Below are positions 1 to 64,000 of a stretch of DNA of 64,000 nt, in pieces. A program made the position numbers and the translations under genes. This DNA is from Aliiglaciecola lipolytica (lineage in GTDB: Bacteria; Pseudomonadota; Gammaproteobacteria; Enterobacterales; Alteromonadaceae), in the NCBI RefSeq assembly GCF_018860635.1, contig NZ_JAHKPT010000012.1, positions 1 to 64,000 on the forward strand, written 5' to 3'. The number at the start of each line of letters is the position of its first letter. Within the stretch, counting starts at the first letter, position 1. The notes under the pieces are model-generated. The model was not told the DNA's origin. It worked only from the letters and a program-made list of their open reading frames with translations, and did not search any database.

Positions 1-14
1 GAGGCTCATATGTG

Positions 15-407
15 TTAGGTTTTTTTGCGATAGCGATACAGCCTATACTTAACAAAGTATGATATTAAAACAACAGGTAAAGAAAGGATAAATACATAAA
101 GAACGTATATCCCAAAAGTTTCCCAGCCAATAGAAAAGACTAACAACCCCATTTCAATAAAAAAAACATAAGCAAATATTAAAAGAAAGATCAGACAAAA
201 ATGCTTATAAAATGGAAGTTCGCCTTGATGCTTAAAAGACATAAACTGTAAAATTGCGCATATTAAAGCGAATTTAGTGCCTGAAATAGCGTAACTGTAA
301 CTATATGATTCTGTGAATAATGTAAACCCTATTGCCGCAATTGTATTAACACATGCAATCCAGTAAATAAGGCCCCATAAGAGTATATTTTTCTCAGACT
401 TATCCAT
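15..407 (-). CDS. Cassette-encoded four-helix membrane protein, unknown function
   Basis: A 130-residue protein not recognised as a named family. It has about four hydrophobic segments (near residues 9-30, 42-58, 68-92 and 97-118) and a basic C-terminus rich in Arg, Lys and Tyr, so it is probably an inner-membrane protein with a cytoplasmic tail. The stop codon TAA lies inside the R'' core of its own attC at the window edge (14-20). The start lies only 7 nt after the AGG of the preceding R' core (415-417), and no other Shine-Dalgarno is present, so the cassette end itself may act as ribosome binding site. Function unknown. Confidence 0.75.
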   Translation of the reverse strand: MDKSEKNILLWGLIYWIACVNTIAAIGFTLFTESYSYSYAISGTKFALICAILQFMSFKHQGELPFYKHFCLIFLLIFAYVFFIEMGLLVFSIGWETFGIYVLYVFILSLPVVLISYFVKYRLYRYRKKT

Positions 408-413
408 GAGGAA

Positions 414-522
414 ACCTAACTTTTAAATAAGGGGCGCAGGCACGTAGGGCATAATGGCGAAGCCGGCCTGCGTGTTTGCGTCCCAGCCCGCGAAGCGGGC
501 GAACTTAATTTTTTTGTTATGC
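414..522 (-). repeat. attC site 1 (109 bp)
   Basis: Bounded on the minus strand by R'' GCATAAC (522-516) and R' GTTAGGT (420-414). The interior carries inverted repeats, including a CCCGC/GCGGG pair near 487-499, which fits a folded attC hairpin. It differs from attC site 5 (2362-2470) at only four positions. Confidence 0.88.
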
Positions 523-936
523 GGTGCGGTTCTTAACTGCATCCGCTTCGTGCCACGTGACCGCTAGATAAAGTATGAGTATAGCGGTACTTATTTCTAT
601 GATACTAAAAAACACATAGTGAAGGGTGCCGCCCATATAAAGGGTGTAGCTTTGTATTGAGCCAGTTATTAAAGCTGCAACAATATTGAGATACTTGTTA
701 ATACGAAACACCAAAACCCGTGACAAAACTATCATTGCCATGGGGATTTGCATGATAAACGCAAAGGAAAGCAAAAACTCTTCCGTAAGCTTCATACCTC
801 CGATTTCGCCGGCAATAAACCCTTTGAGCGTCTCTGCGTGGTGAAGAGAAAATATGTCGCAGTAGATATAGTTAACTGAGAGAAAAATCCATAACACTGA
901 TAGAAACTGTTTTCTATCGCCATTCCATTCGAACAT
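517..936 (-). CDS. Cassette-encoded DUF6326-like membrane protein
   Basis: A 139-residue polytopic membrane protein with four predicted helices (near residues 10-28, 52-73, 84-100 and 103-125). The pattern of an N-terminal LWIF segment, a central IPMAMIVLSR motif followed by basic residues, and a C-terminal FFSIIEI helix resembles DUF6326 proteins; this is recalled from memory and not searched. A good ribosome binding site (AGGA, 6-7 nt upstream of ATG) is present. The stop lies inside the R'' core of attC site 1. The molecular function of the family is unknown. Confidence 0.72.
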   Translation of the reverse strand: MFEWNGDRKQFLSVLWIFLSVNYIYCDIFSLHHAETLKGFIAGEIGGMKLTEEFLLSFAFIMQIPMAMIVLSRVLVFRINKYLNIVAALITGSIQSYTLYMGGTLHYVFFSIIEISTAILILYLAVTWHEADAVKNRTA

Positions 937-1029
937 ATAATTTCCTAAAAGTATGACTTCAACACACGCAAATAGAAAACAAAAAAGGAATTATTTCAAG
1001 ACAATACAAATACCTTGTTACAATTGAGG

Positions 1030-1059
1030 ATAAACCCAGCCAAATGACTTTGGGTTTAT
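1030..1059. repeat. Hairpin in the leader of the DUF6326-like cassette
   Basis: Inverted repeat ATAAACCCA / TGGGTTTAT with an 11-12 nt loop, lying between the attC R' core and the gene start, about 95 nt upstream of the ATG. It could be an attenuator, a terminator for read-through from the preceding cassette, or part of a promoter leader. It has no clear T-tract on the minus strand. Confidence 0.45.
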
Positions 1060-1074
1060 ACAAGTGTAAGCCCC

Positions 1075-1173
1075 GCATAACGCCCCAAATAAACGGCAAA
1101 TACTTGTTGGCTATACTGGGAGCGAAGCGACCCAAGCCAGCGAGTATTTGTCCGTTTGATTGGTTTGTTAGAG
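1075..1173 (-). repeat. attC site 2 (99 bp)
   Basis: On the minus strand R'' CTCTAAC (1173-1167) overlaps the stop of the upstream gene, and R' GTTATGC (1081-1075) closes the site. The interior carries the paired arms GTTGGCT and AGCCAGC, giving a hairpin of the usual attC form. Confidence 0.85.
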
Positions 1174-1614
1174 TTCATGTGGCTTAATTACCTGAAAGTC
1201 AGTCACTTCTCTAAAACACTCATCATCCCATATTTCTTTACTCCAATTTACTTCTATTTCAGAGGGAAAGCCTGTTTCGTGGTAAGTGACATTATATTCA
1301 TCTGCATTCTTTTCGGCGCGGTCAGCATATTCAAAAAGATCATCTATAGAATAAACGTCTATGCTCCTTGGGGTAATCTTCACTCCATTTTTTACGACAA
1401 CTCGATACTCCAAAACCCCCATACATCCAAACCTAAGTGTATAGCGGTAATTTTCAATTCCAGATTCAATCCACTGCCTATGGTAGCTGTTCAAAGGATT
1501 TACTTTATCAATGGGAATAATCAAATGATTAAAGGCAAACAAGACAACCAACACGAAACCAATGAAAGCAGAAATAAAAATATTTGCGGAGTTGCTACCA
1601 AGTCTGAATATCAT
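1168..1614 (-). CDS. Cassette-encoded DUF6174-like single-pass membrane protein
   Basis: A 148-residue protein with one N-terminal membrane helix (about residues 10-30) and an extracytoplasmic domain. The arrangement W-x-x-x-G-I-x-x-Y-R-Y-T, one Cys, V-V-V-K-N-G-V, a TIDDLF-like stretch (SIDDLF) and a GFPSEIEV C-terminal motif resembles DUF6174 proteins, from memory. The Shine-Dalgarno AGGAG (1628-1624) overlaps the R' core of attC site 3 with a 9-nt spacer to ATG, so the cassette end provides the ribosome binding site. The stop lies inside R'' of attC site 2. Function unknown. Confidence 0.75.
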   Translation of the reverse strand: MIFRLGSNSANIFISAFIGFVLVVLFAFNHLIIPIDKVNPLNSYHRQWIESGIENYRYTLRFGCMGVLEYRVVVKNGVKITPRSIDVYSIDDLFEYADRAEKNADEYNVTYHETGFPSEIEVNWSKEIWDDECFREVTDFQVIKPHEL

Positions 1615-1624
1615 ACTAATGAAC

Positions 1625-1693
1625 TCCTAACGCCCCAATATGCCGACGTAATGAGCGCAGCGAGTTGAGGTCGGAATAATTGGCTTGTTAAGT
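1625..1693 (-). repeat. attC site 3 (69 bp, short type)
   Basis: R'' ACTTAAC (1693-1687) and R' GTTAGGA (1631-1625) enclose a short palindromic interior in which ATTCCGAC pairs with GCCGAC-type sequence. It is the shortest attC here and close to the size of the compact attC sites of mobile integrons, so this cassette may come from a different integron. Confidence 0.82.
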
Positions 1694-1700
1694 GCCGTCA

Positions 1701-2030
1701 TTAGAAAATCTCACCAGCTTCCGCTTGAATATCACCACATTCTGAGATGAGGCTTCCACTTTCATCGTATATTTTATAAGTTTCCTGTTTGCCACCAATT
1801 TGTGCACAACCATCAAGCCCAAGCAGCAGAGTATAGAAAGCATCGTTGAGCATTGCATCTGCGACAGCCCAAAACTCCTTTTCTTGTACGTCACTCAAAT
1901 TCATTTTTTCAATCAGTGAAGAAACTAATGTATCTTGAGATGAATCCTTGAATAGTTCTAGCAAGGATTCCTTCTCACTCTTCCATAAAGCCACAAACTC
2001 TTTCGCGTCCACAGATATTCCTTTAGGCAT
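1701..2030 (-). CDS. Cassette-encoded small acidic soluble protein, unknown
   Basis: A 109-residue acidic protein without signal peptide or membrane segment and not recognised. It is predicted mostly helical in the first 75 residues, followed by a glycine-containing segment (LLLGLDGCAQIGG) and a short acidic tail. The ATG overlaps the last bases of the R' core of attC site 4 (GTTAAATG), so the cassette has no leader of its own and translation must depend on upstream attC sequence, coupling or a leaderless message. The stop is 8 nt before attC site 3. Confidence 0.7.
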   Translation of the reverse strand: MPKGISVDAKEFVALWKSEKESLLELFKDSSQDTLVSSLIEKMNLSDVQEKEFWAVADAMLNDAFYTLLLGLDGCAQIGGKQETYKIYDESGSLISECGDIQAEAGEIF

Positions 2031-2126
2031 TTAACGTCCGAATTTGCTGCACAAACTTGTGGCCTACACTTTGTGAGGCACGAACAATGGCCACGAGTTT
2101 GGGTCAGCAACATACGTTTGTTAGGT
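2029..2126 (-). repeat. attC site 4 (98 bp)
   Basis: R'' ACCTAAC (2126-2120) and R' GTTAAAT (2035-2029) on the minus strand. The interior arms TTGTGGCC and GGCCACGA pair to form the stem. The R' core reads directly into the ATG of the next gene. Confidence 0.85.
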
Positions 2127-2132
2127 GTCATG

Positions 2133-2342
2133 TTACTTATCATTAGGCTTTAATGGTGCAATTAGCAAAAATAATATTAAACAAAACCAGCTAATAAACA
2201 AACTTCCTATTATCCATGCTAGCTTTTCTTGGCGTCCAACATTTTGTGATCTAGAAATTATTATGATTGGAATTACCTATGCAATTAATAAAACAAGAAG
2301 CAAGGGAAACCAAGATATTAAGATTTGAGTTGTATTATCCAT
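2133..2342 (-). pseudogene. Cassette gene for a small two-helix membrane protein, interrupted by an amber codon
   Basis: From an ATG at 2342 with a good ribosome binding site (AAGGA, about 8 nt upstream) a 69-codon frame runs to TAA at 2133, broken by a single in-frame TAG at codon 22 (2279-2277). Before the stop is a hydrophobic helix (residues 8-21); after it come a hydrophobic segment, a short charged loop with RSQNVGRQEK, and a second helix ending in a KPNDK tail. Reading through the amber gives one coherent two-helix protein, so the frame was probably intact until recently; TGG to TAG is a plausible single change. It could also be two short peptides, or translated by amber suppression. 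Function unknown. Confidence 0.62.
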
Positions 2343-2361
2343 AATGAAATCCTTTTTTGAC

Positions 2362-2470
2362 ACCTAACTTTTAAATAAGGGGCACAGGCACGTAGGGCAT
2401 AATGGCGAAGCCGCCCTGCGTGTTTGCGTCCCAGCCCGCGTAGCGGGCGAACTTAATTTTTTTGTTATGT
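2362..2470 (-). repeat. attC site 5 (109 bp)
   Basis: R'' ACATAAC (2470-2464) and R' GTTAGGT (2368-2362). Nearly identical to attC site 1, differing at four positions, although the genes they belong to are unrelated. R'' overlaps the stop of the ClpP-like cassette gene. Confidence 0.88.
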
Positions 2471-3199
2471 TTCAAACCTATGAAGCATAAACGAATAATT
2501 CTTTTTTAATGTAATTCGTTTTATCGCATAGCGAGCTTTAGGTTGATACTCGCGCCAATTCCAATGATTGTCTATGAGAATAATTTTCGATATACCAAAT
2601 CGCTCTAAATCATCTAAGCTGTAATCCCACCCTATTAAATCATTGCCAAAAAGAGATCTTAATTTATCCCACATGGTCATTTCATTATGTCCGTACACAG
2701 TAATAAGATTATCGACTCCTATTCTACGATAAAAGGCGGCTTCTCTTTTTCTCATTTTGGGTAGATAGCTAGAATAAAATGATTCGTCAGAATTTGTGGT
2801 ATCCCACTGTTTCTGCCAAGCACTTCCGTGCCACATTAAAATTGTGTCTTTATGTAAGTATTTAATATTAGCTGCGGGTAAAACATAGTTTGCACACGAC
2901 GATAAGCAGAGATTTTTTATTTCTATATTTAGCTTATTGCTGTGTATCCACTCACCGAGATCCATCCCTGCACCAATTTCTCCGCCTGGACTTGAAATAA
3001 TAAGTCTATTTGGCTTTTCCTTCGATTTTTTTAATGCTTGAAAAATCGCTAAGTTCGAAGACTTGGTTATCGACCCTTCATATACTAAAACGTCATTTTG
3101 GATGCCTACAAAGAAATTGCTTTCTACATCATTTTTTTCAGCATCCAACGACGTGCAGGCTACACTCCCTAAAAGAACAAATATAAAGAGAAATTTCAT
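2465..3199 (-). CDS. Cassette-encoded exported ClpP/crotonase-fold protein (COG3904-like)
   Basis: A 244-residue protein, the largest cassette gene here. It starts with a signal sequence ending in GSVAC, so it may be a lipoprotein with a weak lipobox (no Leu at -3). The core has the features of the periplasmic ClpP-like family COG3904: ISSPGGEIGAGMDLGEWI (the oxyanion-hole glycines, near residues 68-85) followed by LCLSSCANYVLPAA (catalytic-type serine near residue 100-101), then MWHGS with a candidate histidine. The proteolytic role of this family is mostly unproven. The start has only a weak ribosome binding site. Confidence 0.72.
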   Translation of the reverse strand: MKFLFIFVLLGSVACTSLDAEKNDVESNFFVGIQNDVLVYEGSITKSSNLAIFQALKKSKEKPNRLIISSPGGEIGAGMDLGEWIHSNKLNIEIKNLCLSSCANYVLPAANIKYLHKDTILMWHGSAWQKQWDTTNSDESFYSSYLPKMRKREAAFYRRIGVDNLITVYGHNEMTMWDKLRSLFGNDLIGWDYSLDDLERFGISKIILIDNHWNWREYQPKARYAIKRITLKKNYSFMLHRFET

Positions 3200-3226
3200 C
3201 TGGCATCCACTCGAAACATAACACCC

Positions 3227-3329
3227 GCATAACGGGCAATAACACGTAGGCTAAAATTGGAGCGAAGCGACTGAGCCTACGTGTTATTGTCCCAGCGAGC
3301 CTGCAAGTGAGTTTATGCGTTTGTTAGCT
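3227..3329 (-). repeat. attC site 6 (103 bp)
   Basis: R'' AGCTAAC (3329-3323) and R' GTTATGC (3233-3227). Arms AATAACACGTAGGCT and AGCCTACGTGTTATT are perfectly paired, the strongest stem of the array. A second ATAAC core-like sequence at 3217-3221 means the exact R' boundary could be a few bases to the left. Confidence 0.86.
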
Positions 3330-3743
3330 ACCGTTAGTCTTAAAATGTACTCTTACAAAGTCAATTCCCCAACTTTGGTTTTTAAACCCAAGCATTTCAT
3401 CAAATTCAAATTCTGATATTAGAAATTCTCTATCGTTTAACCAAGATATCTGGTAATTCGTATCCTTAGGGTGACCATTTAAACGAATTAAATTATCAGT
3501 TTTTCTGCTTCCATCGACTTTTTCAACATACACTTGGGTTTGCCAATTTGTGGTTGCTCCGCAGTCTGCGTTTATAACTACCGCTCTCATACTTTTATCC
3601 GGGGAATATAGTTCTTCATATTCATCAAATGAGCAACCACTTGCCATTAAAAATCCGAGCAACCAAATAGGGGTAAGGATAATTAGCCCTCCCCAAAATA
3701 TAGTGGCACCAGCGTTCCAAAAAAATCTAAAAAACTTTCTCAA
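3324..3743 (-). CDS. Cassette-encoded membrane-anchored protein with DCGATT motif
   Basis: A 139-residue protein with one N-terminal membrane helix (about residues 14-34) ending in ASGCS, then an extracytoplasmic domain. The stretch SPDKSMRAVVINADCGATTNWQTQV belongs to a family of small lipoprotein-like proteins with a conserved DCGATT-x-x-x-TQV core, remembered as common in integron cassettes and of unknown function. The start is TTG at 3743, preceded by AAGGA about 10 nt upstream. The stop lies inside R'' of attC site 6. Confidence 0.72.
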   Translation of the reverse strand: MRKFFRFFWNAGATIFWGGLIILTPIWLLGFLMASGCSFDEYEELYSPDKSMRAVVINADCGATTNWQTQVYVEKVDGSRKTDNLIRLNGHPKDTNYQISWLNDREFLISEFEFDEMLGFKNQSWGIDFVRVHFKTNGS

Positions 3744-3762
3744 TGTTGACCATTCCTTAGGT

Positions 3763-3879
3763 TGCTAACGTTTCAAATAAGCGGCGCAGGCTTGCTGGCT
3801 ATACTTGGCGAAGAATGAGCCCCAGCCAGCGAGTTTGCGTCCGGCGACGAAGGAGCGTACTTGATTTGCTTTGTTAGAC
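3763..3879 (-). repeat. attC site 7 (117 bp)
   Basis: R'' GTCTAAC (3879-3873) and R' GTTAGCA (3769-3763). The arms CTTGCTGGCT and AGCCAGCGAG pair with one mismatch. Almost identical to attC sites 8 and 9. Confidence 0.88.
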
Positions 3880-4117
3880 GGCGCAATAAACATGCTGTAA
3901 ACATCCTTTGTCTGTTGAATAACACTATTACCTAATATAACCACCAGATAATAACCCCTGTAATTTCCTTGTTTAAAGATAGCCTGAAACAACTAAACAG
4001 TTCAAACAACCTTTACTGATTAACTACCTATTGTGTTTAAAACCACCTAGAAGAAAAAAGAAATGATGTTGGCATTTCACGCGATTTCAAAACAACTATG
4101 CACCTTAAACTAGCGCC
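3880..4117 (-). other. ORF-less cassette, copy A
   Basis: About 240 bp between two attC sites with no convincing gene. The only minus-strand frame in it (TTG start near 3992) runs through attC site 7 and encodes attC sequence at its C-terminus, so it is not accepted as a gene. A promoter-like pair on the minus strand, TTGAAC (4005-4000) and TATCTT (3981-3976) separated by 18 bp, would fire towards the downstream cassettes. Copy B lies at 4748-4985. Confidence 0.6.
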
Positions 4118-4234
4118 TTCTAACGTTTCAAATAAGCGGCGCAGACTTGCTGGCTATGCTTGGCGAAGAATGAGCTCCAGCCAGCGAGTATGCGTCCGGC
4201 GACGAAGGAGCGTACTTGATTTGCTTTGTTAGGT
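4118..4234 (-). repeat. attC site 8 (117 bp)
   Basis: R'' ACCTAAC (4234-4228) and R' GTTAGAA (4124-4118). Same family as attC sites 7 and 9 with a few substitutions. Confidence 0.88.
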
Positions 4235-4624
4235 GCCATAGTACCAACGAACTTTATTGGACGTAAAAAGATAAACCGTAATAGCTGAAGGAATAATTGC
4301 AAAAAATGCTAGTGAGTAATAGTTACCAGCTAAAAGTGTAGGAGTTAAGACAGTAAGCGCTACTGTACAACAATAAAAGTGACGAGAAAACTTCAGTCGC
4401 AAAAGAAGTGACATTCCTGCCATTGGCATAAAACACCCCACCAAAATCAGTGGTACACCAAACCCTCTCTCCCATATTTGAGAGTATTCCAGTACCTCTC
4501 CATTATAAGAAAAGGTCCCAAACATTCCTGGAATTAGAGCTTTGAAGAGCAGTAATATACAAAACAACGCCATACCAGTTAGGAATTTTAAAGCTAATGG
4601 CATTTTCTTAAATGAATTGAACAT
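4229..4624 (-). CDS. Cassette-encoded four-helix membrane protein, unknown
   Basis: A 131-residue hydrophobic protein with four predicted helices (near residues 13-33, 53-76, 83-99 and 103-120). The loop after helix 1 contains GTFSYNGEVLEYSQIWERG and the C-terminus is short and basic; no family was recognised. The AGG of the R' core of attC site 9 (4634-4632) is 7 nt upstream of the ATG and is the best Shine-Dalgarno available. The stop lies inside R'' of attC site 8. A role in the envelope is possible but nothing in the sequence proves it. Confidence 0.72.
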   Translation of the reverse strand: MFNSFKKMPLALKFLTGMALFCILLLFKALIPGMFGTFSYNGEVLEYSQIWERGFGVPLILVGCFMPMAGMSLLLRLKFSRHFYCCTVALTVLTPTLLAGNYYSLAFFAIIPSAITVYLFTSNKVRWYYGT

Positions 4625-4630
4625 ACCTGC

Positions 4631-4747
4631 ACCTAACGCTTCAAATAAGCGGCGCAGGCTTGCTGGCTATACTTGGCGAAGAATGAGCCCCAGCCAGCGA
4701 GTATGCGTCCGGCGACGAAGGAGCGTACTTGATTTGCTTTGTTAGAC
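4631..4747 (-). repeat. attC site 9 (117 bp)
   Basis: R'' GTCTAAC (4747-4741) and R' GTTAGGT (4637-4631). Same family as attC sites 7 and 8; it terminates the right-most cassette, which is copy B of the ORF-less cassette. Confidence 0.88.
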
Positions 4748-4985
4748 GGCGCAATAAACATGCTGTAAACATCCTTTGTCTGTTGAATAACACTATTACC
4801 TAATACAACCACCAGATAATAACCCCTGTAATTTCCTTGTTTAAAGATAGCCTGAAACAACTAAACAGTTCAAACAACCATTACTGCCAAATGGTTTATT
4901 GTTTTAAAAACCACCTAGAAGAAAAAAGAAATGATGTTGGCATTTCTCGCGATTTTAAAACAACTATGCACCTTAAACTAGCGCC
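4748..4985 (-). other. ORF-less cassette, copy B (first cassette of the array)
   Basis: Nearly identical to 3880-4117 apart from scattered substitutions and a short diverged block around 4881-4915. It contains no convincing gene. On the minus strand TTGAAC (4873-4868) and TATCTT (4849-4844), 18 bp apart, form a promoter-like element conserved in both copies. Being the first cassette, it could drive the array; this is an inference. Confidence 0.58.
4844..4873 (-). promoter_or_regulatory. Candidate sigma-70 promoter in the first cassette
   Basis: Minus-strand -35 TTGAAC and -10 TATCTT with an 18-bp spacer, pointing into the cassette array. An identical pair occurs in copy A (4005-3976). It matches the consensus at four of six bases in each hexamer or slightly better, so it is only suggestive in an AT-rich region. 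Confidence 0.3.
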
Positions 4986-5009
4986 TTCTAACAATATTCT
5001 TAGTTAGAA
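4986..5009. repeat. Simple inverted core-site pair at the array end (possible attI remnant)
   Basis: Perfect 7-bp arms TTCTAAC (4986-4992) and GTTAGAA (5003-5009) separated by 10 bp. The left arm is the expected R' junction of the first cassette. Two inverted core sites at this spacing resemble the simple site of an attI, or a minimal attC reduced to its outer boxes. No integrase gene follows. Confidence 0.55.
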
Positions 5010-5420
5010 AAATTCCTTGAAATAACACCGAAATTTTCCTTAATTATTTATTGTTACTTTTTTAGCATAGTAGGTAACTCCCTGTACAGTATAAAAATAT
5101 AGGCAAACTAAATAATGATATTTGATTGGAATCTGGAAATTTTCTTGAAATCCGCTGTTATCTGGAAAAAAGCACTATTTTGTAATTAATCCATTATTGA
5201 GATTGATTGTTTTCCAGTTGAGGATGATTTTTAACGTTGTTTTCACTTAATAAGTAAAATTGATGCTTCGGCAAAGCAATACAATGATTTTTCTTCGCAG
5301 TGAAAAATAATTCCCTTTATACTTTCTCAAATTAAACGCTTATGTCATATTTAGATCAGGTGATAGTGAGTCCCCTCTAAAAACGAGTCATATTAATTAA
5401 TTGGGTGGTGAACGGCTTCA
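5010..5420. other. AT-rich region between cassette array and STAS-like genes
   Basis: About 410 bp without an acceptable gene on either strand and without recognisable integrase remnants. It must contain the promoter of the gene at 5421. A CTGTACAG palindrome at about 5083 was considered and rejected as a LexA box. Confidence 0.5.
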
Positions 5421-5801
5421 ATGAAAACGCCTCTTGGATCTTATCAATTTCGTGTTGAAGGCAACGTTGTTTATCAAACGTTTACCGGTATGTTTAGTGG
5501 CAGTACAGCTCAGGCATATTTGAGTGAAACGAGAAAAATGATTAGCCAATTTGATGGTAAACCCTTTTGTAATCTTATCGATATTCGCGCTATGGAGGGC
5601 CTTACTCCTGAGGGATATGAAATGATCGATAAATTTAATCAATGGGTGAATACCCAAAATTTGGCAGCCAAAGCGATCGTAGTTTCAAACGACGTTGTGG
5701 GAAAAATAGTGTCTGAAAGAGTACCTGAATTAAAAAAACAGAACTTAAGATATTTCCATGATTTTAACGAAGCTGTGAAGTGGATTAAACAGATAAAATA
5801 G
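5421..5801 (+). CDS. STAS/SpoIIAA-like domain protein, paralogue 1
   Basis: A 126-residue soluble protein without signal peptide. Its layout (MKTPLGSY, a beta-hairpin ending in GMFSG, a helix, a beta-strand FCNLIDIRAMEGLTPEGYEMIDKF, then an AIVVSNDVVGKIV strand-helix pair) resembles the STAS/SpoIIAA-like fold used for regulatory protein interactions or small-ligand binding. This is a fold-level inference. It is clearly homologous to the next gene (shared MKTP-GSY, GMF, FNQW-NT-N and KA motifs), so the two arose by tandem duplication. The upstream region is a 410-bp gap after the cassette array. Confidence 0.72.
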   Translation: MKTPLGSYQFRVEGNVVYQTFTGMFSGSTAQAYLSETRKMISQFDGKPFCNLIDIRAMEGLTPEGYEMIDKFNQWVNTQNLAAKAIVVSNDVVGKIVSERVPELKKQNLRYFHDFNEAVKWIKQIK

Positions 5802-6071
5802 ACTTTCCAAATTAGATAATTACAAACCTAAGCAACCTCTATCTATCAAAAAACACGCTTATAAACACTAAACCGATTTATTTCAGATTCAGCTTACTTT
5901 CAAGCGCACCAAACCAGCAAAAACAGCATTTTATGCGCCTTATACTTTAGGCTAAATTGGCATTATTTATGTTTATTTTGTCGTCAACTTGACTATTATT
6001 CACCTATTCAAGGAATAATTTAACCCGTTTGCAACCTGGGCTATGCAAACTTAATCAAGAGGAAAATGATT

Positions 6072-6470
6072 ATGAAAACGCCTTATGGTTCTTACAACCT
6101 GTATATCGACGGCAATATTGCATTTATGCGTTTCGTGGGAATGTTTAATGCTGCAACTACAACCCATCTTGCACAGGAGGCGCGAGAGTTGCTTGAACAG
6201 TTTGGCAATAAAGATTTTCTAATCTTTGCAGATATGCTGCAGTTAGAAGGTGCAACTCCTGAGGCTTACACTATTATTGATGAGTTTAATCAGTGGTTAA
6301 ACACCCGTAATATGATAGGCAAAGCCTTACTCATAGAAAACAAGATTATCGCACAAATCGCTAGGCACAGAGTCAAATCTTTCAAACATCAAAATATTCA
6401 ATATTTCAGCAATAAAGATGAAGCGTTAATGTGGTTTGAGGAAATCCAAAAACAACAAATAGCGAGTTAG
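6072..6470 (+). CDS. STAS/SpoIIAA-like domain protein, paralogue 2
   Basis: A 132-residue paralogue of the preceding gene with the same motif order (MKTPYGSY, GMFNA, EGATPEAY, FNQWLNTRN, GKALLIEN). The ATG at 6072 is preferred over 6066 because it restores the MKTP start of the paralogue and lies 9 nt after AAGAGG (6057-6062). The two genes are about 35-40% identical by eye and separated by 270 bp, so each may have its own promoter. Function unknown; a pair of related regulatory domains is one possibility. Confidence 0.72.
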   Translation: MKTPYGSYNLYIDGNIAFMRFVGMFNAATTTHLAQEARELLEQFGNKDFLIFADMLQLEGATPEAYTIIDEFNQWLNTRNMIGKALLIENKIIAQIARHRVKSFKHQNIQYFSNKDEALMWFEEIQKQQIAS

Positions 6471-6487
6471 CATTTTATTCGAATGAG

Positions 6488-7102
6488 TTATTTAGGTCTT
6501 AACATTTCAAATTTTTGTGCTTCATCTACTGAAAAATAGTCTCCTACCCCACCGCCGCGCATAATGGGTTGATTAAAGGCGGTTTGGTAAACACCATCGA
6601 CAATTGCCGACTTTTCAATATGCACCGCAACGACTTCACCTAAAACTAAAAAGGTCTCACAGAGGCTGTTATCTGCGGTTTTTAATTGAATAACCTGTGT
6701 CGTTTTACATTCCATAACCACTGGTGATTTGGCTACGTGTGGGGGGCTGATAATAGTTGATTTTCGCTTTTGTAAACCTGCCAATTCAAACTCATCGCCA
6801 TCAACCATAGCACTCGTTTGGTTCATTTCTTCGGCTAACGTAGCGCTAACCAAATTCCAACAAAATTCACCGCTGCGTTGCGCATTTCTTGCACTGTCTT
6901 TATAACCGATGCTAGAAAAACCGATAATCGGTGGTGTGTAATTAAATGCGTTAAAAAAGCTATATGGCGCTAGGTTAGCAGAACCATCTTGATTGACTGT
7001 AGATATCCAACCAATTGGTCTTGGAGCGATAATGGCATTGAATGGATCATGTTTTAACGGATGACCATCTTTGGGCTGATAAAAATGATAGTTATTCGAC
7101 AT
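6488..7102 (-). CDS. Flavin reductase-like FMN-binding split-barrel protein
   Basis: A 204-residue protein of the flavin reductase-like / DIM6-NTAB family. Conserved features are NAIIAPRPIGWISTVNQDG near residues 23-41, then NLAPYSFFNAFNYTPPIIGFSS, which binds FMN in characterised relatives. No signal peptide. It is probably a cytoplasmic FMN-dependent oxidoreductase, but the substrate is unknown. It converges with the STAS-like gene upstream, leaving only 17 bp between the stops. Confidence 0.85.
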   Translation of the reverse strand: MSNNYHFYQPKDGHPLKHDPFNAIIAPRPIGWISTVNQDGSANLAPYSFFNAFNYTPPIIGFSSIGYKDSARNAQRSGEFCWNLVSATLAEEMNQTSAMVDGDEFELAGLQKRKSTIISPPHVAKSPVVMECKTTQVIQLKTADNSLCETFLVLGEVVAVHIEKSAIVDGVYQTAFNQPIMRGGGVGDYFSVDEAQKFEMLRPK

Positions 7103-7193
7103 ATTCCCCCCTGCAAAAGCCTAAACTTGACTCACGTTAATGCTTGTTTTGCGCTACTACCTTTTTTTGAGTTGAGCTATCGGACTGGTTAAA

Positions 7194-8297
7194 TTAATCA
7201 ACCAACCCGTAGTTGTCTTTGAGCACGTCAATAATTTCTTGTTTAGGATTATCGCTAAGGTGTAATTGCTTACCGGTAATTTTTTCAGCTATATTCACGT
7301 AGGTTTGAGATAAATCCATAAGCGCTTGTTGCGGAAGTAGATTATTTTGCGCTAACGCGAACCGCTCGGTCATTCTGTCTTTGTTAAGCAAAATGTCAGG
7401 CTCAGGAAAATACTGCAATAGCATTTGTCTAAAGCCCTCTTTAGAATTCTCAATTACCTGTGAATTGCGATATGCAGGACCATCCCAAATACGTGACGAA
7501 TCGGGAGTCCCCACTTCATCCATGTATATTAGCTTGTCGTTACCTTGTCTGTCTTTGACATAACCAAACTCGAATTTTGTATCAACAAATATTTGATCAA
7601 TTTCAGCCAACGCCGAAGAGATAACATCAAAACCTTGCTTTAACAGCTTTTCGTACAAATCCACATCGCTTAATTGTTTAAAATTAAAACGTGTAAAATG
7701 CTCAACAATAGACTGCCTTGTTATGTTGGCATCATCTGCTTCTTGTACACCTGGTATCCCTTTCAGAACACCTTTCGTTGACGGCGTGATAAGCAATTCA
7801 GGTAATTTACTATCTTTTTCAAGACCTTCAGGTAATTTGATACCACAAAAGTCACGGTCACCTTTACTATATGCTCGCCACATAGAGCCGGTGATGTACT
7901 GTCGTCCAATTGCTTCAATTAGAACTGGTTTGGCTTTCTGTACTATCCAAACTAGTGGATGAGGAACATCAAGAATGTGGCTGTCTGCTAAACCCTGTTG
8001 TTTAAATAAATCAAACCAATGATTAGATATCGCATTTAACGCTGCACCTTTGCCAGATACCCCGTCTAAACCACCTTCAGCGCGCCAGACACAATCAAAC
8101 GCAGAAATACGGTCACTGATAACCATCACTGCTAAAGGCGTGTCTTCTGCCACATCATAATTGTGTTGCTGAATCAGCCGACGACTGTCTTGTTCAGTTA
8201 ACCAATATACCGAGCGAACCTTTCCGCTATGAACGGGAGCATGGGTTCGAATCGGTAAGTCATCATTTACCGCTAAAACCGTGTTGGCTAAACTCAT
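7194..8297 (-). CDS. purC: Phosphoribosylaminoimidazole-succinocarboxamide synthase
   Basis: SAICAR synthase of purine biosynthesis, joining CAIR and aspartate with ATP. At 367 residues it is the long form seen in Shewanella and Alteromonas relatives, unlike the roughly 237-residue E. coli enzyme. Motifs include SGKVRSVYW near the N-terminus, ISDRISAFD, a central [13 protein letters not shown] and a C-terminal [12 protein letters not shown]. The ATG at 8297 is chosen over an in-frame TTG at 8306. The dapA-bamC-purC order is the same as in E. coli. Confidence 0.95.
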
Positions 8298-8333
8298 TTG
8301 TTGCAAATTCCAATTAAATGCTAGTTGTTTCGA

Positions 8334-9440
8334 TTAAATATCTAAGTTCTCTGTGCCCATCGCTTCTTTAAACGCGGGGAACAAATCAGTCACTTTTTTG
8401 ACTTCAAAGGGTTCGCTTTCTTCACTCAATAAGGTAAATGACGTTTTCGGACCTTGTTTCTTAACTTGGATACGGTAGTCGGTTTTTTCTAAATCAAGCT
8501 GACCATCACTCTTAGAGAATAAGTTATCCCACCAAGAACTCTCAGCTCCGCCGTAATTTACAAACAGCAACCCAGTCGATTTATCTAAATCTTTCACGTT
8601 AAAGCCCAGTTTACGAAGCACTAACAATAGACGGGGCCAAACCAAATCATATTGACCATCAACTACATAAGCAGGATTGCCATCTGGGTTGAATCCCATT
8701 TCCAGACCAAACCCACTACGAATTTGACGAATTCTCTTTACATCTTCCAAGCGCACTTGCTTTTCGTAATGACTAATAACTTGGTTTAATATTTCTACTT
8801 CGTTACGGCGAGATTGTTCGAAGTTGATATCGGCAATAACATCATCACCAATGGTTTCTAGGTAATCACGTAATTGTACTTTCAGTTTTGCCGTTCGACC
8901 ATGAGGTTTAATCTCAAGGTTGAATTCAAAGCGTCGACCAATACTCCGCTCTGTCGTCGTCCAATTAAACCAGCCATTATCTTTATCAGGCTCAATAATC
9001 ATCCAATCGGTTACTAATATTTGTGCTTCTTTGTCAAAATTCACGACACCGATATCCCGATCATCTAAAAAGCTGATAACCGAATTCCAAATCGTAGTAT
9101 CTAAGGCTTCTGAATCATCAATTTGATCAAACCAAACCGTCGCTTCTTTTAAACCTTCTTCTACATGTGAGCCAGACACTAAAGGCAGGACTAAAGAAGG
9201 TGATGTCACCGTAACTTTATCTCCAACCAACTCTTTAGGGGCATTTTCTCCTATTGGAGGTATGTCATAATCACTCTTTAAATAGGGTGTATCTACGTCA
9301 CTGGGTACTTTATACGGTACTTTTTCTTCAGCTTCTACGTAATCATAATTACCATTGGCACGTTGCCTTTCTTCAAGGCTAGTGCAACCGCTTAACGCGC
9401 CTACACCTAGACATACTGCTAACATTGTCAATCGAGCCAT
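8334..9440 (-). CDS. bamC: Outer membrane protein assembly factor BamC
   Basis: Lipoprotein of the BAM beta-barrel assembly complex in the outer membrane. The ATG at 9440 gives a signal peptide with lipobox LSGC (Cys about residue 19) and excludes an upstream frame that overlaps dapA. The acidic, flexible N-terminal stretch that contacts BamD follows, and the rest forms the two helix-grip domains (368 residues). It lies 22 nt downstream of dapA and 36 nt before purC, as a probable operon. Confidence 0.93.
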   Translation of the reverse strand: MARLTMLAVCLGVGALSGCTSLEERQRANGNYDYVEAEEKVPYKVPSDVDTPYLKSDYDIPPIGENAPKELVGDKVTVTSPSLVLPLVSGSHVEEGLKEATVWFDQIDDSEALDTTIWNSVISFLDDRDIGVVNFDKEAQILVTDWMIIEPDKDNGWFNWTTTERSIGRRFEFNLEIKPHGRTAKLKVQLRDYLETIGDDVIADINFEQSRRNEVEILNQVISHYEKQVRLEDVKRIRQIRSGFGLEMGFNPDGNPAYVVDGQYDLVWPRLLLVLRKLGFNVKDLDKSTGLLFVNYGGAESSWWDNLFSKSDGQLDLEKTDYRIQVKKQGPKTSFTLLSEESEPFEVKKVTDLFPAFKEAMGTENLDI

Positions 9441-9462
9441 GCTTTTTTCCTTAGTGTATTTT

Positions 9463-10350
9463 CTAACCATTAATGTGAATGCCTGTTGCACGCATGACTT
9501 CTTCGATATCTTTTTTGGATTGGAGTTCCGGAAGAATTAATGGTAATCGTAAAAAAGCACTGTCTATCAAGCCCATTTTGTATAAAGCCCACTTAGGCAA
9601 CACTGGGTTGGGCTCTATGAATAACGCCTCGTGTAAGGCTGCAATCGATTGATTAATTCTTTTTGCTTGTTCAAAATCTTGAGCTGCCGCAGATTCACAC
9701 ATTTTAGCCATTTCCGCCGGCACTATATTGGCCGTTACTGAAATCACACCGTGACCACCGTTGCATAAAAATTCACAACTACTTAAGTCGTCACCGCTAA
9801 GTAACAAAAAGTCTTCAGGTACTACAGCTTGGGTTTCTTTTAAACGTTGCATATCGCCAGTCGCATCTTTTAAACCTACGATATTTTTGTGTTTTGCTAA
9901 TATCGCAACCGTTTCAGGAAGCATATCCGCGACCGTCCTGCCCGGCACATTATATAGCAGAACCGGTAAATCGGTGGCATCCGCTATAGCTTCGAAATGC
10001 GCAACCATGCCTTTTTGTTGTGGTTTATTGTAATAAGGCACCACACTCAAAAAACCGGCGATACCGGTATTGGCCAACTGTTTACTTAAGAAAATAGCCT
10101 CAGAGGTAGAATTCGCACCACTGCCCGCAATTACTGGGATAGCATTATTTGCATATTCAACCGTCTTTTTCACCACTTCGATGTGTTCTTCAAAGGGTAA
10201 AGTTGCTGATTCGCCAGTTGTGCCTACAGACACTAAACCATGAGTACCATTTTCAATATGAAACTCAACTAGCTTTTTAAGGCCAACATAATCTACGTCC
10301 CCGTTTTGGTCCATCGGGGTCACAAGCGCTACAAAACTACCTTTAAACAT
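9463..10350 (-). CDS. dapA: 4-hydroxy-tetrahydrodipicolinate synthase
   Basis: First committed enzyme of lysine and diaminopimelate biosynthesis, condensing pyruvate with aspartate semialdehyde. The 295-residue length and the catalytic residues fit: Thr44-Thr45 in VGTTGES, Tyr133 in LYNVPGR and Schiff-base Lys161 in GLKDATG. The ATG is preceded by GGAGAAAAC. It heads the dapA-bamC-purC cluster and is divergent from the gcvR-like gene. Confidence 0.96.
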   Translation of the reverse strand: MFKGSFVALVTPMDQNGDVDYVGLKKLVEFHIENGTHGLVSVGTTGESATLPFEEHIEVVKKTVEYANNAIPVIAGSGANSTSEAIFLSKQLANTGIAGFLSVVPYYNKPQQKGMVAHFEAIADATDLPVLLYNVPGRTVADMLPETVAILAKHKNIVGLKDATGDMQRLKETQAVVPEDFLLLSGDDLSSCEFLCNGGHGVISVTANIVPAEMAKMCESAAAQDFEQAKRINQSIAALHEALFIEPNPVLPKWALYKMGLIDSAFLRLPLILPELQSKKDIEEVMRATGIHING

Positions 10351-10580
10351 GTTTTCTCCACAAAAATGAGCGCCTAATGGTAATGATCAAGCCCGCTAAA
10401 AACAAGCACATAATCAATAAAATAGTAATGCCCTATTTTGTTTACCGACAAGATTCGCAGGGTTGGATTTTCTGCTGCTAAATTAGTTCCTTATCAATAA
10501 ACTTAAATAGTTGTTTTTTAATAGCTTAAAAATTCCTTTATAATGCGCCCATCGTTTTTACTTTGAATTAATTTTAATTA

Positions 10581-11108
10581 ATGAAACAACAACTCATCGT
10601 TACCATTATGGGCGGCAATAATGTGGGAATTTTAAGTGAAATTTCCAATACCGTTAGCGCCACAGGTTGCAATATATTGGATAGTCGGCAAGCTATTTAT
10701 GGCGAAGACTTTTCCCTAACTATGATTCTGGAAGGTTCGCAATTAGAAATCACCAAGGCTGAGCTGAAAATACCACAAACCTGCCAGAGCCATGATCTCC
10801 TGTCTATGATGAAACGTACAAAGCGCCACAGTAAGCAAAACTTGGAGCATCTCATCGACGTGCAAATCAGCGGCGACGATATACCTGGCGTGATTCATAA
10901 GGTTTCAACCCTGTTAACCAGTTTCGATGCTGCTATTAGTGCATTGCGTCAACACACTTTTACCGACCAAGATAGCCAAAAAGAAAAGATGAAAGTTAAA
11001 TTTGTAGCTAGTATGCCTCTTGAAGGTGATATGGTCGGGCTCACTAAACAATTCAATGAGCTACTGGATAGCTTAAATTTGCAAGGCAAAATCAGCGAAA
11101 ACCATTAA
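10581..11108 (+). CDS. gcvR: Glycine cleavage system transcriptional repressor-like ACT protein
   Basis: A 175-residue protein with two ACT domains (about residues 4-80 and 90-165), beginning MKQQLIVTIMGGNNVGILSEIS. In E. coli GcvR binds GcvA and glycine to control the glycine cleavage operon. Position divergent from dapA and just upstream of bcp matches the E. coli order gcvR-bcp. The role is inferred from family and synteny. Confidence 0.88.
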   Translation: MKQQLIVTIMGGNNVGILSEISNTVSATGCNILDSRQAIYGEDFSLTMILEGSQLEITKAELKIPQTCQSHDLLSMMKRTKRHSKQNLEHLIDVQISGDDIPGVIHKVSTLLTSFDAAISALRQHTFTDQDSQKEKMKVKFVASMPLEGDMVGLTKQFNELLDSLNLQGKISENH

Positions 11109-11179
11109 TTTGGACAAATTGATAAATTCGTAGATGCCAATAGATTGTTAAACATAACTCAACTGATTAGGATTTTTCC

Positions 11180-11647
11180 ATGAATCGACTTAAAGCTGGC
11201 GACAAAGCCCCGCTATTTACCTTACAAGACCAAAATGATAATCCCGTCTCATTAGCCGATTTTAAAGGTAAAAATGTTTTAGTGTATTTTTACCCGAAAG
11301 CAATGACCCCAGGCTGCACTGTGCAAGCACAAGGTTTACGAGATTCAAAAGCACAATTAGACAAACTTAATGTGGTTACCTTAGGCATTAGCCCAGATGC
11401 ACAAAAACGTTTGCCGAAATTTGCCGACAAAGAACAACTAAACTTCACATTATTGTCAGACGAAGATCATGCTGTGGCAGATCAGTTTGGCGTGTGGGGA
11501 CCAAAAAAGTTTATGGGTAAAGAATACGACGGTATCCACCGCATCTCGTTTTTGATCGACCCCCAAGGTGTTGTCTCCCATGTATTTGATAAATTCAAAA
11601 CCAAAGACCACCACCAAGTCGTATTAGACTATTTAAGCAACAACTAA
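11180..11647 (+). CDS. bcp: Thioredoxin-dependent thiol peroxidase Bcp, 1-Cys variant
   Basis: Peroxiredoxin of the Bcp/PrxQ group, 155 residues, which reduces hydrogen peroxide and organic peroxides. The peroxidatic Cys46 sits in TPGCTVQ, and the FYPKAMTPG and FGVWG motifs are conserved. The position of the resolving cysteine of E. coli Bcp (TVQACGLRD) is Gln here, and Cys46 is the only cysteine in the protein. It must therefore be reduced directly by a thiol partner instead of via an internal disulfide. Confidence 0.95.
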   Translation: MNRLKAGDKAPLFTLQDQNDNPVSLADFKGKNVLVYFYPKAMTPGCTVQAQGLRDSKAQLDKLNVVTLGISPDAQKRLPKFADKEQLNFTLLSDEDHAVADQFGVWGPKKFMGKEYDGIHRISFLIDPQGVVSHVFDKFKTKDHHQVVLDYLSNN

Positions 11648-11664
11648 TACGCACAAACGCTAAA

Positions 11665-11700
11665 CACGAAAAAGGGAGCATATTAGCTCCCTTTTGTGTG
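11665..11700. terminator. Bidirectional terminator between bcp and the perM-like gene
   Basis: Perfect stem AAAGGGAGC (11671-11679) / GCTCCCTTT (11686-11694) with a 6-nt loop, flanked by A and T tracts and by outer ACAC/GTGT pairing. It serves both convergent genes. Confidence 0.88.
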
Positions 11701-11713
11701 TTTAAAGCCTACC

Positions 11714-12787
11714 TTAAGTTCCGCTTTCAGGGGTATAAGTTACACTGGGTGACCACGCATTTATCACCGCTTTAACCAGTGTTGCCAAGGGAATCGCAAA
11801 AAACACGCCCCAAAAGCCCCACAGACCACCGAAAAACAGTACGGCAACGATAATATATATAGGATGTAAACTGACCGCTTCTGAAAATAAGATCGGCACT
11901 AACACATTGCCATCTAACGCTTGGATGATGCCATAGGCAATCATTAGATACCAAAAGTCGGGAGTAATACCCCATTGAAATAACGCCACTATGGCGATGG
12001 GCAAAGTAACCACTGCCGCACCTATGTATGGGATTAACACAGAAAATCCAACTAACACCCCTAACAGCACAGCATAGCGCAAATCCATAAACGCAAATGT
12101 CACCGATGAAACCGCACCAACAATGATAATTTCAATTACTTTTCCACGAATATAATTGGCAATTTGCAAGTTCATTTCTGAGCTCACTTGTTTGATCAAG
12201 CGTCGCTCGTTTGGCAATATCCGCAACAGATTCGCAATCAATACGTCCTTATCTTTGAGCATAAAGAACAACATCAACGGCACCAAAATCAAATAGATTA
12301 AAATTGCGCCTAAATCTGCCAACGAGCTAAATGAAGCTGAAATAAGTGTTTCACCAACTTGTACAATCTTTTGATTGATCTCCTGCAACACATTTTGAAT
12401 ATGGTAAATTTGGATGAAATTGGGGTACAGATCCGGCAAAGTTAACAGCCACTCTTGACCTTTATTCCAGATTTGCGGGGTTTCCTTAATCAAATTCACA
12501 CTTTGTTGAGTAATAACGGGCACTAAACCAATAAAGGTTAAAATACAAACCGCAATAAACACCAACACAATAATCACGGTGGCATAGACCCGGCTTAATC
12601 CCAACTTCATTAACTGCATCAAAGGCCAATCAAGTAAATATGCAATAACAGCTGCAACAATGACTGGCATCAAAATATCGCCCCAAATTGCGAACAATAC
12701 CGATACAAAGATCAATAGCATTAACAGCATAAGAGAATCTGGATCCGAAAACTTACGCTTATACCAGCGATCTAACATCTCAAACAT
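11714..12787 (-). CDS. AI-2E family transporter (PerM-like)
   Basis: A 357-residue polytopic inner-membrane protein with about eight helices, typical of the AI-2E/PerM family. Characteristic features are the N-terminal paired helices, a long central loop and the C-terminal IPYIGAAVVTLPIAIVAL and QALDGNVLVPILFSEAVSLHP motifs. The substrate is uncertain: the family includes putative autoinducer-2 exporters, sodium-proton antiporters and unassigned permeases. Position next to bcp and bepA matches perM in E. coli. Confidence 0.88.
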   Translation of the reverse strand: MFEMLDRWYKRKFSDPDSLMLLMLLIFVSVLFAIWGDILMPVIVAAVIAYLLDWPLMQLMKLGLSRVYATVIIVLVFIAVCILTFIGLVPVITQQSVNLIKETPQIWNKGQEWLLTLPDLYPNFIQIYHIQNVLQEINQKIVQVGETLISASFSSLADLGAILIYLILVPLMLFFMLKDKDVLIANLLRILPNERRLIKQVSSEMNLQIANYIRGKVIEIIIVGAVSSVTFAFMDLRYAVLLGVLVGFSVLIPYIGAAVVTLPIAIVALFQWGITPDFWYLMIAYGIIQALDGNVLVPILFSEAVSLHPIYIIVAVLFFGGLWGFWGVFFAIPLATLVKAVINAWSPSVTYTPESGT

Positions 12788-13106
12788 GTGATTTCCTGCC
12801 TATTTTTACTTCTGTGGGGTTGTTTCCTGAACACTACAATGACTGTAATGCAACTTGCTGTGAGGTTCGTTTTATAACTGCATAATAATTTACACTATAT
12901 TTGCACGATTAATAATTAAATTTAAGTGAAATTAGAATTTAAGATATCTGCTCCTATATACATAGTGTAATGATATATTACCGATAGATTTACACAATAT
13001 TGACGTAAAAAACTGAACTTATTTGCCTATAGCTGTTTCAAACAGACGCATTAACCCATACATTTAGAGTGGATAGAAAAATTTGAGAGAAGTTAGTTTG
13101 AAAAAT
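12788..13106. promoter_or_regulatory. AT-rich divergent intergenic region upstream of bepA
   Basis: About 300 bp between the start of the perM-like gene and bepA, so it contains two divergent promoters. It carries an inverted repeat TACACTAT (12891-12898) / ATAGTGTA (12962-12969), 63 bp apart, which could be a looping operator, but no known regulator site is recognised. Confidence 0.35.
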
Positions 13107-14567
13107 ATGACCAAGAGTCTTTTTATAGCAGTAGCTTCTGCAGTCTTCGCTTTTTCATCAACTTCAGCGATAGCGCAGGTAAGCGATCAGCACCAACGTA
13201 ACGCCTTACCTGAAATAGGTGTGGTGGCGTCGGATGCCATCAGCATTGACAAAGAAATCCAAATTGGTGACATATTAATGCGCCAACTTCGAGGTCAAGC
13301 TCCGCTGTTGAGCGATCCCTTATTAGACGAATACCTGCAAGATTTGGGAAACCGTTTGGTTGTGCAAGCTGATAACGTAAAATTTCCGTTCAAATTTTTT
13401 CTAATTAATAGTGCCGATATCAATGCATTTGCATTTTTTGGTGGTCACATAGGTGTGCACACTGGGTTAATTTTCAATTCAGACAACGAAAGTGAATTGG
13501 CATCAGTACTAGCCCACGAAATTGCCCACGTTACCCAACGTCATATTGCTCGTAAGATGCAGTCTCAACAAAAATCCTCGCCCCTTCAGTTAGCCTCAAT
13601 ATTTGGTAGTGTATTGTTGGCCTTAGCAAACCCTGAAGCGGGCATGGCAGCATTAAGTGCAACCAACGCCGCTGCCCAACAAGCGTCGATTAACTATACA
13701 CGTTCTAACGAGCGCGAAGCTGACCGAATTGGCATTCAAGTGCTCGCACAAAGTGGTTACGATCCCAATGCGGCAGCCACATTTTTTGGAAAGTTAGCGG
13801 AAAAGTATCGCCTTCAATCCACTCCATTCGCTTATTTGATGACTCACCCATTGCCTCAATCTCGTATTGCAGATGCCCGCAGTAGAGCCAGTTCATATAA
13901 CGTTAGACAGGTTCCCGAAAGACTCAGTTTTCATTTAGCCAAAGCCAGAATCGTGGCTCGCTATTATGGAAATCCGAAAGACAATATTACTGGTTTCAAA
14001 GACATCATTGATAAGCAAAAGTATGTGTTCAAACAATCCGCCTTGTATGGATTAGCATTGTCGTATTTTGAAAATGAACAATATGCCGAAGCGCAGAATA
14101 TCGTGCAGCAACTGATTCAGAGCGATCCAGATAATCTTTTCTACTTGGATATTGCCGCCGACTTATCTATCGCGCAAAAGGATTATGAACCTGCTATTGC
14201 GATGCTATCAGAACAGGCAAAACACACCCCTCATAACAGTGTGATTGCATTGAATTTAGCCAATATACTGGTTAAAAAAGGTGATATCAAACGAGCTACT
14301 AGCTTATTAAAAGACTTCTTATTGGTTAATCCGAATAATCTGTTGGCCCTGCAGTTACTCACAGATGCTTACCTTGAAAATCGTCAGATGCTAGAGATGC
14401 ATCAAAGTAAAGCGGAAGTATTTGCATTAGTTGGAGCTTATCCTAGAGCCATAGATGAGCTGCACAGTGCATATAATTTTGCCGGTGACCGACAATTAGA
14501 GAAACAACGAATTAGAGCCAGAATCGATCAAATTAGAGAGCAAATAGACAAGATTAAAGCCCTTTAA
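13107..14567 (+). CDS. bepA: Beta-barrel assembly-enhancing protease BepA (M48 family)
   Basis: Periplasmic zinc metalloprotease and chaperone with a C-terminal TPR domain that works with the BAM machinery on outer-membrane proteins. It has a signal peptide cleaved after STSAIA, the HEIAH zinc motif at about residue 136, and a second zinc ligand in NEREADR. The second half shows four to five TPR-like helical repeats. In-frame TTG codons at 13083 and 13098 (the latter 6 nt after GAGAGAAG) could also be the start; ATG 13107 is the simplest choice. Confidence 0.92.
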   Translation: MTKSLFIAVASAVFAFSSTSAIAQVSDQHQRNALPEIGVVASDAISIDKEIQIGDILMRQLRGQAPLLSDPLLDEYLQDLGNRLVVQADNVKFPFKFFLINSADINAFAFFGGHIGVHTGLIFNSDNESELASVLAHEIAHVTQRHIARKMQSQQKSSPLQLASIFGSVLLALANPEAGMAALSATNAAAQQASINYTRSNEREADRIGIQVLAQSGYDPNAAATFFGKLAEKYRLQSTPFAYLMTHPLPQSRIADARSRASSYNVRQVPERLSFHLAKARIVARYYGNPKDNITGFKDIIDKQKYVFKQSALYGLALSYFENEQYAEAQNIVQQLIQSDPDNLFYLDIAADLSIAQKDYEPAIAMLSEQAKHTPHNSVIALNLANILVKKGDIKRATSLLKDFLLVNPNNLLALQLLTDAYLENRQMLEMHQSKAEVFALVGAYPRAIDELHSAYNFAGDRQLEKQRIRARIDQIREQIDKIKAL

Positions 14568-15058
14568 CTTGACGCTAAGCTGTGTCGCTGACGCAGTTGA
14601 GTGATAATATTCTGTAAACTAGCATTATTTTGTTCACCTTGTAGCTGCTTAATTAGTGCACCGTCAGGGCCAATAATAAAGGTAGTAGGTAGGGAATTCG
14701 GCTTATGAAAAACGGCATTTTCTGGCAATCCGGATATAACCCTAAAATCAATTTGATACTTCTGTTTTAACTCTTGTAACTCAGGATCACCTAAATTATC
14801 AAAGTTAACCGCCAGCAACGACACATCGGGTTGCTCCTTCGCAAAAGATTCAAACTGATTTAATTCAGGGAGCTCTTTCAGGCAAGGGGCGCACCATTCT
14901 GCAAAATAATTCACGACTAAATACTGTCCTTTAAAATCTTGCCATTGGTAACTTTGCCCTTCCACAGTAGTAAAATCAGATTTGAGGCTCAACGACAAGT
15001 AAAAACCAGCTATAGCCGCAGCTAAACCGCAACTCACGAAGATTAACTTTTTAAACAT
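14564..15058 (-). CDS. TlpA/ResA-like thioredoxin-fold protein
   Basis: A 164-residue membrane-anchored thioredoxin-fold protein. An N-terminal signal-anchor helix (residues 5-24) is followed by a periplasmic domain with the active site WCAPC (Cys56 and Cys59) and a cis-proline motif LPTTFI. It probably reduces disulfides in the periplasm; the partner is unknown. It converges with bepA, the two genes overlapping by 4 bp. Confidence 0.88.
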   Translation of the reverse strand: MFKKLIFVSCGLAAAIAGFYLSLSLKSDFTTVEGQSYQWQDFKGQYLVVNYFAEWCAPCLKELPELNQFESFAKEQPDVSLLAVNFDNLGDPELQELKQKYQIDFRVISGLPENAVFHKPNSLPTTFIIGPDGALIKQLQGEQNNASLQNIITQLRQRHSLASS

Positions 15059-15193
15059 AAACTTTGCGCTACCCTATACTTCTAATTCGTCTCAACATGA
15101 AATTATTCGAACAAATCCAAATAACATTTGTTGCCGTTGTGCATTAACCTTTAGAATACTGCAATTTAATTGGCAATGAAAAGTAATCATATT

Positions 15194-15547
15194 ATGCAAA
15201 ACTTACGAATTTATCATAATCCTCGCTGTAGCAAGAGTCGTCAAACATTAGAGTTGTTAACCGAAAAAGGTTATCAGCCGGAAATAATTGAATATTTAAA
15301 GACGCCATTAACGGTTTCGCAAATCGAACAACTCATGGAGCAATTGAATATCGATGATCCACGAAAAATGATGCGCGTGAAAGAAAAAGACTACACGGAT
15401 AATAATCTCGGTGAAGACAGTGTTACCAAAGCCCAGTTAATCGCGGCAATGGCCACCTACCCTAAGCTTATTGAGCGTCCTATTGTGGTGAATAACACAC
15501 AAGCTAAAATCGGACGACCACCAGAAGCTGTGCTGGAAATTCTCTAG
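15194..15547 (+). CDS. arsC: Arsenate reductase (glutaredoxin-type), YfgD-like
   Basis: ArsC-family protein of 117 residues from ATG 15194. The motif NPRCSKSRQTLELL (active-site Cys12) and a C-terminal IGRPPEAVLEIL are characteristic. It is the YfgD-type protein of E. coli that lies next to bepA and hda; whether this branch actually reduces arsenate is not certain. It is translationally coupled to wrbA. Confidence 0.9.
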   Translation: MQNLRIYHNPRCSKSRQTLELLTEKGYQPEIIEYLKTPLTVSQIEQLMEQLNIDDPRKMMRVKEKDYTDNNLGEDSVTKAQLIAAMATYPKLIERPIVVNNTQAKIGRPPEAVLEIL

Positions 15548-16137
15548 TGGGTCCCATTTTAGTTTTGTATTATAGCCTACATGGCGCTACCCGAAATTTA
15601 GCCAATAAAATAGCCTTAGGTGCTCAGATGCAAGGCGCTGATGTGATAGTGCGCACTGTGCCTAAGGTAGCCACAGGCATAGATTTTAGCCAGCAGGCCG
15701 TCCCTGAATCAGGTGATCCTTATGTGAGCTTGGACGAACTTGCGAACTGCAGTGGTTTAGCTCTCGGCAGCCCGACTCGTTTTGGCAATATGAGTAGTGC
15801 TATGAAACACTTTTGGGACTCAACCTCTTCATTGTGGTTGTCAGCCAATCTAAATGGTAAGCCAGGATGTGTGTTTACCTCCTCTAGCAGTATGCACGGT
15901 GGGCAAGAGTCTACATTATTAACCATGATGATCCCGTTATTGCATCACGGCATGCTAATAAGTGGTCTGCCCTATTCTGAACCCGAGTTACATTCCACCG
16001 TAACCGGCGGAACTCCCTATGGCGTGACCCACGTTAGTTTGCAAAACAAATCGATATTAAGTCAAGACGAACAATCACTGTGCATTGCACAGGGAAAACG
16101 ACTTGCCATGTTAGCGCAAAAACTAGGACAAAAATGA
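15547..16137 (+). CDS. wrbA: NAD(P)H:quinone oxidoreductase WrbA
   Basis: FMN-dependent quinone reductase with a flavodoxin fold, 196 residues. The phosphate-binding loop LYYSLHGATRNLA is near the N-terminus, followed by GSPTRFGNMSSAMKHFWD and GTPYGVTH. The GTG start at 15547 overlaps the arsC stop (TAGTG), implying translational coupling. It is shorter at the C-terminus than some WrbA proteins. It protects against quinone redox cycling in characterised relatives. Confidence 0.92.
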   Translation: MGPILVLYYSLHGATRNLANKIALGAQMQGADVIVRTVPKVATGIDFSQQAVPESGDPYVSLDELANCSGLALGSPTRFGNMSSAMKHFWDSTSSLWLSANLNGKPGCVFTSSSSMHGGQESTLLTMMIPLLHHGMLISGLPYSEPELHSTVTGGTPYGVTHVSLQNKSILSQDEQSLCIAQGKRLAMLAQKLGQK

Positions 16138-16556
16138 AAATTCCAACCAGTATTTATCGAAAATTAGCCTTAGTAAGTTACCTATTGTTGTTAATATGGG
16201 TTCCAATCTGGCATCTCCTGTTGGCGAACCCCACAGGCAGAAGTGAACAATTTGAAATTTTTCTAACCTTTGTTTGGACCATCCCATTGTTGTTACCAAT
16301 GTCGGGGATTTTAAGGGGCAAACCTTATACCCATGCGTGGGCCAATTTTATTGTCATGTTTTATATCATGCATGGCCTCACCAGCTTTTACGCGGTAGAA
16401 AATGAACGTTATTATGCGTTAATCGAGATTGTTTTAAGTGTTGGAATGTTTATTGGTTGCAGCTTTTATGCACGTCTTAGAGGTAAAGAATTAGGATTAA
16501 GCATTCCAAAATTGAAAGATGAAATGGCTAAAGAAAAAGCCACATTCGGAAAATAA
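16134..16556 (+). CDS. DUF2069 domain-containing membrane protein
   Basis: A 140-residue inner-membrane protein with four helices (near residues 10-30, 41-59, 68-87 and 96-116). ATG 16134 overlaps the wrbA stop (ATGA), and a longer frame that runs back into wrbA is rejected. DUF2069 proteins occur next to wrbA and arsC in Shewanella and Alteromonas relatives; function unknown. Confidence 0.85.
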   Translation: MKIPTSIYRKLALVSYLLLLIWVPIWHLLLANPTGRSEQFEIFLTFVWTIPLLLPMSGILRGKPYTHAWANFIVMFYIMHGLTSFYAVENERYYALIEIVLSVGMFIGCSFYARLRGKELGLSIPKLKDEMAKEKATFGK

Positions 16557-16648
16557 ACCGCTTAGCATTTGATGTTTACAGAGAAATGGTTAGTGGTTTA
16601 AAAGTGATTAATGATTTAGTTGCTAATTGGCCAAGATAAACTGAACAA

Positions 16649-17371
16649 TTAAAGTTCAAGCACTTGTTTAATGAAGGGAATACTAATTTTACGTTTTTCT
16701 TGAATGCCTTGAAACTGCAATTCATCTAGGGCAGCGACAAGGCTATGCATATCTCGTTTAGCATGACTGATCAGAAATTGCAGTGATTCACGGGAGATAC
16801 TGATACCGCGCTGCTTGGCCTTAATATTTAAGGCTTCGCACGCATCTTGATCATCTAGTGGCGCTAAACTAAAGCTAATTCCCCAAGCCAAACGTGAGAC
16901 CAAATCAGCTAACTCAAATTGCAGTTGTTTAGGTCCACGATCACAGCTCACCACAAGTTTACAGTGTTGGGTTTCACGAATACGATTAATTAAATCGAAC
17001 AACGCTCTTTGCCAATCTTCACTGTGCTGAATATGTTGAATGTTATCTATGCACAACAACTGAATGTTTTCCATTCCATCTAAAATAGTATGGGGATAGC
17101 GAAGAGAGGCATCTAATGCCAAATAAAAGTGGGATTTTTGTTGTTGTGCTGCATTGTGTGACATCGCCACTAACAAATGACTTTTCCCCGTACCCGCAGC
17201 CCCTGAAATATAGGTCAGAAAAGGCAATTCAGTGGAGTCGTTTTGTTCAACAAGCAAACCGCAATGTTGATAAATTAACGAATTACTGCCAACGACCAAA
17301 GAGTCGAATGTCTGTTCGTCAGGCAAATCAACATCTAAAGAAATTTGTTTTGGTAACTGATCGCCAACCAA
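16649..17371 (-). CDS. hda: DnaA regulatory inactivator Hda
   Basis: AAA+ protein of 240 residues that stimulates ATP hydrolysis on DnaA when bound to the sliding clamp. An N-terminal clamp-binding motif QISLDV is followed by the Walker A region GAAGTGKS (57-64), which is more canonical than the E. coli sequence, Walker B LLCIDNIQ, and an arginine-finger region. The start is TTG at 17371, 1 nt after the stop of the DUF2066 gene, so the pair is probably co-transcribed. Confidence 0.92.
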   Translation of the reverse strand: MVGDQLPKQISLDVDLPDEQTFDSLVVGSNSLIYQHCGLLVEQNDSTELPFLTYISGAAGTGKSHLLVAMSHNAAQQQKSHFYLALDASLRYPHTILDGMENIQLLCIDNIQHIQHSEDWQRALFDLINRIRETQHCKLVVSCDRGPKQLQFELADLVSRLAWGISFSLAPLDDQDACEALNIKAKQRGISISRESLQFLISHAKRDMHSLVAALDELQFQGIQEKRKISIPFIKQVLEL

Positions 17372-17372
17372 A

Positions 17373-18482
17373 TTAAGGTCTCCAAAAATAGGGTTTATTG
17401 ACTACATGTTGGCTAAAATCATCCATTGGACTTTGCATTCTGTTGTCTAACCTAAACGCTTCGTCAAGATTTTCTTTGGCACCAAATAACTCTAACTCAA
17501 AAGTAGAGAAACTACCTTGCTGTTCAATCAATCTAACGTCGATAACCACTGATAAGTTGTTTAAAAAGTTGAGAACTTCCATATAAGTAGTTAGAGATGA
17601 AATATTGCCGATTACAATTTCCGTTTTGTTTTCAACTGAGTTCCCAGCCACAGCTTCAATAGCATATTTAGCAGCTAGCTCATCGGCCACCATATCAATC
17701 GCTTTTTGCATTGCAAGTTCAGGGGAACTAGCTTCCACTTCACCAGAATCAAATGCTCCCCGTCGAGTTATTATCCATTCGAGAACCCAAACGTCGAGTT
17801 TTTTAGGTTCTGGTTGTATTTCAGGATCACCTTCAAACTGATTAACAACGGGCTGCTCATCGCGATAGAATAAACGCCCTGACATCACATATTCGGTGTC
17901 ATAACGCTCACTGGCTTGGACTAAATTTTGGGTATAGCTCGACCAAACATCGTAAACACTTACCTGTTGGATATCCGTTAAATCCATCACCGGAAAAGCA
18001 ACTTCTATTCCCCGACGTTGAGCTGTTTCTTTTGCCATCTCTATCAAGTTTTGATGAATGCTGTCTGTCAATAATTTACGGGAATTTGTGCCTTTTTCTT
18101 CAATCGCTATCCATGCAAGTGTTTGCGGTCGATGCTTACCCCAAATGGAAAATCCTGTTGAACGTAGAACACTTTCCACTTTATTGACATCAAATTCAGC
18201 TTTATAAAGTAAGCCTTCAGGTGTTGATTCATAAGCGTACGACAACAAAATATTTTGTGCATTGTTTAAATACGATTTAATTTCTTGATCATTTAATAAC
18301 GCGCGATTGCCGCTAACTTTAACCAATACTTCTGCTAGGGCCTGCTTAACCGCCTTTTTCTGCGCATTCGTAGATTGGTCTGAAACCACAACAGACGCAT
18401 TGTACAAACCCTCGACAACAGCGGCGTTTACCCAATTAAGTTGGGCGACCATTAACAATGTTAAAAACAGCAGACAACGCAT
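17373..18482 (-). CDS. DUF2066 domain-containing exported protein
   Basis: A 369-residue protein with a signal peptide ([20 protein letters not shown]) cleaved near residue 20. ATG 18482 is chosen because an upstream frame would place 9 residues before the signal sequence. The family is of unknown function and is repeatedly found between hda and purM in gammaproteobacteria. It is divergent from purM. Confidence 0.86.
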
Positions 18483-18727
18483 TAGTATTAAACACTCTTG
18501 AAAATTCAAAGCGGTATTGTCATAGATCTAAATTAAAATTTCACCATTTGTTTAAAGCTTGTTTGCCTTTACCGTACGTTTTTCAAGCGATTTGGCAATA
18601 TTTATCAGATAAAAATAACCTCTTGATTGACGATGTTTACTGTCTAGATAGAAAATACCTCGATTTACAGTACCTTTTCTTTTGTCATACTGATAAAATC
18701 CGCAAAAATTTTTTACTGAGGAATATT

Positions 18728-19768
18728 GTGAGCGATTCTAACCCATCTCTGAGCTATAAAGACGCAGGCGTCGATATTGATGCAGGAAATCAACTGGTAG
18801 AACGAATCAAGTCCGTGACCAAAAAAACTCACCGCCCAGAAGTGAAAGGCGGCTTGGGAGGTTTCGGTGCATTGTGCTCAATTCCTCAAAAGTATCGTTC
18901 TCCTTTACTCGTATCAGGCACCGATGGTGTAGGTACCAAATTAAGACTAGCGATGGATCTTAAACGTCATTTTGGTATCGGCATCGATTTGGTTGCTATG
19001 TGCGTTAACGATTTGATTGTTCAAGGTGCAGAGCCATTATTCTTTTTAGACTATTACGCAACCGGTAAGCTTGATGTAGATACGGCTACCGAAGTGGTCA
19101 GCGGCATAGGTGCAGGTTGCGAATTATCTGGCTGTGCACTGATTGGTGGCGAAACCGCTGAAATGCCTGGCATGTACCACGGTAACGATTACGATGTGGC
19201 TGGTTTTTGTGTAGGTGTTGTTGAAGCCGATCAAGTAATCGACGGTAGTAAAGTTGCTCCTGGCGATGCAATCATTGCCCTTGCCTCTTCAGGTCCTCAT
19301 TCAAATGGCTATTCTTTAGTCAGAAAAGTACTGGAAGTCAGTGGTACAGATCCAGAAACCCCCTTTGCAGACAGTACTATTGCTGATCACTTGCTCGAAC
19401 CCACACGGATTTACGTTAAATCTGTCTTAGCTTTGTTAGAAAAGCACAGTGTTCATGCTATTTCTCATATCACCGGTGGTGGTTTCTGGGAAAACATTCC
19501 TCGGGTATTACCTGACAATGCAAAAGCAGTAGTTCAGCGCAACAGTTGGACAAGACCTGCCATTTTTGATTGGCTTCAAGAAAATGGAAATATCACCGAC
19601 CACGAAATGTTCCGAACTTTTAACTGTGGTGTTGGTCTGATGATTGTATTACCACAAGCAGAAGCGCAAGCAGCGGTAAATTACCTAAATGAACTGGGCG
19701 AAAATGCTTGGGTACTAGGTGAAATCGCTGAATGCGGTGAGCAACAAGAACAAGTTGAGATTGTTTAA
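18728..19768 (+). CDS. purM: Phosphoribosylformylglycinamidine cyclo-ligase
   Basis: AIR synthetase of purine biosynthesis, 346 residues. The start is GTG 18728, preceded by GAGGAA at 18718-18723; an upstream frame to 18458 has no recognisable sequence. Motifs include [13 protein letters not shown] at the N-terminus, [17 protein letters not shown] and [11 protein letters not shown]. purN follows directly with no gap. Confidence 0.96.
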
Positions 19769-20419
19769 TTGAGTCGTTCAGCAAAATCAATCGTTGTATT
19801 AGTCTCCGGTAATGGTTCTAATTTACAGGCCATTATCGACTATTTCAGTGACAAAACTGATTTAGCAAAAGTCACAGCGGTTATTTCCAATGAACCCTCT
19901 GCGTTTGGCTTACAACGAGCAGAAAATGCCGGAATCGATGCACTTTGTGTTAATCACCGAGAGTTTGACAGCCGTGTTGAATATGACCAAGCTTTAAAAG
20001 CAGCAATAGATAAATACTCACCTGACTTAGTGGTACTCGCTGGCTTTATGCGTATTTTAACCGAACAATTTGTAACTAGCTTCAGTGGCAGGATGATCAA
20101 TATCCACCCTTCTTTGTTACCTAAATACAAAGGTTTAAATACCCATCAAAAAGCCATTGATGCAAAAGACTTGGAACATGGTGCATCCGTGCACTTCGTG
20201 ACACCAGAACTTGATGGTGGTCCTGTGATTATTCAATCCAAAGTACCAGTTTTTGAGCATGATACAGCTGCTGAATTAGCCGAAAGGGTCCAGCAACAAG
20301 AGCGAAATATATATCCACTTGTTGTAGACTGGTTTTGTAAGCAGCGATTAATGATGATCAACAATAAGGCAGTATTAGATGGACAGGAACTTCCACAAAA
20401 CGGATATGCGACTGATTAA
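19769..20419 (+). CDS. purN: Phosphoribosylglycinamide formyltransferase
   Basis: GAR transformylase of purine biosynthesis, 216 residues, using 10-formyltetrahydrofolate. It contains LVSGNGSNLQAII near the N-terminus, the catalytic region NIHPSLLPKYKGLNTH (Asn and His) and DGGPVI. The start is TTG directly after the purM stop. The C-terminus overlaps the DUF3108 gene by 14 bp. Confidence 0.95.
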   Translation: MSRSAKSIVVLVSGNGSNLQAIIDYFSDKTDLAKVTAVISNEPSAFGLQRAENAGIDALCVNHREFDSRVEYDQALKAAIDKYSPDLVVLAGFMRILTEQFVTSFSGRMINIHPSLLPKYKGLNTHQKAIDAKDLEHGASVHFVTPELDGGPVIIQSKVPVFEHDTAAELAERVQQQERNIYPLVVDWFCKQRLMMINNKAVLDGQELPQNGYATD

Positions 20420-21119
20420 ATGCTTGTTATGGGGAATAGTATTATTCTGCCTCAACTTGGGTGCTAGCGTACACGCTGCCGAATTAACCGAATTTGATGC
20501 CCATTACAAAGCATTTCGTTTTGGTAAAGAACTAGGTACCGCGAACTTAAAACTTGAGTCTCTTGGTCGTCAACGTTTTCGCTTATCTTATCAGTCTAAG
20601 GTTTCAATGTTCTTTTTATCCGATAAACGCACAGAAGTGAGTTTATTTAGCTTTAATGACGATAACATTATTCCCTTCAAATACAGTTACGAACGCACCG
20701 GTTTCGGTTCTGACAAAAGTTTAGTCGCTCAATTTGATCGGCAAAAAAACTCCATCAAAATCAATAATGAATCCAGCGTACAGTGGCATGATGAATTCGA
20801 TAACCAACTTTACCGGTTAGACATACAACTGCAGCTTGCTGCCGGTAAAAAAGAATTACAGTACAATCTGCTGAACTATCGCGGCGAATTAAAACAATAC
20901 AATTTAGTTGTGATGTCAACTGAGCAGCTTTCTCTTCCTTATGGTTTACTAGAAGGTGTTAAAGTTAAAATAGTCCGTCCTAATTCCACTCGCGAAACCT
21001 ACGCATGGTTTGCCCCATCACTCGGCTATCAATTAGTGAGATTGAAGCAATTTAAGGATGGCGAAGAACAAGGCGACATCCAGCTTTCTGCTTTTACAAC
21101 AGCTGCGGCAAGTAACTAA
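20406..21119 (+). CDS. DUF3108 domain-containing exported protein
   Basis: A 237-residue protein with a signal peptide (MRLIKCLLWGIVLFCLNLG) and a beta-rich DUF3108 domain with FRFGKELGTANL and YERTGFGSDKS segments. It overlaps purN by 14 bp, so expression is probably coupled. DUF3108 proteins commonly follow purMN in this group. The function is unknown; it may act in the periplasm or envelope. Confidence 0.85.
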   Translation: MRLIKCLLWGIVLFCLNLGASVHAAELTEFDAHYKAFRFGKELGTANLKLESLGRQRFRLSYQSKVSMFFLSDKRTEVSLFSFNDDNIIPFKYSYERTGFGSDKSLVAQFDRQKNSIKINNESSVQWHDEFDNQLYRLDIQLQLAAGKKELQYNLLNYRGELKQYNLVVMSTEQLSLPYGLLEGVKVKIVRPNSTRETYAWFAPSLGYQLVRLKQFKDGEEQGDIQLSAFTTAAASN

Positions 21120-21161
21120 CATCCATTTCGTTAGCAATAACGTACAAGAAACGTGATAAAT

Positions 21162-21195
21162 AGCATTCAATTACTTTTGAATGCTTATTTTTCAC
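21162..21195 (+). terminator. Terminator after the purMN-DUF3108 unit
   Basis: Stem AGCATTCAA (21162-21170) / TTGAATGCT (21177-21185), 6-nt loop, followed by TATTTTT. Confidence 0.75.
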
Positions 21196-21338
21196 TCAAG
21201 GAAACCCTCTAAATAGCAAATTAGCCTTGAAAACATCAGTAATATAGCCATGCTTATAATTAGCTATAAGATGAATGCATTTGATCTCCATCAAAAACAG
21301 GCATATTTTTACTTCTTGGTCAGAAAAAGGTCTTTAGA

Positions 21339-23801
21339 ATGAATATTATATTGTGGTTAGTCACCGTTATCGGTGCTGTAGGCGTAGTCAGTTTTCTCCG
21401 ATTGAGGTTACTTAACGCCTGTGTAATTGTTGGCTTAGTGTTGCTACTTGCAACTACCTTTGGATATGTTGGCTTTTTCACTTGGTTAGTGTTTTTAGGC
21501 ATTGCGATTCCGTTGAATATGGAATCTGTTAGAAAGCAATACATGACACAGCCAATGCTCGATATGTATCGTAAAATCATGCCTGAAATGTCCACTACTG
21601 AAAAAGAAGCAATTGATGCCGGTACTGTTTGGTGGGACGGTGAAATCTTCAGTGGTAATCCTGATTGGAGAAAATTGCATGCCATTCCAAAAGCAGTTTT
21701 AAGTGCGGAAGAGCAAGCATTTTTAGATGGGCCTGTTGAAGAAGCCTGTCGTATGGTTGATGACTGGGAAGTGCACCACACTCGGGCCGATTTATCGCCT
21801 GAAACTTGGCAGTTTCTTAAAGACAACAAATTCTTCGCCATGATCATCAAAAAGAAATACGGTGGTTTGGAATTTTCCGCCTATGCGCAATCCAGAATAT
21901 TACAAAAGTTATCAGGTTGTAATGCGGTTTTGGCTACTACCGTTGGTGTACCCAACTCTTTAGGTCCTGGCGAACTGTTACAACACTATGGTACCACTGA
22001 ACAACAAGATCACTACTTACCGCGTCTCGCTACTGGGGAAGAAATACCTTGTTTTGCGTTAACCGGTAGAGAAGCAGGCTCAGATGCAGGCGCTATTCCA
22101 GATACTGGTGTAGTGTGCAAAGGCACTTGGCAAGGCGAAGAAATCATTGGTATGAAGCTTACCTTTGATAAACGCTATATTACCTTAGCTCCCGTCGCCA
22201 CCGTAATTGGCTTAGCTTTCAAGATGACAGATCCAGAAGGTCTGTTGGGTGGTGAGTCAGATTTAGGAATTACCTGTGCCTTAATCCCGCGCGATACAAA
22301 GGGGTTAGAAATTGGTAATCGACACTTTCCTTTAAATATCCCATTCCAAAATGGGCCTTTGAAAGGCACCGACATCTTCGTTCCACTAGACTACATAATT
22401 GGTGGTGCAGAAATGGCTGGCCAAGGCTGGCGTATGTTGGTTGAGTGTTTATCGGTGGGACGTTGTATCACCCTGCCCTCAACAGCTGCCGGTGCTACAA
22501 AATCAATTGCCCTAGCAACGGGCGCTTACGCGCGAATTCGTCGCCAATTCAAAATTCCTGTGGGTAAAATGGAGGGCATCGAAGAAATGCTTGGTCGTAT
22601 CGGCTCAAACGCATATATGATGGATGCTGTAACAAGTCTATCCACAAAAGGTGTCGATTTAGGCGAAAAACCCTCTGTCATTTCAGCGATTTGTAAGTAT
22701 CACTTAACCGAAAATATCCGTTCAGTAGTAAACGATTCCATGGATGTTCACGGCGGCAAAGGCATAATGCTTGGTCCAAATAATTATTTGGGTAGAGCTT
22801 ATCAAGGAACACCTATTTCAATTACCGTTGAAGGTGCAAACATTTTGACCCGTAACATGATGATTTATGGGCAAGGCGCAATACGCTGCCATCCATTTGT
22901 GTTAAAAGAAATGTATGCCGCAGGTAAAGAAGATGAAAGTGAAGCCTTAGCAGAATTTGATCATGCAGTGTTTGGTCATATTGGTTTTGCAATGAGTAAC
23001 TTCTTCAGAAGTTGGTGGTATTCGTTAACAGGAGCAATCACGGCCGATGCGCCTTTTGATGATGAAACCAGTAAATACTACAAAGCAATGAAGCGCTACA
23101 GTGCCAATATGGCATTATTATCAGATGTTGCAATGGCTGTTCTTGGCGGTGAGTTAAAACGCAAAGAAAGACTTTCAGCGCGCTTAGGGGATATTTTAAG
23201 CTATCTTTACTTAGCATCAGCTACCCTTAAAAAGTTTGATGACCAAGGTCGTCAAAAAGAAGACTTAGTGCTGTTACACCGGGCAATGCAAGACAGTCTT
23301 TATTCATTGGAAACGGCTATTGATGAGTTATTGCATAACTTCCCCAATAAAGTTTTAGGTTATTTCTTGCGGGCGATTATTATGCCGTTTGGTAAGAGTT
23401 TCACCAAACCTGGTGATGAATTGGATCATAAAATTGCCACCCTTTTACAAACCCCAGGTGAGGCCCGTAATCGTCTAGCTGAAGGTCAATACCTAGGTCG
23501 TGACGAAGGCAATCCTATGGGTAAATTGGAGCAAATTTTAGATGACATTTTAGCCGCTGAACCACTGTATGACAAAGTGTGTAAAGCTGCAGATGAGCGC
23601 TATCCATTTACGCAGCTAAATGAAGTAGGCAAAAAAGGATTGGAATTGGGCGTGCTAACCGAAGAAGAGTCTGAATTAATGGCACGGGCTGAACAAGGCA
23701 GATTAGATACTATCAACGTTGACGATTTTGCACCTGAAGAGCTAATGGCTGATAAAACCCTACTCAAACCTAAAAGAAAGCCCCGCAGCAAGGCAAGCTA
23801 A
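21339..23801 (+). CDS. fadE: Acyl-CoA dehydrogenase FadE
   Basis: First enzyme of fatty acid beta-oxidation in gammaproteobacteria, 820 residues, inner-membrane associated. Two or three N-terminal membrane helices (residues 2-20, 27-45 and 48-60) precede the acyl-CoA dehydrogenase domain with [32 protein letters not shown] and the [15 protein letters not shown] signature. A large C-terminal extension is typical of FadE. The promoter lies in the 140 bp after the previous terminator. Confidence 0.95.
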
Positions 23802-23857
23802 AGCACTTTTTAGCAACTAGAAAAACTGTCTAGAACTGAAAATATGCCTAGAACTAA

Positions 23858-23887
23858 AAATCCCACTTACTAAGTGGGATTTTTTTG
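23858..23887 (+). terminator. Rho-independent terminator after fadE
   Basis: Perfect 10-bp stem AATCCCACTT / AAGTGGGATT with a 3-nt loop, followed by a run of seven T residues. Confidence 0.9.
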
Positions 23888-23965
23888 TCAGCTTAAAACC
23901 TACAAACCTGCGTTCATCCTCGCGCTAACAAATTAACCAGATTAAAACTCCCCCATTGCTAATGG

Positions 23966-24679
23966 TTAATAGCGGAGGCCGAATTCTAGCGTGCAACCAG
24001 CAGGAACAACTTTAGACTCAATAGCCGTTAAACGGATAAAATCAATTTTACTGATCTGATCCTGCTCTGAGATTTTAGAAATCTGAAAATACCCTGAACT
24101 ATAAGGTTCCTTATCAGGACGAAGTTCTAAATATGGATATTGCCGATAAAGCCAATCGCCCTGTAAATATTTGTTAAGCTGTGTAGCGGGATTATCGATA
24201 ATAAAACGGTATTTGCCATTGGGCTTCAATTCTAAATCAGCCTTCAATTGGCAATCTTCGTTTACTTCAAGCTGATAAGTTTGTGCAAGATCTTGCTTAA
24301 ATACACCGCTATGAAGATTTGTTTCAGCTGGAAATACAAATAAAGCTAGCGAGTTTTTCGTGTACCAATGGTTCCCTTTCGTCAAACCTTGCACATTATC
24401 GACAGCTATATCTAATTGTTCAAATATGTTTTGTGCAACCGTTAATGTTTCAGCATCCTCTAATAATAATGAATACAAGATGGTATTTTGGGTAATCGAG
24501 GTGGGAAAATCGAAATCATTAAACTCAACTAAAAAATTGCGTGCCGTTAACGCTTCATTGAGTTCATTAGTTTGTTGTTTATCGAGGTATTTGCCGTAAA
24601 TATAAACCTTTGGTTGCGACGCGCACCCGCTGATTAACCCAATAAAAACGAGGATGTTTAACAATAGAATTGATTTCAT
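23966..24679 (-). CDS. Predicted outer or inner membrane lipoprotein, unknown
   Basis: A 237-residue protein from ATG 24679 with a lipoprotein signal peptide (lipobox ISGC, Cys about residue 18). The mature part has a PKVYIYGKYLDKQQ N-terminal segment resembling the SPOR-type or two-strand repeat used for envelope binding, then a domain with KPNGKYRFIIDNPATQLNKYLQGDW. No family was recognised. It lies alone between fadE and add and has its own upstream region. Confidence 0.78.
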   Translation of the reverse strand: MKSILLLNILVFIGLISGCASQPKVYIYGKYLDKQQTNELNEALTARNFLVEFNDFDFPTSITQNTILYSLLLEDAETLTVAQNIFEQLDIAVDNVQGLTKGNHWYTKNSLALFVFPAETNLHSGVFKQDLAQTYQLEVNEDCQLKADLELKPNGKYRFIIDNPATQLNKYLQGDWLYRQYPYLELRPDKEPYSSGYFQISKISEQDQISKIDFIRLTAIESKVVPAGCTLEFGLRY

Positions 24680-24854
24680 AGAAGGCTTGGACCTGTCATA
24701 TTTTACATGCAAATTTTCATGGGCAACCTATCATTAGTTGCCATAAAACTAGGATTGTTTTAGCAGATGCCAAACCTTAGGGATTTTACTACTGTTGAAT
24801 TGTATTATTCGCAACCTTGGGTTTAAGCTAACGCTAAGCGGAATGCTCTGACCC

Positions 24855-25853
24855 TTATACGCCTTTATTTAACAATGCTTTTTTCTCATCGTCACTTAAA
24901 AAAGCAGCTTTAACCCCATTCAGTTGGATGGTTTTTAATTGCTGCTCTGATATCCCTAAAACTTCATGCGCAATCTGGTATTCATGGGCAATATCAATAT
25001 TTGAAACGGCAGGATCATCAGTGTTTAAAGTGACTAAAACATTGTGCTTTAAAAATGTCGCCATCGGATGTTTTTTTAAATTTTTTACAGTAGCGGTTTG
25101 ATAGTTCGATGTTGGGCAAGACTCAATCGCAATTTTATTATCTGCCATATACGCCAACAGCTTTTCATCTTGCACAGCAGTAACACCATGACCAATCCGA
25201 GAAGCGCCTAGCTTGTATATCGCATTCCAAATACTTTGTGGACCATCTGCTTCTCCGGCGTGGACGGTAATGTGCCAGTCTGCATCTCTGGCCTTTACAA
25301 AATGATCCATAAATAATTCAGCAGGATAACCCAATTCATCGCCAGCTAAATCTAGTGCAACTAGGTCGTCTTGGTAAGCCAATAAAGCATCAAGTTCTTG
25401 CATACAAGTTTGTGCACCAAAGGTGCGACTCAATATGCCAATTAAATTGGCTTTCACAGCAAAGTCTTTTTCGCCGGCTCTGACCCCATCAATAACAGCG
25501 GCAATCAGATCAACCATATTCAAATCGTGAGATTTAGCCATGTAGTAAGGAGAAAAGCGCAATTCAACGTAATCTAAGCGACTATTCTTAGCATCTCGCA
25601 TATTCTCATATGCCACTTTATAACAAGCGTCATAGTCAGCCAAAACTGACACACCCACATCAAGTTTTGCCAGAAAAGCCAACAGATCACTGGTTTTATC
25701 ATTAATCTGGGTTAACTGTTCCACTTCTTGCAACGTGTTAGCAAGTAATTGAATATGATGTTTTTGGGCAAGTTCCCATATTGTATGGGGTTGAATATTA
25801 CCATCTAAATGCCGATGCAAATCAACTAATGGCAAAGCATAATCTATCATCAA
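24855..25853 (-). CDS. add: Adenosine deaminase
   Basis: Zinc-dependent hydrolase converting adenosine and deoxyadenosine to inosine forms, 332 residues. His13 and His15 in DLHRHLDGN, the HAGEA motif, the SRIGHGV motif and ESCPTSN / TLNTDDPAV are conserved. It acts in purine salvage. The start is ATG 25853 or the following ATG at 25850. Confidence 0.95.
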   Translation of the reverse strand: MMIDYALPLVDLHRHLDGNIQPHTIWELAQKHHIQLLANTLQEVEQLTQINDKTSDLLAFLAKLDVGVSVLADYDACYKVAYENMRDAKNSRLDYVELRFSPYYMAKSHDLNMVDLIAAVIDGVRAGEKDFAVKANLIGILSRTFGAQTCMQELDALLAYQDDLVALDLAGDELGYPAELFMDHFVKARDADWHITVHAGEADGPQSIWNAIYKLGASRIGHGVTAVQDEKLLAYMADNKIAIESCPTSNYQTATVKNLKKHPMATFLKHNVLVTLNTDDPAVSNIDIAHEYQIAHEVLGISEQQLKTIQLNGVKAAFLSDDEKKALLNKGV

Positions 25854-25895
25854 AAAGACCTTGAAAAATTAGTTAAATTTGAGTTTTCGGAATAT

Positions 25896-26534
25896 CTAAA
25901 TATTAGACTGCAACTTTTCAACTAACAATACAGCTTGCGTTCTGGTGTTAACTTTCAACTTCTTAAATATGGCACTAGTGTGCGCTTTAACAGTTGCTTC
26001 AGTCACATCCATATCATAAGCGATTTGTTTGTTAAGCAAGCCTTCTTGCAAATAATTCAGCACCTGAAACTGCTTTGGGGTTAACTCGGCAACCATCAAT
26101 GCAATCTCTTGCTGCTCACCAGATATGCTATCGATACTACTTTTCAAATCTTCAGGTACCCAAGTACCACCTTCAAGAACGGTATCTATTGCCTCTGCAA
26201 TGGATGCAACAGCAGCTGATTTTGAAACAAAGCCCTTTGCGCCGTAACCAAGGGCCTGAGAGATTATCTTGGGATGATCGCTAGCAGAAATAACAATCAC
26301 AGGGATGTCAGGGAAATCTCCACAAACACGAATAACCCCATAAAATTTTTCACAGCCTGGCATGCTTAAATCAAGCAGTATGATATCAATATCCGAACAA
26401 GCTTGGATTGACTCTAACGTTGTTTCAAGCCCATCTGATTCAACGAATTGCACTTCCTCATATAAAGGAGTCAAAGCACCTTTTAATGCTTCTCTGAATA
26501 ACGGATGGTCATCCGCTATTAGAAATTTTGGCAT
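25896..26534 (-). CDS. Orphan LuxR-family (NarL-type) response regulator
   Basis: A 212-residue protein with an N-terminal receiver (phosphoacceptor Asp55 in IILLDLSMPG, conserved DDHPLFREAL) and a C-terminal GerE/LuxR helix-turn-helix (LTPKQFQVLNYLQEGLLNKQIA, then VTEATVKAHTSAIFKKL). No histidine kinase gene is adjacent, so its sensor is elsewhere. It is separated from add by 42 nt and could be co-transcribed with it. Target genes are unknown. Confidence 0.9.
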   Translation of the reverse strand: MPKFLIADDHPLFREALKGALTPLYEEVQFVESDGLETTLESIQACSDIDIILLDLSMPGCEKFYGVIRVCGDFPDIPVIVISASDHPKIISQALGYGAKGFVSKSAAVASIAEAIDTVLEGGTWVPEDLKSSIDSISGEQQEIALMVAELTPKQFQVLNYLQEGLLNKQIAYDMDVTEATVKAHTSAIFKKLKVNTRTQAVLLVEKLQSNI

Positions 26535-26614
26535 GAAACTTCCCTTGTATTTTTAATTATTAATATATCGTCAAAATTACGCTTAGACTTTAGTCTATAT
26601 TTTGATAAGTTTAA

Positions 26615-27460
<846 letters not shown>

Positions 27461-27462
27461 GT

Positions 27463-28434
27463 ATGGCTCATGACTGGTTTAAACAATTTTATGCGCTTAT
27501 TGCACAGACTCAATTAAGTGATTGGCTAGAAGTATTGCCCGCGCAAATTTCGGCTTGGGAAAAGCAGCAGTTACATGGTGATTATGCCAAATGGCAAAAA
27601 TTGCTAAGCAAACTTCCGCAAACTAATGTGTCACAGACCGATTTGAAAGAAGCGGTTAGAATGGGTACTGCAGACGATATTGATGAATACACCAAACGCC
27701 AAATAACCGGTTTGTTAAAACAGTTTAAACCTTGGCGCAAAGGTCCATTTTATATTCATGATATTTTTATTGATACAGAATGGCGTTCAGACTGGAAGTG
27801 GGACCGTGTGCTGCCCCATATTGCCCCCCTCGCAGGCAGGACAGTATTAGATATTGGTTGCGGCAGTGGATACCATATGTGGCGGATGCTTGGGGAAGAT
27901 GCAAACTTTGTTGTAGGCATAGACCCAACGCAATTGTTTTTAATGCAATTTCAGGTCATTAAACATTTTAATCCTAACCCTAACATTCATTTGTTACCCA
28001 TTGGCGTAGAACAACTCCCTGATTTAAAAGCCTTCGATACGGTTTTCTCTATGGGTGTTTTATATCATAGACGTAGCCCCATTGATTTTTTACAACAACT
28101 TAAACAGCAACTGCGACCTGGTGGACAATTGGTCCTAGAAACGCTGGTAGTTGAGGGGGATGAGCACAGCGTATTAATGGCCGGTGAACGTTATGCGCAA
28201 ATGCGTAATGTGTGGTTTTTGCCCAGTACAAAGGCGCTAACTGTGTGGTTGCAACGAGTTGGCTTTAAACATGTAAAAGTGGTTGATGTAGGACCTACAA
28301 GTTTAGATGAACAACGCAAAACAGAGTGGATGGACAGTCAATCATTAGCTGATTTTCTCGACCCCAACGATCATACAAAAACGATTGAGGGCTACCCTGC
28401 CCCCATTCGAGCAGTGCTCACGGCAACGGTTTAA
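27463..28434 (+). CDS. cmoB: tRNA U34 carboxymethyltransferase CmoB
   Basis: Uses carboxy-SAM from CmoA to carboxymethylate 5-hydroxyuridine at tRNA position 34. It has 323 residues, with the motifs [36 protein letters not shown] and [11 protein letters not shown]. It is separated from cmoA by 2 nt and clearly in the same operon. Confidence 0.96.
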
Positions 28435-28528
28435 GTATGTAATTAGGGATAACTGCAGATACAAACGCTAGGCTTAACGCCACTTCAACACATGTTCTGC
28501 GCAAACTTAGCGAGTGAAATCATTAAGC

Positions 28529-28550
28529 GCAATCACCTATTTGTGATTGC
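28529..28550. terminator. Hairpin between convergent cmoB and the YkgJ-like gene
   Basis: Stem GCAATCAC (28529-28536) / GTGATTGC (28543-28550) with a 6-nt loop, sitting immediately before the YkgJ-like stop. It lacks a long T-tract on either side, so termination strength is uncertain. Confidence 0.4.
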
Positions 28551-28557
28551 CAGCTTA

Positions 28558-28956
28558 TTAACCGTTTGCAGGGCGACTATCTTGCATCAGAACATCAAGT
28601 TTCTTTTGCGCCTGCTTTTGATTAGTTAAATCTTTAACTTCAATCATTTCACATTCATCCCTTATCATTTCTGAAATAAGACTGGGATAATGGCGACAAT
28701 CTTCTGGTCTATTTTGGTAAATGCTACAGCTATACTTTTCGCTGGAAAGCGGGTTTTGTTGAGGCTCGATTTCCAAGAATGGGCAGGTTTTCAATCTGTT
28801 TCCCGACTCAGGATCGAACCATATTTGATTATTCTTAACGTATTCAAATATCTCGGGGTTAAATATTTCCCACAAATCAATTTCTTCTTTACTCGCGCTA
28901 AGATCGCCACCGCCGTATTTAATACAGCACTTTCCGCATTGATTACAATCTTTCAT
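28558..28956 (-). CDS. YkgJ-family cysteine cluster protein
   Basis: A 132-residue protein with an N-terminal cysteine cluster (Cys4, Cys7, Cys10 and Cys11 in CNQCGKCC) and more cysteines in KTCPFLE, SCSIYQNRP and DCRHYP. This is the pattern of the zinc- or iron-cluster binding YkgJ family, whose function is poorly defined. No signal peptide. It is followed by the RidA genes on the same strand but the gap and its distinct family make co-function unclear. Confidence 0.85.
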   Translation of the reverse strand: MKDCNQCGKCCIKYGGGDLSASKEEIDLWEIFNPEIFEYVKNNQIWFDPESGNRLKTCPFLEIEPQQNPLSSEKYSCSIYQNRPEDCRHYPSLISEMIRDECEMIEVKDLTNQKQAQKKLDVLMQDSRPANG

Positions 28957-29031
28957 TATTTACTAATTTATAATCGATATAGCGCGCTAGTCTAACAAAA
29001 ATATAGATTACGCGCGGCGTAAAACTTGTGC

Positions 29032-29382
29032 TTAACTTTTTTCTGCTGCAACCACTGATATTTCGACCAACAGCGCTTCTCTTGCCATTTTTGCAGCAAC
29101 ACAGGCACGAGCCGGTGCGTGGCCTTCTGGAACCCATGCATCCCATACGGCATTCATCGCAGAAAAGTAACTCATATCTTTGACATAAATGGTTGCTGAC
29201 AATATGTGATTTTTATCGCTTCCTGCTTTATGTAAAAGCTCGTCGACTTTTTCCAACATAGTAGTTGTTTGTTCAGTAATATCTTTTTCAGCGTCTTTGC
29301 AGACTTGCCCACATAAGTAAATGGTGCCGTTATGTTTAACAATGCGGCTCATCCGCGGGGTGCTTTCGATTCTTTCTATCAT
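29032..29382 (-). CDS. RidA family protein (cytoplasmic)
   Basis: A 116-residue member of the RidA/YjgF family of reactive-intermediate deaminases, which hydrolyse imine or enamine products of PLP enzymes. ATG 29382 is chosen by homology to the usual N-terminus ([15 protein letters not shown]). The Arg in APARACVAA corresponds to the substrate-binding Arg of RidA, and the C-terminal strand is [10 protein letters not shown]. It belongs to the YoaB-like branch. It is the last gene of the cluster with the exported RidA and the receptor. Confidence 0.88.
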
Positions 29383-29477
29383 AGTGTATGTTTGTTTGGC
29401 AGGTTTGAATGCGGGCGAGAATAACACAACGACTGGCTAAACTTAAATGTCAAATAACCAGCCGCCGGTTCCGATTT

Positions 29478-29954
29478 TTATGCGTCTGCGGCCAAAGCCA
29501 TACATTCAATTTCAACCCTACCGCCTAAACCTAGACCGCTACCAGCAACGGCACTGCGAGCAGGTAGAGACTCTTTGAAATACTCAATATAGACTTTGTT
29601 GACATCCCCCCATTCGTTAATATCAGCTAAGAACAAGGTGCATTTGATCACTTTGTCCATGCCTGAACCAAATCTCTCTAAGGTTGCCTTAATATTTTGC
29701 AGAGCTTGATGTGTTTCGGCTACCACGCCCCCTTCCACTAGTTTAAGTTGGCCGGGGATCACACCTAACTCGCCTGATAAATATAAGATCCCATTCGCTT
29801 CTACTGCTTGGGAAAAGGGCAAATTTAACTGTTTAAATTGCTCAGAACTAAGACGTTTTATGCTGTTGCTAGATTGTGGATTGGCGTGACTGCTAATTGG
29901 AAACAACAATAGCAAACTACATAAAACAAAGATTACAGTCGAAAACGATTTCAT
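29478..29954 (-). CDS. RidA family protein with signal peptide (periplasmic)
   Basis: A 158-residue RidA-type protein with a clear signal peptide (hydrophobic residues 6-20, cleavage near SSHA, residues 21-25), so the mature enzyme is probably periplasmic. The conserved Arg in PARSAVAG and the IECMALA end indicate a functional RidA fold. An exported RidA is unusual because the classical role is cytoplasmic. It lies between the exported hydrolase gene and the cytoplasmic RidA gene. Confidence 0.85.
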   Translation of the reverse strand: MKSFSTVIFVLCSLLLLFPISSHANPQSSNSIKRLSSEQFKQLNLPFSQAVEANGILYLSGELGVIPGQLKLVEGGVVAETHQALQNIKATLERFGSGMDKVIKCTLFLADINEWGDVNKVYIEYFKESLPARSAVAGSGLGLGGRVEIECMALAADA

Positions 29955-29975
29955 AGCAACTCCATTGTGCTGAGA

Positions 29976-31049
29976 TTAATTTAATAAATAGGCTGAGGTA
30001 TATTGGGAAAGTAGCAAATTAGATAATCCATGGGTTTGTTTATCTTGTCCCATGATATATCCCTCAGACATACAAGACTGTTTCATTTGTCCTAATAAGC
30101 CGAGTCGGAAAAGATACTTTTCTTGGCGACTTAGTTCATCAGGCACAGTAATTGTTTTACCGTCTATTTGCCAATCACCGTTTTCCAACAAAACTTGATT
30201 ACAGGGTGCTGGATTTAAGGTGGCGATGAATTGTCTTGGTGTAGCCATTTCCCAGCCATGTCCAGCACTTGGAAAGATAGTACTGCCAATTGCGGAACCT
30301 GCGTCTCTTAAACGATTCTCAAGACGTGCACAGGCCTCCAAGTCATTTGATTTGTCTTCTGCCCCACGTAAGCTAAATAATGGCGCCCCCGTAGTTTTAG
30401 CGGTTTGTAAATCAAAATGACATGGGCCGTAATAATCTAGATGTAAGGCGAAAGGCAAAACCTTCGCGGCCATATTTTGATGAATTCGACTGTCCAAAGC
30501 GGCACGGGTCGCCATTCCGCCATAGGAAAAGCCCATTAAGCCAATTTTTTCGGGATTAATTGCCGGATGTTGGTTTAGAAATTTTAGCGCACCGTATGCG
30601 TCAGCAGTTTCATCTGCATCGCTGACAATGGCCACTCGCAGCCCATAGGGCGTTTCGTCAGTTACGCCCCGAGCTCCATAGGAATTAACCACTAAACCAG
30701 CAATACCGTGATCAGCCATCCATTGACCATAGGCAATTTCACGGCTAGGCAGAATTCCCCCACTGCCGTGAATAATTACCATTGCAGGAACTGGATTGCT
30801 GGCACTTGCCCCTTCGGGCAAGAACAATTGCGCTTTTACGGTAGTTTCAGCGAGATTTTGTTCCGCTAAGACAAGCCATTTGTAATCTCCAGGGGTAACT
30901 GAAGAAAAGTAAACATCGCCATTGGTCTGCGCCGTTACTTCACTTACTGGCGGATAATCTGGAAAATCAGGCAACGCTGGTGGCTGCCTCTTTTCCTGAG
31001 ATAAACTAGCAAATGTGACAAATGCTAAACACAACAAAAATACTCGCAT
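29976..31049 (-). CDS. Exported alpha/beta hydrolase (dienelactone hydrolase-like)
   Basis: A 357-residue protein with a signal peptide (MRVFLLCLAFVTFASLS) and an alpha/beta-hydrolase fold. The nucleophile is probably Ser175 in GFSYGG; the oxyanion motif is IIHGSGG; the acid and His of the triad fit GAEDKSND and AGHGWE. It resembles dienelactone hydrolase-like exported hydrolases and could cleave an ester or lactone. It is 10 nt downstream of the TonB receptor gene, implying shared uptake and processing of an unknown compound. Confidence 0.88.
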   Translation of the reverse strand: MRVFLLCLAFVTFASLSQEKRQPPALPDFPDYPPVSEVTAQTNGDVYFSSVTPGDYKWLVLAEQNLAETTVKAQLFLPEGASASNPVPAMVIIHGSGGILPSREIAYGQWMADHGIAGLVVNSYGARGVTDETPYGLRVAIVSDADETADAYGALKFLNQHPAINPEKIGLMGFSYGGMATRAALDSRIHQNMAAKVLPFALHLDYYGPCHFDLQTAKTTGAPLFSLRGAEDKSNDLEACARLENRLRDAGSAIGSTIFPSAGHGWEMATPRQFIATLNPAPCNQVLLENGDWQIDGKTITVPDELSRQEKYLFRLGLLGQMKQSCMSEGYIMGQDKQTHGLSNLLLSQYTSAYLLN

Positions 31050-31059
31050 TGTTTTCTCC

Positions 31060-33315
31060 TTAGAAGCTATAAACCACTTCTACACCGTAAGTGCGAGGCT
31101 CTTGATAATTTGAAGTAACTGTACCGAAAAAGTCTTTACGATTATCAGTCGGATCACGAACGTCAGCTAAGTTACGGCCCCAAAGGTACGCTTCCCAACC
31201 ATTGTTAGTGCCGAGTAGACCTATGCGCGCGTTAACTAGAGTGATGCTGTTCACATGGCCAAAATCGACAACAGTGCCATCGGCCAACGTTGCAGTTTTG
31301 ACATTATCAACTGTGGTAAAAAATCCACTACTGTGAGTAACATCAAAGCGCAACGTTAAATCAGCGTTAAGTGAACTAATTTCAGTTATATACTGAGCAC
31401 CAATCGAAAAATTACTGTCTGGTGCATTGATTAGATCTTTTCCTTCGGCATTACCGCCACCAGTTAGGCCACCGGGAAAGCTATCAAATTCAGTGTCCAG
31501 TAATCCCATACTTGCTTGAATTTCTAGGTTGCTAATAGGTCTATAAGTCATTTCAAGCTCTATACCTTGGGTATTCGCCTTGGCAGCATTACGGATTGAA
31601 ATTGAGGATGCACCATTACCCAAGTCTATAAATTGATTAACTTGATAGTTTTTAAATTCAGAACTAAATGCTGCGAAGTTTAAAATTAAGCTGTTACGGT
31701 AAAAGTTACCTTTTAAACCCAACTCTGCACTACCAACGGTTTCTTTATCAAATTGAATACCCGCTGCGAGGTCGGCATTGGTGATGAAGTCGAGATTATA
31801 ACCGCCGCTTTTAAAACCAGTTGAATATTTAGCATAACCGTTTAGGTTTTTATTAAAAGCATGGTTAAAGCTCAGTGCATAAGATACATAGTTGTCGCTA
31901 CGTGAGTCGACCAGTTGACCGTCAGTACTACCAATACCAAAAATCCCTGAAGCAGAACCGTCTAGCAACCAATCAAGATCTTTTGTCTCATCCGTATAGC
32001 GCAATCCCAAAGCTAGCGAGCTGTCTTCGCTCAGGTCATAACCACCGTTAAAATAAGCGGCATAACTGTCGGTTGTCACAAAGCCAGTATTGGTTACTAC
32101 TGAACCTGGTACGTTCCCAAACAAGAATGAATGGACACCATTGATTGCATCTCGTCGAGTATCTGCGTCTTGACGGTATAAATACAATCCAGCGACGTAA
32201 TCAAGGCCGGAATCATTTTGTGGAGAGATGAATTGAAATTCTTGAGACCACTGCTCATATTGATCAGAATATTCAATCACCAATAAATCAGCCGCTGCAT
32301 AATCCGAATCATTACGATAAAAAATATCGGTATCACGATATGCTGTAATTGATTTTATGTCGTAGCCATTGTCCATAGAATAAGACAAGTCTAATGATCC
32401 GCCGACTATATCGCGCTTCTCAAAGGTATCTATAGTGGTGGCGACTTCATCTTTCTCTGGAGCAGCCAAATCCAGCATAGTGCTTAGGGTATCGGAAATC
32501 GCTTCCCCTAAAAATGATAGGCGTTCGGTGTTCAGTCCATCTACGCTAAAGTTAAGCTCTAACTTGTCAGATAGTTGTGAGCGAAACTGACCGCGATAAG
32601 CTAAGGCATCACGCTCGTTTAAATCGTTGCCTGTCGTAAGGTTTTTGATATACCCATCACGATCCAACTTAGTAACCGAAAATTTAGCCGCACTGGTATC
32701 CGAAATGGGTACGTTAATCTGGCCCTGAATTTCCCGAGCGCCCATGTTACCTATAGAAGCACTCAATTTTCCTTCGAGCTCGTCAGACGGCTTTTTGGAT
32801 ATTAAATTAATTGCACCAGCTACCGTGTTTTTACCAAACAGGGTACCTTGTGGTCCGCGTAATACTTCTACTCGTTCTAAATCAAGTAACTCTTGGTTTA
32901 GAGCTGGAGACTGACCAAGATATACGCCGTCCAAATAAACCCCTACTCGCGTGTCAAAACCGATATTTCGGCTGTTCGCCCCTACCCCACGAATCGTAAT
33001 GGCCGAGGTAAAGTCAGTGGTGCGAGTAATGGATAAATTAGGAATGAAATCAGCAAGTTCAGTTAATTGGGTAATCCCAGTTTGCTCAATACTGGACGCA
33101 CTGAAAGACGAAATTGCGATGGGGACTTCAGATAATTGTTGGGTTCTTTTTTGGGCGGTAACAACAACGACTTCATATTCTTCTTCATTGTCAGTATCCG
33201 CTTGCGGTGTTTGTTGAGCGATACTGTTGGAAGACAAAGCTAATGCGATACTGGTAATCAGGCCTTTTTGACAAATGGAAAATTTGCTGGGTAAATCAGT
33301 AACTAGACTTTTCAT
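31060..33315 (-). CDS. TonB-dependent outer-membrane receptor
   Basis: A 751-residue receptor with signal peptide, a TonB-box-like EVVVVTAQKR near residue 48, a plug domain (ITIRGVGANSRNIGFDTRVGV and VEVLRGPQGTLFGKNTVAGAINLISKKP) and a C-terminal barrel ending in aromatic Phe. The barrel is of the catecholate/unknown-substrate type and no siderophore genes are adjacent. The linked hydrolase and RidA genes point to an organic substrate. An imperfect inverted repeat AACTTGGC...AAGTT near 33406-33423 could be an operator. Confidence 0.92.
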   Translation of the reverse strand: MKSLVTDLPSKFSICQKGLITSIALALSSNSIAQQTPQADTDNEEEYEVVVVTAQKRTQQLSEVPIAISSFSASSIEQTGITQLTELADFIPNLSITRTTDFTSAITIRGVGANSRNIGFDTRVGVYLDGVYLGQSPALNQELLDLERVEVLRGPQGTLFGKNTVAGAINLISKKPSDELEGKLSASIGNMGAREIQGQINVPISDTSAAKFSVTKLDRDGYIKNLTTGNDLNERDALAYRGQFRSQLSDKLELNFSVDGLNTERLSFLGEAISDTLSTMLDLAAPEKDEVATTIDTFEKRDIVGGSLDLSYSMDNGYDIKSITAYRDTDIFYRNDSDYAAADLLVIEYSDQYEQWSQEFQFISPQNDSGLDYVAGLYLYRQDADTRRDAINGVHSFLFGNVPGSVVTNTGFVTTDSYAAYFNGGYDLSEDSSLALGLRYTDETKDLDWLLDGSASGIFGIGSTDGQLVDSRSDNYVSYALSFNHAFNKNLNGYAKYSTGFKSGGYNLDFITNADLAAGIQFDKETVGSAELGLKGNFYRNSLILNFAAFSSEFKNYQVNQFIDLGNGASSISIRNAAKANTQGIELEMTYRPISNLEIQASMGLLDTEFDSFPGGLTGGGNAEGKDLINAPDSNFSIGAQYITEISSLNADLTLRFDVTHSSGFFTTVDNVKTATLADGTVVDFGHVNSITLVNARIGLLGTNNGWEAYLWGRNLADVRDPTDNRKDFFGTVTSNYQEPRTYGVEVVYSF

Positions 33316-33584
33316 TAGAGGTTCCTTTTACTCTTTTTTATAAAACAAATCATTTAATTAGATTAACTATTTTGTTCAGTTGTACCATGTTGATAGTATT
33401 TTCTTAACTTGGCAAGCTAAGTTGTTAATGAAATTAGAAAATTTGTTAATTTACACATGATTTGTTGCGGATAAAACGCGCCTATAAACGGCAATATAAA
33501 TAGCCAATGAGGCTACAATTAAGGCCAAATTATCGGTTATTTAGGTCTAGGAAGAGTTTATGGGATAGTGAAAGTCGAAGCCTA
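33316..33584. promoter_or_regulatory. Intergenic region with the receptor promoter and moaE terminus
   Basis: About 270 bp between the TonB receptor start and the moaE stop. It must contain the receptor promoter (minus strand). An AACTT...AAGTT inverted repeat near 33406-33423 is the only structured element noticed. Confidence 0.3.
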
Positions 33585-34058
33585 TCACTTGCTCCATTTT
33601 TGTACAGCAAGATCATCAGATTGTCTTTTTTCAATCCAATACTCAGCATCGTCCCTAAGTTCCTTTTTCCAAAAGGGAGCTTGGGTTTTTAAAAAATCCA
33701 TTAAAAACTGGCAAGCCTCAAACGCCTCTTTTCTATGTTTAGCACTCACTCCGACAAACACAATCTGTTGATTGACATCTAACTGCCCAATTCGATGAAT
33801 GATAGTGATTGCACCTAATGACCACTTTTGGGTCGCTTGTAGAACCAAATCTTCGAGTACTTTCTCCGTCATTCCAGGATAATGTTCGAGGAATAATCCC
33901 TTAACATTTGCACCTAAATTCATATCCCGAACTAAACCAGTGAAGGTAACAATGGCACCATATTGAGTACCATGATTTTTTAGTCGTTGATATTCTTCAG
34001 CATGCTCAAAATCTTGCGGCTGTACGAGAATGTTAATTAACTGGCTTGCTTTAAACAT
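33585..34058 (-). CDS. moaE: Molybdopterin synthase catalytic subunit
   Basis: Large subunit of molybdopterin synthase, 157 residues, transferring sulfur from MoaD thiocarboxylate to precursor Z. It has the conserved GAIVTFTGLVRDMN and AKHRKEAFEACQ and the Lys of FWKKE. It ends the moaABCDE-mobA cluster and is 2 nt downstream of moaD. Confidence 0.94.
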   Translation of the reverse strand: MFKASQLINILVQPQDFEHAEEYQRLKNHGTQYGAIVTFTGLVRDMNLGANVKGLFLEHYPGMTEKVLEDLVLQATQKWSLGAITIIHRIGQLDVNQQIVFVGVSAKHRKEAFEACQFLMDFLKTQAPFWKKELRDDAEYWIEKRQSDDLAVQKWSK

Positions 34059-34060
34059 TA

Positions 34061-34303
34061 TTAGCCTCCAGTGACCGGAGGGAAAAACGCCACTTCGTCA
34101 TCTGCTTGTAAAACAGTATCAAAGTCACTTATGGTCTGGTTAACCGCAACCAAAATATTACCGCTTGATAGATACTGTTGCCAAAGTTCACCCTTAGAAG
34201 CCAAAACATCACGCAAAGCATGCACAGTATCGGGGGTTTCGCTTAACAATAATTCTGCAACACCCAGTTGTTCTCTCAGTTGACCAAAAAACAGTATTTT
34301 CAT
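34061..34303 (-). CDS. moaD: Molybdopterin synthase sulfur carrier subunit
   Basis: Ubiquitin-like sulfur carrier of 80 residues, from ATG 34303. It ends in the PPVTGG motif whose terminal Gly is adenylated and thiocarboxylated by MoeB-type enzymes. A longer frame upstream runs back into moaC and is rejected. It is in the moa operon, 10 nt after moaC. Confidence 0.93.
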   Translation of the reverse strand: MKILFFGQLREQLGVAELLLSETPDTVHALRDVLASKGELWQQYLSSGNILVAVNQTISDFDTVLQADDEVAFFPPVTGG

Positions 34304-34313
34304 CAAACCCTCT

Positions 34314-34856
34314 TTAACACGATTGAGATTCGCTGCGGTGCCAATTGCCTGTCTTTCCACCACTTTTTTGCTCAACTTTAATATCGCCAATTAACATATG
34401 CGGATCAACCGCTTTGCACATATCAAAAAGCGTCAATGCAGCGACAGAAACAGCCGTCAGCGCTTCCATTTCAACGCCAGTTTGCCCCGCCAGTTTGCAG
34501 GTAGCCAAAATATTTACGCGATTTGTTGTTGTATCAACATTAAAATCCACTTGTACTTTAGATAGCATTAATGGGTGGCACAGCGGAATTAGATCAGCGC
34601 ATTTTTTCGCGGCTTGTATACCTGCAATGCGAGCCACCGCAAAAACATCACCTTTTGCGTGTTGTCCATTTGCGATCATACTTAATGTATCAGCCTGCAT
34701 TTGCACAAATCCAGACGCACTGGCTGTTCTTTGTGTGACGGCTTTGTCGGTTACATCCACCATATTTGCCCGACCTTTGTGATCGATATGGCTTAGGCTT
34801 TTTCCACTTTCTGTTGACTGATTACTCACCTTATCCCCTACTTTCGCATTGCTCAA
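34314..34856 (-). CDS. moaC: Cyclic pyranopterin monophosphate synthase
   Basis: Converts the MoaA product to cyclic pyranopterin monophosphate. Core motifs are [32 protein letters not shown] and [10 protein letters not shown]. At 180 residues it has an N-terminal extension of about 20 residues relative to E. coli and an unusual C-terminus. It overlaps moaB by 26 bp. Confidence 0.94.
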
Positions 34857-35370
34857 TATTGAGGTTTTTTAGGTGAACCACAAAATTACAAGGTTTATGA
34901 CGACTATCTAATTGTTCCAGTAATATATCTTGCCAGCCGGTTTTACATGCACCAGTTGAACCAGGTAAACAAAATATAGCTGTGCCGTTTGCCATTCCTG
35001 CCAGCGCTCTGGATTGCACAGTAGAAGTACCAATTTGTTGATAAGAAATATGTCGAAATAGCTCGCCGAACCCTTCGATTTGCTTATCAAATAGTACTTC
35101 TAATGCTTCTGGAGTCATATCCCTTGGTGTAAAGCCTGTGCCGCCAGTGGTGATCACTACCTGAACATTTTCCGCTAAGATCCAATTAGAAACGATACTA
35201 CGCAGTTGATATTTATCATCTTTACAAATTCGCTTCTCCACCACTTGATGCCCAGCATTGCTTGCCGCCTCAACTAGGTAACGTCCCGATGTGTCAGTTT
35301 CCTCATCTCGGGTATCCGACACAGTTAACACTGCGATATTCAGTGCTATAAACTTACTGGTAGCAGGCAT
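34831..35370 (-). CDS. moaB: Molybdenum cofactor biosynthesis protein B
   Basis: MogA/MoaB family protein of 179 residues that adenylates molybdopterin. It contains [34 protein letters not shown] and [21 protein letters not shown]. It overlaps moaC by 26 bp, suggesting coupling, and follows mobA by 31 nt. Confidence 0.93.
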
Positions 35371-35401
35371 TTGTCCTCCATAAAACTGTTCTAAACCCCA
35401 T

Positions 35402-35998
35402 CTAGCATGGAAACATTTGTTTCACTTGTTGCATTTGTTCGGGCGTATTTACATTATAAAAAGCATGTTGTGAAATTTGGTCTTCAGACAATTCAATTTC
35501 AGTTGCGGCGAGTTTTTTCAGCAACGAAAATATAGATCGATCATTGGATTGAATTTGCCCATTGAGTGTTTGCTTAAAATTATCATCTAAGATGATAAAA
35601 AACGGCATAGGATGAGATTGGAAATAACAAGCTGAATGCTGTTCTCGCCCCTGTAAAGCAAGTTGCTTTAGACTATCTGCTGGGAATACCGGCATATCAA
35701 TGGGAACAACTAAAAAGCTGTCGACATTGGCTAATCGATGTTCAGGAAGACTTAATACCGCATCCAGTGCAGCTAAAGGCCCCTTATCAATCAATCTGTC
35801 GGTAAGCGCACCTTTTAAGGTGTTAGAACTAATCACCTGATTTTTGATCCCGATGGATTCAAAACGATTGATGGCAAGTTGTAAAAAAGACACGCCAGCC
35901 AGATTCAATGTGGACTTATCAACCCCCATTCGACTAGACCGCCCTCCGGCTAAAATCAGTCCCAAGGTTTTGCTTAAGCAGTCTGGTTCAGCCAACAT
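35402..35998 (-). CDS. mobA: Molybdenum cofactor guanylyltransferase
   Basis: Attaches GMP to molybdopterin to form the guanine dinucleotide cofactor used by DMSO-reductase-type enzymes. LILAGGRSSRMGVDK is the nucleotide-binding motif at the N-terminus (198 residues), followed by DKGPLAALDAVL. It is inside the moa operon, 2 nt after moaA. Confidence 0.92.
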   Translation of the reverse strand: MLAEPDCLSKTLGLILAGGRSSRMGVDKSTLNLAGVSFLQLAINRFESIGIKNQVISSNTLKGALTDRLIDKGPLAALDAVLSLPEHRLANVDSFLVVPIDMPVFPADSLKQLALQGREQHSACYFQSHPMPFFIILDDNFKQTLNGQIQSNDRSIFSLLKKLAATEIELSEDQISQHAFYNVNTPEQMQQVKQMFPC

Positions 35999-36000
35999 CT

Positions 36001-37014
36001 TTAACCGCCTAACATTGCCAAGTGTTTAGTGGCACCCGTGAAACCTTGATCTAACCAATGCGTTGCATCTTTATCACCTAACAATTTTTGCAATTGTCGC
36101 TGTAATTGCTGTGTATCTTGTTGTTGTAAATATTCTCGAATATCCAAACCTTTATCAGCAAAAAGACATAGGTGTAACTTACCAGTTGCACTTATTCTAA
36201 GTCGATTACAGGTCGCGCAAAAGTCTTTACTGTAAGGCATGATAAGGCCAATTTTACCCTGATAATCAGGGTGCCAAAATTCTTGAGCGGGCCCGGCGGT
36301 GTTATTTTGGATCACTGGGCTCCAACCGTTTTCAGTTAGATACTGCTGAATTGGCTCACCAGACAAATGATTTAATTTGAAAAAATCTTTGTTTTCACCC
36401 GTCTCCATCAATTCAATAAGTCTAAAGGTAATAGGTGTATGTTTTAACCAGTTTAAAAATACACTGAGTTCGTTACCGTTATATTGGCGCATTAGCACGC
36501 CATTTACTTTGACTTTTAAGCCACGTTCAATACCACGACTGATACCTGCCAAAATCGTTTCGAGTTTATCGTGTCCGGTGATACTTTCGAACATGCGAGG
36601 ATCAAGGCTATCTATGCTGACATTCAGCGAATTCAGACCCGCATCTACCCAAGAGTCGATTTGCTGTTCTAAACGATAACCATTGGTGGTAATTGCAACC
36701 TGTTCAATACCAGGTGTTGAGGCGGCAATTTGTATAATCTCAGGGAGATCTTTGCGTAATGAGGGCTCACCTCCGGTTATCCTAATTTTCTTAGTTCCTA
36801 GCTCTGCAAAACCAGCACATATTTGGCGAATTTCAGACAAACTTAAAAAATTACGATCGGAGTCGCATTGGTAACCATCAGGAAGGCAATAGTCGCAACT
36901 GAAGTTACAAACATCTGTGACGGACAGCCGCAAGTAATGGAAGCGACGTCCATATTTATCTTTTAACACGTTAAACACCTTTCCAAAGTCACGAACAACC
37001 AAATTGTTGAACAT
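36001..37014 (-). CDS. moaA: GTP 3',8-cyclase MoaA
   Basis: Radical SAM enzyme that starts molybdenum cofactor synthesis from GTP, 337 residues. The SAM cluster motif CNFSCDYC uses Cys36, Cys40 and Cys43, the second iron-sulfur cluster uses CATCNRLR and a downstream Cys, and the C-terminus ends in the conserved GG (AMLGG). It is the first gene of the moa-mobA operon. Confidence 0.95.
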   Translation of the reverse strand: MFNNLVVRDFGKVFNVLKDKYGRRFHYLRLSVTDVCNFSCDYCLPDGYQCDSDRNFLSLSEIRQICAGFAELGTKKIRITGGEPSLRKDLPEIIQIAASTPGIEQVAITTNGYRLEQQIDSWVDAGLNSLNVSIDSLDPRMFESITGHDKLETILAGISRGIERGLKVKVNGVLMRQYNGNELSVFLNWLKHTPITFRLIELMETGENKDFFKLNHLSGEPIQQYLTENGWSPVIQNNTAGPAQEFWHPDYQGKIGLIMPYSKDFCATCNRLRISATGKLHLCLFADKGLDIREYLQQQDTQQLQRQLQKLLGDKDATHWLDQGFTGATKHLAMLGG

Positions 37015-37381
37015 GTAGCGGGAGGCAAACTAGTTTCCCAATTTACCCTGGCAACCCATTATAGTTGCGGCCAAAACTACCTATATTGTATTTCAATACT
37101 TAGTAATAGAGGCTCGGAGTTTCATTTTTACTATCACTTACTATATTAAGATCTTACTGAGCGTTAGTATAGCATTGTTGATAATGGCATTTAACCTCAC
37201 TATTGAGGTGCAACGCAAATTGTTTATTGTTGATGAAGATAATCGAGCTTATTTGAAATCAATGAATCTTATTTTGCACAATTGTATAAATAAAATTAGC
37301 ACCATATTGGCACGTTTGTTGTAAGTTCTATTTGATGATAATGAAAATTCCAATTAATTATTTACTCTATAAAGGCTAATT
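37015..37381. promoter_or_regulatory. Divergent intergenic region, moaA and glucosylglycerate operon
   Basis: About 365 bp without a gene, containing the promoters of two divergent operons. The only recognised signal is the sigma-54-like element at 37307-37322 on the plus strand. A molybdenum cofactor riboswitch was considered upstream of moaA but no convincing match could be made by eye. Confidence 0.4.
37307..37322 (+). promoter_or_regulatory. Sigma-54-like promoter upstream of the glucosylglycerate operon
   Basis: TTGGCACG-N4-TTGT with the correct spacing for the -24/-12 consensus (TTGGCACG-N4-TTGC). The -24 block is a full match; the invariant -12 GC is GT here, which would weaken it. 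It lies 60 bp before the first gene. No clear enhancer site was identified. Confidence 0.4.
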
Positions 37382-38296
37382 TTGAAGGTAACCCCAGAAT
37401 CTAAAAGGCTACTTGAAGCCTTTATCGAAAAACACCAACTCGATGCGAACTTTGGCGACGTTGCGCTAACATGGTTCATCCCTTTAGCTGAAAAACTAAA
37501 AATGCACCATGACGGTGCAGAAGGACCGATTTTTGTTGGTATTAATGGTTGCCAAGGTTCCGGTAAATCCACCCTAACAGAACTGATACTCACCTATTTA
37601 GTAGAAATAAAACAACTGCGCGTGATAAACCTTTCACTCGATGACTTTTATTTTTCAAAAGATTATCGACAACAGTTAGCGCAAAATATACATCCTTTAT
37701 TAGCGACCCGTGGCGTACCAGGGACCCACGATACAGCGTTATTAAAACAAGTATTGCTCAGTTTAAAGGAACGCAAAACAGGGTTTGCCATTCCACGGTT
37801 TAATAAAGCAACAGACGACCCTTTCCCAACGGAAGATTGGCCTATCATCGAAGAGCCTGTGGATATTATATTGATGGAAGGTTGGTGCTGGGGAGTCACT
37901 GCGCAAACCAACGAGCAGCTGTCAGTGCCGGTAAACACCTTAGAGTCTGAAGAAGACAGCAATAGCGTTTGGCGCACTTTTGTTAATCAACAACTGCAAA
38001 CTGAATATCAAAACTTATATCAATTAATGGATTTTTGGGTAATGTTAAAAGCACCTTCTTTTGAATGTGTATTTGATTGGCGCTTGCAGCAAGAACAAAA
38101 ACTTATCCAAAAATTGGCAACTGCTTCGAATTCTGAAGCTAACAGTGGGATTATGTCAGCAAACGAAATTAAACGATTTATTCAGCACTATCAAAGACTA
38201 ACGGATCAGAGTTTGGCTACTCTTAGTGAAACCTGTGATGTCGTATTTGAATTAGATAAACATCGAAAAATTATCAACGTAAAGGGGATAAAATGA
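37382..38296 (+). CDS. D-glycerate 3-kinase (GLYK-type)
   Basis: P-loop kinase of 304 residues related to D-glycerate 3-kinase (GLYK) and uridine kinase-like enzymes. The Walker A GINGCQGSGKST is at residues 53-64 and SLDDFYFSK, with the following LATRGVPGTHD, is characteristic. It would convert glycerate to 3-phosphoglycerate. Start is TTG 37382; no better ATG is present. It is the first gene of the four-gene operon, overlapping the phosphatase by 4 bp. Confidence 0.85.
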   Translation: MKVTPESKRLLEAFIEKHQLDANFGDVALTWFIPLAEKLKMHHDGAEGPIFVGINGCQGSGKSTLTELILTYLVEIKQLRVINLSLDDFYFSKDYRQQLAQNIHPLLATRGVPGTHDTALLKQVLLSLKERKTGFAIPRFNKATDDPFPTEDWPIIEEPVDIILMEGWCWGVTAQTNEQLSVPVNTLESEEDSNSVWRTFVNQQLQTEYQNLYQLMDFWVMLKAPSFECVFDWRLQQEQKLIQKLATASNSEANSGIMSANEIKRFIQHYQRLTDQSLATLSETCDVVFELDKHRKIINVKGIK

Positions 38297-39135
38297 GCGA
38301 CCAGTTTGTCATTTTTACCGATATGGATGGCACATTACTGGATCATCATTCTTACAGCCACGAAGCCGCAAAAAAGATGCTCGCTTTTTTGAAAAAAAAT
38401 AATATTCCAGTAATTCCGAATACCAGTAAAACCTATGATGAAATGCAGGAATTGACCGAGCAATTAGATTTACAAGGTCCGTTCATTGTGGAAAATGGCG
38501 CGGCAATCCATATCCCACATGGTTTCTTCAAGAAAAAACCCGCACATACCCAATGGGTTGGTAAAAATTGGGTTCGCAATTTCACCTCCAAGAAAAGTTA
38601 TTGGTTAAGTTTACTAAAGAAAATTGAAAGTGATTTTGCCGGTCAATTTACCCACTTTTCAAAAATGACACTTTCCGAGATATGTGATGCTACTGGATTA
38701 GAACCGGAACAAGCAAAACGGGCTGCAAATAGGTTATACGGTGAACCAGTATTATGGCTTGGAAGCGAACAACAAAAGAAAGAATTTATCAAGTGCGTCA
38801 CGCAATTGGGGGCTAAAACCCTGATAGGCGGACGCTTTATTCATATTTCAGGAGAAACAGATAAAGGTGCTGCGTTAAATTGGTTTGTCGGTGAATTACA
38901 ACGCCAATATCCAGAGATAAACTGGGTTTCAATTGCATTAGGAGACGGTCAAAATGATGCTGCTATGCTTGATGCTGCAGACATTGCAGTGCGCATCAAG
39001 TCTCCCGTTAACGACTACCCGCAATTACAACGTACAGAAAATGTGTTTGATAGCCAACTCGAAGGACCTGAGGGTTGGACTGAATGTCTTCAAAAAATAT
39101 TAAATTTAACGTTAAAGGAGCCAGAAAATGGCTGA
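38293..39135 (+). CDS. HAD-IIB phosphatase (glucosyl/mannosyl-3-phosphoglycerate phosphatase-like)
   Basis: HAD-superfamily phosphatase of 280 residues. Motif I is DMDGTLLD (Asp10 and Asp12), the cap domain carries the type IIB insert and motif IV is GDGQNDAAML. It resembles mannosyl-3-phosphoglycerate phosphatase (MpgP) and by context would dephosphorylate glucosyl-3-phosphoglycerate to glucosylglycerate. It overlaps the kinase by 4 bp and the synthase by 8 bp, so the operon is tightly coupled. Confidence 0.85.
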   Translation: MSDQFVIFTDMDGTLLDHHSYSHEAAKKMLAFLKKNNIPVIPNTSKTYDEMQELTEQLDLQGPFIVENGAAIHIPHGFFKKKPAHTQWVGKNWVRNFTSKKSYWLSLLKKIESDFAGQFTHFSKMTLSEICDATGLEPEQAKRAANRLYGEPVLWLGSEQQKKEFIKCVTQLGAKTLIGGRFIHISGETDKGAALNWFVGELQRQYPEINWVSIALGDGQNDAAMLDAADIAVRIKSPVNDYPQLQRTENVFDSQLEGPEGWTECLQKILNLTLKEPENG

Positions 39136-40351
39136 TTTTTACCAAAACGGAATAACCACAACATTACACCAACTTTCAAAACGTCCCATTGATGAAATGG
39201 AATCTGAATTGTTGGCCTTTTCTAAAAAACGTCCTTTAGGGCTGCTATTGCCAAGTTTGTTTTCTGAACTTGAGGGCGAAGCAATGCCTGAAATCATCAA
39301 TCATATTTGCAAAGTTCCTTATTTAAATGAAATTGTAATTGGTTTGGACAGAGCTTCAAAAGAGCAATATCAGCACGCCATTAAGTTTTTTGACAAACTT
39401 CCGCAACACCATCGTATTTTGTGGAATGATGGCCCGCGTTTAAAAGCCATTGATAAAGAATTAGCCGACATGGGCTTAGCGCCAAAAGAAATGGGTAAAG
39501 GCCGCAATGTTTGGTATTGCATGGGCTATATTCTTGCCACAGGACGGGCAGAATCCATCGCGCTGCACGATTGTGACATTTTAACCTATGATCGAAGCTT
39601 ACTTGCCAAATTGATTTATCCGGTTGCTCATCCACAGTTCAATTATGAATTTTGTAAAGGTTATTATGCCCGTGTAGCAGATGGGAAAATTAACGGTCGT
39701 GTTTCCCGCTTATTAGTGACTCCGTTGTTACGAGCGTTAAAACGCACCGTAGGTAATAACGAATACTTAGAATTCATGGACAGTTTTAGATATCCATTGG
39801 CGGGCGAATTTTCATTCAGACGTGATGTGTTAAATGATATTCGTATTCCTAGCGATTGGGGATTAGAAATAGGCGTGTTGTCCGAAATGCACCGAAACTA
39901 CTCCCATAATCGTTTGTGTCAGGTAGACATTGCTGAAACTTATGACCACAAACACCAAGATCTATCCTTACATAACGATCAAGGTGGCTTGTCTAAAATG
40001 TCCATAGACATTACCAAAGCACTATTTCGTAAGTTGGCAACGCAAGGGTTTACATTCACCAATGAGTCCTTCCGTACACTCAAAGCGACCTATTTTCGTA
40101 TTGCATTAGATTTTGTTGAAACATACCACAACGATGCGGTAATGAATGGTTTAGAACTAGACATCCATAGAGAAGAAAAAGCGGTAGAAATGTTTGCTGA
40201 AAACATTATGAAAGCAGGTCAAAGTTTCCTTGAAAACCCAATGGAAACACCCTTCATACCTAGTTGGAACCGAGTAATGAGTGCGGTTCCAGATATACTC
40301 GAACGCATCAAAGATGCTGTTGAATTAGATTACGAAGAGTTTCGATATTAA
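39128..40351 (+). CDS. Glucosyl-3-phosphoglycerate synthase-like glycosyltransferase
   Basis: A 407-residue glycosyltransferase, A-type fold, related to GpgS (GT81). Features are an N-terminal nucleotide-binding region, a DxD-like motif HDCD (Asp148 and Asp150) in the donor site, preceded by GKGRNVWYCMGYILA. It is predicted to transfer glucose from NDP-glucose to 3-phosphoglycerate. The gene lies between the phosphatase (8-bp overlap) and the phosphorylase (18-nt gap). An exact substrate is not proven; mannosyl transfer is possible. Confidence 0.8.
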   Translation: MADFYQNGITTTLHQLSKRPIDEMESELLAFSKKRPLGLLLPSLFSELEGEAMPEIINHICKVPYLNEIVIGLDRASKEQYQHAIKFFDKLPQHHRILWNDGPRLKAIDKELADMGLAPKEMGKGRNVWYCMGYILATGRAESIALHDCDILTYDRSLLAKLIYPVAHPQFNYEFCKGYYARVADGKINGRVSRLLVTPLLRALKRTVGNNEYLEFMDSFRYPLAGEFSFRRDVLNDIRIPSDWGLEIGVLSEMHRNYSHNRLCQVDIAETYDHKHQDLSLHNDQGGLSKMSIDITKALFRKLATQGFTFTNESFRTLKATYFRIALDFVETYHNDAVMNGLELDIHREEKAVEMFAENIMKAGQSFLENPMETPFIPSWNRVMSAVPDILERIKDAVELDYEEFRY

Positions 40352-40369
40352 CAGTAAGGGGATACATAA

Positions 40370-42130
40370 ATGTCTGAAGCTTATACCTGGCTGTGTGAAA
40401 AAGTACAACATCACTTAGATGTCATTTATCAAGGGGTTGATATTCCTCAAAGTAGTGAGGAAATCGCAAAGTCTCTTATCACTACAATGAGATTAGATGA
40501 GGTAAGCGATAGACAGGTTCCAGTGCCTCATCAAAATCATTGGAACGAACAGGACATTATATTAATTACCTATGGGGATAGCCTAGAGTCAGAAACGCAG
40601 AATCCATTGGTAACGTTACACCAGTTTTTGAACAAATATGTGAAAGATACAATTAATGCGGTGCATATATTGCCATTTTTTCCTTATAGTTCAGATGATG
40701 GCTTCGCGGTGATTGACTACTCGAGTGTGAATGAATCTCTGGGTAATTGGTTAGACGTTAAGTCAATTTCCAGCAATTATCGCTTAATGTCCGACTTGGT
40801 CATTAATCACTGCTCTTCGCGCAGCGTATGGTTTGATAATTTTATTAAATGTGAAGGCACTGGCAGTGATTTTTTCTTCACTGTTGATGACGATTACGAT
40901 ATCTCTAACGTGGTAAGACCGCGCACATCGGAATTGTTACGGGAAACCAAAACCGAGAACGGAATTAAAAAAGTGTGGTGCACTTTTAGTCATGATCAGG
41001 TGGACTTTGACTTTCAAAATCCTAAGGTTTTGGCGGCCTTTGTTTCAATAATCCGTCAATACTTGGATCATGGTGTCAGAATTTTCAGGTTAGATGCGGT
41101 TGCTTTTCTTTGGAAGAAATCAGGCACTACCTGCATCAATTTGGAAAAAACCCATGAAGTTATTCGCTTACTTCGAACATTAATCGAATATGCGCAAAAC
41201 GACAGTATTATTATTACCGAAACTAACATTCCTAATCGTGAAAACCTCACATATTTTGGTAATGCTAACGAAGCCCATGCGGTGTACAACTTTTCATTGC
41301 CACCGCTGTTGGTCAACACATTGGTTACCGGAGACTGTACTTATTTAAAGAACTGGCAAATGAGCATGCCCCCTGCACAAAACGGGACGACCTATTTTAA
41401 CTTTATTGCCTCCCATGACGGCATAGGTCTGCGCCCAGCAGAGGGTTTACTCGATGAAAAAGAAATCAATACCTTGGTTAACACTATGCAGAGTTTTGGC
41501 GGGATGGTGTCTTGGCGTACCCTACCCGGTGGCAAGCAAAAACCCTACGAAATTAATATCGCTTTATTCGATGCGTTAAAAGGAACCACTAAAGGACCTG
41601 ATAATTTAGGTATGGAAAGATTCATTTGTGCTCACGAAATTATGTTTGCACTTGAAGGCATACCTGGGTTGTATGTGCATAGTTTACTGGCCACCGGGAA
41701 TGATTATGAAAGGGTCACTAATACCAGCCAGAATCGCTCCATTAACCGTAGGCGCTGGGATATGTCGGAACTTGAAGATCAACTGAGTAATAAAGACAGC
41801 CAGCATGCCATAGCACTTCAACGGATGAATCATTTACTGTCAATTCGAATTAATCAAAAGGCATTTCATCCCAACGCCACACAATTTACCTTGCAGTTAG
41901 GGAATAAATTATTTGGCTTTTGGCGACAAAGTATCGATAGAAGACAAAGCATATTCTGTATAAGCAATATCACTGATACACAGCAAACTGTTGTTATGTC
42001 GGATATTAACTTAATTGGAACAGACTGTTGGTGGGATCTCATCACTGGAAATGAAATCATTTTAGATCATTCTGATTTTATTTTATCGCCGTATCAAACG
42101 GTTTGGATAAGTAACACTCGCAGTATGTAA
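40370..42130 (+). CDS. GH13_18 phosphorylase (glucosylglycerate phosphorylase-like)
   Basis: A 586-residue sucrose-phosphorylase-type enzyme of GH13 subfamily 18. The nucleophile is Asp242 in FRLDAVAF and the acid/base Glu284 in [16 protein letters not shown] and [10 protein letters not shown] are also conserved. In GH13_18 members with glycerate genes nearby, the acceptor is glycerate, giving glucose 1-phosphate and glycerate from glucosylglycerate. By context that is the best call, ahead of sucrose or glucosylglycerol. It closes the operon. Confidence 0.82.
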
Positions 42131-42458
42131 AGTCTATGTTATAAGTCATGGGGATAGTTTGCTGTCACTTTTTTGCACCACCCTATCTCCATGATTTATT
42201 TGATAAATATTTTACCCCTTCGATTAGTGTGACCGAACATACACACATTAACATGTTATTTACATGCTTTTCTCGCAGCATTTCAACCCTCCCCACACAA
42301 ATTAATCATAACCATATGATATTAAAAGACATCTCCATTCTGGCACGGTAAGTGTAATACCCCACTTATACAACAAACGTTATTGTTGTTTTGTTAAGAG
42401 GCAATTTGAGTAGTGCCTGTATTAATCCGAAACACGAAAATCTAAATCAAGTGGAGAT
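42131..42458. other. Intergenic region between the phosphorylase and EF-hand genes
   Basis: About 330 bp with no acceptable gene; one short plus-strand frame lacks family features and a ribosome binding site. A weak AT-only stem ACAACAA / TTGTTGT at 42370-42389 followed by TTTTGTT might terminate the operon. The promoter of the EF-hand gene lies within the last 100 bp. Confidence 0.4.
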
Positions 42459-42674
42459 ATGAAGATGAAAAAAGCTATCCTTATCAGCGCGTTCGTTTTA
42501 GCCAGTAGTTCTGTTTATGCACAAGAAGACAAAATATCAATTTTAGATACAGATGCAGATGGTCGTATAAGTGTAGAAGAAGCGGCAAGCGATCCAGCTT
42601 TGTCAGCCGTTTTTGCAGAATTAGATATGAACAAAGATGGTTACCTAACCCCTAGTGAGTTAGCCGAACACTAA
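42459..42674 (+). CDS. Exported EF-hand calcium-binding protein
   Basis: A 71-residue protein with a signal peptide (cleaved near SSVYA, residue 21) and two EF-hand loops: DTDADGRISVEE at about 29-40 and DMNKDGYLTPSE at about 55-66. Both have the expected acidic positions for calcium binding. It is a small periplasmic protein of the CREC/EF-hand type seen in marine bacteria. The function is unknown. Confidence 0.88.
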   Translation: MKMKKAILISAFVLASSSVYAQEDKISILDTDADGRISVEEAASDPALSAVFAELDMNKDGYLTPSELAEH

Positions 42675-42700
42675 GGTTTCGAATAGTCATTCAACATTCA

Positions 42701-42738
42701 AACAACACCCACCTTGAGTGGGTGTTGTTTTTTGTTTT
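42701..42738 (+). terminator. Strong terminator after the EF-hand gene
   Basis: Perfect 12-bp stem AACAACACCCAC / GTGGGTGTTGTT with a 5-nt loop, followed by TTTTTGTTTTT. Confidence 0.92.
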
Positions 42739-42969
42739 TCCCGCTAACGCAATTGCCTATATTATTTCCCCAGCCATAACCTAATTAGGCATATTTTTAA
42801 TAATTAAAATATGTTATCAATAGGTTCAGACATCATATAAAAGTATTATCGACGTTTAATTGAACGAAATGGTCAAGTAAACAACATCACTTGTTCTGTC
42901 ACGATTAACCTAAAGTACTCCCTCTTTTATTTGGATAATTAGTAAGCAATACGTCAAGGAATTTACAGC

Positions 42970-43827
42970 ATGTACAAAATTTTATTCATTTCATTATTTA
43001 TGGTTTTGCAATCTTTTTATGCGCAAGCAGCACCCTTATGGAAAATAAGTAAAGGAGATGACTTTGTAATTATCGGTGGCACAATCCATGTATTAAGTGC
43101 AACAGATTATCCTTTGCCTGAAGAGTTTGAAAAAGCTTATCAAGCTTCAGATACGCTAGTATTTGAATCCGATATCGTCAGAATGAATAGTCCCGAATTC
43201 CAACAGCAATCATTACAGTATATTTTATTGCAAGATGGTAAGACCATTAAAGACTTTTTGTCAGAGCAAACCTACCAAGATCTTGAAACTCATTTACAAC
43301 AACGTAATCTCTCTTTGCAACAATTTTCTATGCTAAAACCGAGCTTTTTATCCGTCACCTTGTCGATGATTGAACTGCAAATGATGGGGGTAAGCAGTGC
43401 TGGCGTAGATGTATATTACTCTACCAAGGGTATGGGCGATCAAAAGCAAGCAAAATGGTTTGAAGAGCCTGAAGAACAAATGGCTATGCTGGCAGACATG
43501 GGTAAAGGGGAAGAAGACGCCATGATTGCCTATAGCCTTAAAGATGTAGCAAAAATAAAAGAAATGATGCCAAAACTGATTAATGCCTGGCGTGCCGGTG
43601 ATTTAGACAAATTAGCAGAAATAGGTATTGATGAAATGCAGCGTGATTATCCAGAGATATATGATCAATTATTAGTTCAGCGTAATAAAAACTGGCTACC
43701 TAAGATTGAACAACTTTTTGACAACCAACAAAACGAATTAATTTTAGTTGGGGCATTACATTTAGCGGGTGAGCAAAGCGTACTTAAATTAATGCAAGAA
43801 AAAGGCTACAGCATCGAAAAATACTAA
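42970..43827 (+). CDS. TraB/GumN family protein
   Basis: A 285-residue exported protein with a signal peptide (MYKILFISLFMVLQSFYAQA) and the TraB/GumN motifs FVIIGGTIHVL near residue 30 and LILVGALHLAGEQSV near the C-terminus. The family is thought to have a metal-dependent hydrolase-like core, but its substrate is unknown. It stands alone with its own terminator. Confidence 0.9.
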   Translation: MYKILFISLFMVLQSFYAQAAPLWKISKGDDFVIIGGTIHVLSATDYPLPEEFEKAYQASDTLVFESDIVRMNSPEFQQQSLQYILLQDGKTIKDFLSEQTYQDLETHLQQRNLSLQQFSMLKPSFLSVTLSMIELQMMGVSSAGVDVYYSTKGMGDQKQAKWFEEPEEQMAMLADMGKGEEDAMIAYSLKDVAKIKEMMPKLINAWRAGDLDKLAEIGIDEMQRDYPEIYDQLLVQRNKNWLPKIEQLFDNQQNELILVGALHLAGEQSVLKLMQEKGYSIEKY

Positions 43828-43837
43828 TTTCGTTTCT

Positions 43838-43880
43838 AGGTAGTTAGTATAATCACAATGCGCTAACTACCTCTTTTCTA
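43838..43880 (+). terminator. Terminator after the TraB/GumN gene
   Basis: Perfect stem AGGTAGTTAG (43838-43847) / CTAACTACCT (43863-43872), 15-nt loop, followed by CTTTTCTA. Confidence 0.7.
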
Positions 43881-43982
43881 TATACAATCATAGTCAAAGT
43901 TTTGATTATTTTGATTTGGTAACCCATTAAAATCACGTTATATTAGCGCCCTCCTTTACTTCCAGCTTTAGTGTTAATTTGA

Positions 43983-45209
43983 ATGAAAAATAGTGACTCC
44001 ACCATGCCGAACTTAATGCCAATTGAAAATGCACTAGATAAAATGTTGCAGCAATGCGAAACCTTAGTAGAGCAGGAAACTATTTCAATCATAGATGCAT
44101 TGAACCGAATCACCGCAGAGGCTGCTTTTGCAAAACTGCAAGTGCCGCCAAAAAATAACTCAGCAATGGATGGTTTTGCGTTTCAAGTTGACCACGAATT
44201 ACCCCAAGGCACCACATTAACCATTCAAGGACAAGCTTTAGCTGGGCAGCCCTTTGATGATGAGGTAAAAGCGGGACACTGCATCAGAATAACCACAGGC
44301 GCAATCCTGCCCGCCGGTACGAATACCGTCATGATGCAAGAAAACGTAGCGATACACGAAAATAACATCGTTTTGAATCAAGCTACAAAGGCAGGTAACA
44401 GTGTTCGCCTTGCCGGTGAAGACATCCAATTAGGACAGCAAGTTATCGCAGCGGGAGAAAAACTCACGCCTGCACATATGGCATTATTAGCCTCGATTGG
44501 AGAACCTTCAGTAACTGTATTGCGCAAACCTAGAGTGGCAATTATCGCAACGGGGGATGAATTAGTGGTGCCTGGCGATAAGTTGAAAAATGGTCAAATA
44601 TACGAAAGTAATAGATTCGCATTACAGGGTTTATTGCAGCAAATGAATGTAGATATCATTCATTATGGCATCATAGAAGATGATCCCGATAAAATTGCAG
44701 ACGTTTTATTAGATGCCAGTCGTAAGGCGGATCTAATTTTATCCTGTGGCGGGGTTTCCGTAGGCGATGCTGATTATGTTAAGCAAGTATTAGAAAAAGT
44801 AGGACGCATCGATTTTTGGAAAGTCGCGATTAAACCAGGAAAACCTTTTGCGTTTGGTATGGTTAATGATGCCATATTTTGTGGTTTACCTGGAAATCCC
44901 GTTTCCTCTTATGTCACCTTTGAAAAACTAGTAACGCCCCTATTACATAAACTTATGGGACGCAAAAGCGTTAACCAGTTTACGATTAACGCTACCTGCG
45001 CTGCTCCTATTTTTAAGCGAGCTGGGCGTGCTGATTTTCAAAGAGGCATAGCATACCAAGACGAACACGGAGAATATTGGGTAAAACCTAATGGTAGTCA
45101 AGGCTCTGGCATCATGTCATCCATAGCATCCGCAAATTGTTATATTCTCCTGGAAAAAGAACAGACTAACTTGCCGACAGGCGCAAAAATTAAGATTGAA
45201 TTATTTTGA
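43983..45209 (+). CDS. moeA: Molybdopterin molybdotransferase
   Basis: Inserts molybdate into adenylated molybdopterin, 408 residues with the four-domain MoeA layout. Conserved stretches include NNSAMDGFAF, TGAILPAGTNTVMMQE, GDELV, LSCGGVSVGDADYVKQ and FCGLPGNPVSSYV. It completes the cofactor pathway whose other genes are at 33.6-37 kb. The MATE gene overlaps its stop by 4 bp. Confidence 0.94.
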   Translation: MKNSDSTMPNLMPIENALDKMLQQCETLVEQETISIIDALNRITAEAAFAKLQVPPKNNSAMDGFAFQVDHELPQGTTLTIQGQALAGQPFDDEVKAGHCIRITTGAILPAGTNTVMMQENVAIHENNIVLNQATKAGNSVRLAGEDIQLGQQVIAAGEKLTPAHMALLASIGEPSVTVLRKPRVAIIATGDELVVPGDKLKNGQIYESNRFALQGLLQQMNVDIIHYGIIEDDPDKIADVLLDASRKADLILSCGGVSVGDADYVKQVLEKVGRIDFWKVAIKPGKPFAFGMVNDAIFCGLPGNPVSSYVTFEKLVTPLLHKLMGRKSVNQFTINATCAAPIFKRAGRADFQRGIAYQDEHGEYWVKPNGSQGSGIMSSIASANCYILLEKEQTNLPTGAKIKIELF

Positions 45210-46573
45210 CTAATTTAAAAACCGAATTAAAGCAGCTAGTAAACCTTGCTTGGCCGCTGCTTATTGCTCAAATTACCCAAACCTTAATGGGTGTGTCCGA
45301 TACCATCATGGCAGGCCGCTATTCAGCAACCGATATGGCAGCAGTGGCAATTGGGTTCAGCATTACCATTCCCATCTTGTGCTTTGTACAAGGTCTAGCG
45401 ATGGCCATTCCGCCAATCGTCTCGAAACTGCACGGAGCTGGCGAATCGGAAAAAGCAGCGCAAAAGGTTCACCAAGCGTTTTATTTGATTATTCCAGTAT
45501 CGATCTGTATTGCTCTTTCAGTATTCTTTATAGAGTACTGGTTTTCGTTGATGGACATCGAAGACAAATTACGCGATATCACTACTGATTACATGAAGTA
45601 CATTGTTGTATCAGCCCCAGCGTTTGCTGGATATCAAATTTTGCGTAATTATTGCGAAGGTTTGTCATTTACTAAACCGACTATGTTAATCATGGGATTA
45701 GGGTTAATCATCAATATTCCAGCAAACTATATATTGATATACGGTAAATTTGGTTTGCCGGCTATGGGTGGTGTTGGATGTGGTTTGGCAACAAGCTTAG
45801 TATTTTTTGCGATGTTTATTGGCACGGCACTCTATATCCATTTGTCTAAGCGTATTAACAGCAATTTATTTCAGAACTGGTCAAAACCCGATATTAGACA
45901 AATTTACATTACTTTAAAGTTGGGACTTCCGATTGCGTTGACCTTACTTTTTGAAGTGACCTTATTTGGTGTGGTTGCACTGCTATTGTCACCACTTGGA
46001 CCATTAACCGTTGCATCGCACCAGATCGCCCTCAACTTTTCAGCGACCATGTTTATGTTTCCACTGAGTTTAGGGATGGCAACAACTATACGTGTAGGTC
46101 ATTTTTGGGGTAAACAAGATCAGGTTGGCGCAGCATTGGCAACCAAAACGGCAATCCTTTTAGGCCTTTTTATTGCGTGTTTTACAGCAATCATAACCAT
46201 AGTCGCTAAACAACAAATATCCATGCTTTACACTGAAAATCGGCAAGTGATTGAGCTGGCCATGAGCCTAATGACCCTAGCTGCAATGTTTCAGCTTTCC
46301 GATTCTGTTCAAGCAATATCCGCAGGTGCATTACGGGGATACAAAGATACAACTGCGATGTTCATTATTTGCTTTTTTGCATATTGGGGCGTGGGTTTGC
46401 CAACCGGAATAATTCTAGCGCTAACCGATTTTATTGTACCTGCTTTAGGTGCATCTGGATTCTGGATCGGTTTTATTTGCGGGTTAACAAGTGCCGCTAT
46501 TATGTTGGGGTTCAGATTGAGTGTTATTCAAAAACGATTGAGATTACACCCTGAAATATTTGACAATGCTTAA
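45206..46573 (+). CDS. MATE family efflux transporter
   Basis: A 455-residue protein with 12 predicted helices in the MATE layout (two bundles of six), with MGVSDTIMAGRYSATDMAAVAIG in the first bundle and SVQAISAGALRGYKDT in the second. It is probably a sodium or proton antiporter exporting toxic organic cations. TTG start at 45206 overlaps the moeA stop, so it is translationally coupled to moeA. Confidence 0.92.
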   Translation: MTNLKTELKQLVNLAWPLLIAQITQTLMGVSDTIMAGRYSATDMAAVAIGFSITIPILCFVQGLAMAIPPIVSKLHGAGESEKAAQKVHQAFYLIIPVSICIALSVFFIEYWFSLMDIEDKLRDITTDYMKYIVVSAPAFAGYQILRNYCEGLSFTKPTMLIMGLGLIINIPANYILIYGKFGLPAMGGVGCGLATSLVFFAMFIGTALYIHLSKRINSNLFQNWSKPDIRQIYITLKLGLPIALTLLFEVTLFGVVALLLSPLGPLTVASHQIALNFSATMFMFPLSLGMATTIRVGHFWGKQDQVGAALATKTAILLGLFIACFTAIITIVAKQQISMLYTENRQVIELAMSLMTLAAMFQLSDSVQAISAGALRGYKDTTAMFIICFFAYWGVGLPTGIILALTDFIVPALGASGFWIGFICGLTSAAIMLGFRLSVIQKRLRLHPEIFDNA

Positions 46574-46643
46574 GGTTTTTTAGACTAAACCGGTGACAAT
46601 AGAGCTTTCAAAAAAAGGTTTAAACACATCTGTCTCACCAACA

Positions 46644-46674
46644 AAAAAAGCTTGCAATAAATACAAGCTTTTTT
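46644..46674. terminator. Bidirectional terminator between MATE gene and eda
   Basis: Perfect AAAAAAGCTTG / CAAGCTTTTTT arms with a 9-nt loop and A/T tracts on both sides, serving the convergent MATE gene and the zwf-eda operon. Confidence 0.9.
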
Positions 46675-46695
46675 CATTTCAGTGGCTAAAAAACA

Positions 46696-47349
46696 CTACT
46701 TAGAAAGTGTTTTAGCACCTTCAACCGCCGCTTTAGCAAGCTCAGTGATACGATCCCAATCACCCGCTTCAACCGCATCGTCTGGCACCAACCAAGAACC
46801 GCCAGCACACTGAACGTTTGGCAAAGCCAAGTAATCTAAATAATTATTCGGACCGATTCCACCTGTTGGACAAAACGTGATATCAGGGAAAGGACCGCCA
46901 ATAGATTTCAGCGCTTTTATACCACCTGAAGCTTCTGCAGGGAAAAACTTAAAGTGTGTGTAACCGATATCCAATCCAGTCATCAGCTCAGATATTGAAG
47001 CTATACCTGGGATTAGAGATATTGAACAACGTTTGCCTGCTTCCAATAAGCTGGTAGTCATCCCTGGGCTAATTGCAAAAATAGCGCCTGCTTCTTCAAC
47101 TTGCTTTAACTGCGCTTCGTTAGTCACTGTACCAGCACCAATAATGGCTTCAGGAACTTCAGTGGCGATTTTTTTGATCACATCAAGAGCGATTTCAGTG
47201 CGTAATGTCACTTCAAGTACTTTAATGCCGCCTTTTATTAAAGCTTTTGCAACAGGTACTGCATGTTCAATATTTTTGATAACTAATACAGGTACGACTG
47301 GCCCCTGACTAAAAATTTCTTGCGAACTCATTTTCCAATTAAATGACAT
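46696..47349 (-). CDS. eda: KDPG aldolase
   Basis: Cleaves 2-keto-3-deoxy-6-phosphogluconate to pyruvate and glyceraldehyde-3-phosphate, 217 residues. Glu46 in VLEVTLRT and the Schiff-base Lys of THFKFFPAE (about 134) are conserved. It is the last gene of the zwf operon, 5 nt after glk. Confidence 0.95.
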
Positions 47350-47354
47350 ATTGC

Positions 47355-48308
47355 TTACTCCTTATGATTCTGTTGTAAATAGGCAGCTGCGCCCAGTAAA
47401 CCATGATCAGGTTCTGTAATGATGTAGGTTGGGATGTTAGAGACATAATGTCTAAATCGTCCCTTGTCTTCAAAACGAGCACGAAACTTACTACTTTTAA
47501 TAAAGTCAACAAAACGTGAAGCAATACCACCACCGATATATACGCCGCCATAGGTTGCTAAATTAAGCGCTAAGTTACCTGCAAAACTACCCATAATTTT
47601 GCAAAACTGCTGCAATGTTTCTACGCAGATTTCACATTCTTCAGATAGCGCTTTTTCAGTAATTTGGGCTGGATCAGCAAAAATAGCTGCTTGCTGATGT
47701 TTCTCTGCCAACCCTTCATAGATATGTACGATGCCACGGCCTGATAAAACCTCTTCAGCAGACACATGCCCTAATTTCTTTTTAAGGTAGCGCCAAATAG
47801 CGAATTCATTCTCGTCATTTGCGGCAAAATCAACATGTCCGCCTTCGCCATCTAGAGCTTTCCAACCTTTATCCGTAAAAGTGAGGTGTTCTACACCTAA
47901 ACCCGTACCTGGTCCAAAAACAGCAATATTGGCATTCAATTTTGGCGCACCAGCGCCAATTTGAACTTTTTGATCATCCTTTAACACTGGCAATGAATGC
48001 GCCACAGAAGTGAAGTCATTAATAACCCCCAGCCAATCCAAAGATAAACCTTTGGTTAGCTGGTCAATGGAAAACTCCCATGTGTGATTGGTCATTTTTA
48101 CCCAATCACCGATTACCGGGCACGCTATTGCGATACACCCAAAACTAAACTTAACCTCTGGAAATTCGCTAAAGTAATGTTTAATCGCATCTTCAATCGT
48201 AGGAAAATCAACACATAAATATTTTTTGATATTGATTAAGTTATGTCCTTCAACTTGGCAAATACGAATATTTGTCCCACCGACATCGGCTACGAATTTA
48301 GAGGTCAT
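47355..48308 (-). CDS. glk: Glucokinase
   Basis: Phosphorylates glucose with ATP, 317 residues from ATG 48308; a longer frame upstream runs into edd. ROK/Glk-type signatures: [12 protein letters not shown] at the N-terminus, PGTGLGVE, and GEGGHVDFA. It overlaps the edd stop by 11 bp, so the genes are coupled. Confidence 0.93.
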
Positions 48309-50133
48309 GTTGATTACCTGATCCAGCAAATAGAGAACATGCGCCCTGCTCTGCACCCGTTAGAGAGTTGCGCATAGAAGCAAACATTTCACGGCCCATA
48401 CCAATTTGGTGTTTGTCAGTTTGTGCCACTTTAGTTTTTCGTTTCGCCAATTCTTCAGTGCTAACCAATAAACACATCTCACCGGTTTCAGTGTTGAGCT
48501 CGATTAAATCGCCACTTTCGACTTTGGCTAACAAACCACCGTGATAGGCTTCAGGGGTCACATGGATAGCAGCTGGTACTTTTCCAGATGCACCAGACAT
48601 ACGACCATCGGTGATTAAAGCAACTTTAAAGCCTTTGTCCTGCAACACACCAAGAGGCGGCGTTAAACTATGCAGTTCAGGCATACCAATCGCTGCCGGA
48701 CCTTGGAAACGAACGACAACAATACAATCTTTATCTAAATCACCGGCCTTGAAGGCATCGGCCAATTCGAACTGATCTTCAAATACCACTGCCGGAGCTT
48801 TAATTTTGCAATGAGGTTCACGTAATGCCGAAGTTTTCATCACCGCACGGCCCAAATTGCCATGCAAAACAGATAAACCGCCATCGGGTTTAAATGGTTT
48901 AGCAACAGATGAGATCACTTCAGGATCAAATGACTCAGCCGGACCATCTTGCCAAGTCAACTCGCCATCTTTCAATGTAGGTTCTTTGGTATATTGTTCT
49001 AACCCTTCGCCACAAATGGTTTTCACATCGTTATGCAATAAACCGGCGCTTAGCAATTCTTTAAACAAAACTGCCATACCGCCAGCGGCAGTAAAGTGGT
49101 TAATATCAGCAGAACCGTTCGGATAAATCCGTGTTAACAAAGGTACTGCATTGGAAATGTCAGAAAAGTCATCCCAATTTATCTCATAACCCGCAGAGCG
49201 TGCGACTGCAACTAAATGCATGGTGTGGTTAGTTGAGCCACCTGTTGCAAGTAATGCGACTAAGCCATTGACTAATGCTTTGGCATCCACAATATGACCA
49301 ATAGGCGTATAATTATCACCTAAATCGGTTAATCGAGTCACTTGACGGGCAGCGGCTTTAGTTAATTCATCCCGTAAATCCGTACCTGGATTAACAAAAG
49401 AAGAGCCTGGCAAATGCAGTCCCATCACCTCAACCACTAATTGGTTACTGTTAGCGGTACCATAAAAGGTACACGTACCCGCTGAGTGATAACTTTTCGA
49501 TTCTGATTCAAGTAACTCTTTGCGGCCTACTTTACCTTGAGCGAACATTTGGCGTACGCGCGCTTTTTCTTTATTAGGTAAACCAGAAGGCATTGGACCC
49601 GCAGGTACAAAAACTGTTGGTAAATGTCCAAAACTCAAAGCGCCCATTAATAATCCTGGGACGATTTTGTCACAAATGCCCAGCATCAATGCGCCATCGA
49701 ACATATTATGCGACAGCCCTACTGCGGTAGAAAGAGCAATGACATCACGACTCATCAAGCTCAGATCCATGCCAGGATTACCTTGAGTAACCCCATCACA
49801 CATAGCCGGAACACCACCGGCAAACTGGGCAACACTACCGATATCACGAATAGCATCTTTTAGTATTTGCGGATAAGCTTCATAAGGTTGGTGTGCAGAA
49901 AGCATGTCATTGTATGACGATACAATGGCAATATTTGATTTAGTTAAGCTAGTTAAATCAGCTTTATCTTCTGTATTACAGGCAGCAAAACCATGGGCTA
50001 AGTTGCCACAAGATAAAACACCACGATGTGGCCCTTGCAAGCGTGCGCTTTCAATTTTGTCTAGATAATTTTGTCTGGATTGTCGACTTCGTTCGATAAT
50101 CCGCTCGGTTACTTCTTGAATCACAGAATTCAT
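48298..50133 (-). CDS. edd: Phosphogluconate dehydratase
   Basis: Entner-Doudoroff dehydratase with a [4Fe-4S] cluster, 611 residues from ATG 50133. Conserved stretches include [39 protein letters not shown] and [12 protein letters not shown]. It forms 2-keto-3-deoxy-6-phosphogluconate for eda. It follows pgl by 8 nt. Confidence 0.96.
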
Positions 50134-50141
50134 ATGTTCTC

Positions 50142-50834
50142 CTAAGCAGCCCAAATAAGTTTTACATCGGTATTATTAAAGACGGCTCGAATAGGCATTT
50201 CCAAGGCGTCATCACTTTGCTGAGCAATGTCGATAATACGTTTTTTAGATTCACCCACTAAATGTAAAAAGATATTTTCACTGTTGAGTATACTTTTTAA
50301 TGTTAGTGACATTCTTTGATTTGGCGCAGTGGTAGGAGTAACCGCAATATAATCGCTATCTAAATTGGTATTTAAGCCTTGTTCCAATTGTTCAGAACAG
50401 GGAAACAATGAAGCGGTGTGACCATCTTCACCCATGCCAAGAATTAACGCATCGAAAGGCGTTTTTATCTTGCTTAAATTCGTATTCAAAGAAGACACGG
50501 CATCACAGGCATCGGCCTCTGATGTTTTTAATCCAAAAAAATTCGCCACTGCGGCTTTATTGATCAATAGTTCACGCTTCACCATTGCAGCATTGCTCGC
50601 CGGATCGCTTTCGTCCACCCAGCGTTCATCAACTAAGGTTACGTCTACCTTTTCCCATTCTAAGTCTTGCTTAGAAAGCTGATTAAACATCGCAGCCGGA
50701 GTACGTCCACCTGAAACGGCTAAACTAGCTCGACCGTTTTTTGCTATTCCTTGTTTCAAGATATCTGCGATTTGACTTGAAAAATCTTGATTCAAAAGCT
50801 CAACTGAAGAATATTTAGTTTCAATTAGCGCCAT
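50142..50834 (-). CDS. pgl: 6-phosphogluconolactonase
   Basis: Hydrolyses 6-phosphogluconolactone, 230 residues from ATG 50834. The SolA/DevB-type motifs [30 protein letters not shown] and [14 protein letters not shown] are present. It starts 1 nt before the zwf stop, so it is coupled to zwf. Confidence 0.94.
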
Positions 50835-50835
50835 A

Positions 50836-52329
50836 TTACTTTTTCTTCCCAATTCGCGATTCATACCATGCACGATTATCTCGAGCTAGCAGCGCTATTG
50901 ATGCTACTGGACCCCAAGTACCAGCCTGATAAGGTTCTGGTAAATCATTGTTGGCACCCCAAGCGCGGAATATTCCGTCAACCCAAGTCCAAGCTTGTTC
51001 AACTTCATCACGACGCACGAACAATGCCTGATTACCGATCATCACTTCTAACAGTAATTTTTCGTAAGCATCGGCAATACGGTCATCTTTGAACTCTTCA
51101 GAAAAACTTAGGTTCAAGCGCGATTTTTGCAAGTCCATGGAACCACTACTAGTTAGCCCAGGTACTTTGTTCATTACGGTAATTTCAACACCTTCATCAG
51201 GTTGCAGACGAATGGTTAATTTATTAGGTGGTAATTGCGCAAAACTTTCCCCAAATAAATTGTGAGGTTGGCGTTTAAAGTAAATAACGACTTCACTGGT
51301 TTTGCTTGGCAAACGTTTACCAGTACGCAGGTAAAATGGAACCCCTGCCCAACGCCAGTTATCTAGATGAACTTTGAGTGATACAAAGGTTTCTGTCTCA
51401 GACTTGGTATTAGCGCCTTCTTCATCCAAATAGCCAGGTACTTCTTTGCCTTTTACAAAACCACCTACATACTGACCACGTACAGTATCTGTTTGTACAT
51501 TGGCAGCGGTAATAGGTCTAAGCGCTTTCAACACTTTTAACTTTTCGTCACGAATACTGTCTGCATCTAAAACTGCGGGCGGTTCCATGGCAATCAACGT
51601 TAGGATTTGCAACAAGTGGTTTTGCACCATATCGCGCATTTGACCAGCTTCATCAAAATATCCCCAACGGCCTTCAATCCCAACTGATTCAGCCACAGAA
51701 ATTTGCACATGGTCGATACAGTTATGATCCCAATTGGTTGCAAAAATTGAATTGGCAAAGCGTAATGAAACAAGGTTTAAAACAGTTTCTTTACCTAAAT
51801 AGTGATCAATTCGATAAATTTGTTTTTCGTCGAAGAACTCAGCAACTTGATCGTTGATGACTTTTGACGACTTCAAATCATGACCAAGTGGTTTTTCAAG
51901 TACAACACGTACACTCGAATCGATAACACCTGCATTGTGCAAGCCTTTACAAATGTCACCAAAGATAGAAGGTGGCGTTGCTAAGTAGCAAACCATAGTC
52001 CGCGATCTATCTACATGCTGTTTAAACGATGGGTAACTATTTATGTCTTTCATGTCGACACAAACATAATCTAATTTTTCTGAAAAACGATTCCAAGTAT
52101 CTTCACATAGGGCTTCGCCACTAAATTCAACGATACTATCTTTAACATCCTCAACATATTCTTCGTTGCTGATATCTTGACGAGCCGCACCGATGATACG
52201 TGAATCGGCGTGGACTAAATTTGCTTTTTCTAACTGATATAAAGCCGGCAATAATTTACGGCGGGCCAGATCCCCTTTAGTACCAAAAAGGACAAAGTCG
52301 CACGGTTCAATAGAATTTTCCAACACCAT
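50836..52329 (-). CDS. zwf: Glucose-6-phosphate 1-dehydrogenase
   Basis: First enzyme of the pentose phosphate and Entner-Doudoroff routes, 497 residues. FGTKGDLARRKLLP is the NADP-binding loop, RIDHYLGKE the substrate-binding signature and VLEKPLGHDL is also conserved. It is the first gene of the zwf-pgl-edd-glk-eda operon, and lies opposite hexR, with a palindromic regulatory region between them. Confidence 0.97.
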   Translation of the reverse strand: MVLENSIEPCDFVLFGTKGDLARRKLLPALYQLEKANLVHADSRIIGAARQDISNEEYVEDVKDSIVEFSGEALCEDTWNRFSEKLDYVCVDMKDINSYPSFKQHVDRSRTMVCYLATPPSIFGDICKGLHNAGVIDSSVRVVLEKPLGHDLKSSKVINDQVAEFFDEKQIYRIDHYLGKETVLNLVSLRFANSIFATNWDHNCIDHVQISVAESVGIEGRWGYFDEAGQMRDMVQNHLLQILTLIAMEPPAVLDADSIRDEKLKVLKALRPITAANVQTDTVRGQYVGGFVKGKEVPGYLDEEGANTKSETETFVSLKVHLDNWRWAGVPFYLRTGKRLPSKTSEVVIYFKRQPHNLFGESFAQLPPNKLTIRLQPDEGVEITVMNKVPGLTSSGSMDLQKSRLNLSFSEEFKDDRIADAYEKLLLEVMIGNQALFVRRDEVEQAWTWVDGIFRAWGANNDLPEPYQAGTWGPVASIALLARDNRAWYESRIGKKK

Positions 52330-52616
52330 TTTAATGACCTATATATAGAAGAATGAACACTAATAAAATGTAATTACAACAAATGAATTACGTTTTATTA
52401 TGACAATTGAGCTAAAATTTAACATTATATGTTGTAATATTACAACATATTACGTCTCTTGTTTAATTACAAATAATATGGTTATTTTAACAAAACTTAT
52501 AAAAAATGCTGGCTAATTTGGTAAAAACTTACAACAATTACTGTAACAAACCGACAAAAGTAGTGTTAAATGTCGTTTAAACTAAGTCGCAACAAAACAA
52601 TAAGATTTATGCACCG
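52330..52616. promoter_or_regulatory. zwf-hexR divergent regulatory region
   Basis: About 290 bp of AT-rich DNA with promoters for both directions. It contains a 24-bp perfect palindrome (52427-52450) and a TGTAATTACA decamer at 52369-52378, both related to HexR operator halves. Confidence 0.7.
52427..52450. promoter_or_regulatory. 24-bp perfect palindrome, probable HexR-type operator
   Basis: ATATGTTGTAAT / ATTACAACATAT with no spacer. It contains the HexR-like halves TGTAAT and ATTACA, but joined directly instead of separated by 3 bp as in the pyk site. Its position between zwf and hexR supports control of zwf and hexR autoregulation. Confidence 0.6.
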
Positions 52617-53468
52617 ATGAATATTCTTGAAAAAATAACACAAAATAAATCCGTTTTTAGTAAATCTGAAAGAAAAGTAGCGGATATAATTTTAGATAAT
52701 CCTCAAACAGCAATACATTCAAGTATAGCTACACTTGCTAAAATGTCAGATGTCAGCGAACCAACCGTTAATCGGTTTTGTCGTCGCCTAGACACTAAGG
52801 GATTTCCAGATTTCAAACTGCATCTTGCCCAAAGTCTTGCCAACGGAACGCCCTATGTCAATCGACATGTCGAGGAAAATGACGGGCCTGAGGAATATAC
52901 TAAAAAAATATTCGAATCAACCATGGCGTCATTAGAAGTTGCAAGGCAATCAGTCGATATCAATACAATCAATCGTGCCGTTGATTTGCTTACTCAAGCT
53001 CAAAAAATATCGTTTTTTGGTTTAGGGGCAAGTGCTTCTGTTGCCCACGATGCCCTTAATAAATTTTTTAGATTCAACGTTCCCGTTGTCTATTTTGAAG
53101 ATATTTTGATGCAACGTATGAGTTGCATGAACAGCACTGAAGATGACGTCGTCGTATTGATCTCACACACTGGCAGAACAAAAAGCCTAGTGGAGATCGC
53201 ACATATTGCCAGAGCAAACGATGCAACTGTAGTTGGGATAACATCTAAAAATAGCCCGTTAGCCAAAGAGTGTAATTTAGTTTTATCACTCGAGGTGCCT
53301 GAAGATACTGACATGTACATGCCAATGGCATCCAGAATCGCGCAATTAATTCTAATTGATATTCTCGCTACCGGCTTTACTTTAAGACGCGGTGGTAAGT
53401 TTAGAGAAAACCTAAAACGTGTAAAAGATACACTCAGAGGGTCTAGATTTGAAAAGCGAGACGAGTAG
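52617..53468 (+). CDS. hexR: HexR/RpiR family transcriptional regulator
   Basis: Regulator of 283 residues with an N-terminal helix-turn-helix of the RpiR type (SEPTVNRFCRRLDTKGFPDFK, about residues 44-66) and a C-terminal SIS domain (FFGLGASASVAHDA and SHTGRTKSLVEIA) that binds KDPG in characterised HexR. It controls central carbon metabolism in gammaproteobacteria. It is divergent from zwf and upstream of pyk. Confidence 0.93.
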   Translation: MNILEKITQNKSVFSKSERKVADIILDNPQTAIHSSIATLAKMSDVSEPTVNRFCRRLDTKGFPDFKLHLAQSLANGTPYVNRHVEENDGPEEYTKKIFESTMASLEVARQSVDINTINRAVDLLTQAQKISFFGLGASASVAHDALNKFFRFNVPVVYFEDILMQRMSCMNSTEDDVVVLISHTGRTKSLVEIAHIARANDATVVGITSKNSPLAKECNLVLSLEVPEDTDMYMPMASRIAQLILIDILATGFTLRRGGKFRENLKRVKDTLRGSRFEKRDE

Positions 53469-53545
53469 CTTACAGTGACTGTCATTTAATATTCATCAAA
53501 GTATTTACTTAAATTAATTCACATTTACGCAACTTTGCACTACTA

Positions 53546-53566
53546 TTTTGTAATAAAATTACAAAA
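53546..53566. promoter_or_regulatory. HexR-type operator upstream of pyk
   Basis: Perfect 9-bp arms TTTTGTAAT and ATTACAAAA around AAA, matching the HexR consensus TGTAAT-N3-ATTACA. It lies about 100 bp before pyk. Confidence 0.8.
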
Positions 53567-53668
53567 ACCTGAGTTTGCTGTCAGATTATTTGCCGAAAAA
53601 GCACAAATCGGCTTTTTATTCGCCAATTCAGGTTATTTTTTAACAAACCAAGTCGGACACTAAACTCT

Positions 53669-55105
53669 ATGTTAAGACGTACTAAAATTCTCGCTACTCT
53701 TGGACCCGCAACAGACACCCCTGAAATGATAGAAGGTATTATCAAGGCAGGCGCAAATGTCGTGCGTATGAATTTCTCTCACGGAACTGCAGAAGACCAT
53801 ATTAATAGAGCCAAAATTGTAAGAGATGTGGCCAAAAAATTGGGGAAATACATTGCTATCCTTGGTGATCTTCAAGGTCCAAAAATTCGAGTGTCTCGGT
53901 TCAAAGATGGTCCAATTAAATTAAACATCGGTGATGAATTCATTCTTGACGCTGAAATGGGCAAAGAAGATGGCGACCAAAAATCTGTAGGAATTGACTA
54001 CAAAGCCCTACCAGATGATGTGCACCCTGATGATTTGTTGTTATTAGACGATGGCAGAATTCAACTGCTAGTTGAAAAAGTAGTAGGTAGAAAAGTATTC
54101 ACCAAAGTAACTGTAGGTGGAAAGCTGTCTAACAATAAAGGCATCAACCGTCTCGGCGGCGGGTTATCTGCAGAAGCGTTAACAGAGAAAGACAAACAAG
54201 ACATTAAAACGGCCGCACAAATGGACGTTGATTATCTTGCCGTGTCGTTTCCTAGATGTGGAGCTGATTTAGATTATGCTCGTAAACTTGCGGTAGAAGC
54301 AGGTTGTAGAGCGCTTATTTGCGCCAAAGTCGAAAGAGCTGAGACAGTCGCCAGTGATGAAGCAATAGATGACATTATCCAAGCATCAGATGCGGTAATG
54401 GTTGCCCGTGGTGATTTAGGTGTTGAAATTGGTGATGCAGAGTTAGTTGGTGTACAGAAAAAATTGATTTCCCGCTCCAGACAAATGAACAAGGTAGTGA
54501 TCACTGCTACGCAAATGATGGAGTCGATGATCAGCAGCCCTATGCCAACTCGAGCCGAAGTAATGGACGTGGCAAATGCGGTATTAGATGGCACAGATGC
54601 AGTGATGCTTTCTGCCGAAACCGCAGCCGGTGAATTCCCCATTGAAACCGTTGCAGCTATGGCGCGAGTATGTGAAGGTGCAGAAACTCACCCAAGCGTT
54701 AAAATATCTAAACACCGCGTCGATGAAAAATTCACATCAGTGAGTGAGACTGTTGCGCTTTCAGCAGTGTATGCAGCCAACCACTTGGCGAGCATCAAAG
54801 CTTTGATAGCGTTAACCGAAAGTGGTAACACATCTAAAATCATGTCTCGCATTACTACTTCGTTGCCTATCTATGCCTTATCAAGACACGAATCAACGTT
54901 AAATACTATGGCCCTGTTCAGAGGCGTCAAACAGGTTTATTTCGATTCTCGAGGCAGTGAGCCGGGTAAATTGAAACAAGACGTTATTGATGTTTTAAAA
55001 AGCAAAGGTATCGTTGAAAGTGGTGATTGTTTTGTTATGACTTATGGTGATGAAATGGAAACCATAGGCTCTACTAACGCATTTAAGATTGTTACTGTTC
55101 CTTAA
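53669..55105 (+). CDS. pyk: Pyruvate kinase
   Basis: Converts phosphoenolpyruvate to pyruvate, 478 residues, PykA-like. Signatures include [50 protein letters not shown] and [10 protein letters not shown] HexR-type operator precedes it, so it is probably co-regulated with the zwf operon. Confidence 0.96.
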
Positions 55106-55136
55106 ATAAAGTTTCAATTTCAGTTTTAATTTAATG

Positions 55137-55171
55137 AGCACCATTGCTAGCCTTAGCAATGGTGCTTTTTT
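55137..55171 (+). terminator. Rho-independent terminator after pyk
   Basis: Perfect 13-bp stem AGCACCATTGCTA / TAGCAATGGTGCT with a GCCT loop and a T6 tail. Confidence 0.93.
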
Positions 55172-55362
55172 AATTCCTAAATCTGCCCTTCCCCAATCTT
55201 TTGTTTCTGCTTTTTCTAGCCGCAAGGCTTTTTCAATCAGCCCTTATTTAAATCAACTATTCTCCATATCAATAGTCGCTAATAAATCTTATCAACTCTT
55301 AATTTGTATCTATTTTGTTTACTATCATGCTTCCTATAATTAGAAAATGATTAGTAGCTATT

Positions 55363-56535
55363 ATGATGTCGAAACCAACTTATGATGTGATTGTATATGG
55401 CGCAACAGGTTTTACCGGTCAACTCGTTGCAGAATATTTAGCAAAAACTTACCCAAGCAAACAAGATCTAAACTGGGCTATCGCGGGCAGAAACCTCAAC
55501 AAACTAAACGAAATAAAATCGAACTTAAACCTAAGTTCCGATGTAGATTGCATAATCGCTGATTCAAACGACGTAGACAGCCTGAAATCTCTTGTACAAA
55601 GCACCAAAGTAGTGTTGACGACTGTCGGCCCATATCAGTTATATGGCAATGATTTAGTCGCATTGTGTGCACAAACTGGTACCGACTATGTGGATCTATG
55701 TGGTGAGCCTACATGGATGCATGACATGATAGCCGCACACCAAGATAGCGCGGAAAAAAGTGGCGCTAGAATCGTATTTTCATGCGGTTTCGATTCAATC
55801 CCCTTTGACTTGGGTGTGTATTTTCTTCAGCAAAAAGCAAAAGAAAAATTCTCACATACCTTTAGCCGAGTTAAAGGTCGCGTAAGAGGTATGAAAGGTA
55901 CGTTTTCTGGTGGCACTAAAGCCAGTCTACAAGCTACCATGGCGGCCGCGAGAAAAGATAAATCGGTAATGCAGGTATTATTAAATCCATTTGCACTAAC
56001 GCCGACGTTTAACGGCCCTGAACAGCCTTTGGGTAATAAACCTATATATGAAGAAGAGTTTAATAGTTGGTCTGCTCCTTTTATTATGGCGGCAATCAAT
56101 ACTCGGAATATACATCGTTCAAATTATTTATTATCCCATCAGTATGGCGAGGATTTTGTATACGACGAAATGATGTTTACCGGCCCTGGTGAAAAAGGCA
56201 AAGCAATTGCAGACCACGTTGCTGCAGACAAAAGCATGGCCAGTGACGAGGGACCAAAACCTGGTGAAGGGCCAAGTAAAGAGGAACGTGAAGCAGGCTT
56301 TTTTGATGTTATTTTCTCAGCTCAAGAAAACCAAAATCAGTTAACTGTTTCAGTAAAAGGCAACATGGACCCGGGCTATGGCACAACCTCTAAAATGATT
56401 TCGGAGTCTGCCGTTTGCCTTGCTAAGGATGAGCTAACGGTGAAAGGTGGTATTTGGACTACGGCGCCAGCAATGGGAGATAAATTGATCAGCCGATTAA
56501 TTGACAAAGCAGGCATGACATTTAATGTCGAATAA
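55363..56535 (+). CDS. Saccharopine dehydrogenase-like / trans-acting enoyl reductase family
   Basis: A 390-residue protein with an N-terminal NADP-binding Rossmann motif (VYGATGFTGQLVAEYLA, about 12-28) and the C-terminal domain of the saccharopine dehydrogenase-like / trans-acting enoyl reductase (TAER) group. In mycobacteria relatives act on lipid intermediates; here the substrate is unknown. It stands alone, with its own promoter region after the pyk terminator. Confidence 0.83.
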   Translation: MMSKPTYDVIVYGATGFTGQLVAEYLAKTYPSKQDLNWAIAGRNLNKLNEIKSNLNLSSDVDCIIADSNDVDSLKSLVQSTKVVLTTVGPYQLYGNDLVALCAQTGTDYVDLCGEPTWMHDMIAAHQDSAEKSGARIVFSCGFDSIPFDLGVYFLQQKAKEKFSHTFSRVKGRVRGMKGTFSGGTKASLQATMAAARKDKSVMQVLLNPFALTPTFNGPEQPLGNKPIYEEEFNSWSAPFIMAAINTRNIHRSNYLLSHQYGEDFVYDEMMFTGPGEKGKAIADHVAADKSMASDEGPKPGEGPSKEEREAGFFDVIFSAQENQNQLTVSVKGNMDPGYGTTSKMISESAVCLAKDELTVKGGIWTTAPAMGDKLISRLIDKAGMTFNVE

Positions 56536-56556
56536 ATAGCTTTTTATCTAGCCATC

Positions 56557-56636
56557 TAAAACGCCCCAAATCTAACGAGGCCTCAATAGTTGGACAATCC
56601 AATTACTGAGGGCCACCTCAAAATGGGGCGTTTTTT
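56557..56636. terminator. Nested hairpin terminator between convergent genes
   Basis: An outer stem AAAACGCCCCA / TGGGGCGTTTT (about 56558-56568 and 56624-56634) encloses a nearly perfect 14-bp inner stem CCTCAATAGTTGGA / TCCAATTACTGAGG. A T-tract follows on the plus strand and an A-tract precedes it, so it can stop transcription from both directions. The inner stem is far longer than needed for termination. Confidence 0.75.
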
Positions 56637-56679
56637 CTTTCAGTCGTTTAGCGCTTAGGCAAAATTATGGTCTGAGTAA

Positions 56680-57231
56680 CTAATTCCAAAACTCAAAATA
56701 ATCATTGCTGCTGCGCTGCGGGGCTGGCATCGCTTCTGTTGTAGGCGTACCTAAATAGAGAAAACCGACAATTTCATCTTTTTCTTCTAAGAAAAATGCA
56801 CATTTAACATCTTCATTTTGAGCGAATGTTCCTGTTCTCCATACACCGCCAAAACCTTGTGCTACCGCAGCCATTTGCATTGCATGGACGGCACACGAAG
56901 CGGAAGCAACTTGTTCAATCCATGGCACCTTCTCATGCTCTGAGTATTTGGCGATAGCGACAATAACCATAGGAGCTCGAAGCGGCATTTGTGGTGCCCG
57001 TTTAATCTGGTTTTCATCTAGATCTTCATTAATTGCCGCTTCTTCGAAAATCTCACCTAACTTAATTAGTCCCCTTCCCTGACAAACAACAAACTTCCAC
57101 GGTGTTAAACCGGCATGATCAGGCGCGCGCAATGCTGCCTGCATAATTATTTCAAGCTGCTGACCTTGAGGGGCTGGCCCTTTCAATCTTGGTTGAGAGC
57201 GTCTGTTTAACAATAATTCAATAGCTTGCAT
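56680..57231 (-). CDS. Nitroreductase family protein (YdjA-like)
   Basis: A 183-residue FMN-dependent oxidoreductase of the YdjA/TdsD type, with LLNRRSQPRLKGPAPQG near the N-terminus, ALRAPDHAGLTPWKFVV and GFGGVWRTG. It probably works as a dimer with FMN. The substrate is unknown in this family. It is divergent from sppA. Confidence 0.9.
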   Translation of the reverse strand: MQAIELLLNRRSQPRLKGPAPQGQQLEIIMQAALRAPDHAGLTPWKFVVCQGRGLIKLGEIFEEAAINEDLDENQIKRAPQMPLRAPMVIVAIAKYSEHEKVPWIEQVASASCAVHAMQMAAVAQGFGGVWRTGTFAQNEDVKCAFFLEEKDEIVGFLYLGTPTTEAMPAPQRSSNDYFEFWN

Positions 57232-57488
57232 ATTAACCCAGTGACTAAATCAGAATTGATATATTAGTATGCAAACTTCACTGTTTTACTGCAACTGCAA
57301 TCTGAATTTCCTTGTGAATTTAATTGTCGTTAAAGCTTTAGCGCCCGAGGTTTCGAATCTTTTGCCGTTTAATTGAGCACAATTACCACAAAAGTCATTT
57401 CATTCATAAAAAATTACATTTGTATTGTCGCTTAATTATTAAAATTCGTTAGGATAAGCAAATTGTACAATTTCAGGTGAATTTCTAT

Positions 57489-59351
57489 ATGGCAAATGGT
57501 AGTAGTTGGACTAAATCTTTTTTTGTTGGAATCTGGACAGTTTTAAATTTCTGTCGAAAAGCATTTTTTAATATTATCTTTATTATTTTGGCTATCGGTT
57601 TCATTGCGATGCTAATGAAAGATGATGGCAAAGTGTTGGTTCCTAAAAGTACAGCATTAGTTCTCAATATTGAAGGCGATATTGTGATTGAGAAACGCTA
57701 TGTTGATCCAATGAACAAATTTTTGGAAGAAGCTTTTGGTCAAGAGCCAGAAAATCCAGAAGTGTTATTAAAGGATGTGCTGTTCGCGTTAGAAAATGCC
57801 AAACATGATAATCGCGTTAAAACCTTGATTCTGCAACTTCAAGGTATGGGCAATGTAGGCATGGATAAAATGAAGCAAGTGGCAATGGCCATTGACGACT
57901 TTAAAGAAAGTGGAAAGCCTGTTTATGCCATAGCAGACTACTATACTCAAAGTCAGTACTACCTGGCCAGTAAAGCCGACAAAGTTTACATGAACCCTAT
58001 GGGCGCGATGATGTTTGAAGGTTATGGACGTTACCCAACCTATTACAAAGCAGCCTTAGAAAAGTTAAAAGTGACAACTCATGTGTTTAAAGTAGGCACA
58101 TATAAATCGGCTGTGGAGCCTTACATTCGCGATGACATGTCTGAGCCTGCAAAAGAGGCAAATAAAGCTTGGTTGACAGTACTTTGGAATCAATACAAAG
58201 CAGATGTTGCTGCAGCACGTAATCTATCAACTAGCGCTTTTGATGAAGATCTAGATCAATTTTTACTCAAATTTGAACAAGTTGATGGTGATTTTGCAGC
58301 CTACGCAATGGAAAACGGTTGGGTAGATGGATTGCCTACTCGTGAAGCTATAAGACAAGAAATAATTGATATTGTCGGCGAAGACAAAAACCATAAGAGT
58401 TTTAGTCAAATAAGCCTAAATAATTACTTAAAAGTAATTAAACCCATTTATCATCTTCCACAAGTTGATGTTGATCATGTTGCAATCGTGGTCGCCAAAG
58501 GGACGATTTTAAACGGCACTCAAAAAGCCGGAGACATCGGCGGTGACAGTACTGCTGAGTTGCTTCGTAAAGCCCGATTAGATGACTCGGTCAAAGCAGT
58601 AGTATTGTATGTAGACTCCCCTGGGGGCAGCGCATTTGCCTCTGAAATTATCCGCCAAGAAGTTGAAAACCTAAAAACTGCAAATAAACCTGTCGTTGCT
58701 TTGATGAGTACTTATGGTGCCTCAGGTGGCTATTGGATTTCAGCTGCTGCGGATGAGATTTGGGCAGCGCCTAGCACTGTTACTGGCTCTATTGGTATCT
58801 TTGGCATGTTTATGACCTTTGAAAATACCCTTGATTATTTAGGCATTCACTCTGATGGTGTGGGTACCACGGACTTCTCTGGATTGAACGTGACAAGAGC
58901 GCTTGACCCAAGAGTTGGCCGAGTTATTCAAATGAGCATAAATCATGGTTATCAAGATTTTCTTAACTTAGTTGCCAAGGAAAGAAACATGACGGTGGAA
59001 GCTGTCGACAAAATTGCCCAAGGTAGAGTTTGGATTGGGGAAACGGCGAAAGAATTGGGTTTAGTCGATAACCTAGGGTTTTTAGATGATGCCGTTTCCG
59101 CTGCGGCAGATTTAGCGAAACTGGAAAACTACGAAACCAAATATGTCGAACGAGATTTAAGCCCTAGTGAAAAATTCTGGAAAGAATTCTTAGGGCAAGC
59201 TTCTCAAACAATTGGACATGGCAGCTTCGCCAAAAAAGATTCTGCGCTAGCTGGCTTTGTTAAACAACTAGTTGAAGAGGTAGATGCCGTCACAAAATTG
59301 AATGATCCTAATGGTGTTTATGCTCATTGTTTAGCTTGTGAAATAAACTAA
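57489..59351 (+). CDS. sppA: Signal peptide peptidase SppA (67 kDa type)
   Basis: Inner-membrane serine protease degrading cleaved signal peptides, 620 residues. One N-terminal membrane helix (about residues 25-45) is followed by two tandem peptidase-like domains. The general base Lys is in VGTYKSAVEP (about residue 206) and the nucleophile Ser in YGASGGYW (about 400). ATG 57489 with AGGTGA 8 nt upstream is chosen over GTG 57477. Confidence 0.94.
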   Translation: MANGSSWTKSFFVGIWTVLNFCRKAFFNIIFIILAIGFIAMLMKDDGKVLVPKSTALVLNIEGDIVIEKRYVDPMNKFLEEAFGQEPENPEVLLKDVLFALENAKHDNRVKTLILQLQGMGNVGMDKMKQVAMAIDDFKESGKPVYAIADYYTQSQYYLASKADKVYMNPMGAMMFEGYGRYPTYYKAALEKLKVTTHVFKVGTYKSAVEPYIRDDMSEPAKEANKAWLTVLWNQYKADVAAARNLSTSAFDEDLDQFLLKFEQVDGDFAAYAMENGWVDGLPTREAIRQEIIDIVGEDKNHKSFSQISLNNYLKVIKPIYHLPQVDVDHVAIVVAKGTILNGTQKAGDIGGDSTAELLRKARLDDSVKAVVLYVDSPGGSAFASEIIRQEVENLKTANKPVVALMSTYGASGGYWISAAADEIWAAPSTVTGSIGIFGMFMTFENTLDYLGIHSDGVGTTDFSGLNVTRALDPRVGRVIQMSINHGYQDFLNLVAKERNMTVEAVDKIAQGRVWIGETAKELGLVDNLGFLDDAVSAAADLAKLENYETKYVERDLSPSEKFWKEFLGQASQTIGHGSFAKKDSALAGFVKQLVEEVDAVTKLNDPNGVYAHCLACEIN

Positions 59352-59367
59352 CCTCTATTATCCTCTC

Positions 59368-59401
59368 GATGATTAATGGTCTAGTTAGGCCATTAATCAT
59401 C
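59368..59401 (+). terminator. Hairpin after sppA
   Basis: Perfect stem GATGATTAATGG / CCATTAATCATC with a 10-nt loop. No T-tract follows, so it may be an mRNA-stabilising 3' structure more than a classical terminator. Confidence 0.5.
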
Positions 59402-59443
59402 ACCTCTACACTCAAATAAGCACCTAAAAACAATTTCAATTAA

Positions 59444-59932
59444 ATGATCAGTTTTGCACAACAAAAAATAATTCAGCAGCGAGTATTAGACTGTATTCAA
59501 ATGGCTGAAGTTTATTTTCATCGAAAGTTTGTAGCCCCTACTCTGATGTTTAATCAACGGGGAAATATAGCAGGAACGGCTCACTTACAAAAAAACCTGA
59601 TAAAGCTCAATAGCACTTTATTGATGGATAATTTTGACGAGTTTCTTGTTACTGTGATTCCTCACGAAGTTGCTCACATCATTACATTCCAGTTATTCAA
59701 ACGTGTGAAACCCCATGGTATTGAATGGCAATCAATTATGAATAATGTGTTCAACTTACCCGCAACGGTAAGACATAAAATGGACACAACCAAGACCCAA
59801 GGTAAAATGTTTGACTATAAGTGTCAGTGCGGGACAGTTAAGCTGACGTTGAGAAGGCATAACAAGGTGGTTAACAAACAACAGATTTATTGTTGCCGGA
59901 AGTGCCAACAAGAGTTGCTAGAAATAACCTGA
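59444..59932 (+). CDS. SprT family zinc metalloprotease-like protein
   Basis: A 162-residue SprT-type protein: the HEVAH motif (His74 to His78) and a C-terminal zinc ribbon (Cys residues in YKCQCG and YCCRKCQ). E. coli SprT is reported as a regulator of bolA; the protein resembles the protease domain of eukaryotic Spartan. Location next to the yfbV homologue is conserved in relatives. Confidence 0.88.
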   Translation: MISFAQQKIIQQRVLDCIQMAEVYFHRKFVAPTLMFNQRGNIAGTAHLQKNLIKLNSTLLMDNFDEFLVTVIPHEVAHIITFQLFKRVKPHGIEWQSIMNNVFNLPATVRHKMDTTKTQGKMFDYKCQCGTVKLTLRRHNKVVNKQQIYCCRKCQQELLEIT

Positions 59933-59962
59933 TTTTCAATTAAATTAATAATCCAAAAGCTA

Positions 59963-60409
59963 CTAAAACCACTGCTTTGTAAACACTTTATCAAGCTCTT
60001 TAAAGGCAGTTTTTAATAATTTCGCCAGTTCTTTATAACGAGGTTTAGCCCGTTGTTGGCTAACGGTCACCCCTTGTAATTGCATCTTATGATGAATTTC
60101 TTGATACCACGCCCGTAAGGCAGGAGGAAGAGTTTGGTTAGAACGATGACCAAGCCACATTAATCCTTGCAGAGGAAGACTAAGAAAAAATGCACCAATG
60201 GCGATTCCCTGAGGTATGAAAATATCACCATAAAAATTAATAATAGAAAACGCACTCAATACAGCGATGGGGGGCATAATTGTAATCGACAATTTAGTAG
60301 CGCTAATCACACGATACTCTGGAAAAAGTGCATTCAGCTGCTTTTCCATCGGCCAAGTTTTCATATACTCTTGACCATCTTTGAAAATTCCGGTCATGCT
60401 CTGGGACAT
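59963..60409 (-). CDS. yfbV: UPF0208 membrane protein (YfbV-like)
   Basis: A 148-residue protein with two predicted membrane helices (near residues 45-62 and 70-90). The QEYMKTWPMEKQLNALFPEYRVI N-terminal motif and GLMWLGHRSNQTLPP are typical. In E. coli YfbV affects chromosome macrodomain insulation. It converges with sprT. Confidence 0.88.
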   Translation of the reverse strand: MSQSMTGIFKDGQEYMKTWPMEKQLNALFPEYRVISATKLSITIMPPIAVLSAFSIINFYGDIFIPQGIAIGAFFLSLPLQGLMWLGHRSNQTLPPALRAWYQEIHHKMQLQGVTVSQQRAKPRYKELAKLLKTAFKELDKVFTKQWF

Positions 60410-61710
<1,301 letters not shown>

Positions 61711-61749
61711 GGAAAACACGTCAAGCTTGTGTATGAGAATATATAGTAA

Positions 61750-62448
61750 ATGATTTCGCTGCATAAGCTTGACGCTTGCGTCACCTTTCCTTCCCCTCAC
61801 GAGGCACTAGCTGATCCTAATGGATTACTGGCATTTGGAGGGGATCTGAGTGTTGCACGTTTAGTCAGCGCATATCAGCACGGAATTTTCCCGTGGTTCT
61901 CTGAAGGAGAACCTATTCTTTGGTGGAGCCCAGATCCTAGAGGGGTTGTTTTCACTGAAAAATACAAAAGCAGCAAAAGCTTACTCAAACATATCCGCAA
62001 GACCAATCCAAAGGTAACAGTTAATGAACGCTTCAATGATGTTATCGATGCTTGCTCCAATGCGCCTCGTAAAGACAGTGGTACGTGGATAACAGCGCAT
62101 ATGATAAACGCATACAAAGCGCTGCATAAGGCCGGTTACGCCCACTCTATTGAGGTGTGGAATGATAAACAACTCATTGGTGGTTTATATGGTGTTTTCG
62201 TCAATAATGTTTTTTGCGGGGAATCCATGTTTAGCCTACAAACCAATGCTTCTAAAGTCGCATTTCACTATTTAGTTAATCTGATGAGAACGAATAGTGT
62301 AGAACTTATAGATTGCCAAATGCAAAACCCCCACTTAGCCACTTTAGGTTGTGAAGAGATACCCAGAGCGACTTTTTTAAGATTATTATCCTCTGCGGCA
62401 GAAAAACAAACATCTAACTCGTGGACTCCTCGGATGTTGTCGGTATGA
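61750..62448 (+). CDS. aat: Leucyl/phenylalanyl-tRNA-protein transferase
   Basis: Transfers Leu or Phe from tRNA to proteins with N-terminal Arg or Lys, marking them for ClpAP by the N-end rule. It has 232 residues, with GLLAFGGDLSVARLV, YQHGIFPWF and GGLYGVFVNNVFCGESMFS motifs. The stop overlaps the bpt start (ATGA). The clpA gene nearby supports the functional link. Confidence 0.95.
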   Translation: MISLHKLDACVTFPSPHEALADPNGLLAFGGDLSVARLVSAYQHGIFPWFSEGEPILWWSPDPRGVVFTEKYKSSKSLLKHIRKTNPKVTVNERFNDVIDACSNAPRKDSGTWITAHMINAYKALHKAGYAHSIEVWNDKQLIGGLYGVFVNNVFCGESMFSLQTNASKVAFHYLVNLMRTNSVELIDCQMQNPHLATLGCEEIPRATFLRLLSSAAEKQTSNSWTPRMLSV

Positions 62449-63152
62449 ACATGAAATTTGGACTAACTCAACAATTTCCATGCAGTTATTTAGCCGAGCA
62501 GAAAGAACAGTTGCTAGTGCTAGTGACAGACACTGATGATGAACTGGATAACCAATACAATTATTTACTTGGGCAGGGTTTTCGCCGTAGCGGTGATCAA
62601 ATTTACCGCCCTCATTGTCGCCAATGTAACGCATGCCAATCAATTAGAATTCCAGCTAATAACTTTTTACCGTCGAAAAGCCAACGGCGAATTATAAATA
62701 AGAATTCCGGTATTCAAGTGTTTACCAGCTCGAAAAATAAACCTGAGTATTATCCAATTTACGCCCAATATATTAATCAACGCCATAACGACGGTAGCAT
62801 GTTTCCTGCAAGCAAAAATCAATATGATGGATTCATCGACTGTGATTGGTTAGACACTCTTTTTATTGAATTCCACTTAGATGACACTTTAATAGGTGTT
62901 GCTGTTACCGATGTTTTGAGTGACGGTTTTTCCGCTCTTTATACATTTTTCAAACCTGAATTCACCAATCGGTCCATTGGAACTTACGCAATTATCAAAC
63001 AAATTGAACAAGCCAAGCTCAATAATAAAACATTTTTGTATTTGGGATATCAGATAGATGCCTGTCAAAAAATGAGCTACAAGGCTAATTTTTACCCTCA
63101 CCAGCGCTTTATTGACAATAAATGGCAATTAATCACAAAAAAAAGCACTTAG
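62445..63152 (+). CDS. bpt: Aspartate/glutamate leucyltransferase
   Basis: Transfers Leu to proteins with N-terminal Asp or Glu, the second bacterial N-end-rule enzyme; 235 residues from ATG 62445. FPCSYL with its Cys, FRRSGDQIYRPHCRQCNACQSIRIP and GYQIDACQKMSYK are typical of the Bpt family. It overlaps aat by 4 bp. Confidence 0.94.
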   Translation: MNMKFGLTQQFPCSYLAEQKEQLLVLVTDTDDELDNQYNYLLGQGFRRSGDQIYRPHCRQCNACQSIRIPANNFLPSKSQRRIINKNSGIQVFTSSKNKPEYYPIYAQYINQRHNDGSMFPASKNQYDGFIDCDWLDTLFIEFHLDDTLIGVAVTDVLSDGFSALYTFFKPEFTNRSIGTYAIIKQIEQAKLNNKTFLYLGYQIDACQKMSYKANFYPHQRFIDNKWQLITKKST

Positions 63153-63230
63153 GTCCTTTACTCTTGCTCTTATATTGGGCAAAATCTGCGCGGCATTTTT
63201 GACACTTATTAATTGAGGTAAACAACTTAC

Positions 63231-63449
63231 ATGGCGAAAGAAGACTGTATTGAAATGGAAGGTACCGTATTGGACACACTTCCTAATACTATGTTCCGGG
63301 TTGAATTAGAAAACGGACACGTCGTCACTGCGCACATCTCAGGAAAGATGCGCAAAAACTATATACGTATATTAACTGGCGACAAAGTAACAGTTGAGAT
63401 GACTCCTTACGACCTAACAAAAGGCCGTATCATTTATCGCGCCAGATAA
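63231..63449 (+). CDS. infA: Translation initiation factor IF-1
   Basis: IF-1 of 72 residues, S1/OB-fold, sequence nearly invariant ([27 protein letters not shown] and [10 protein letters not shown]). It binds the 30S A-site during initiation. It is followed by its own terminator. Confidence 0.97.
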
Positions 63450-63477
63450 GAGACGTTCCTTTTGCTAATTGAGCATA

Positions 63478-63504
63478 AAAAAACCCAGCCTAGCTGGGTT
63501 TTTG
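63478..63504. terminator. Bidirectional terminator between infA and clpA
   Basis: Perfect 10-bp stem AAAACCCAGC / GCTGGGTTTT with a CTA loop, preceded by A and followed by T tracts. Confidence 0.93.
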
Positions 63505-63540
63505 TTTATCTGGACTAGCAACAACTAGTAACTTAAACGA

Positions 63541-64000
63541 TTACACTTTACTGGCTTGTTTAGAGCTTTGATTAGAATAATCAAACTTAAGCTTATCGTC
63601 TTTCATGGTGATTTTAACACTACCACCATTCACCAACTCACCAAATAGCAATTCGTTAGCTAGATTTTTCTTCACATACTCTTGCATAGTTCTGGCCATT
63701 GGACGCGCGCCCATTGCTCTGTCGTAACCTTTTTCTGCAATCCAATTACGAGCTGCATCGTCAATCTCCATAGACACACCTTTGTTATCCAGCTGTACTT
63801 GCAGCTCAATAATAAATTTATCCACCACTTGAAGAATGACATCTGACTCAAGGTGATTAAACCAAATGATCCCATCTAAACGGTTTCTAAATTCCGGCGT
63901 AAATATTTTATTAATTTCACTGATTGCATCAAAGCTGTGATCTTGCTGTTTGAAACCAATCGACGTTCTAATGGTTTCTTGCACACCAGCATTCGTGGTC
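63541..64000 (-). CDS. clpA: ATP-dependent Clp protease ATP-binding subunit ClpA, 3' end
   Basis: C-terminal part of ClpA, cut by the window edge; about 153 codons are visible and the frame is open to position 64000. It shows FTPEFRNRLDGIIWFNHL, the ClpA-specific sensor region, and GYDRAMGARPMARTMQEYVKKNLANELLFGEL. It unfolds N-end-rule substrates for ClpP, which fits the adjacent aat and bpt genes. Confidence 0.94.
   Translation of the reverse strand, partial: TTNAGVQETIRTSIGFKQQDHSFDAISEINKIFTPEFRNRLDGIIWFNHLESDVILQVVDKFIIELQVQLDNKGVSMEIDDAARNWIAEKGYDRAMGARPMARTMQEYVKKNLANELLFGELVNGGSVKITMKDDKLKFDYSNQSSKQASKV

Follow-up and report, generated by a model that had tools for sequence, protein, structure and literature searches.

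We suggest that the cassette array at the left end of the window, the 64,000-nucleotide stretch of Aliiglaciecola lipolytica DNA analysed here, is probably the attI-proximal end of a second array in a multi-site chromosomal integron, supplied in trans by the IntI encoded on another contig (C20). The array ends at an attI of its own, which is conserved, and no integron integrase lies nearby. Between two strains of the species the distal cassettes are shared and the proximal ones are strain-specific, and the differences start at the crossover base. The best reading, in our view, is a CALIN that has retained its attI and would be restocked in trans through a distant IntI, whose action at the site we infer. 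For the broader idea of a dispersed integron, in which one integrase would supply several conserved chromosomal attI in trans and the arrays would be working branches rather than debris, belief and doubt seem to us evenly balanced.

The cassette array and its attI

The features concerned are as follows; z is the shuffle-fold z of each attC site.

1-17, plus strand: terminus of an IS110-family element, at the edge of the contig; the same end starts contig C2
15-407, minus strand: cassette gene, 130 aa, without a Pfam family
413-523, minus strand: attC 1 (z -0.58)
517-936, minus strand: cassette gene, DUF6326 (Pfam)
1074-1174, minus strand: attC 2 (z -5.04)
1168-1614, minus strand: cassette gene, DUF6174 (Pfam)
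1624-1694, minus strand: attC 3, short (z +0.25)
1701-2030, minus strand: cassette gene, 109 aa
2028-2127, minus strand: attC 4 (z -2.59)
2361-2471, minus strand: attC 5 (z -2.33)
2465-3199, minus strand: cassette gene, 244 aa
3215-3330, minus strand: attC 6 (z -5.08)
3324-3743, minus strand: cassette gene, 139 aa
3762-3880, minus strand: attC 7 (z -0.86)
4117-4235, minus strand: attC 8 (z -2.28)
4229-4624, minus strand: cassette gene, 131 aa
4630-4748, minus strand: attC 9 (z -0.64)
4634-4988, minus strand: first cassette, without a long ORF; has a match among the cassettes of the orphan array in Aliiglaciecola sp. 3_MG-2023 (G003)
4989-5100, minus strand: attI without an integrase; crossover between 4988 and 4989
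5101-5185, plus strand: stretch weakly resembling the intI promoter region of contig C20 (alignment only)
5421-5801, plus strand: flanking gene, weakly STAS-like; orthologues adjoin the orphan attI in A. lipolytica E3 (G001) and G003
6066-6470, plus strand: second flanking gene, weak SpoIIAA-like match

The window thus holds seven small cassette genes together with nine complete attC sites that all lie on the minus strand, in agreement with the nine complete left-facing sites of an earlier note on this DNA; an attC model (R2) also finds sites in the homologous array of the complete genome G190. The coding strand of three cassettes (about 2128-2360, 3881-4116 and 4749-4988) carries no ORF longer than 75 aa. 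A Pfam family could be assigned to two of the seven cassette proteins, PADLOC returned no match for any of the seven, and the sole Rfam match in the whole window at gathering thresholds was a Moco riboswitch. When 17 attC sites were aligned (nine from the window, seven from contig C20 and one from contig C2), both-sided changes were seen at six of seven consensus stem pairs. Folded as single-stranded DNA, five of the nine window sites did better than their shuffles (z -2.28 to -5.08) and four did no better (z -0.86 to +0.25). R2 was built from the same 17 sites, and its scores on them are therefore circular. Trained on this genome's sites, it misses other attC; in G190, outside its training, it found 13 attC sites in the counterpart of the window array and 14 in the array at intI (both at E<=0.1), the matches in each array lying on one strand except for one overlapping match on the opposite strand. 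Because position 1 of the window is the first base of the contig, and the first bases are an IS110-type end, the array is cut at the left by the assembly; the same end stands after an IS110 transposase ORF in G003.

Plain alignment and BLAST both relate the attI at 4989-5100 to the one adjoining the only integron integrase gene in the genome, with 74% identity over 112 bp. A partial attC ending at 5009, presumably the one partial site of the earlier note, was rejected: the feature is the core of this attI. The same note had expected both intI and attI to the right, where it saw only STAS-like genes. The attI is there after all; no intI was found to the right in the window flank examined. The label STAS-like itself is weakly founded for both genes, whose Pfam matches fall below the cut-off. 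A consensus scan of 4900-5450 found no minus-strand sigma-70-like promoter reading into the array; we suppose that the 4989 site may drive cassette expression.

A single gene in the genome scores above the TIGR02249 cut-off. It is intact and lies on C20, a contig other than that of the array, in keeping with the earlier description of an array without a visible integrase. G190 has one integrase match beyond E 1e-20, and there intI (4979647) and the array (2655628-2679244) are 2.3 Mb apart. The array is accordingly a CALIN, as had been proposed, under the usual definition of an attC cluster with no nearby intI: it has at least two attC (nine here, 13 in the G190 array) and no integron integrase in the vicinity. 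As in a complete integron, an attI stands at its proximal end; no intI adjoins that attI. As to how the attI copy arose, we infer that it most likely derived from a complete attI-intI platform, the intI being absent here and the attI kept. Through attC x attI recombination, the C20 integrase most likely acts in trans to add cassettes at this attI, and the reaction may still be occurring. With insertion at attI, the array would therefore renew at its proximal end.

The locus in related genomes

Cassette-bearing attI without intI are found at the same locus in G190, G001 and G003. Across three species 72 of 115 attI columns are conserved, against 93 of 325 in the remaining intergenic DNA of the locus (p=1.9e-10), a conservation that could stem from gene conversion. 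An attI profile (R1) gave two strong matches (82-107 bits) in each of G000, G001, G003 and G007, one beside intI and the other not, and scored 85.3 bits on the G190 site, which was outside its training set. Because G007 and G190 are one-contig genomes, the second attI is no assembly artefact. The other four of the eight genus genomes have no R1 match, and their intI are 61-65% identical. Strong orthologues of the first flanking gene occur only in G000, G001 and G003 among these eight, in which no empty version of the locus was found. A pattern scan of the genome contigs returned 13 stretches, four of them Aliiglaciecola and the remaining nine presumably chance.

Our strain comparison covers two strains of the species, that of the window and G190. 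At the window attI the two agree at 147 of 150 positions to the right of the crossover and at 48 of 150 on the cassette side; at a second attI without intI, on contig C2, the counts are 148 and 36 of 150. The first cassettes are unrelated from the crossover onward in strains whose flank is 99% identical. In the distal part of the array, on contig C32, five blocks show 98.8-99.6% identity to G190; the proximal part of the array differs. The C22 array is the same in both strains. The notion of a decayed superintegron is borne out insofar as intI is missing at the locus; against it, the attI is conserved and the adjacent cassettes differ between strains. To hold that the resident IntI also uses attI-B, on contig C2, takes a further assumption, since that site is similar to the attI of another genus's integrase (66% identical). 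Identical cassettes are common to the arrays of another species: window positions 3530-3770 match, at 241 of 241 positions, the edge of the G003 contig that carries the intI locus, and positions 4634-4993 match a cassette of its orphan array at 360 of 360.

Alternative explanations and attI across the family

The array might be an inert relic of a former complete integron that receives no insertions now, the strain differences being old or due to excision alone. In the family, 15 of 196 genomes carry two or more attI without intI when only sites scoring 40 bits or above are counted, with a maximum of seven; any match at E<=1e-3 was present in 55 of 196, many of them weak. Five of the 15 genomes (G168, G145, G124, G152 and G091) were outside profile training, to which the other ten contributed. 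The survey of attI neighbourhoods took in 36 loci, leaving out L149, L161 and L162; the G168_3180k attI is marginal, at E 2.4e-4. In favour of a relic, three genomes (G084, G091 and G124) have attI loci free of intI and no intI at E 1e-20; decayed intI pieces adjoin attI in G118 (its contig C32) and G011 (its contigs C13 and C33). In G145 the best-matching intI reaches 56% identity and is accompanied by a different attI, and in G168 the cognate intI appears to be split between frames. The main reading, for its part, draws both on the decayed intI pieces and on five of the six orphan attI in G168, whose likeness to the intI promoter region is well beyond that of 300 shuffles. Some relatives (G084, G091, G124, G145 and G168) look decayed, and the identity of C22 between strains also fits a relic. 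We nevertheless consider a relic unlikely at the window locus, given first cassettes that are unrelated from the crossover in strains with 99% flank identity, a first cassette identical to one from another species, and an attI whose conservation exceeds that of the adjoining intergenic DNA.

A homologous recombination breakpoint at attI would give a similar pattern, and the array could have been imported as a block from another strain, with no integrase action at the 4989 attI. IS elements and repeated cassettes offer the homology, and at its intI locus this strain seems to have had its intI-attI block replaced by homologous recombination, the block being 77% identical to that of G190 beside a 99.8% flank. 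Such an import is improbable here: the switch coincides with the crossover base at each of two separate loci, and the distal array is still common to the window strain and G190, so that import would need a second breakpoint within the array.

Very improbable is attG-type insertion, with IntI using an ordinary chromosomal site whose resemblance is limited to the core, as described for E. coli (PMC12444791); cassettes away from intI would be expected of it, and it is largely refuted by the length of the homology, the target being related to attI over some 112 bp and occupying the same place in three species. It is hardly credible that assembly or inversion displaced the array from the sole intI-linked array: contigs C15 and C20 both break within arrays, but the one-contig G190 and G007 hold separate arrays at separate attI. 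Inversion away from the integrase, which the earlier note had entertained, and a mere contig break were rejected; the array is normally oriented to its own attI, and attI without intI occupy the same locus in G190, G001 and G003.

Integrase-less arrays in other bacteria

CALINs are roughly as numerous as complete integrons (2961 and 2760 in the IntegronFinder 2.0 survey), and the term degraded integrons is used for them (PMC9024848). The window array shares with them an attC array without a nearby intI, and differs in that it has retained a conserved attI and varies between strains from the crossover onward. According to the same source, attI other than class 1 are poorly described and are undetected by IntegronFinder; therefore, an orphan attI like that at 4989-5100 would be missed. 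If some CALINs keep such overlooked attI, they may be active branches of a resident integron, and a genome would have more capture sites than its single integrase implies.

In the related genus Alteromonas, integrase-less cassette regions likewise exist besides the one that carries intI, although A. australica has exceptions; the integron lies in three regions, all transcribed, and new cassettes are rarer away from intI (PMC4119200, published in 2014). The text of that paper names attI three times, never for the extra regions. An orphan attI in Alteromonas would explain the upkeep of its integrase-less regions, and our finding offers a direct test of why they are transcribed and vary. Xanthomonas CALINs likewise lack an integrase and recur at conserved loci outside the ilvD region (PMC12444791). 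The same paper states that mobilisation of CALINs in trans is possible; its passages cited here report no attI for those of Xanthomonas and read them as signs of ancestral activity. In attG insertion, too, cassettes lie away from intI, but attG sites are neither attI nor attC (PMC12444791), whereas the 4989 site is an attI relative. The sedentary chromosomal integron of Vibrio cholerae likewise comprises intI, attI and an array, with insertion at attI; it is a single platform with attI beside intI (PMC11023631, PMC8946536), whereas the genome studied here combines several attI with a single intI. Several attI in one chromosome would permit attI x attI recombination, a reaction that could rearrange the chromosome and that has been demonstrated experimentally elsewhere (PMC8946536).

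The attI site beside the cassette array

Nine complete attC sites lie within positions 1-4988 of the window (bases 1-64000 of C15, one of 36 contigs in the genome), all on the minus strand, and the cassette genes share that strand. The seven cassette ORFs encode 109-244 amino acids; two of the proteins fall into Pfam families (DUF6326 and DUF6174), none of the seven was named by PADLOC, and three cassettes have no ORF longer than 75 amino acids on the cassette-gene strand. The window opens with 17 bases from the end of an IS110-family element. This same end starts contig C2 and, in Aliiglaciecola sp. 3_MG-2023 (G003), lies within an array, after the gene for an IS110 transposase. The assembly presumably broke here because the IS is repeated and sits inside an attC.

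A single gene in the genome exceeded the TIGR02249 cut-off, an integrase with an open frame on contig C20 (3089-4051), with an attI to its left and then an array running off the contig end. What an earlier note had taken for a last, partial attC in the window is actually an attI (4989-5100), 74% identical over 112 bp to that of C20. The same note had predicted from orientation an attI to the right of the array, and this was borne out, with the crossover at 4988/4989 and the array on the cassette side of the attI. A consensus scan of window 4900-5450 found no minus-strand sigma-70-like promoter.

Strain differences and shared cassettes

When the window was compared with G190, a complete genome of the same species, the difference between strains began at the crossover: 147/150 bases were identical rightward and 48/150 leftward, and 4989-9262 matched at 99.2% identity (4274 bp, reaching the end of the stretch compared). 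A third site, on C2, has a more distant attI type (attI-B) and gave 148/150 and 36/150 on the two sides of its crossover; a fourth, also attI-B, on C22, is 98.8% identical between strains, cassette included. In G190 the window's site, the C2 site and the C22 site lie 2.3, 2.2 and 1.1 Mb, respectively, from the intI-linked attI, and the orphan and intI arrays have 13 and 14 attC (E<=0.1). Contig C32, which carries a distal part of the window's array, is 98.8-99.6% identical to the G190 array in five blocks with gaps between, whereas the proximal part differs; C14 matches the distal part of the G190 intI array. Judging by the G190 layout rather than a contig join, C32 and C15 would form one array. 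Insertion at attI gives just this pattern, with distal cassettes in common and proximal ones that change. The most probable mechanism is recombination in trans, by the resident IntI, between any of the attI and the attC of free cassettes. The sequences show the anatomy, the conservation and the onset of strain differences at the crossover; from these we infer that IntI is the enzyme, that it is active at present and that there is expression from the site.

Cassettes are also shared between arrays and species. The window's first cassette stretch (4634-4993) is identical (360/360) to an internal cassette of the G003 orphan array, while identity between the two attI is 75%, and window 3530-3770 is identical (241/241) to the edge of the G003 intI-locus contig. 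A 360-nt cassette without a long ORF has four copies in the contigs read (window 3765-4124 and 4633-4992, C20 and C2; 91-96% identical), occupies the first position at two different attI, and may carry a promoter. In another genus member, G007, both arrays have the same reverse-transcriptase-like gene (L016 7607-8896, L017 8438-9727) in a 1995-bp block, 99.7% identical, which we take to be probably a group IIC intron. The C2 locus bears attI-B and an array in the window's strain; its G003 counterpart (L072 3496-4427) has attC-like sequences, with one model match (4325-4427), as well as an ATP-binding gene, and gave no attI-B match. On C20, the attI-intI block (L007 2858-4475) is 77% identical to G190 and a flank 0.9 kb farther on is 99.8% identical; the intI in the block shares 99.7% identity with its G003 counterpart and 86% with the G190 one. 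By these identities, the block looks like a replacement brought in by recombination.

Orphan attI in the genus and the family

With the window attI as query, matches were seen in 4/60 genomes, all Aliiglaciecola. A profile of seven attI sites (R1), run on eight genomes of the genus, found exactly two strong attI (82-107 bits), one intI-linked and one orphan, in each of G000, G001, G003 and G007, and no match in the remaining four, whose intI are 61-65% identical. The orphan attI of A. lipolytica E3 (G001) and G003 occupy the window's locus, ahead of orthologues of both flank genes. Across three species, 72/115 columns of the attI are identical, versus 93/325 in the rest of the intergenic DNA (p=1.9e-10); some of this conservation could be due to conversion of the site by the intI-linked attI. 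In G007, a single contig, the second attI is at a different locus with three attC adjoining. About 60-220 bp past its core (L016, minus strand) the region of this orphan attI retains a LexA-box-like palindrome, in the position of the one at intI loci. A weak attI-like match in G001 (L053 1501-1594, contig C55; 26.4 bits, core absent) may be what is left of another site.

attI-B adjoins intI in G187, which belongs to a different genus in the family (integrase 66% identical). Beside the core of attI-B and related attI (L110, L107, L090; alignment A6) is a long palindrome, which in the Aliiglaciecola attI has partly decayed. Profile R3, built from 19 attI, matched 55 of 196 genomes of the family at E<=1e-3, and 15 had at least two attI of at least 40 bits. 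The complete genome G168 had the most, seven. Sequences from ten of these 15 genomes went into R3; none came from G168, G145, G124, G152 and G091. Among 36 attI loci, five have an adjoining intI over most of its length, three adjoin decayed remnants of intI, and for 28 the flanking DNA examined contained no intI. There were attC matches near part of these loci, with a model that was trained on the window's genome and misses others.

Aligned to the intI promoter region, five of the six orphan attI in G168 clearly outscored 300 shuffles, and the sixth was marginal; for the orphan at 2976k the alignment extends into the start of intI. Because they resemble this region, sequence comparison favours an origin of orphan attI as whole platforms that lost intI. 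Several genomes fit an active system poorly: no intI was found at 1e-20 in G084, G091 or G124, the best intI of G145 is 56% identical and its attI different, and the cognate intI of G168 is apparently split between frames.

Relation to described integrons

The closest known case is the Alteromonas integron, where, as here, there are integrase-less cassette regions: PMC4119200 describes two additional regions that hold attC and lack an integrase (exceptions occur in A. australica), and its text mentions attI three times, never for those regions. PMC12444791 describes CALINs (attC clusters without a nearby integrase) at recurrent loci in Xanthomonas and states that CALINs are mobilisable in trans. 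Other papers describe single-platform integrons (PMC8946536, PMC11023631) and attI pieces inside mobile cassettes (PMC12901181), and PMC9024848 states that IntegronFinder does not detect attI outside class 1. Among papers listed by searches of the open PMC literature, no title or abstract start described additional attI at integrase-less arrays. Dispersed arrays are thus already known and, as far as our searches go, dispersed, conserved attI are the new part.

Elsewhere in the window:

36960-37131, minus strand, molybdenum cofactor riboswitch (81.5 bits)
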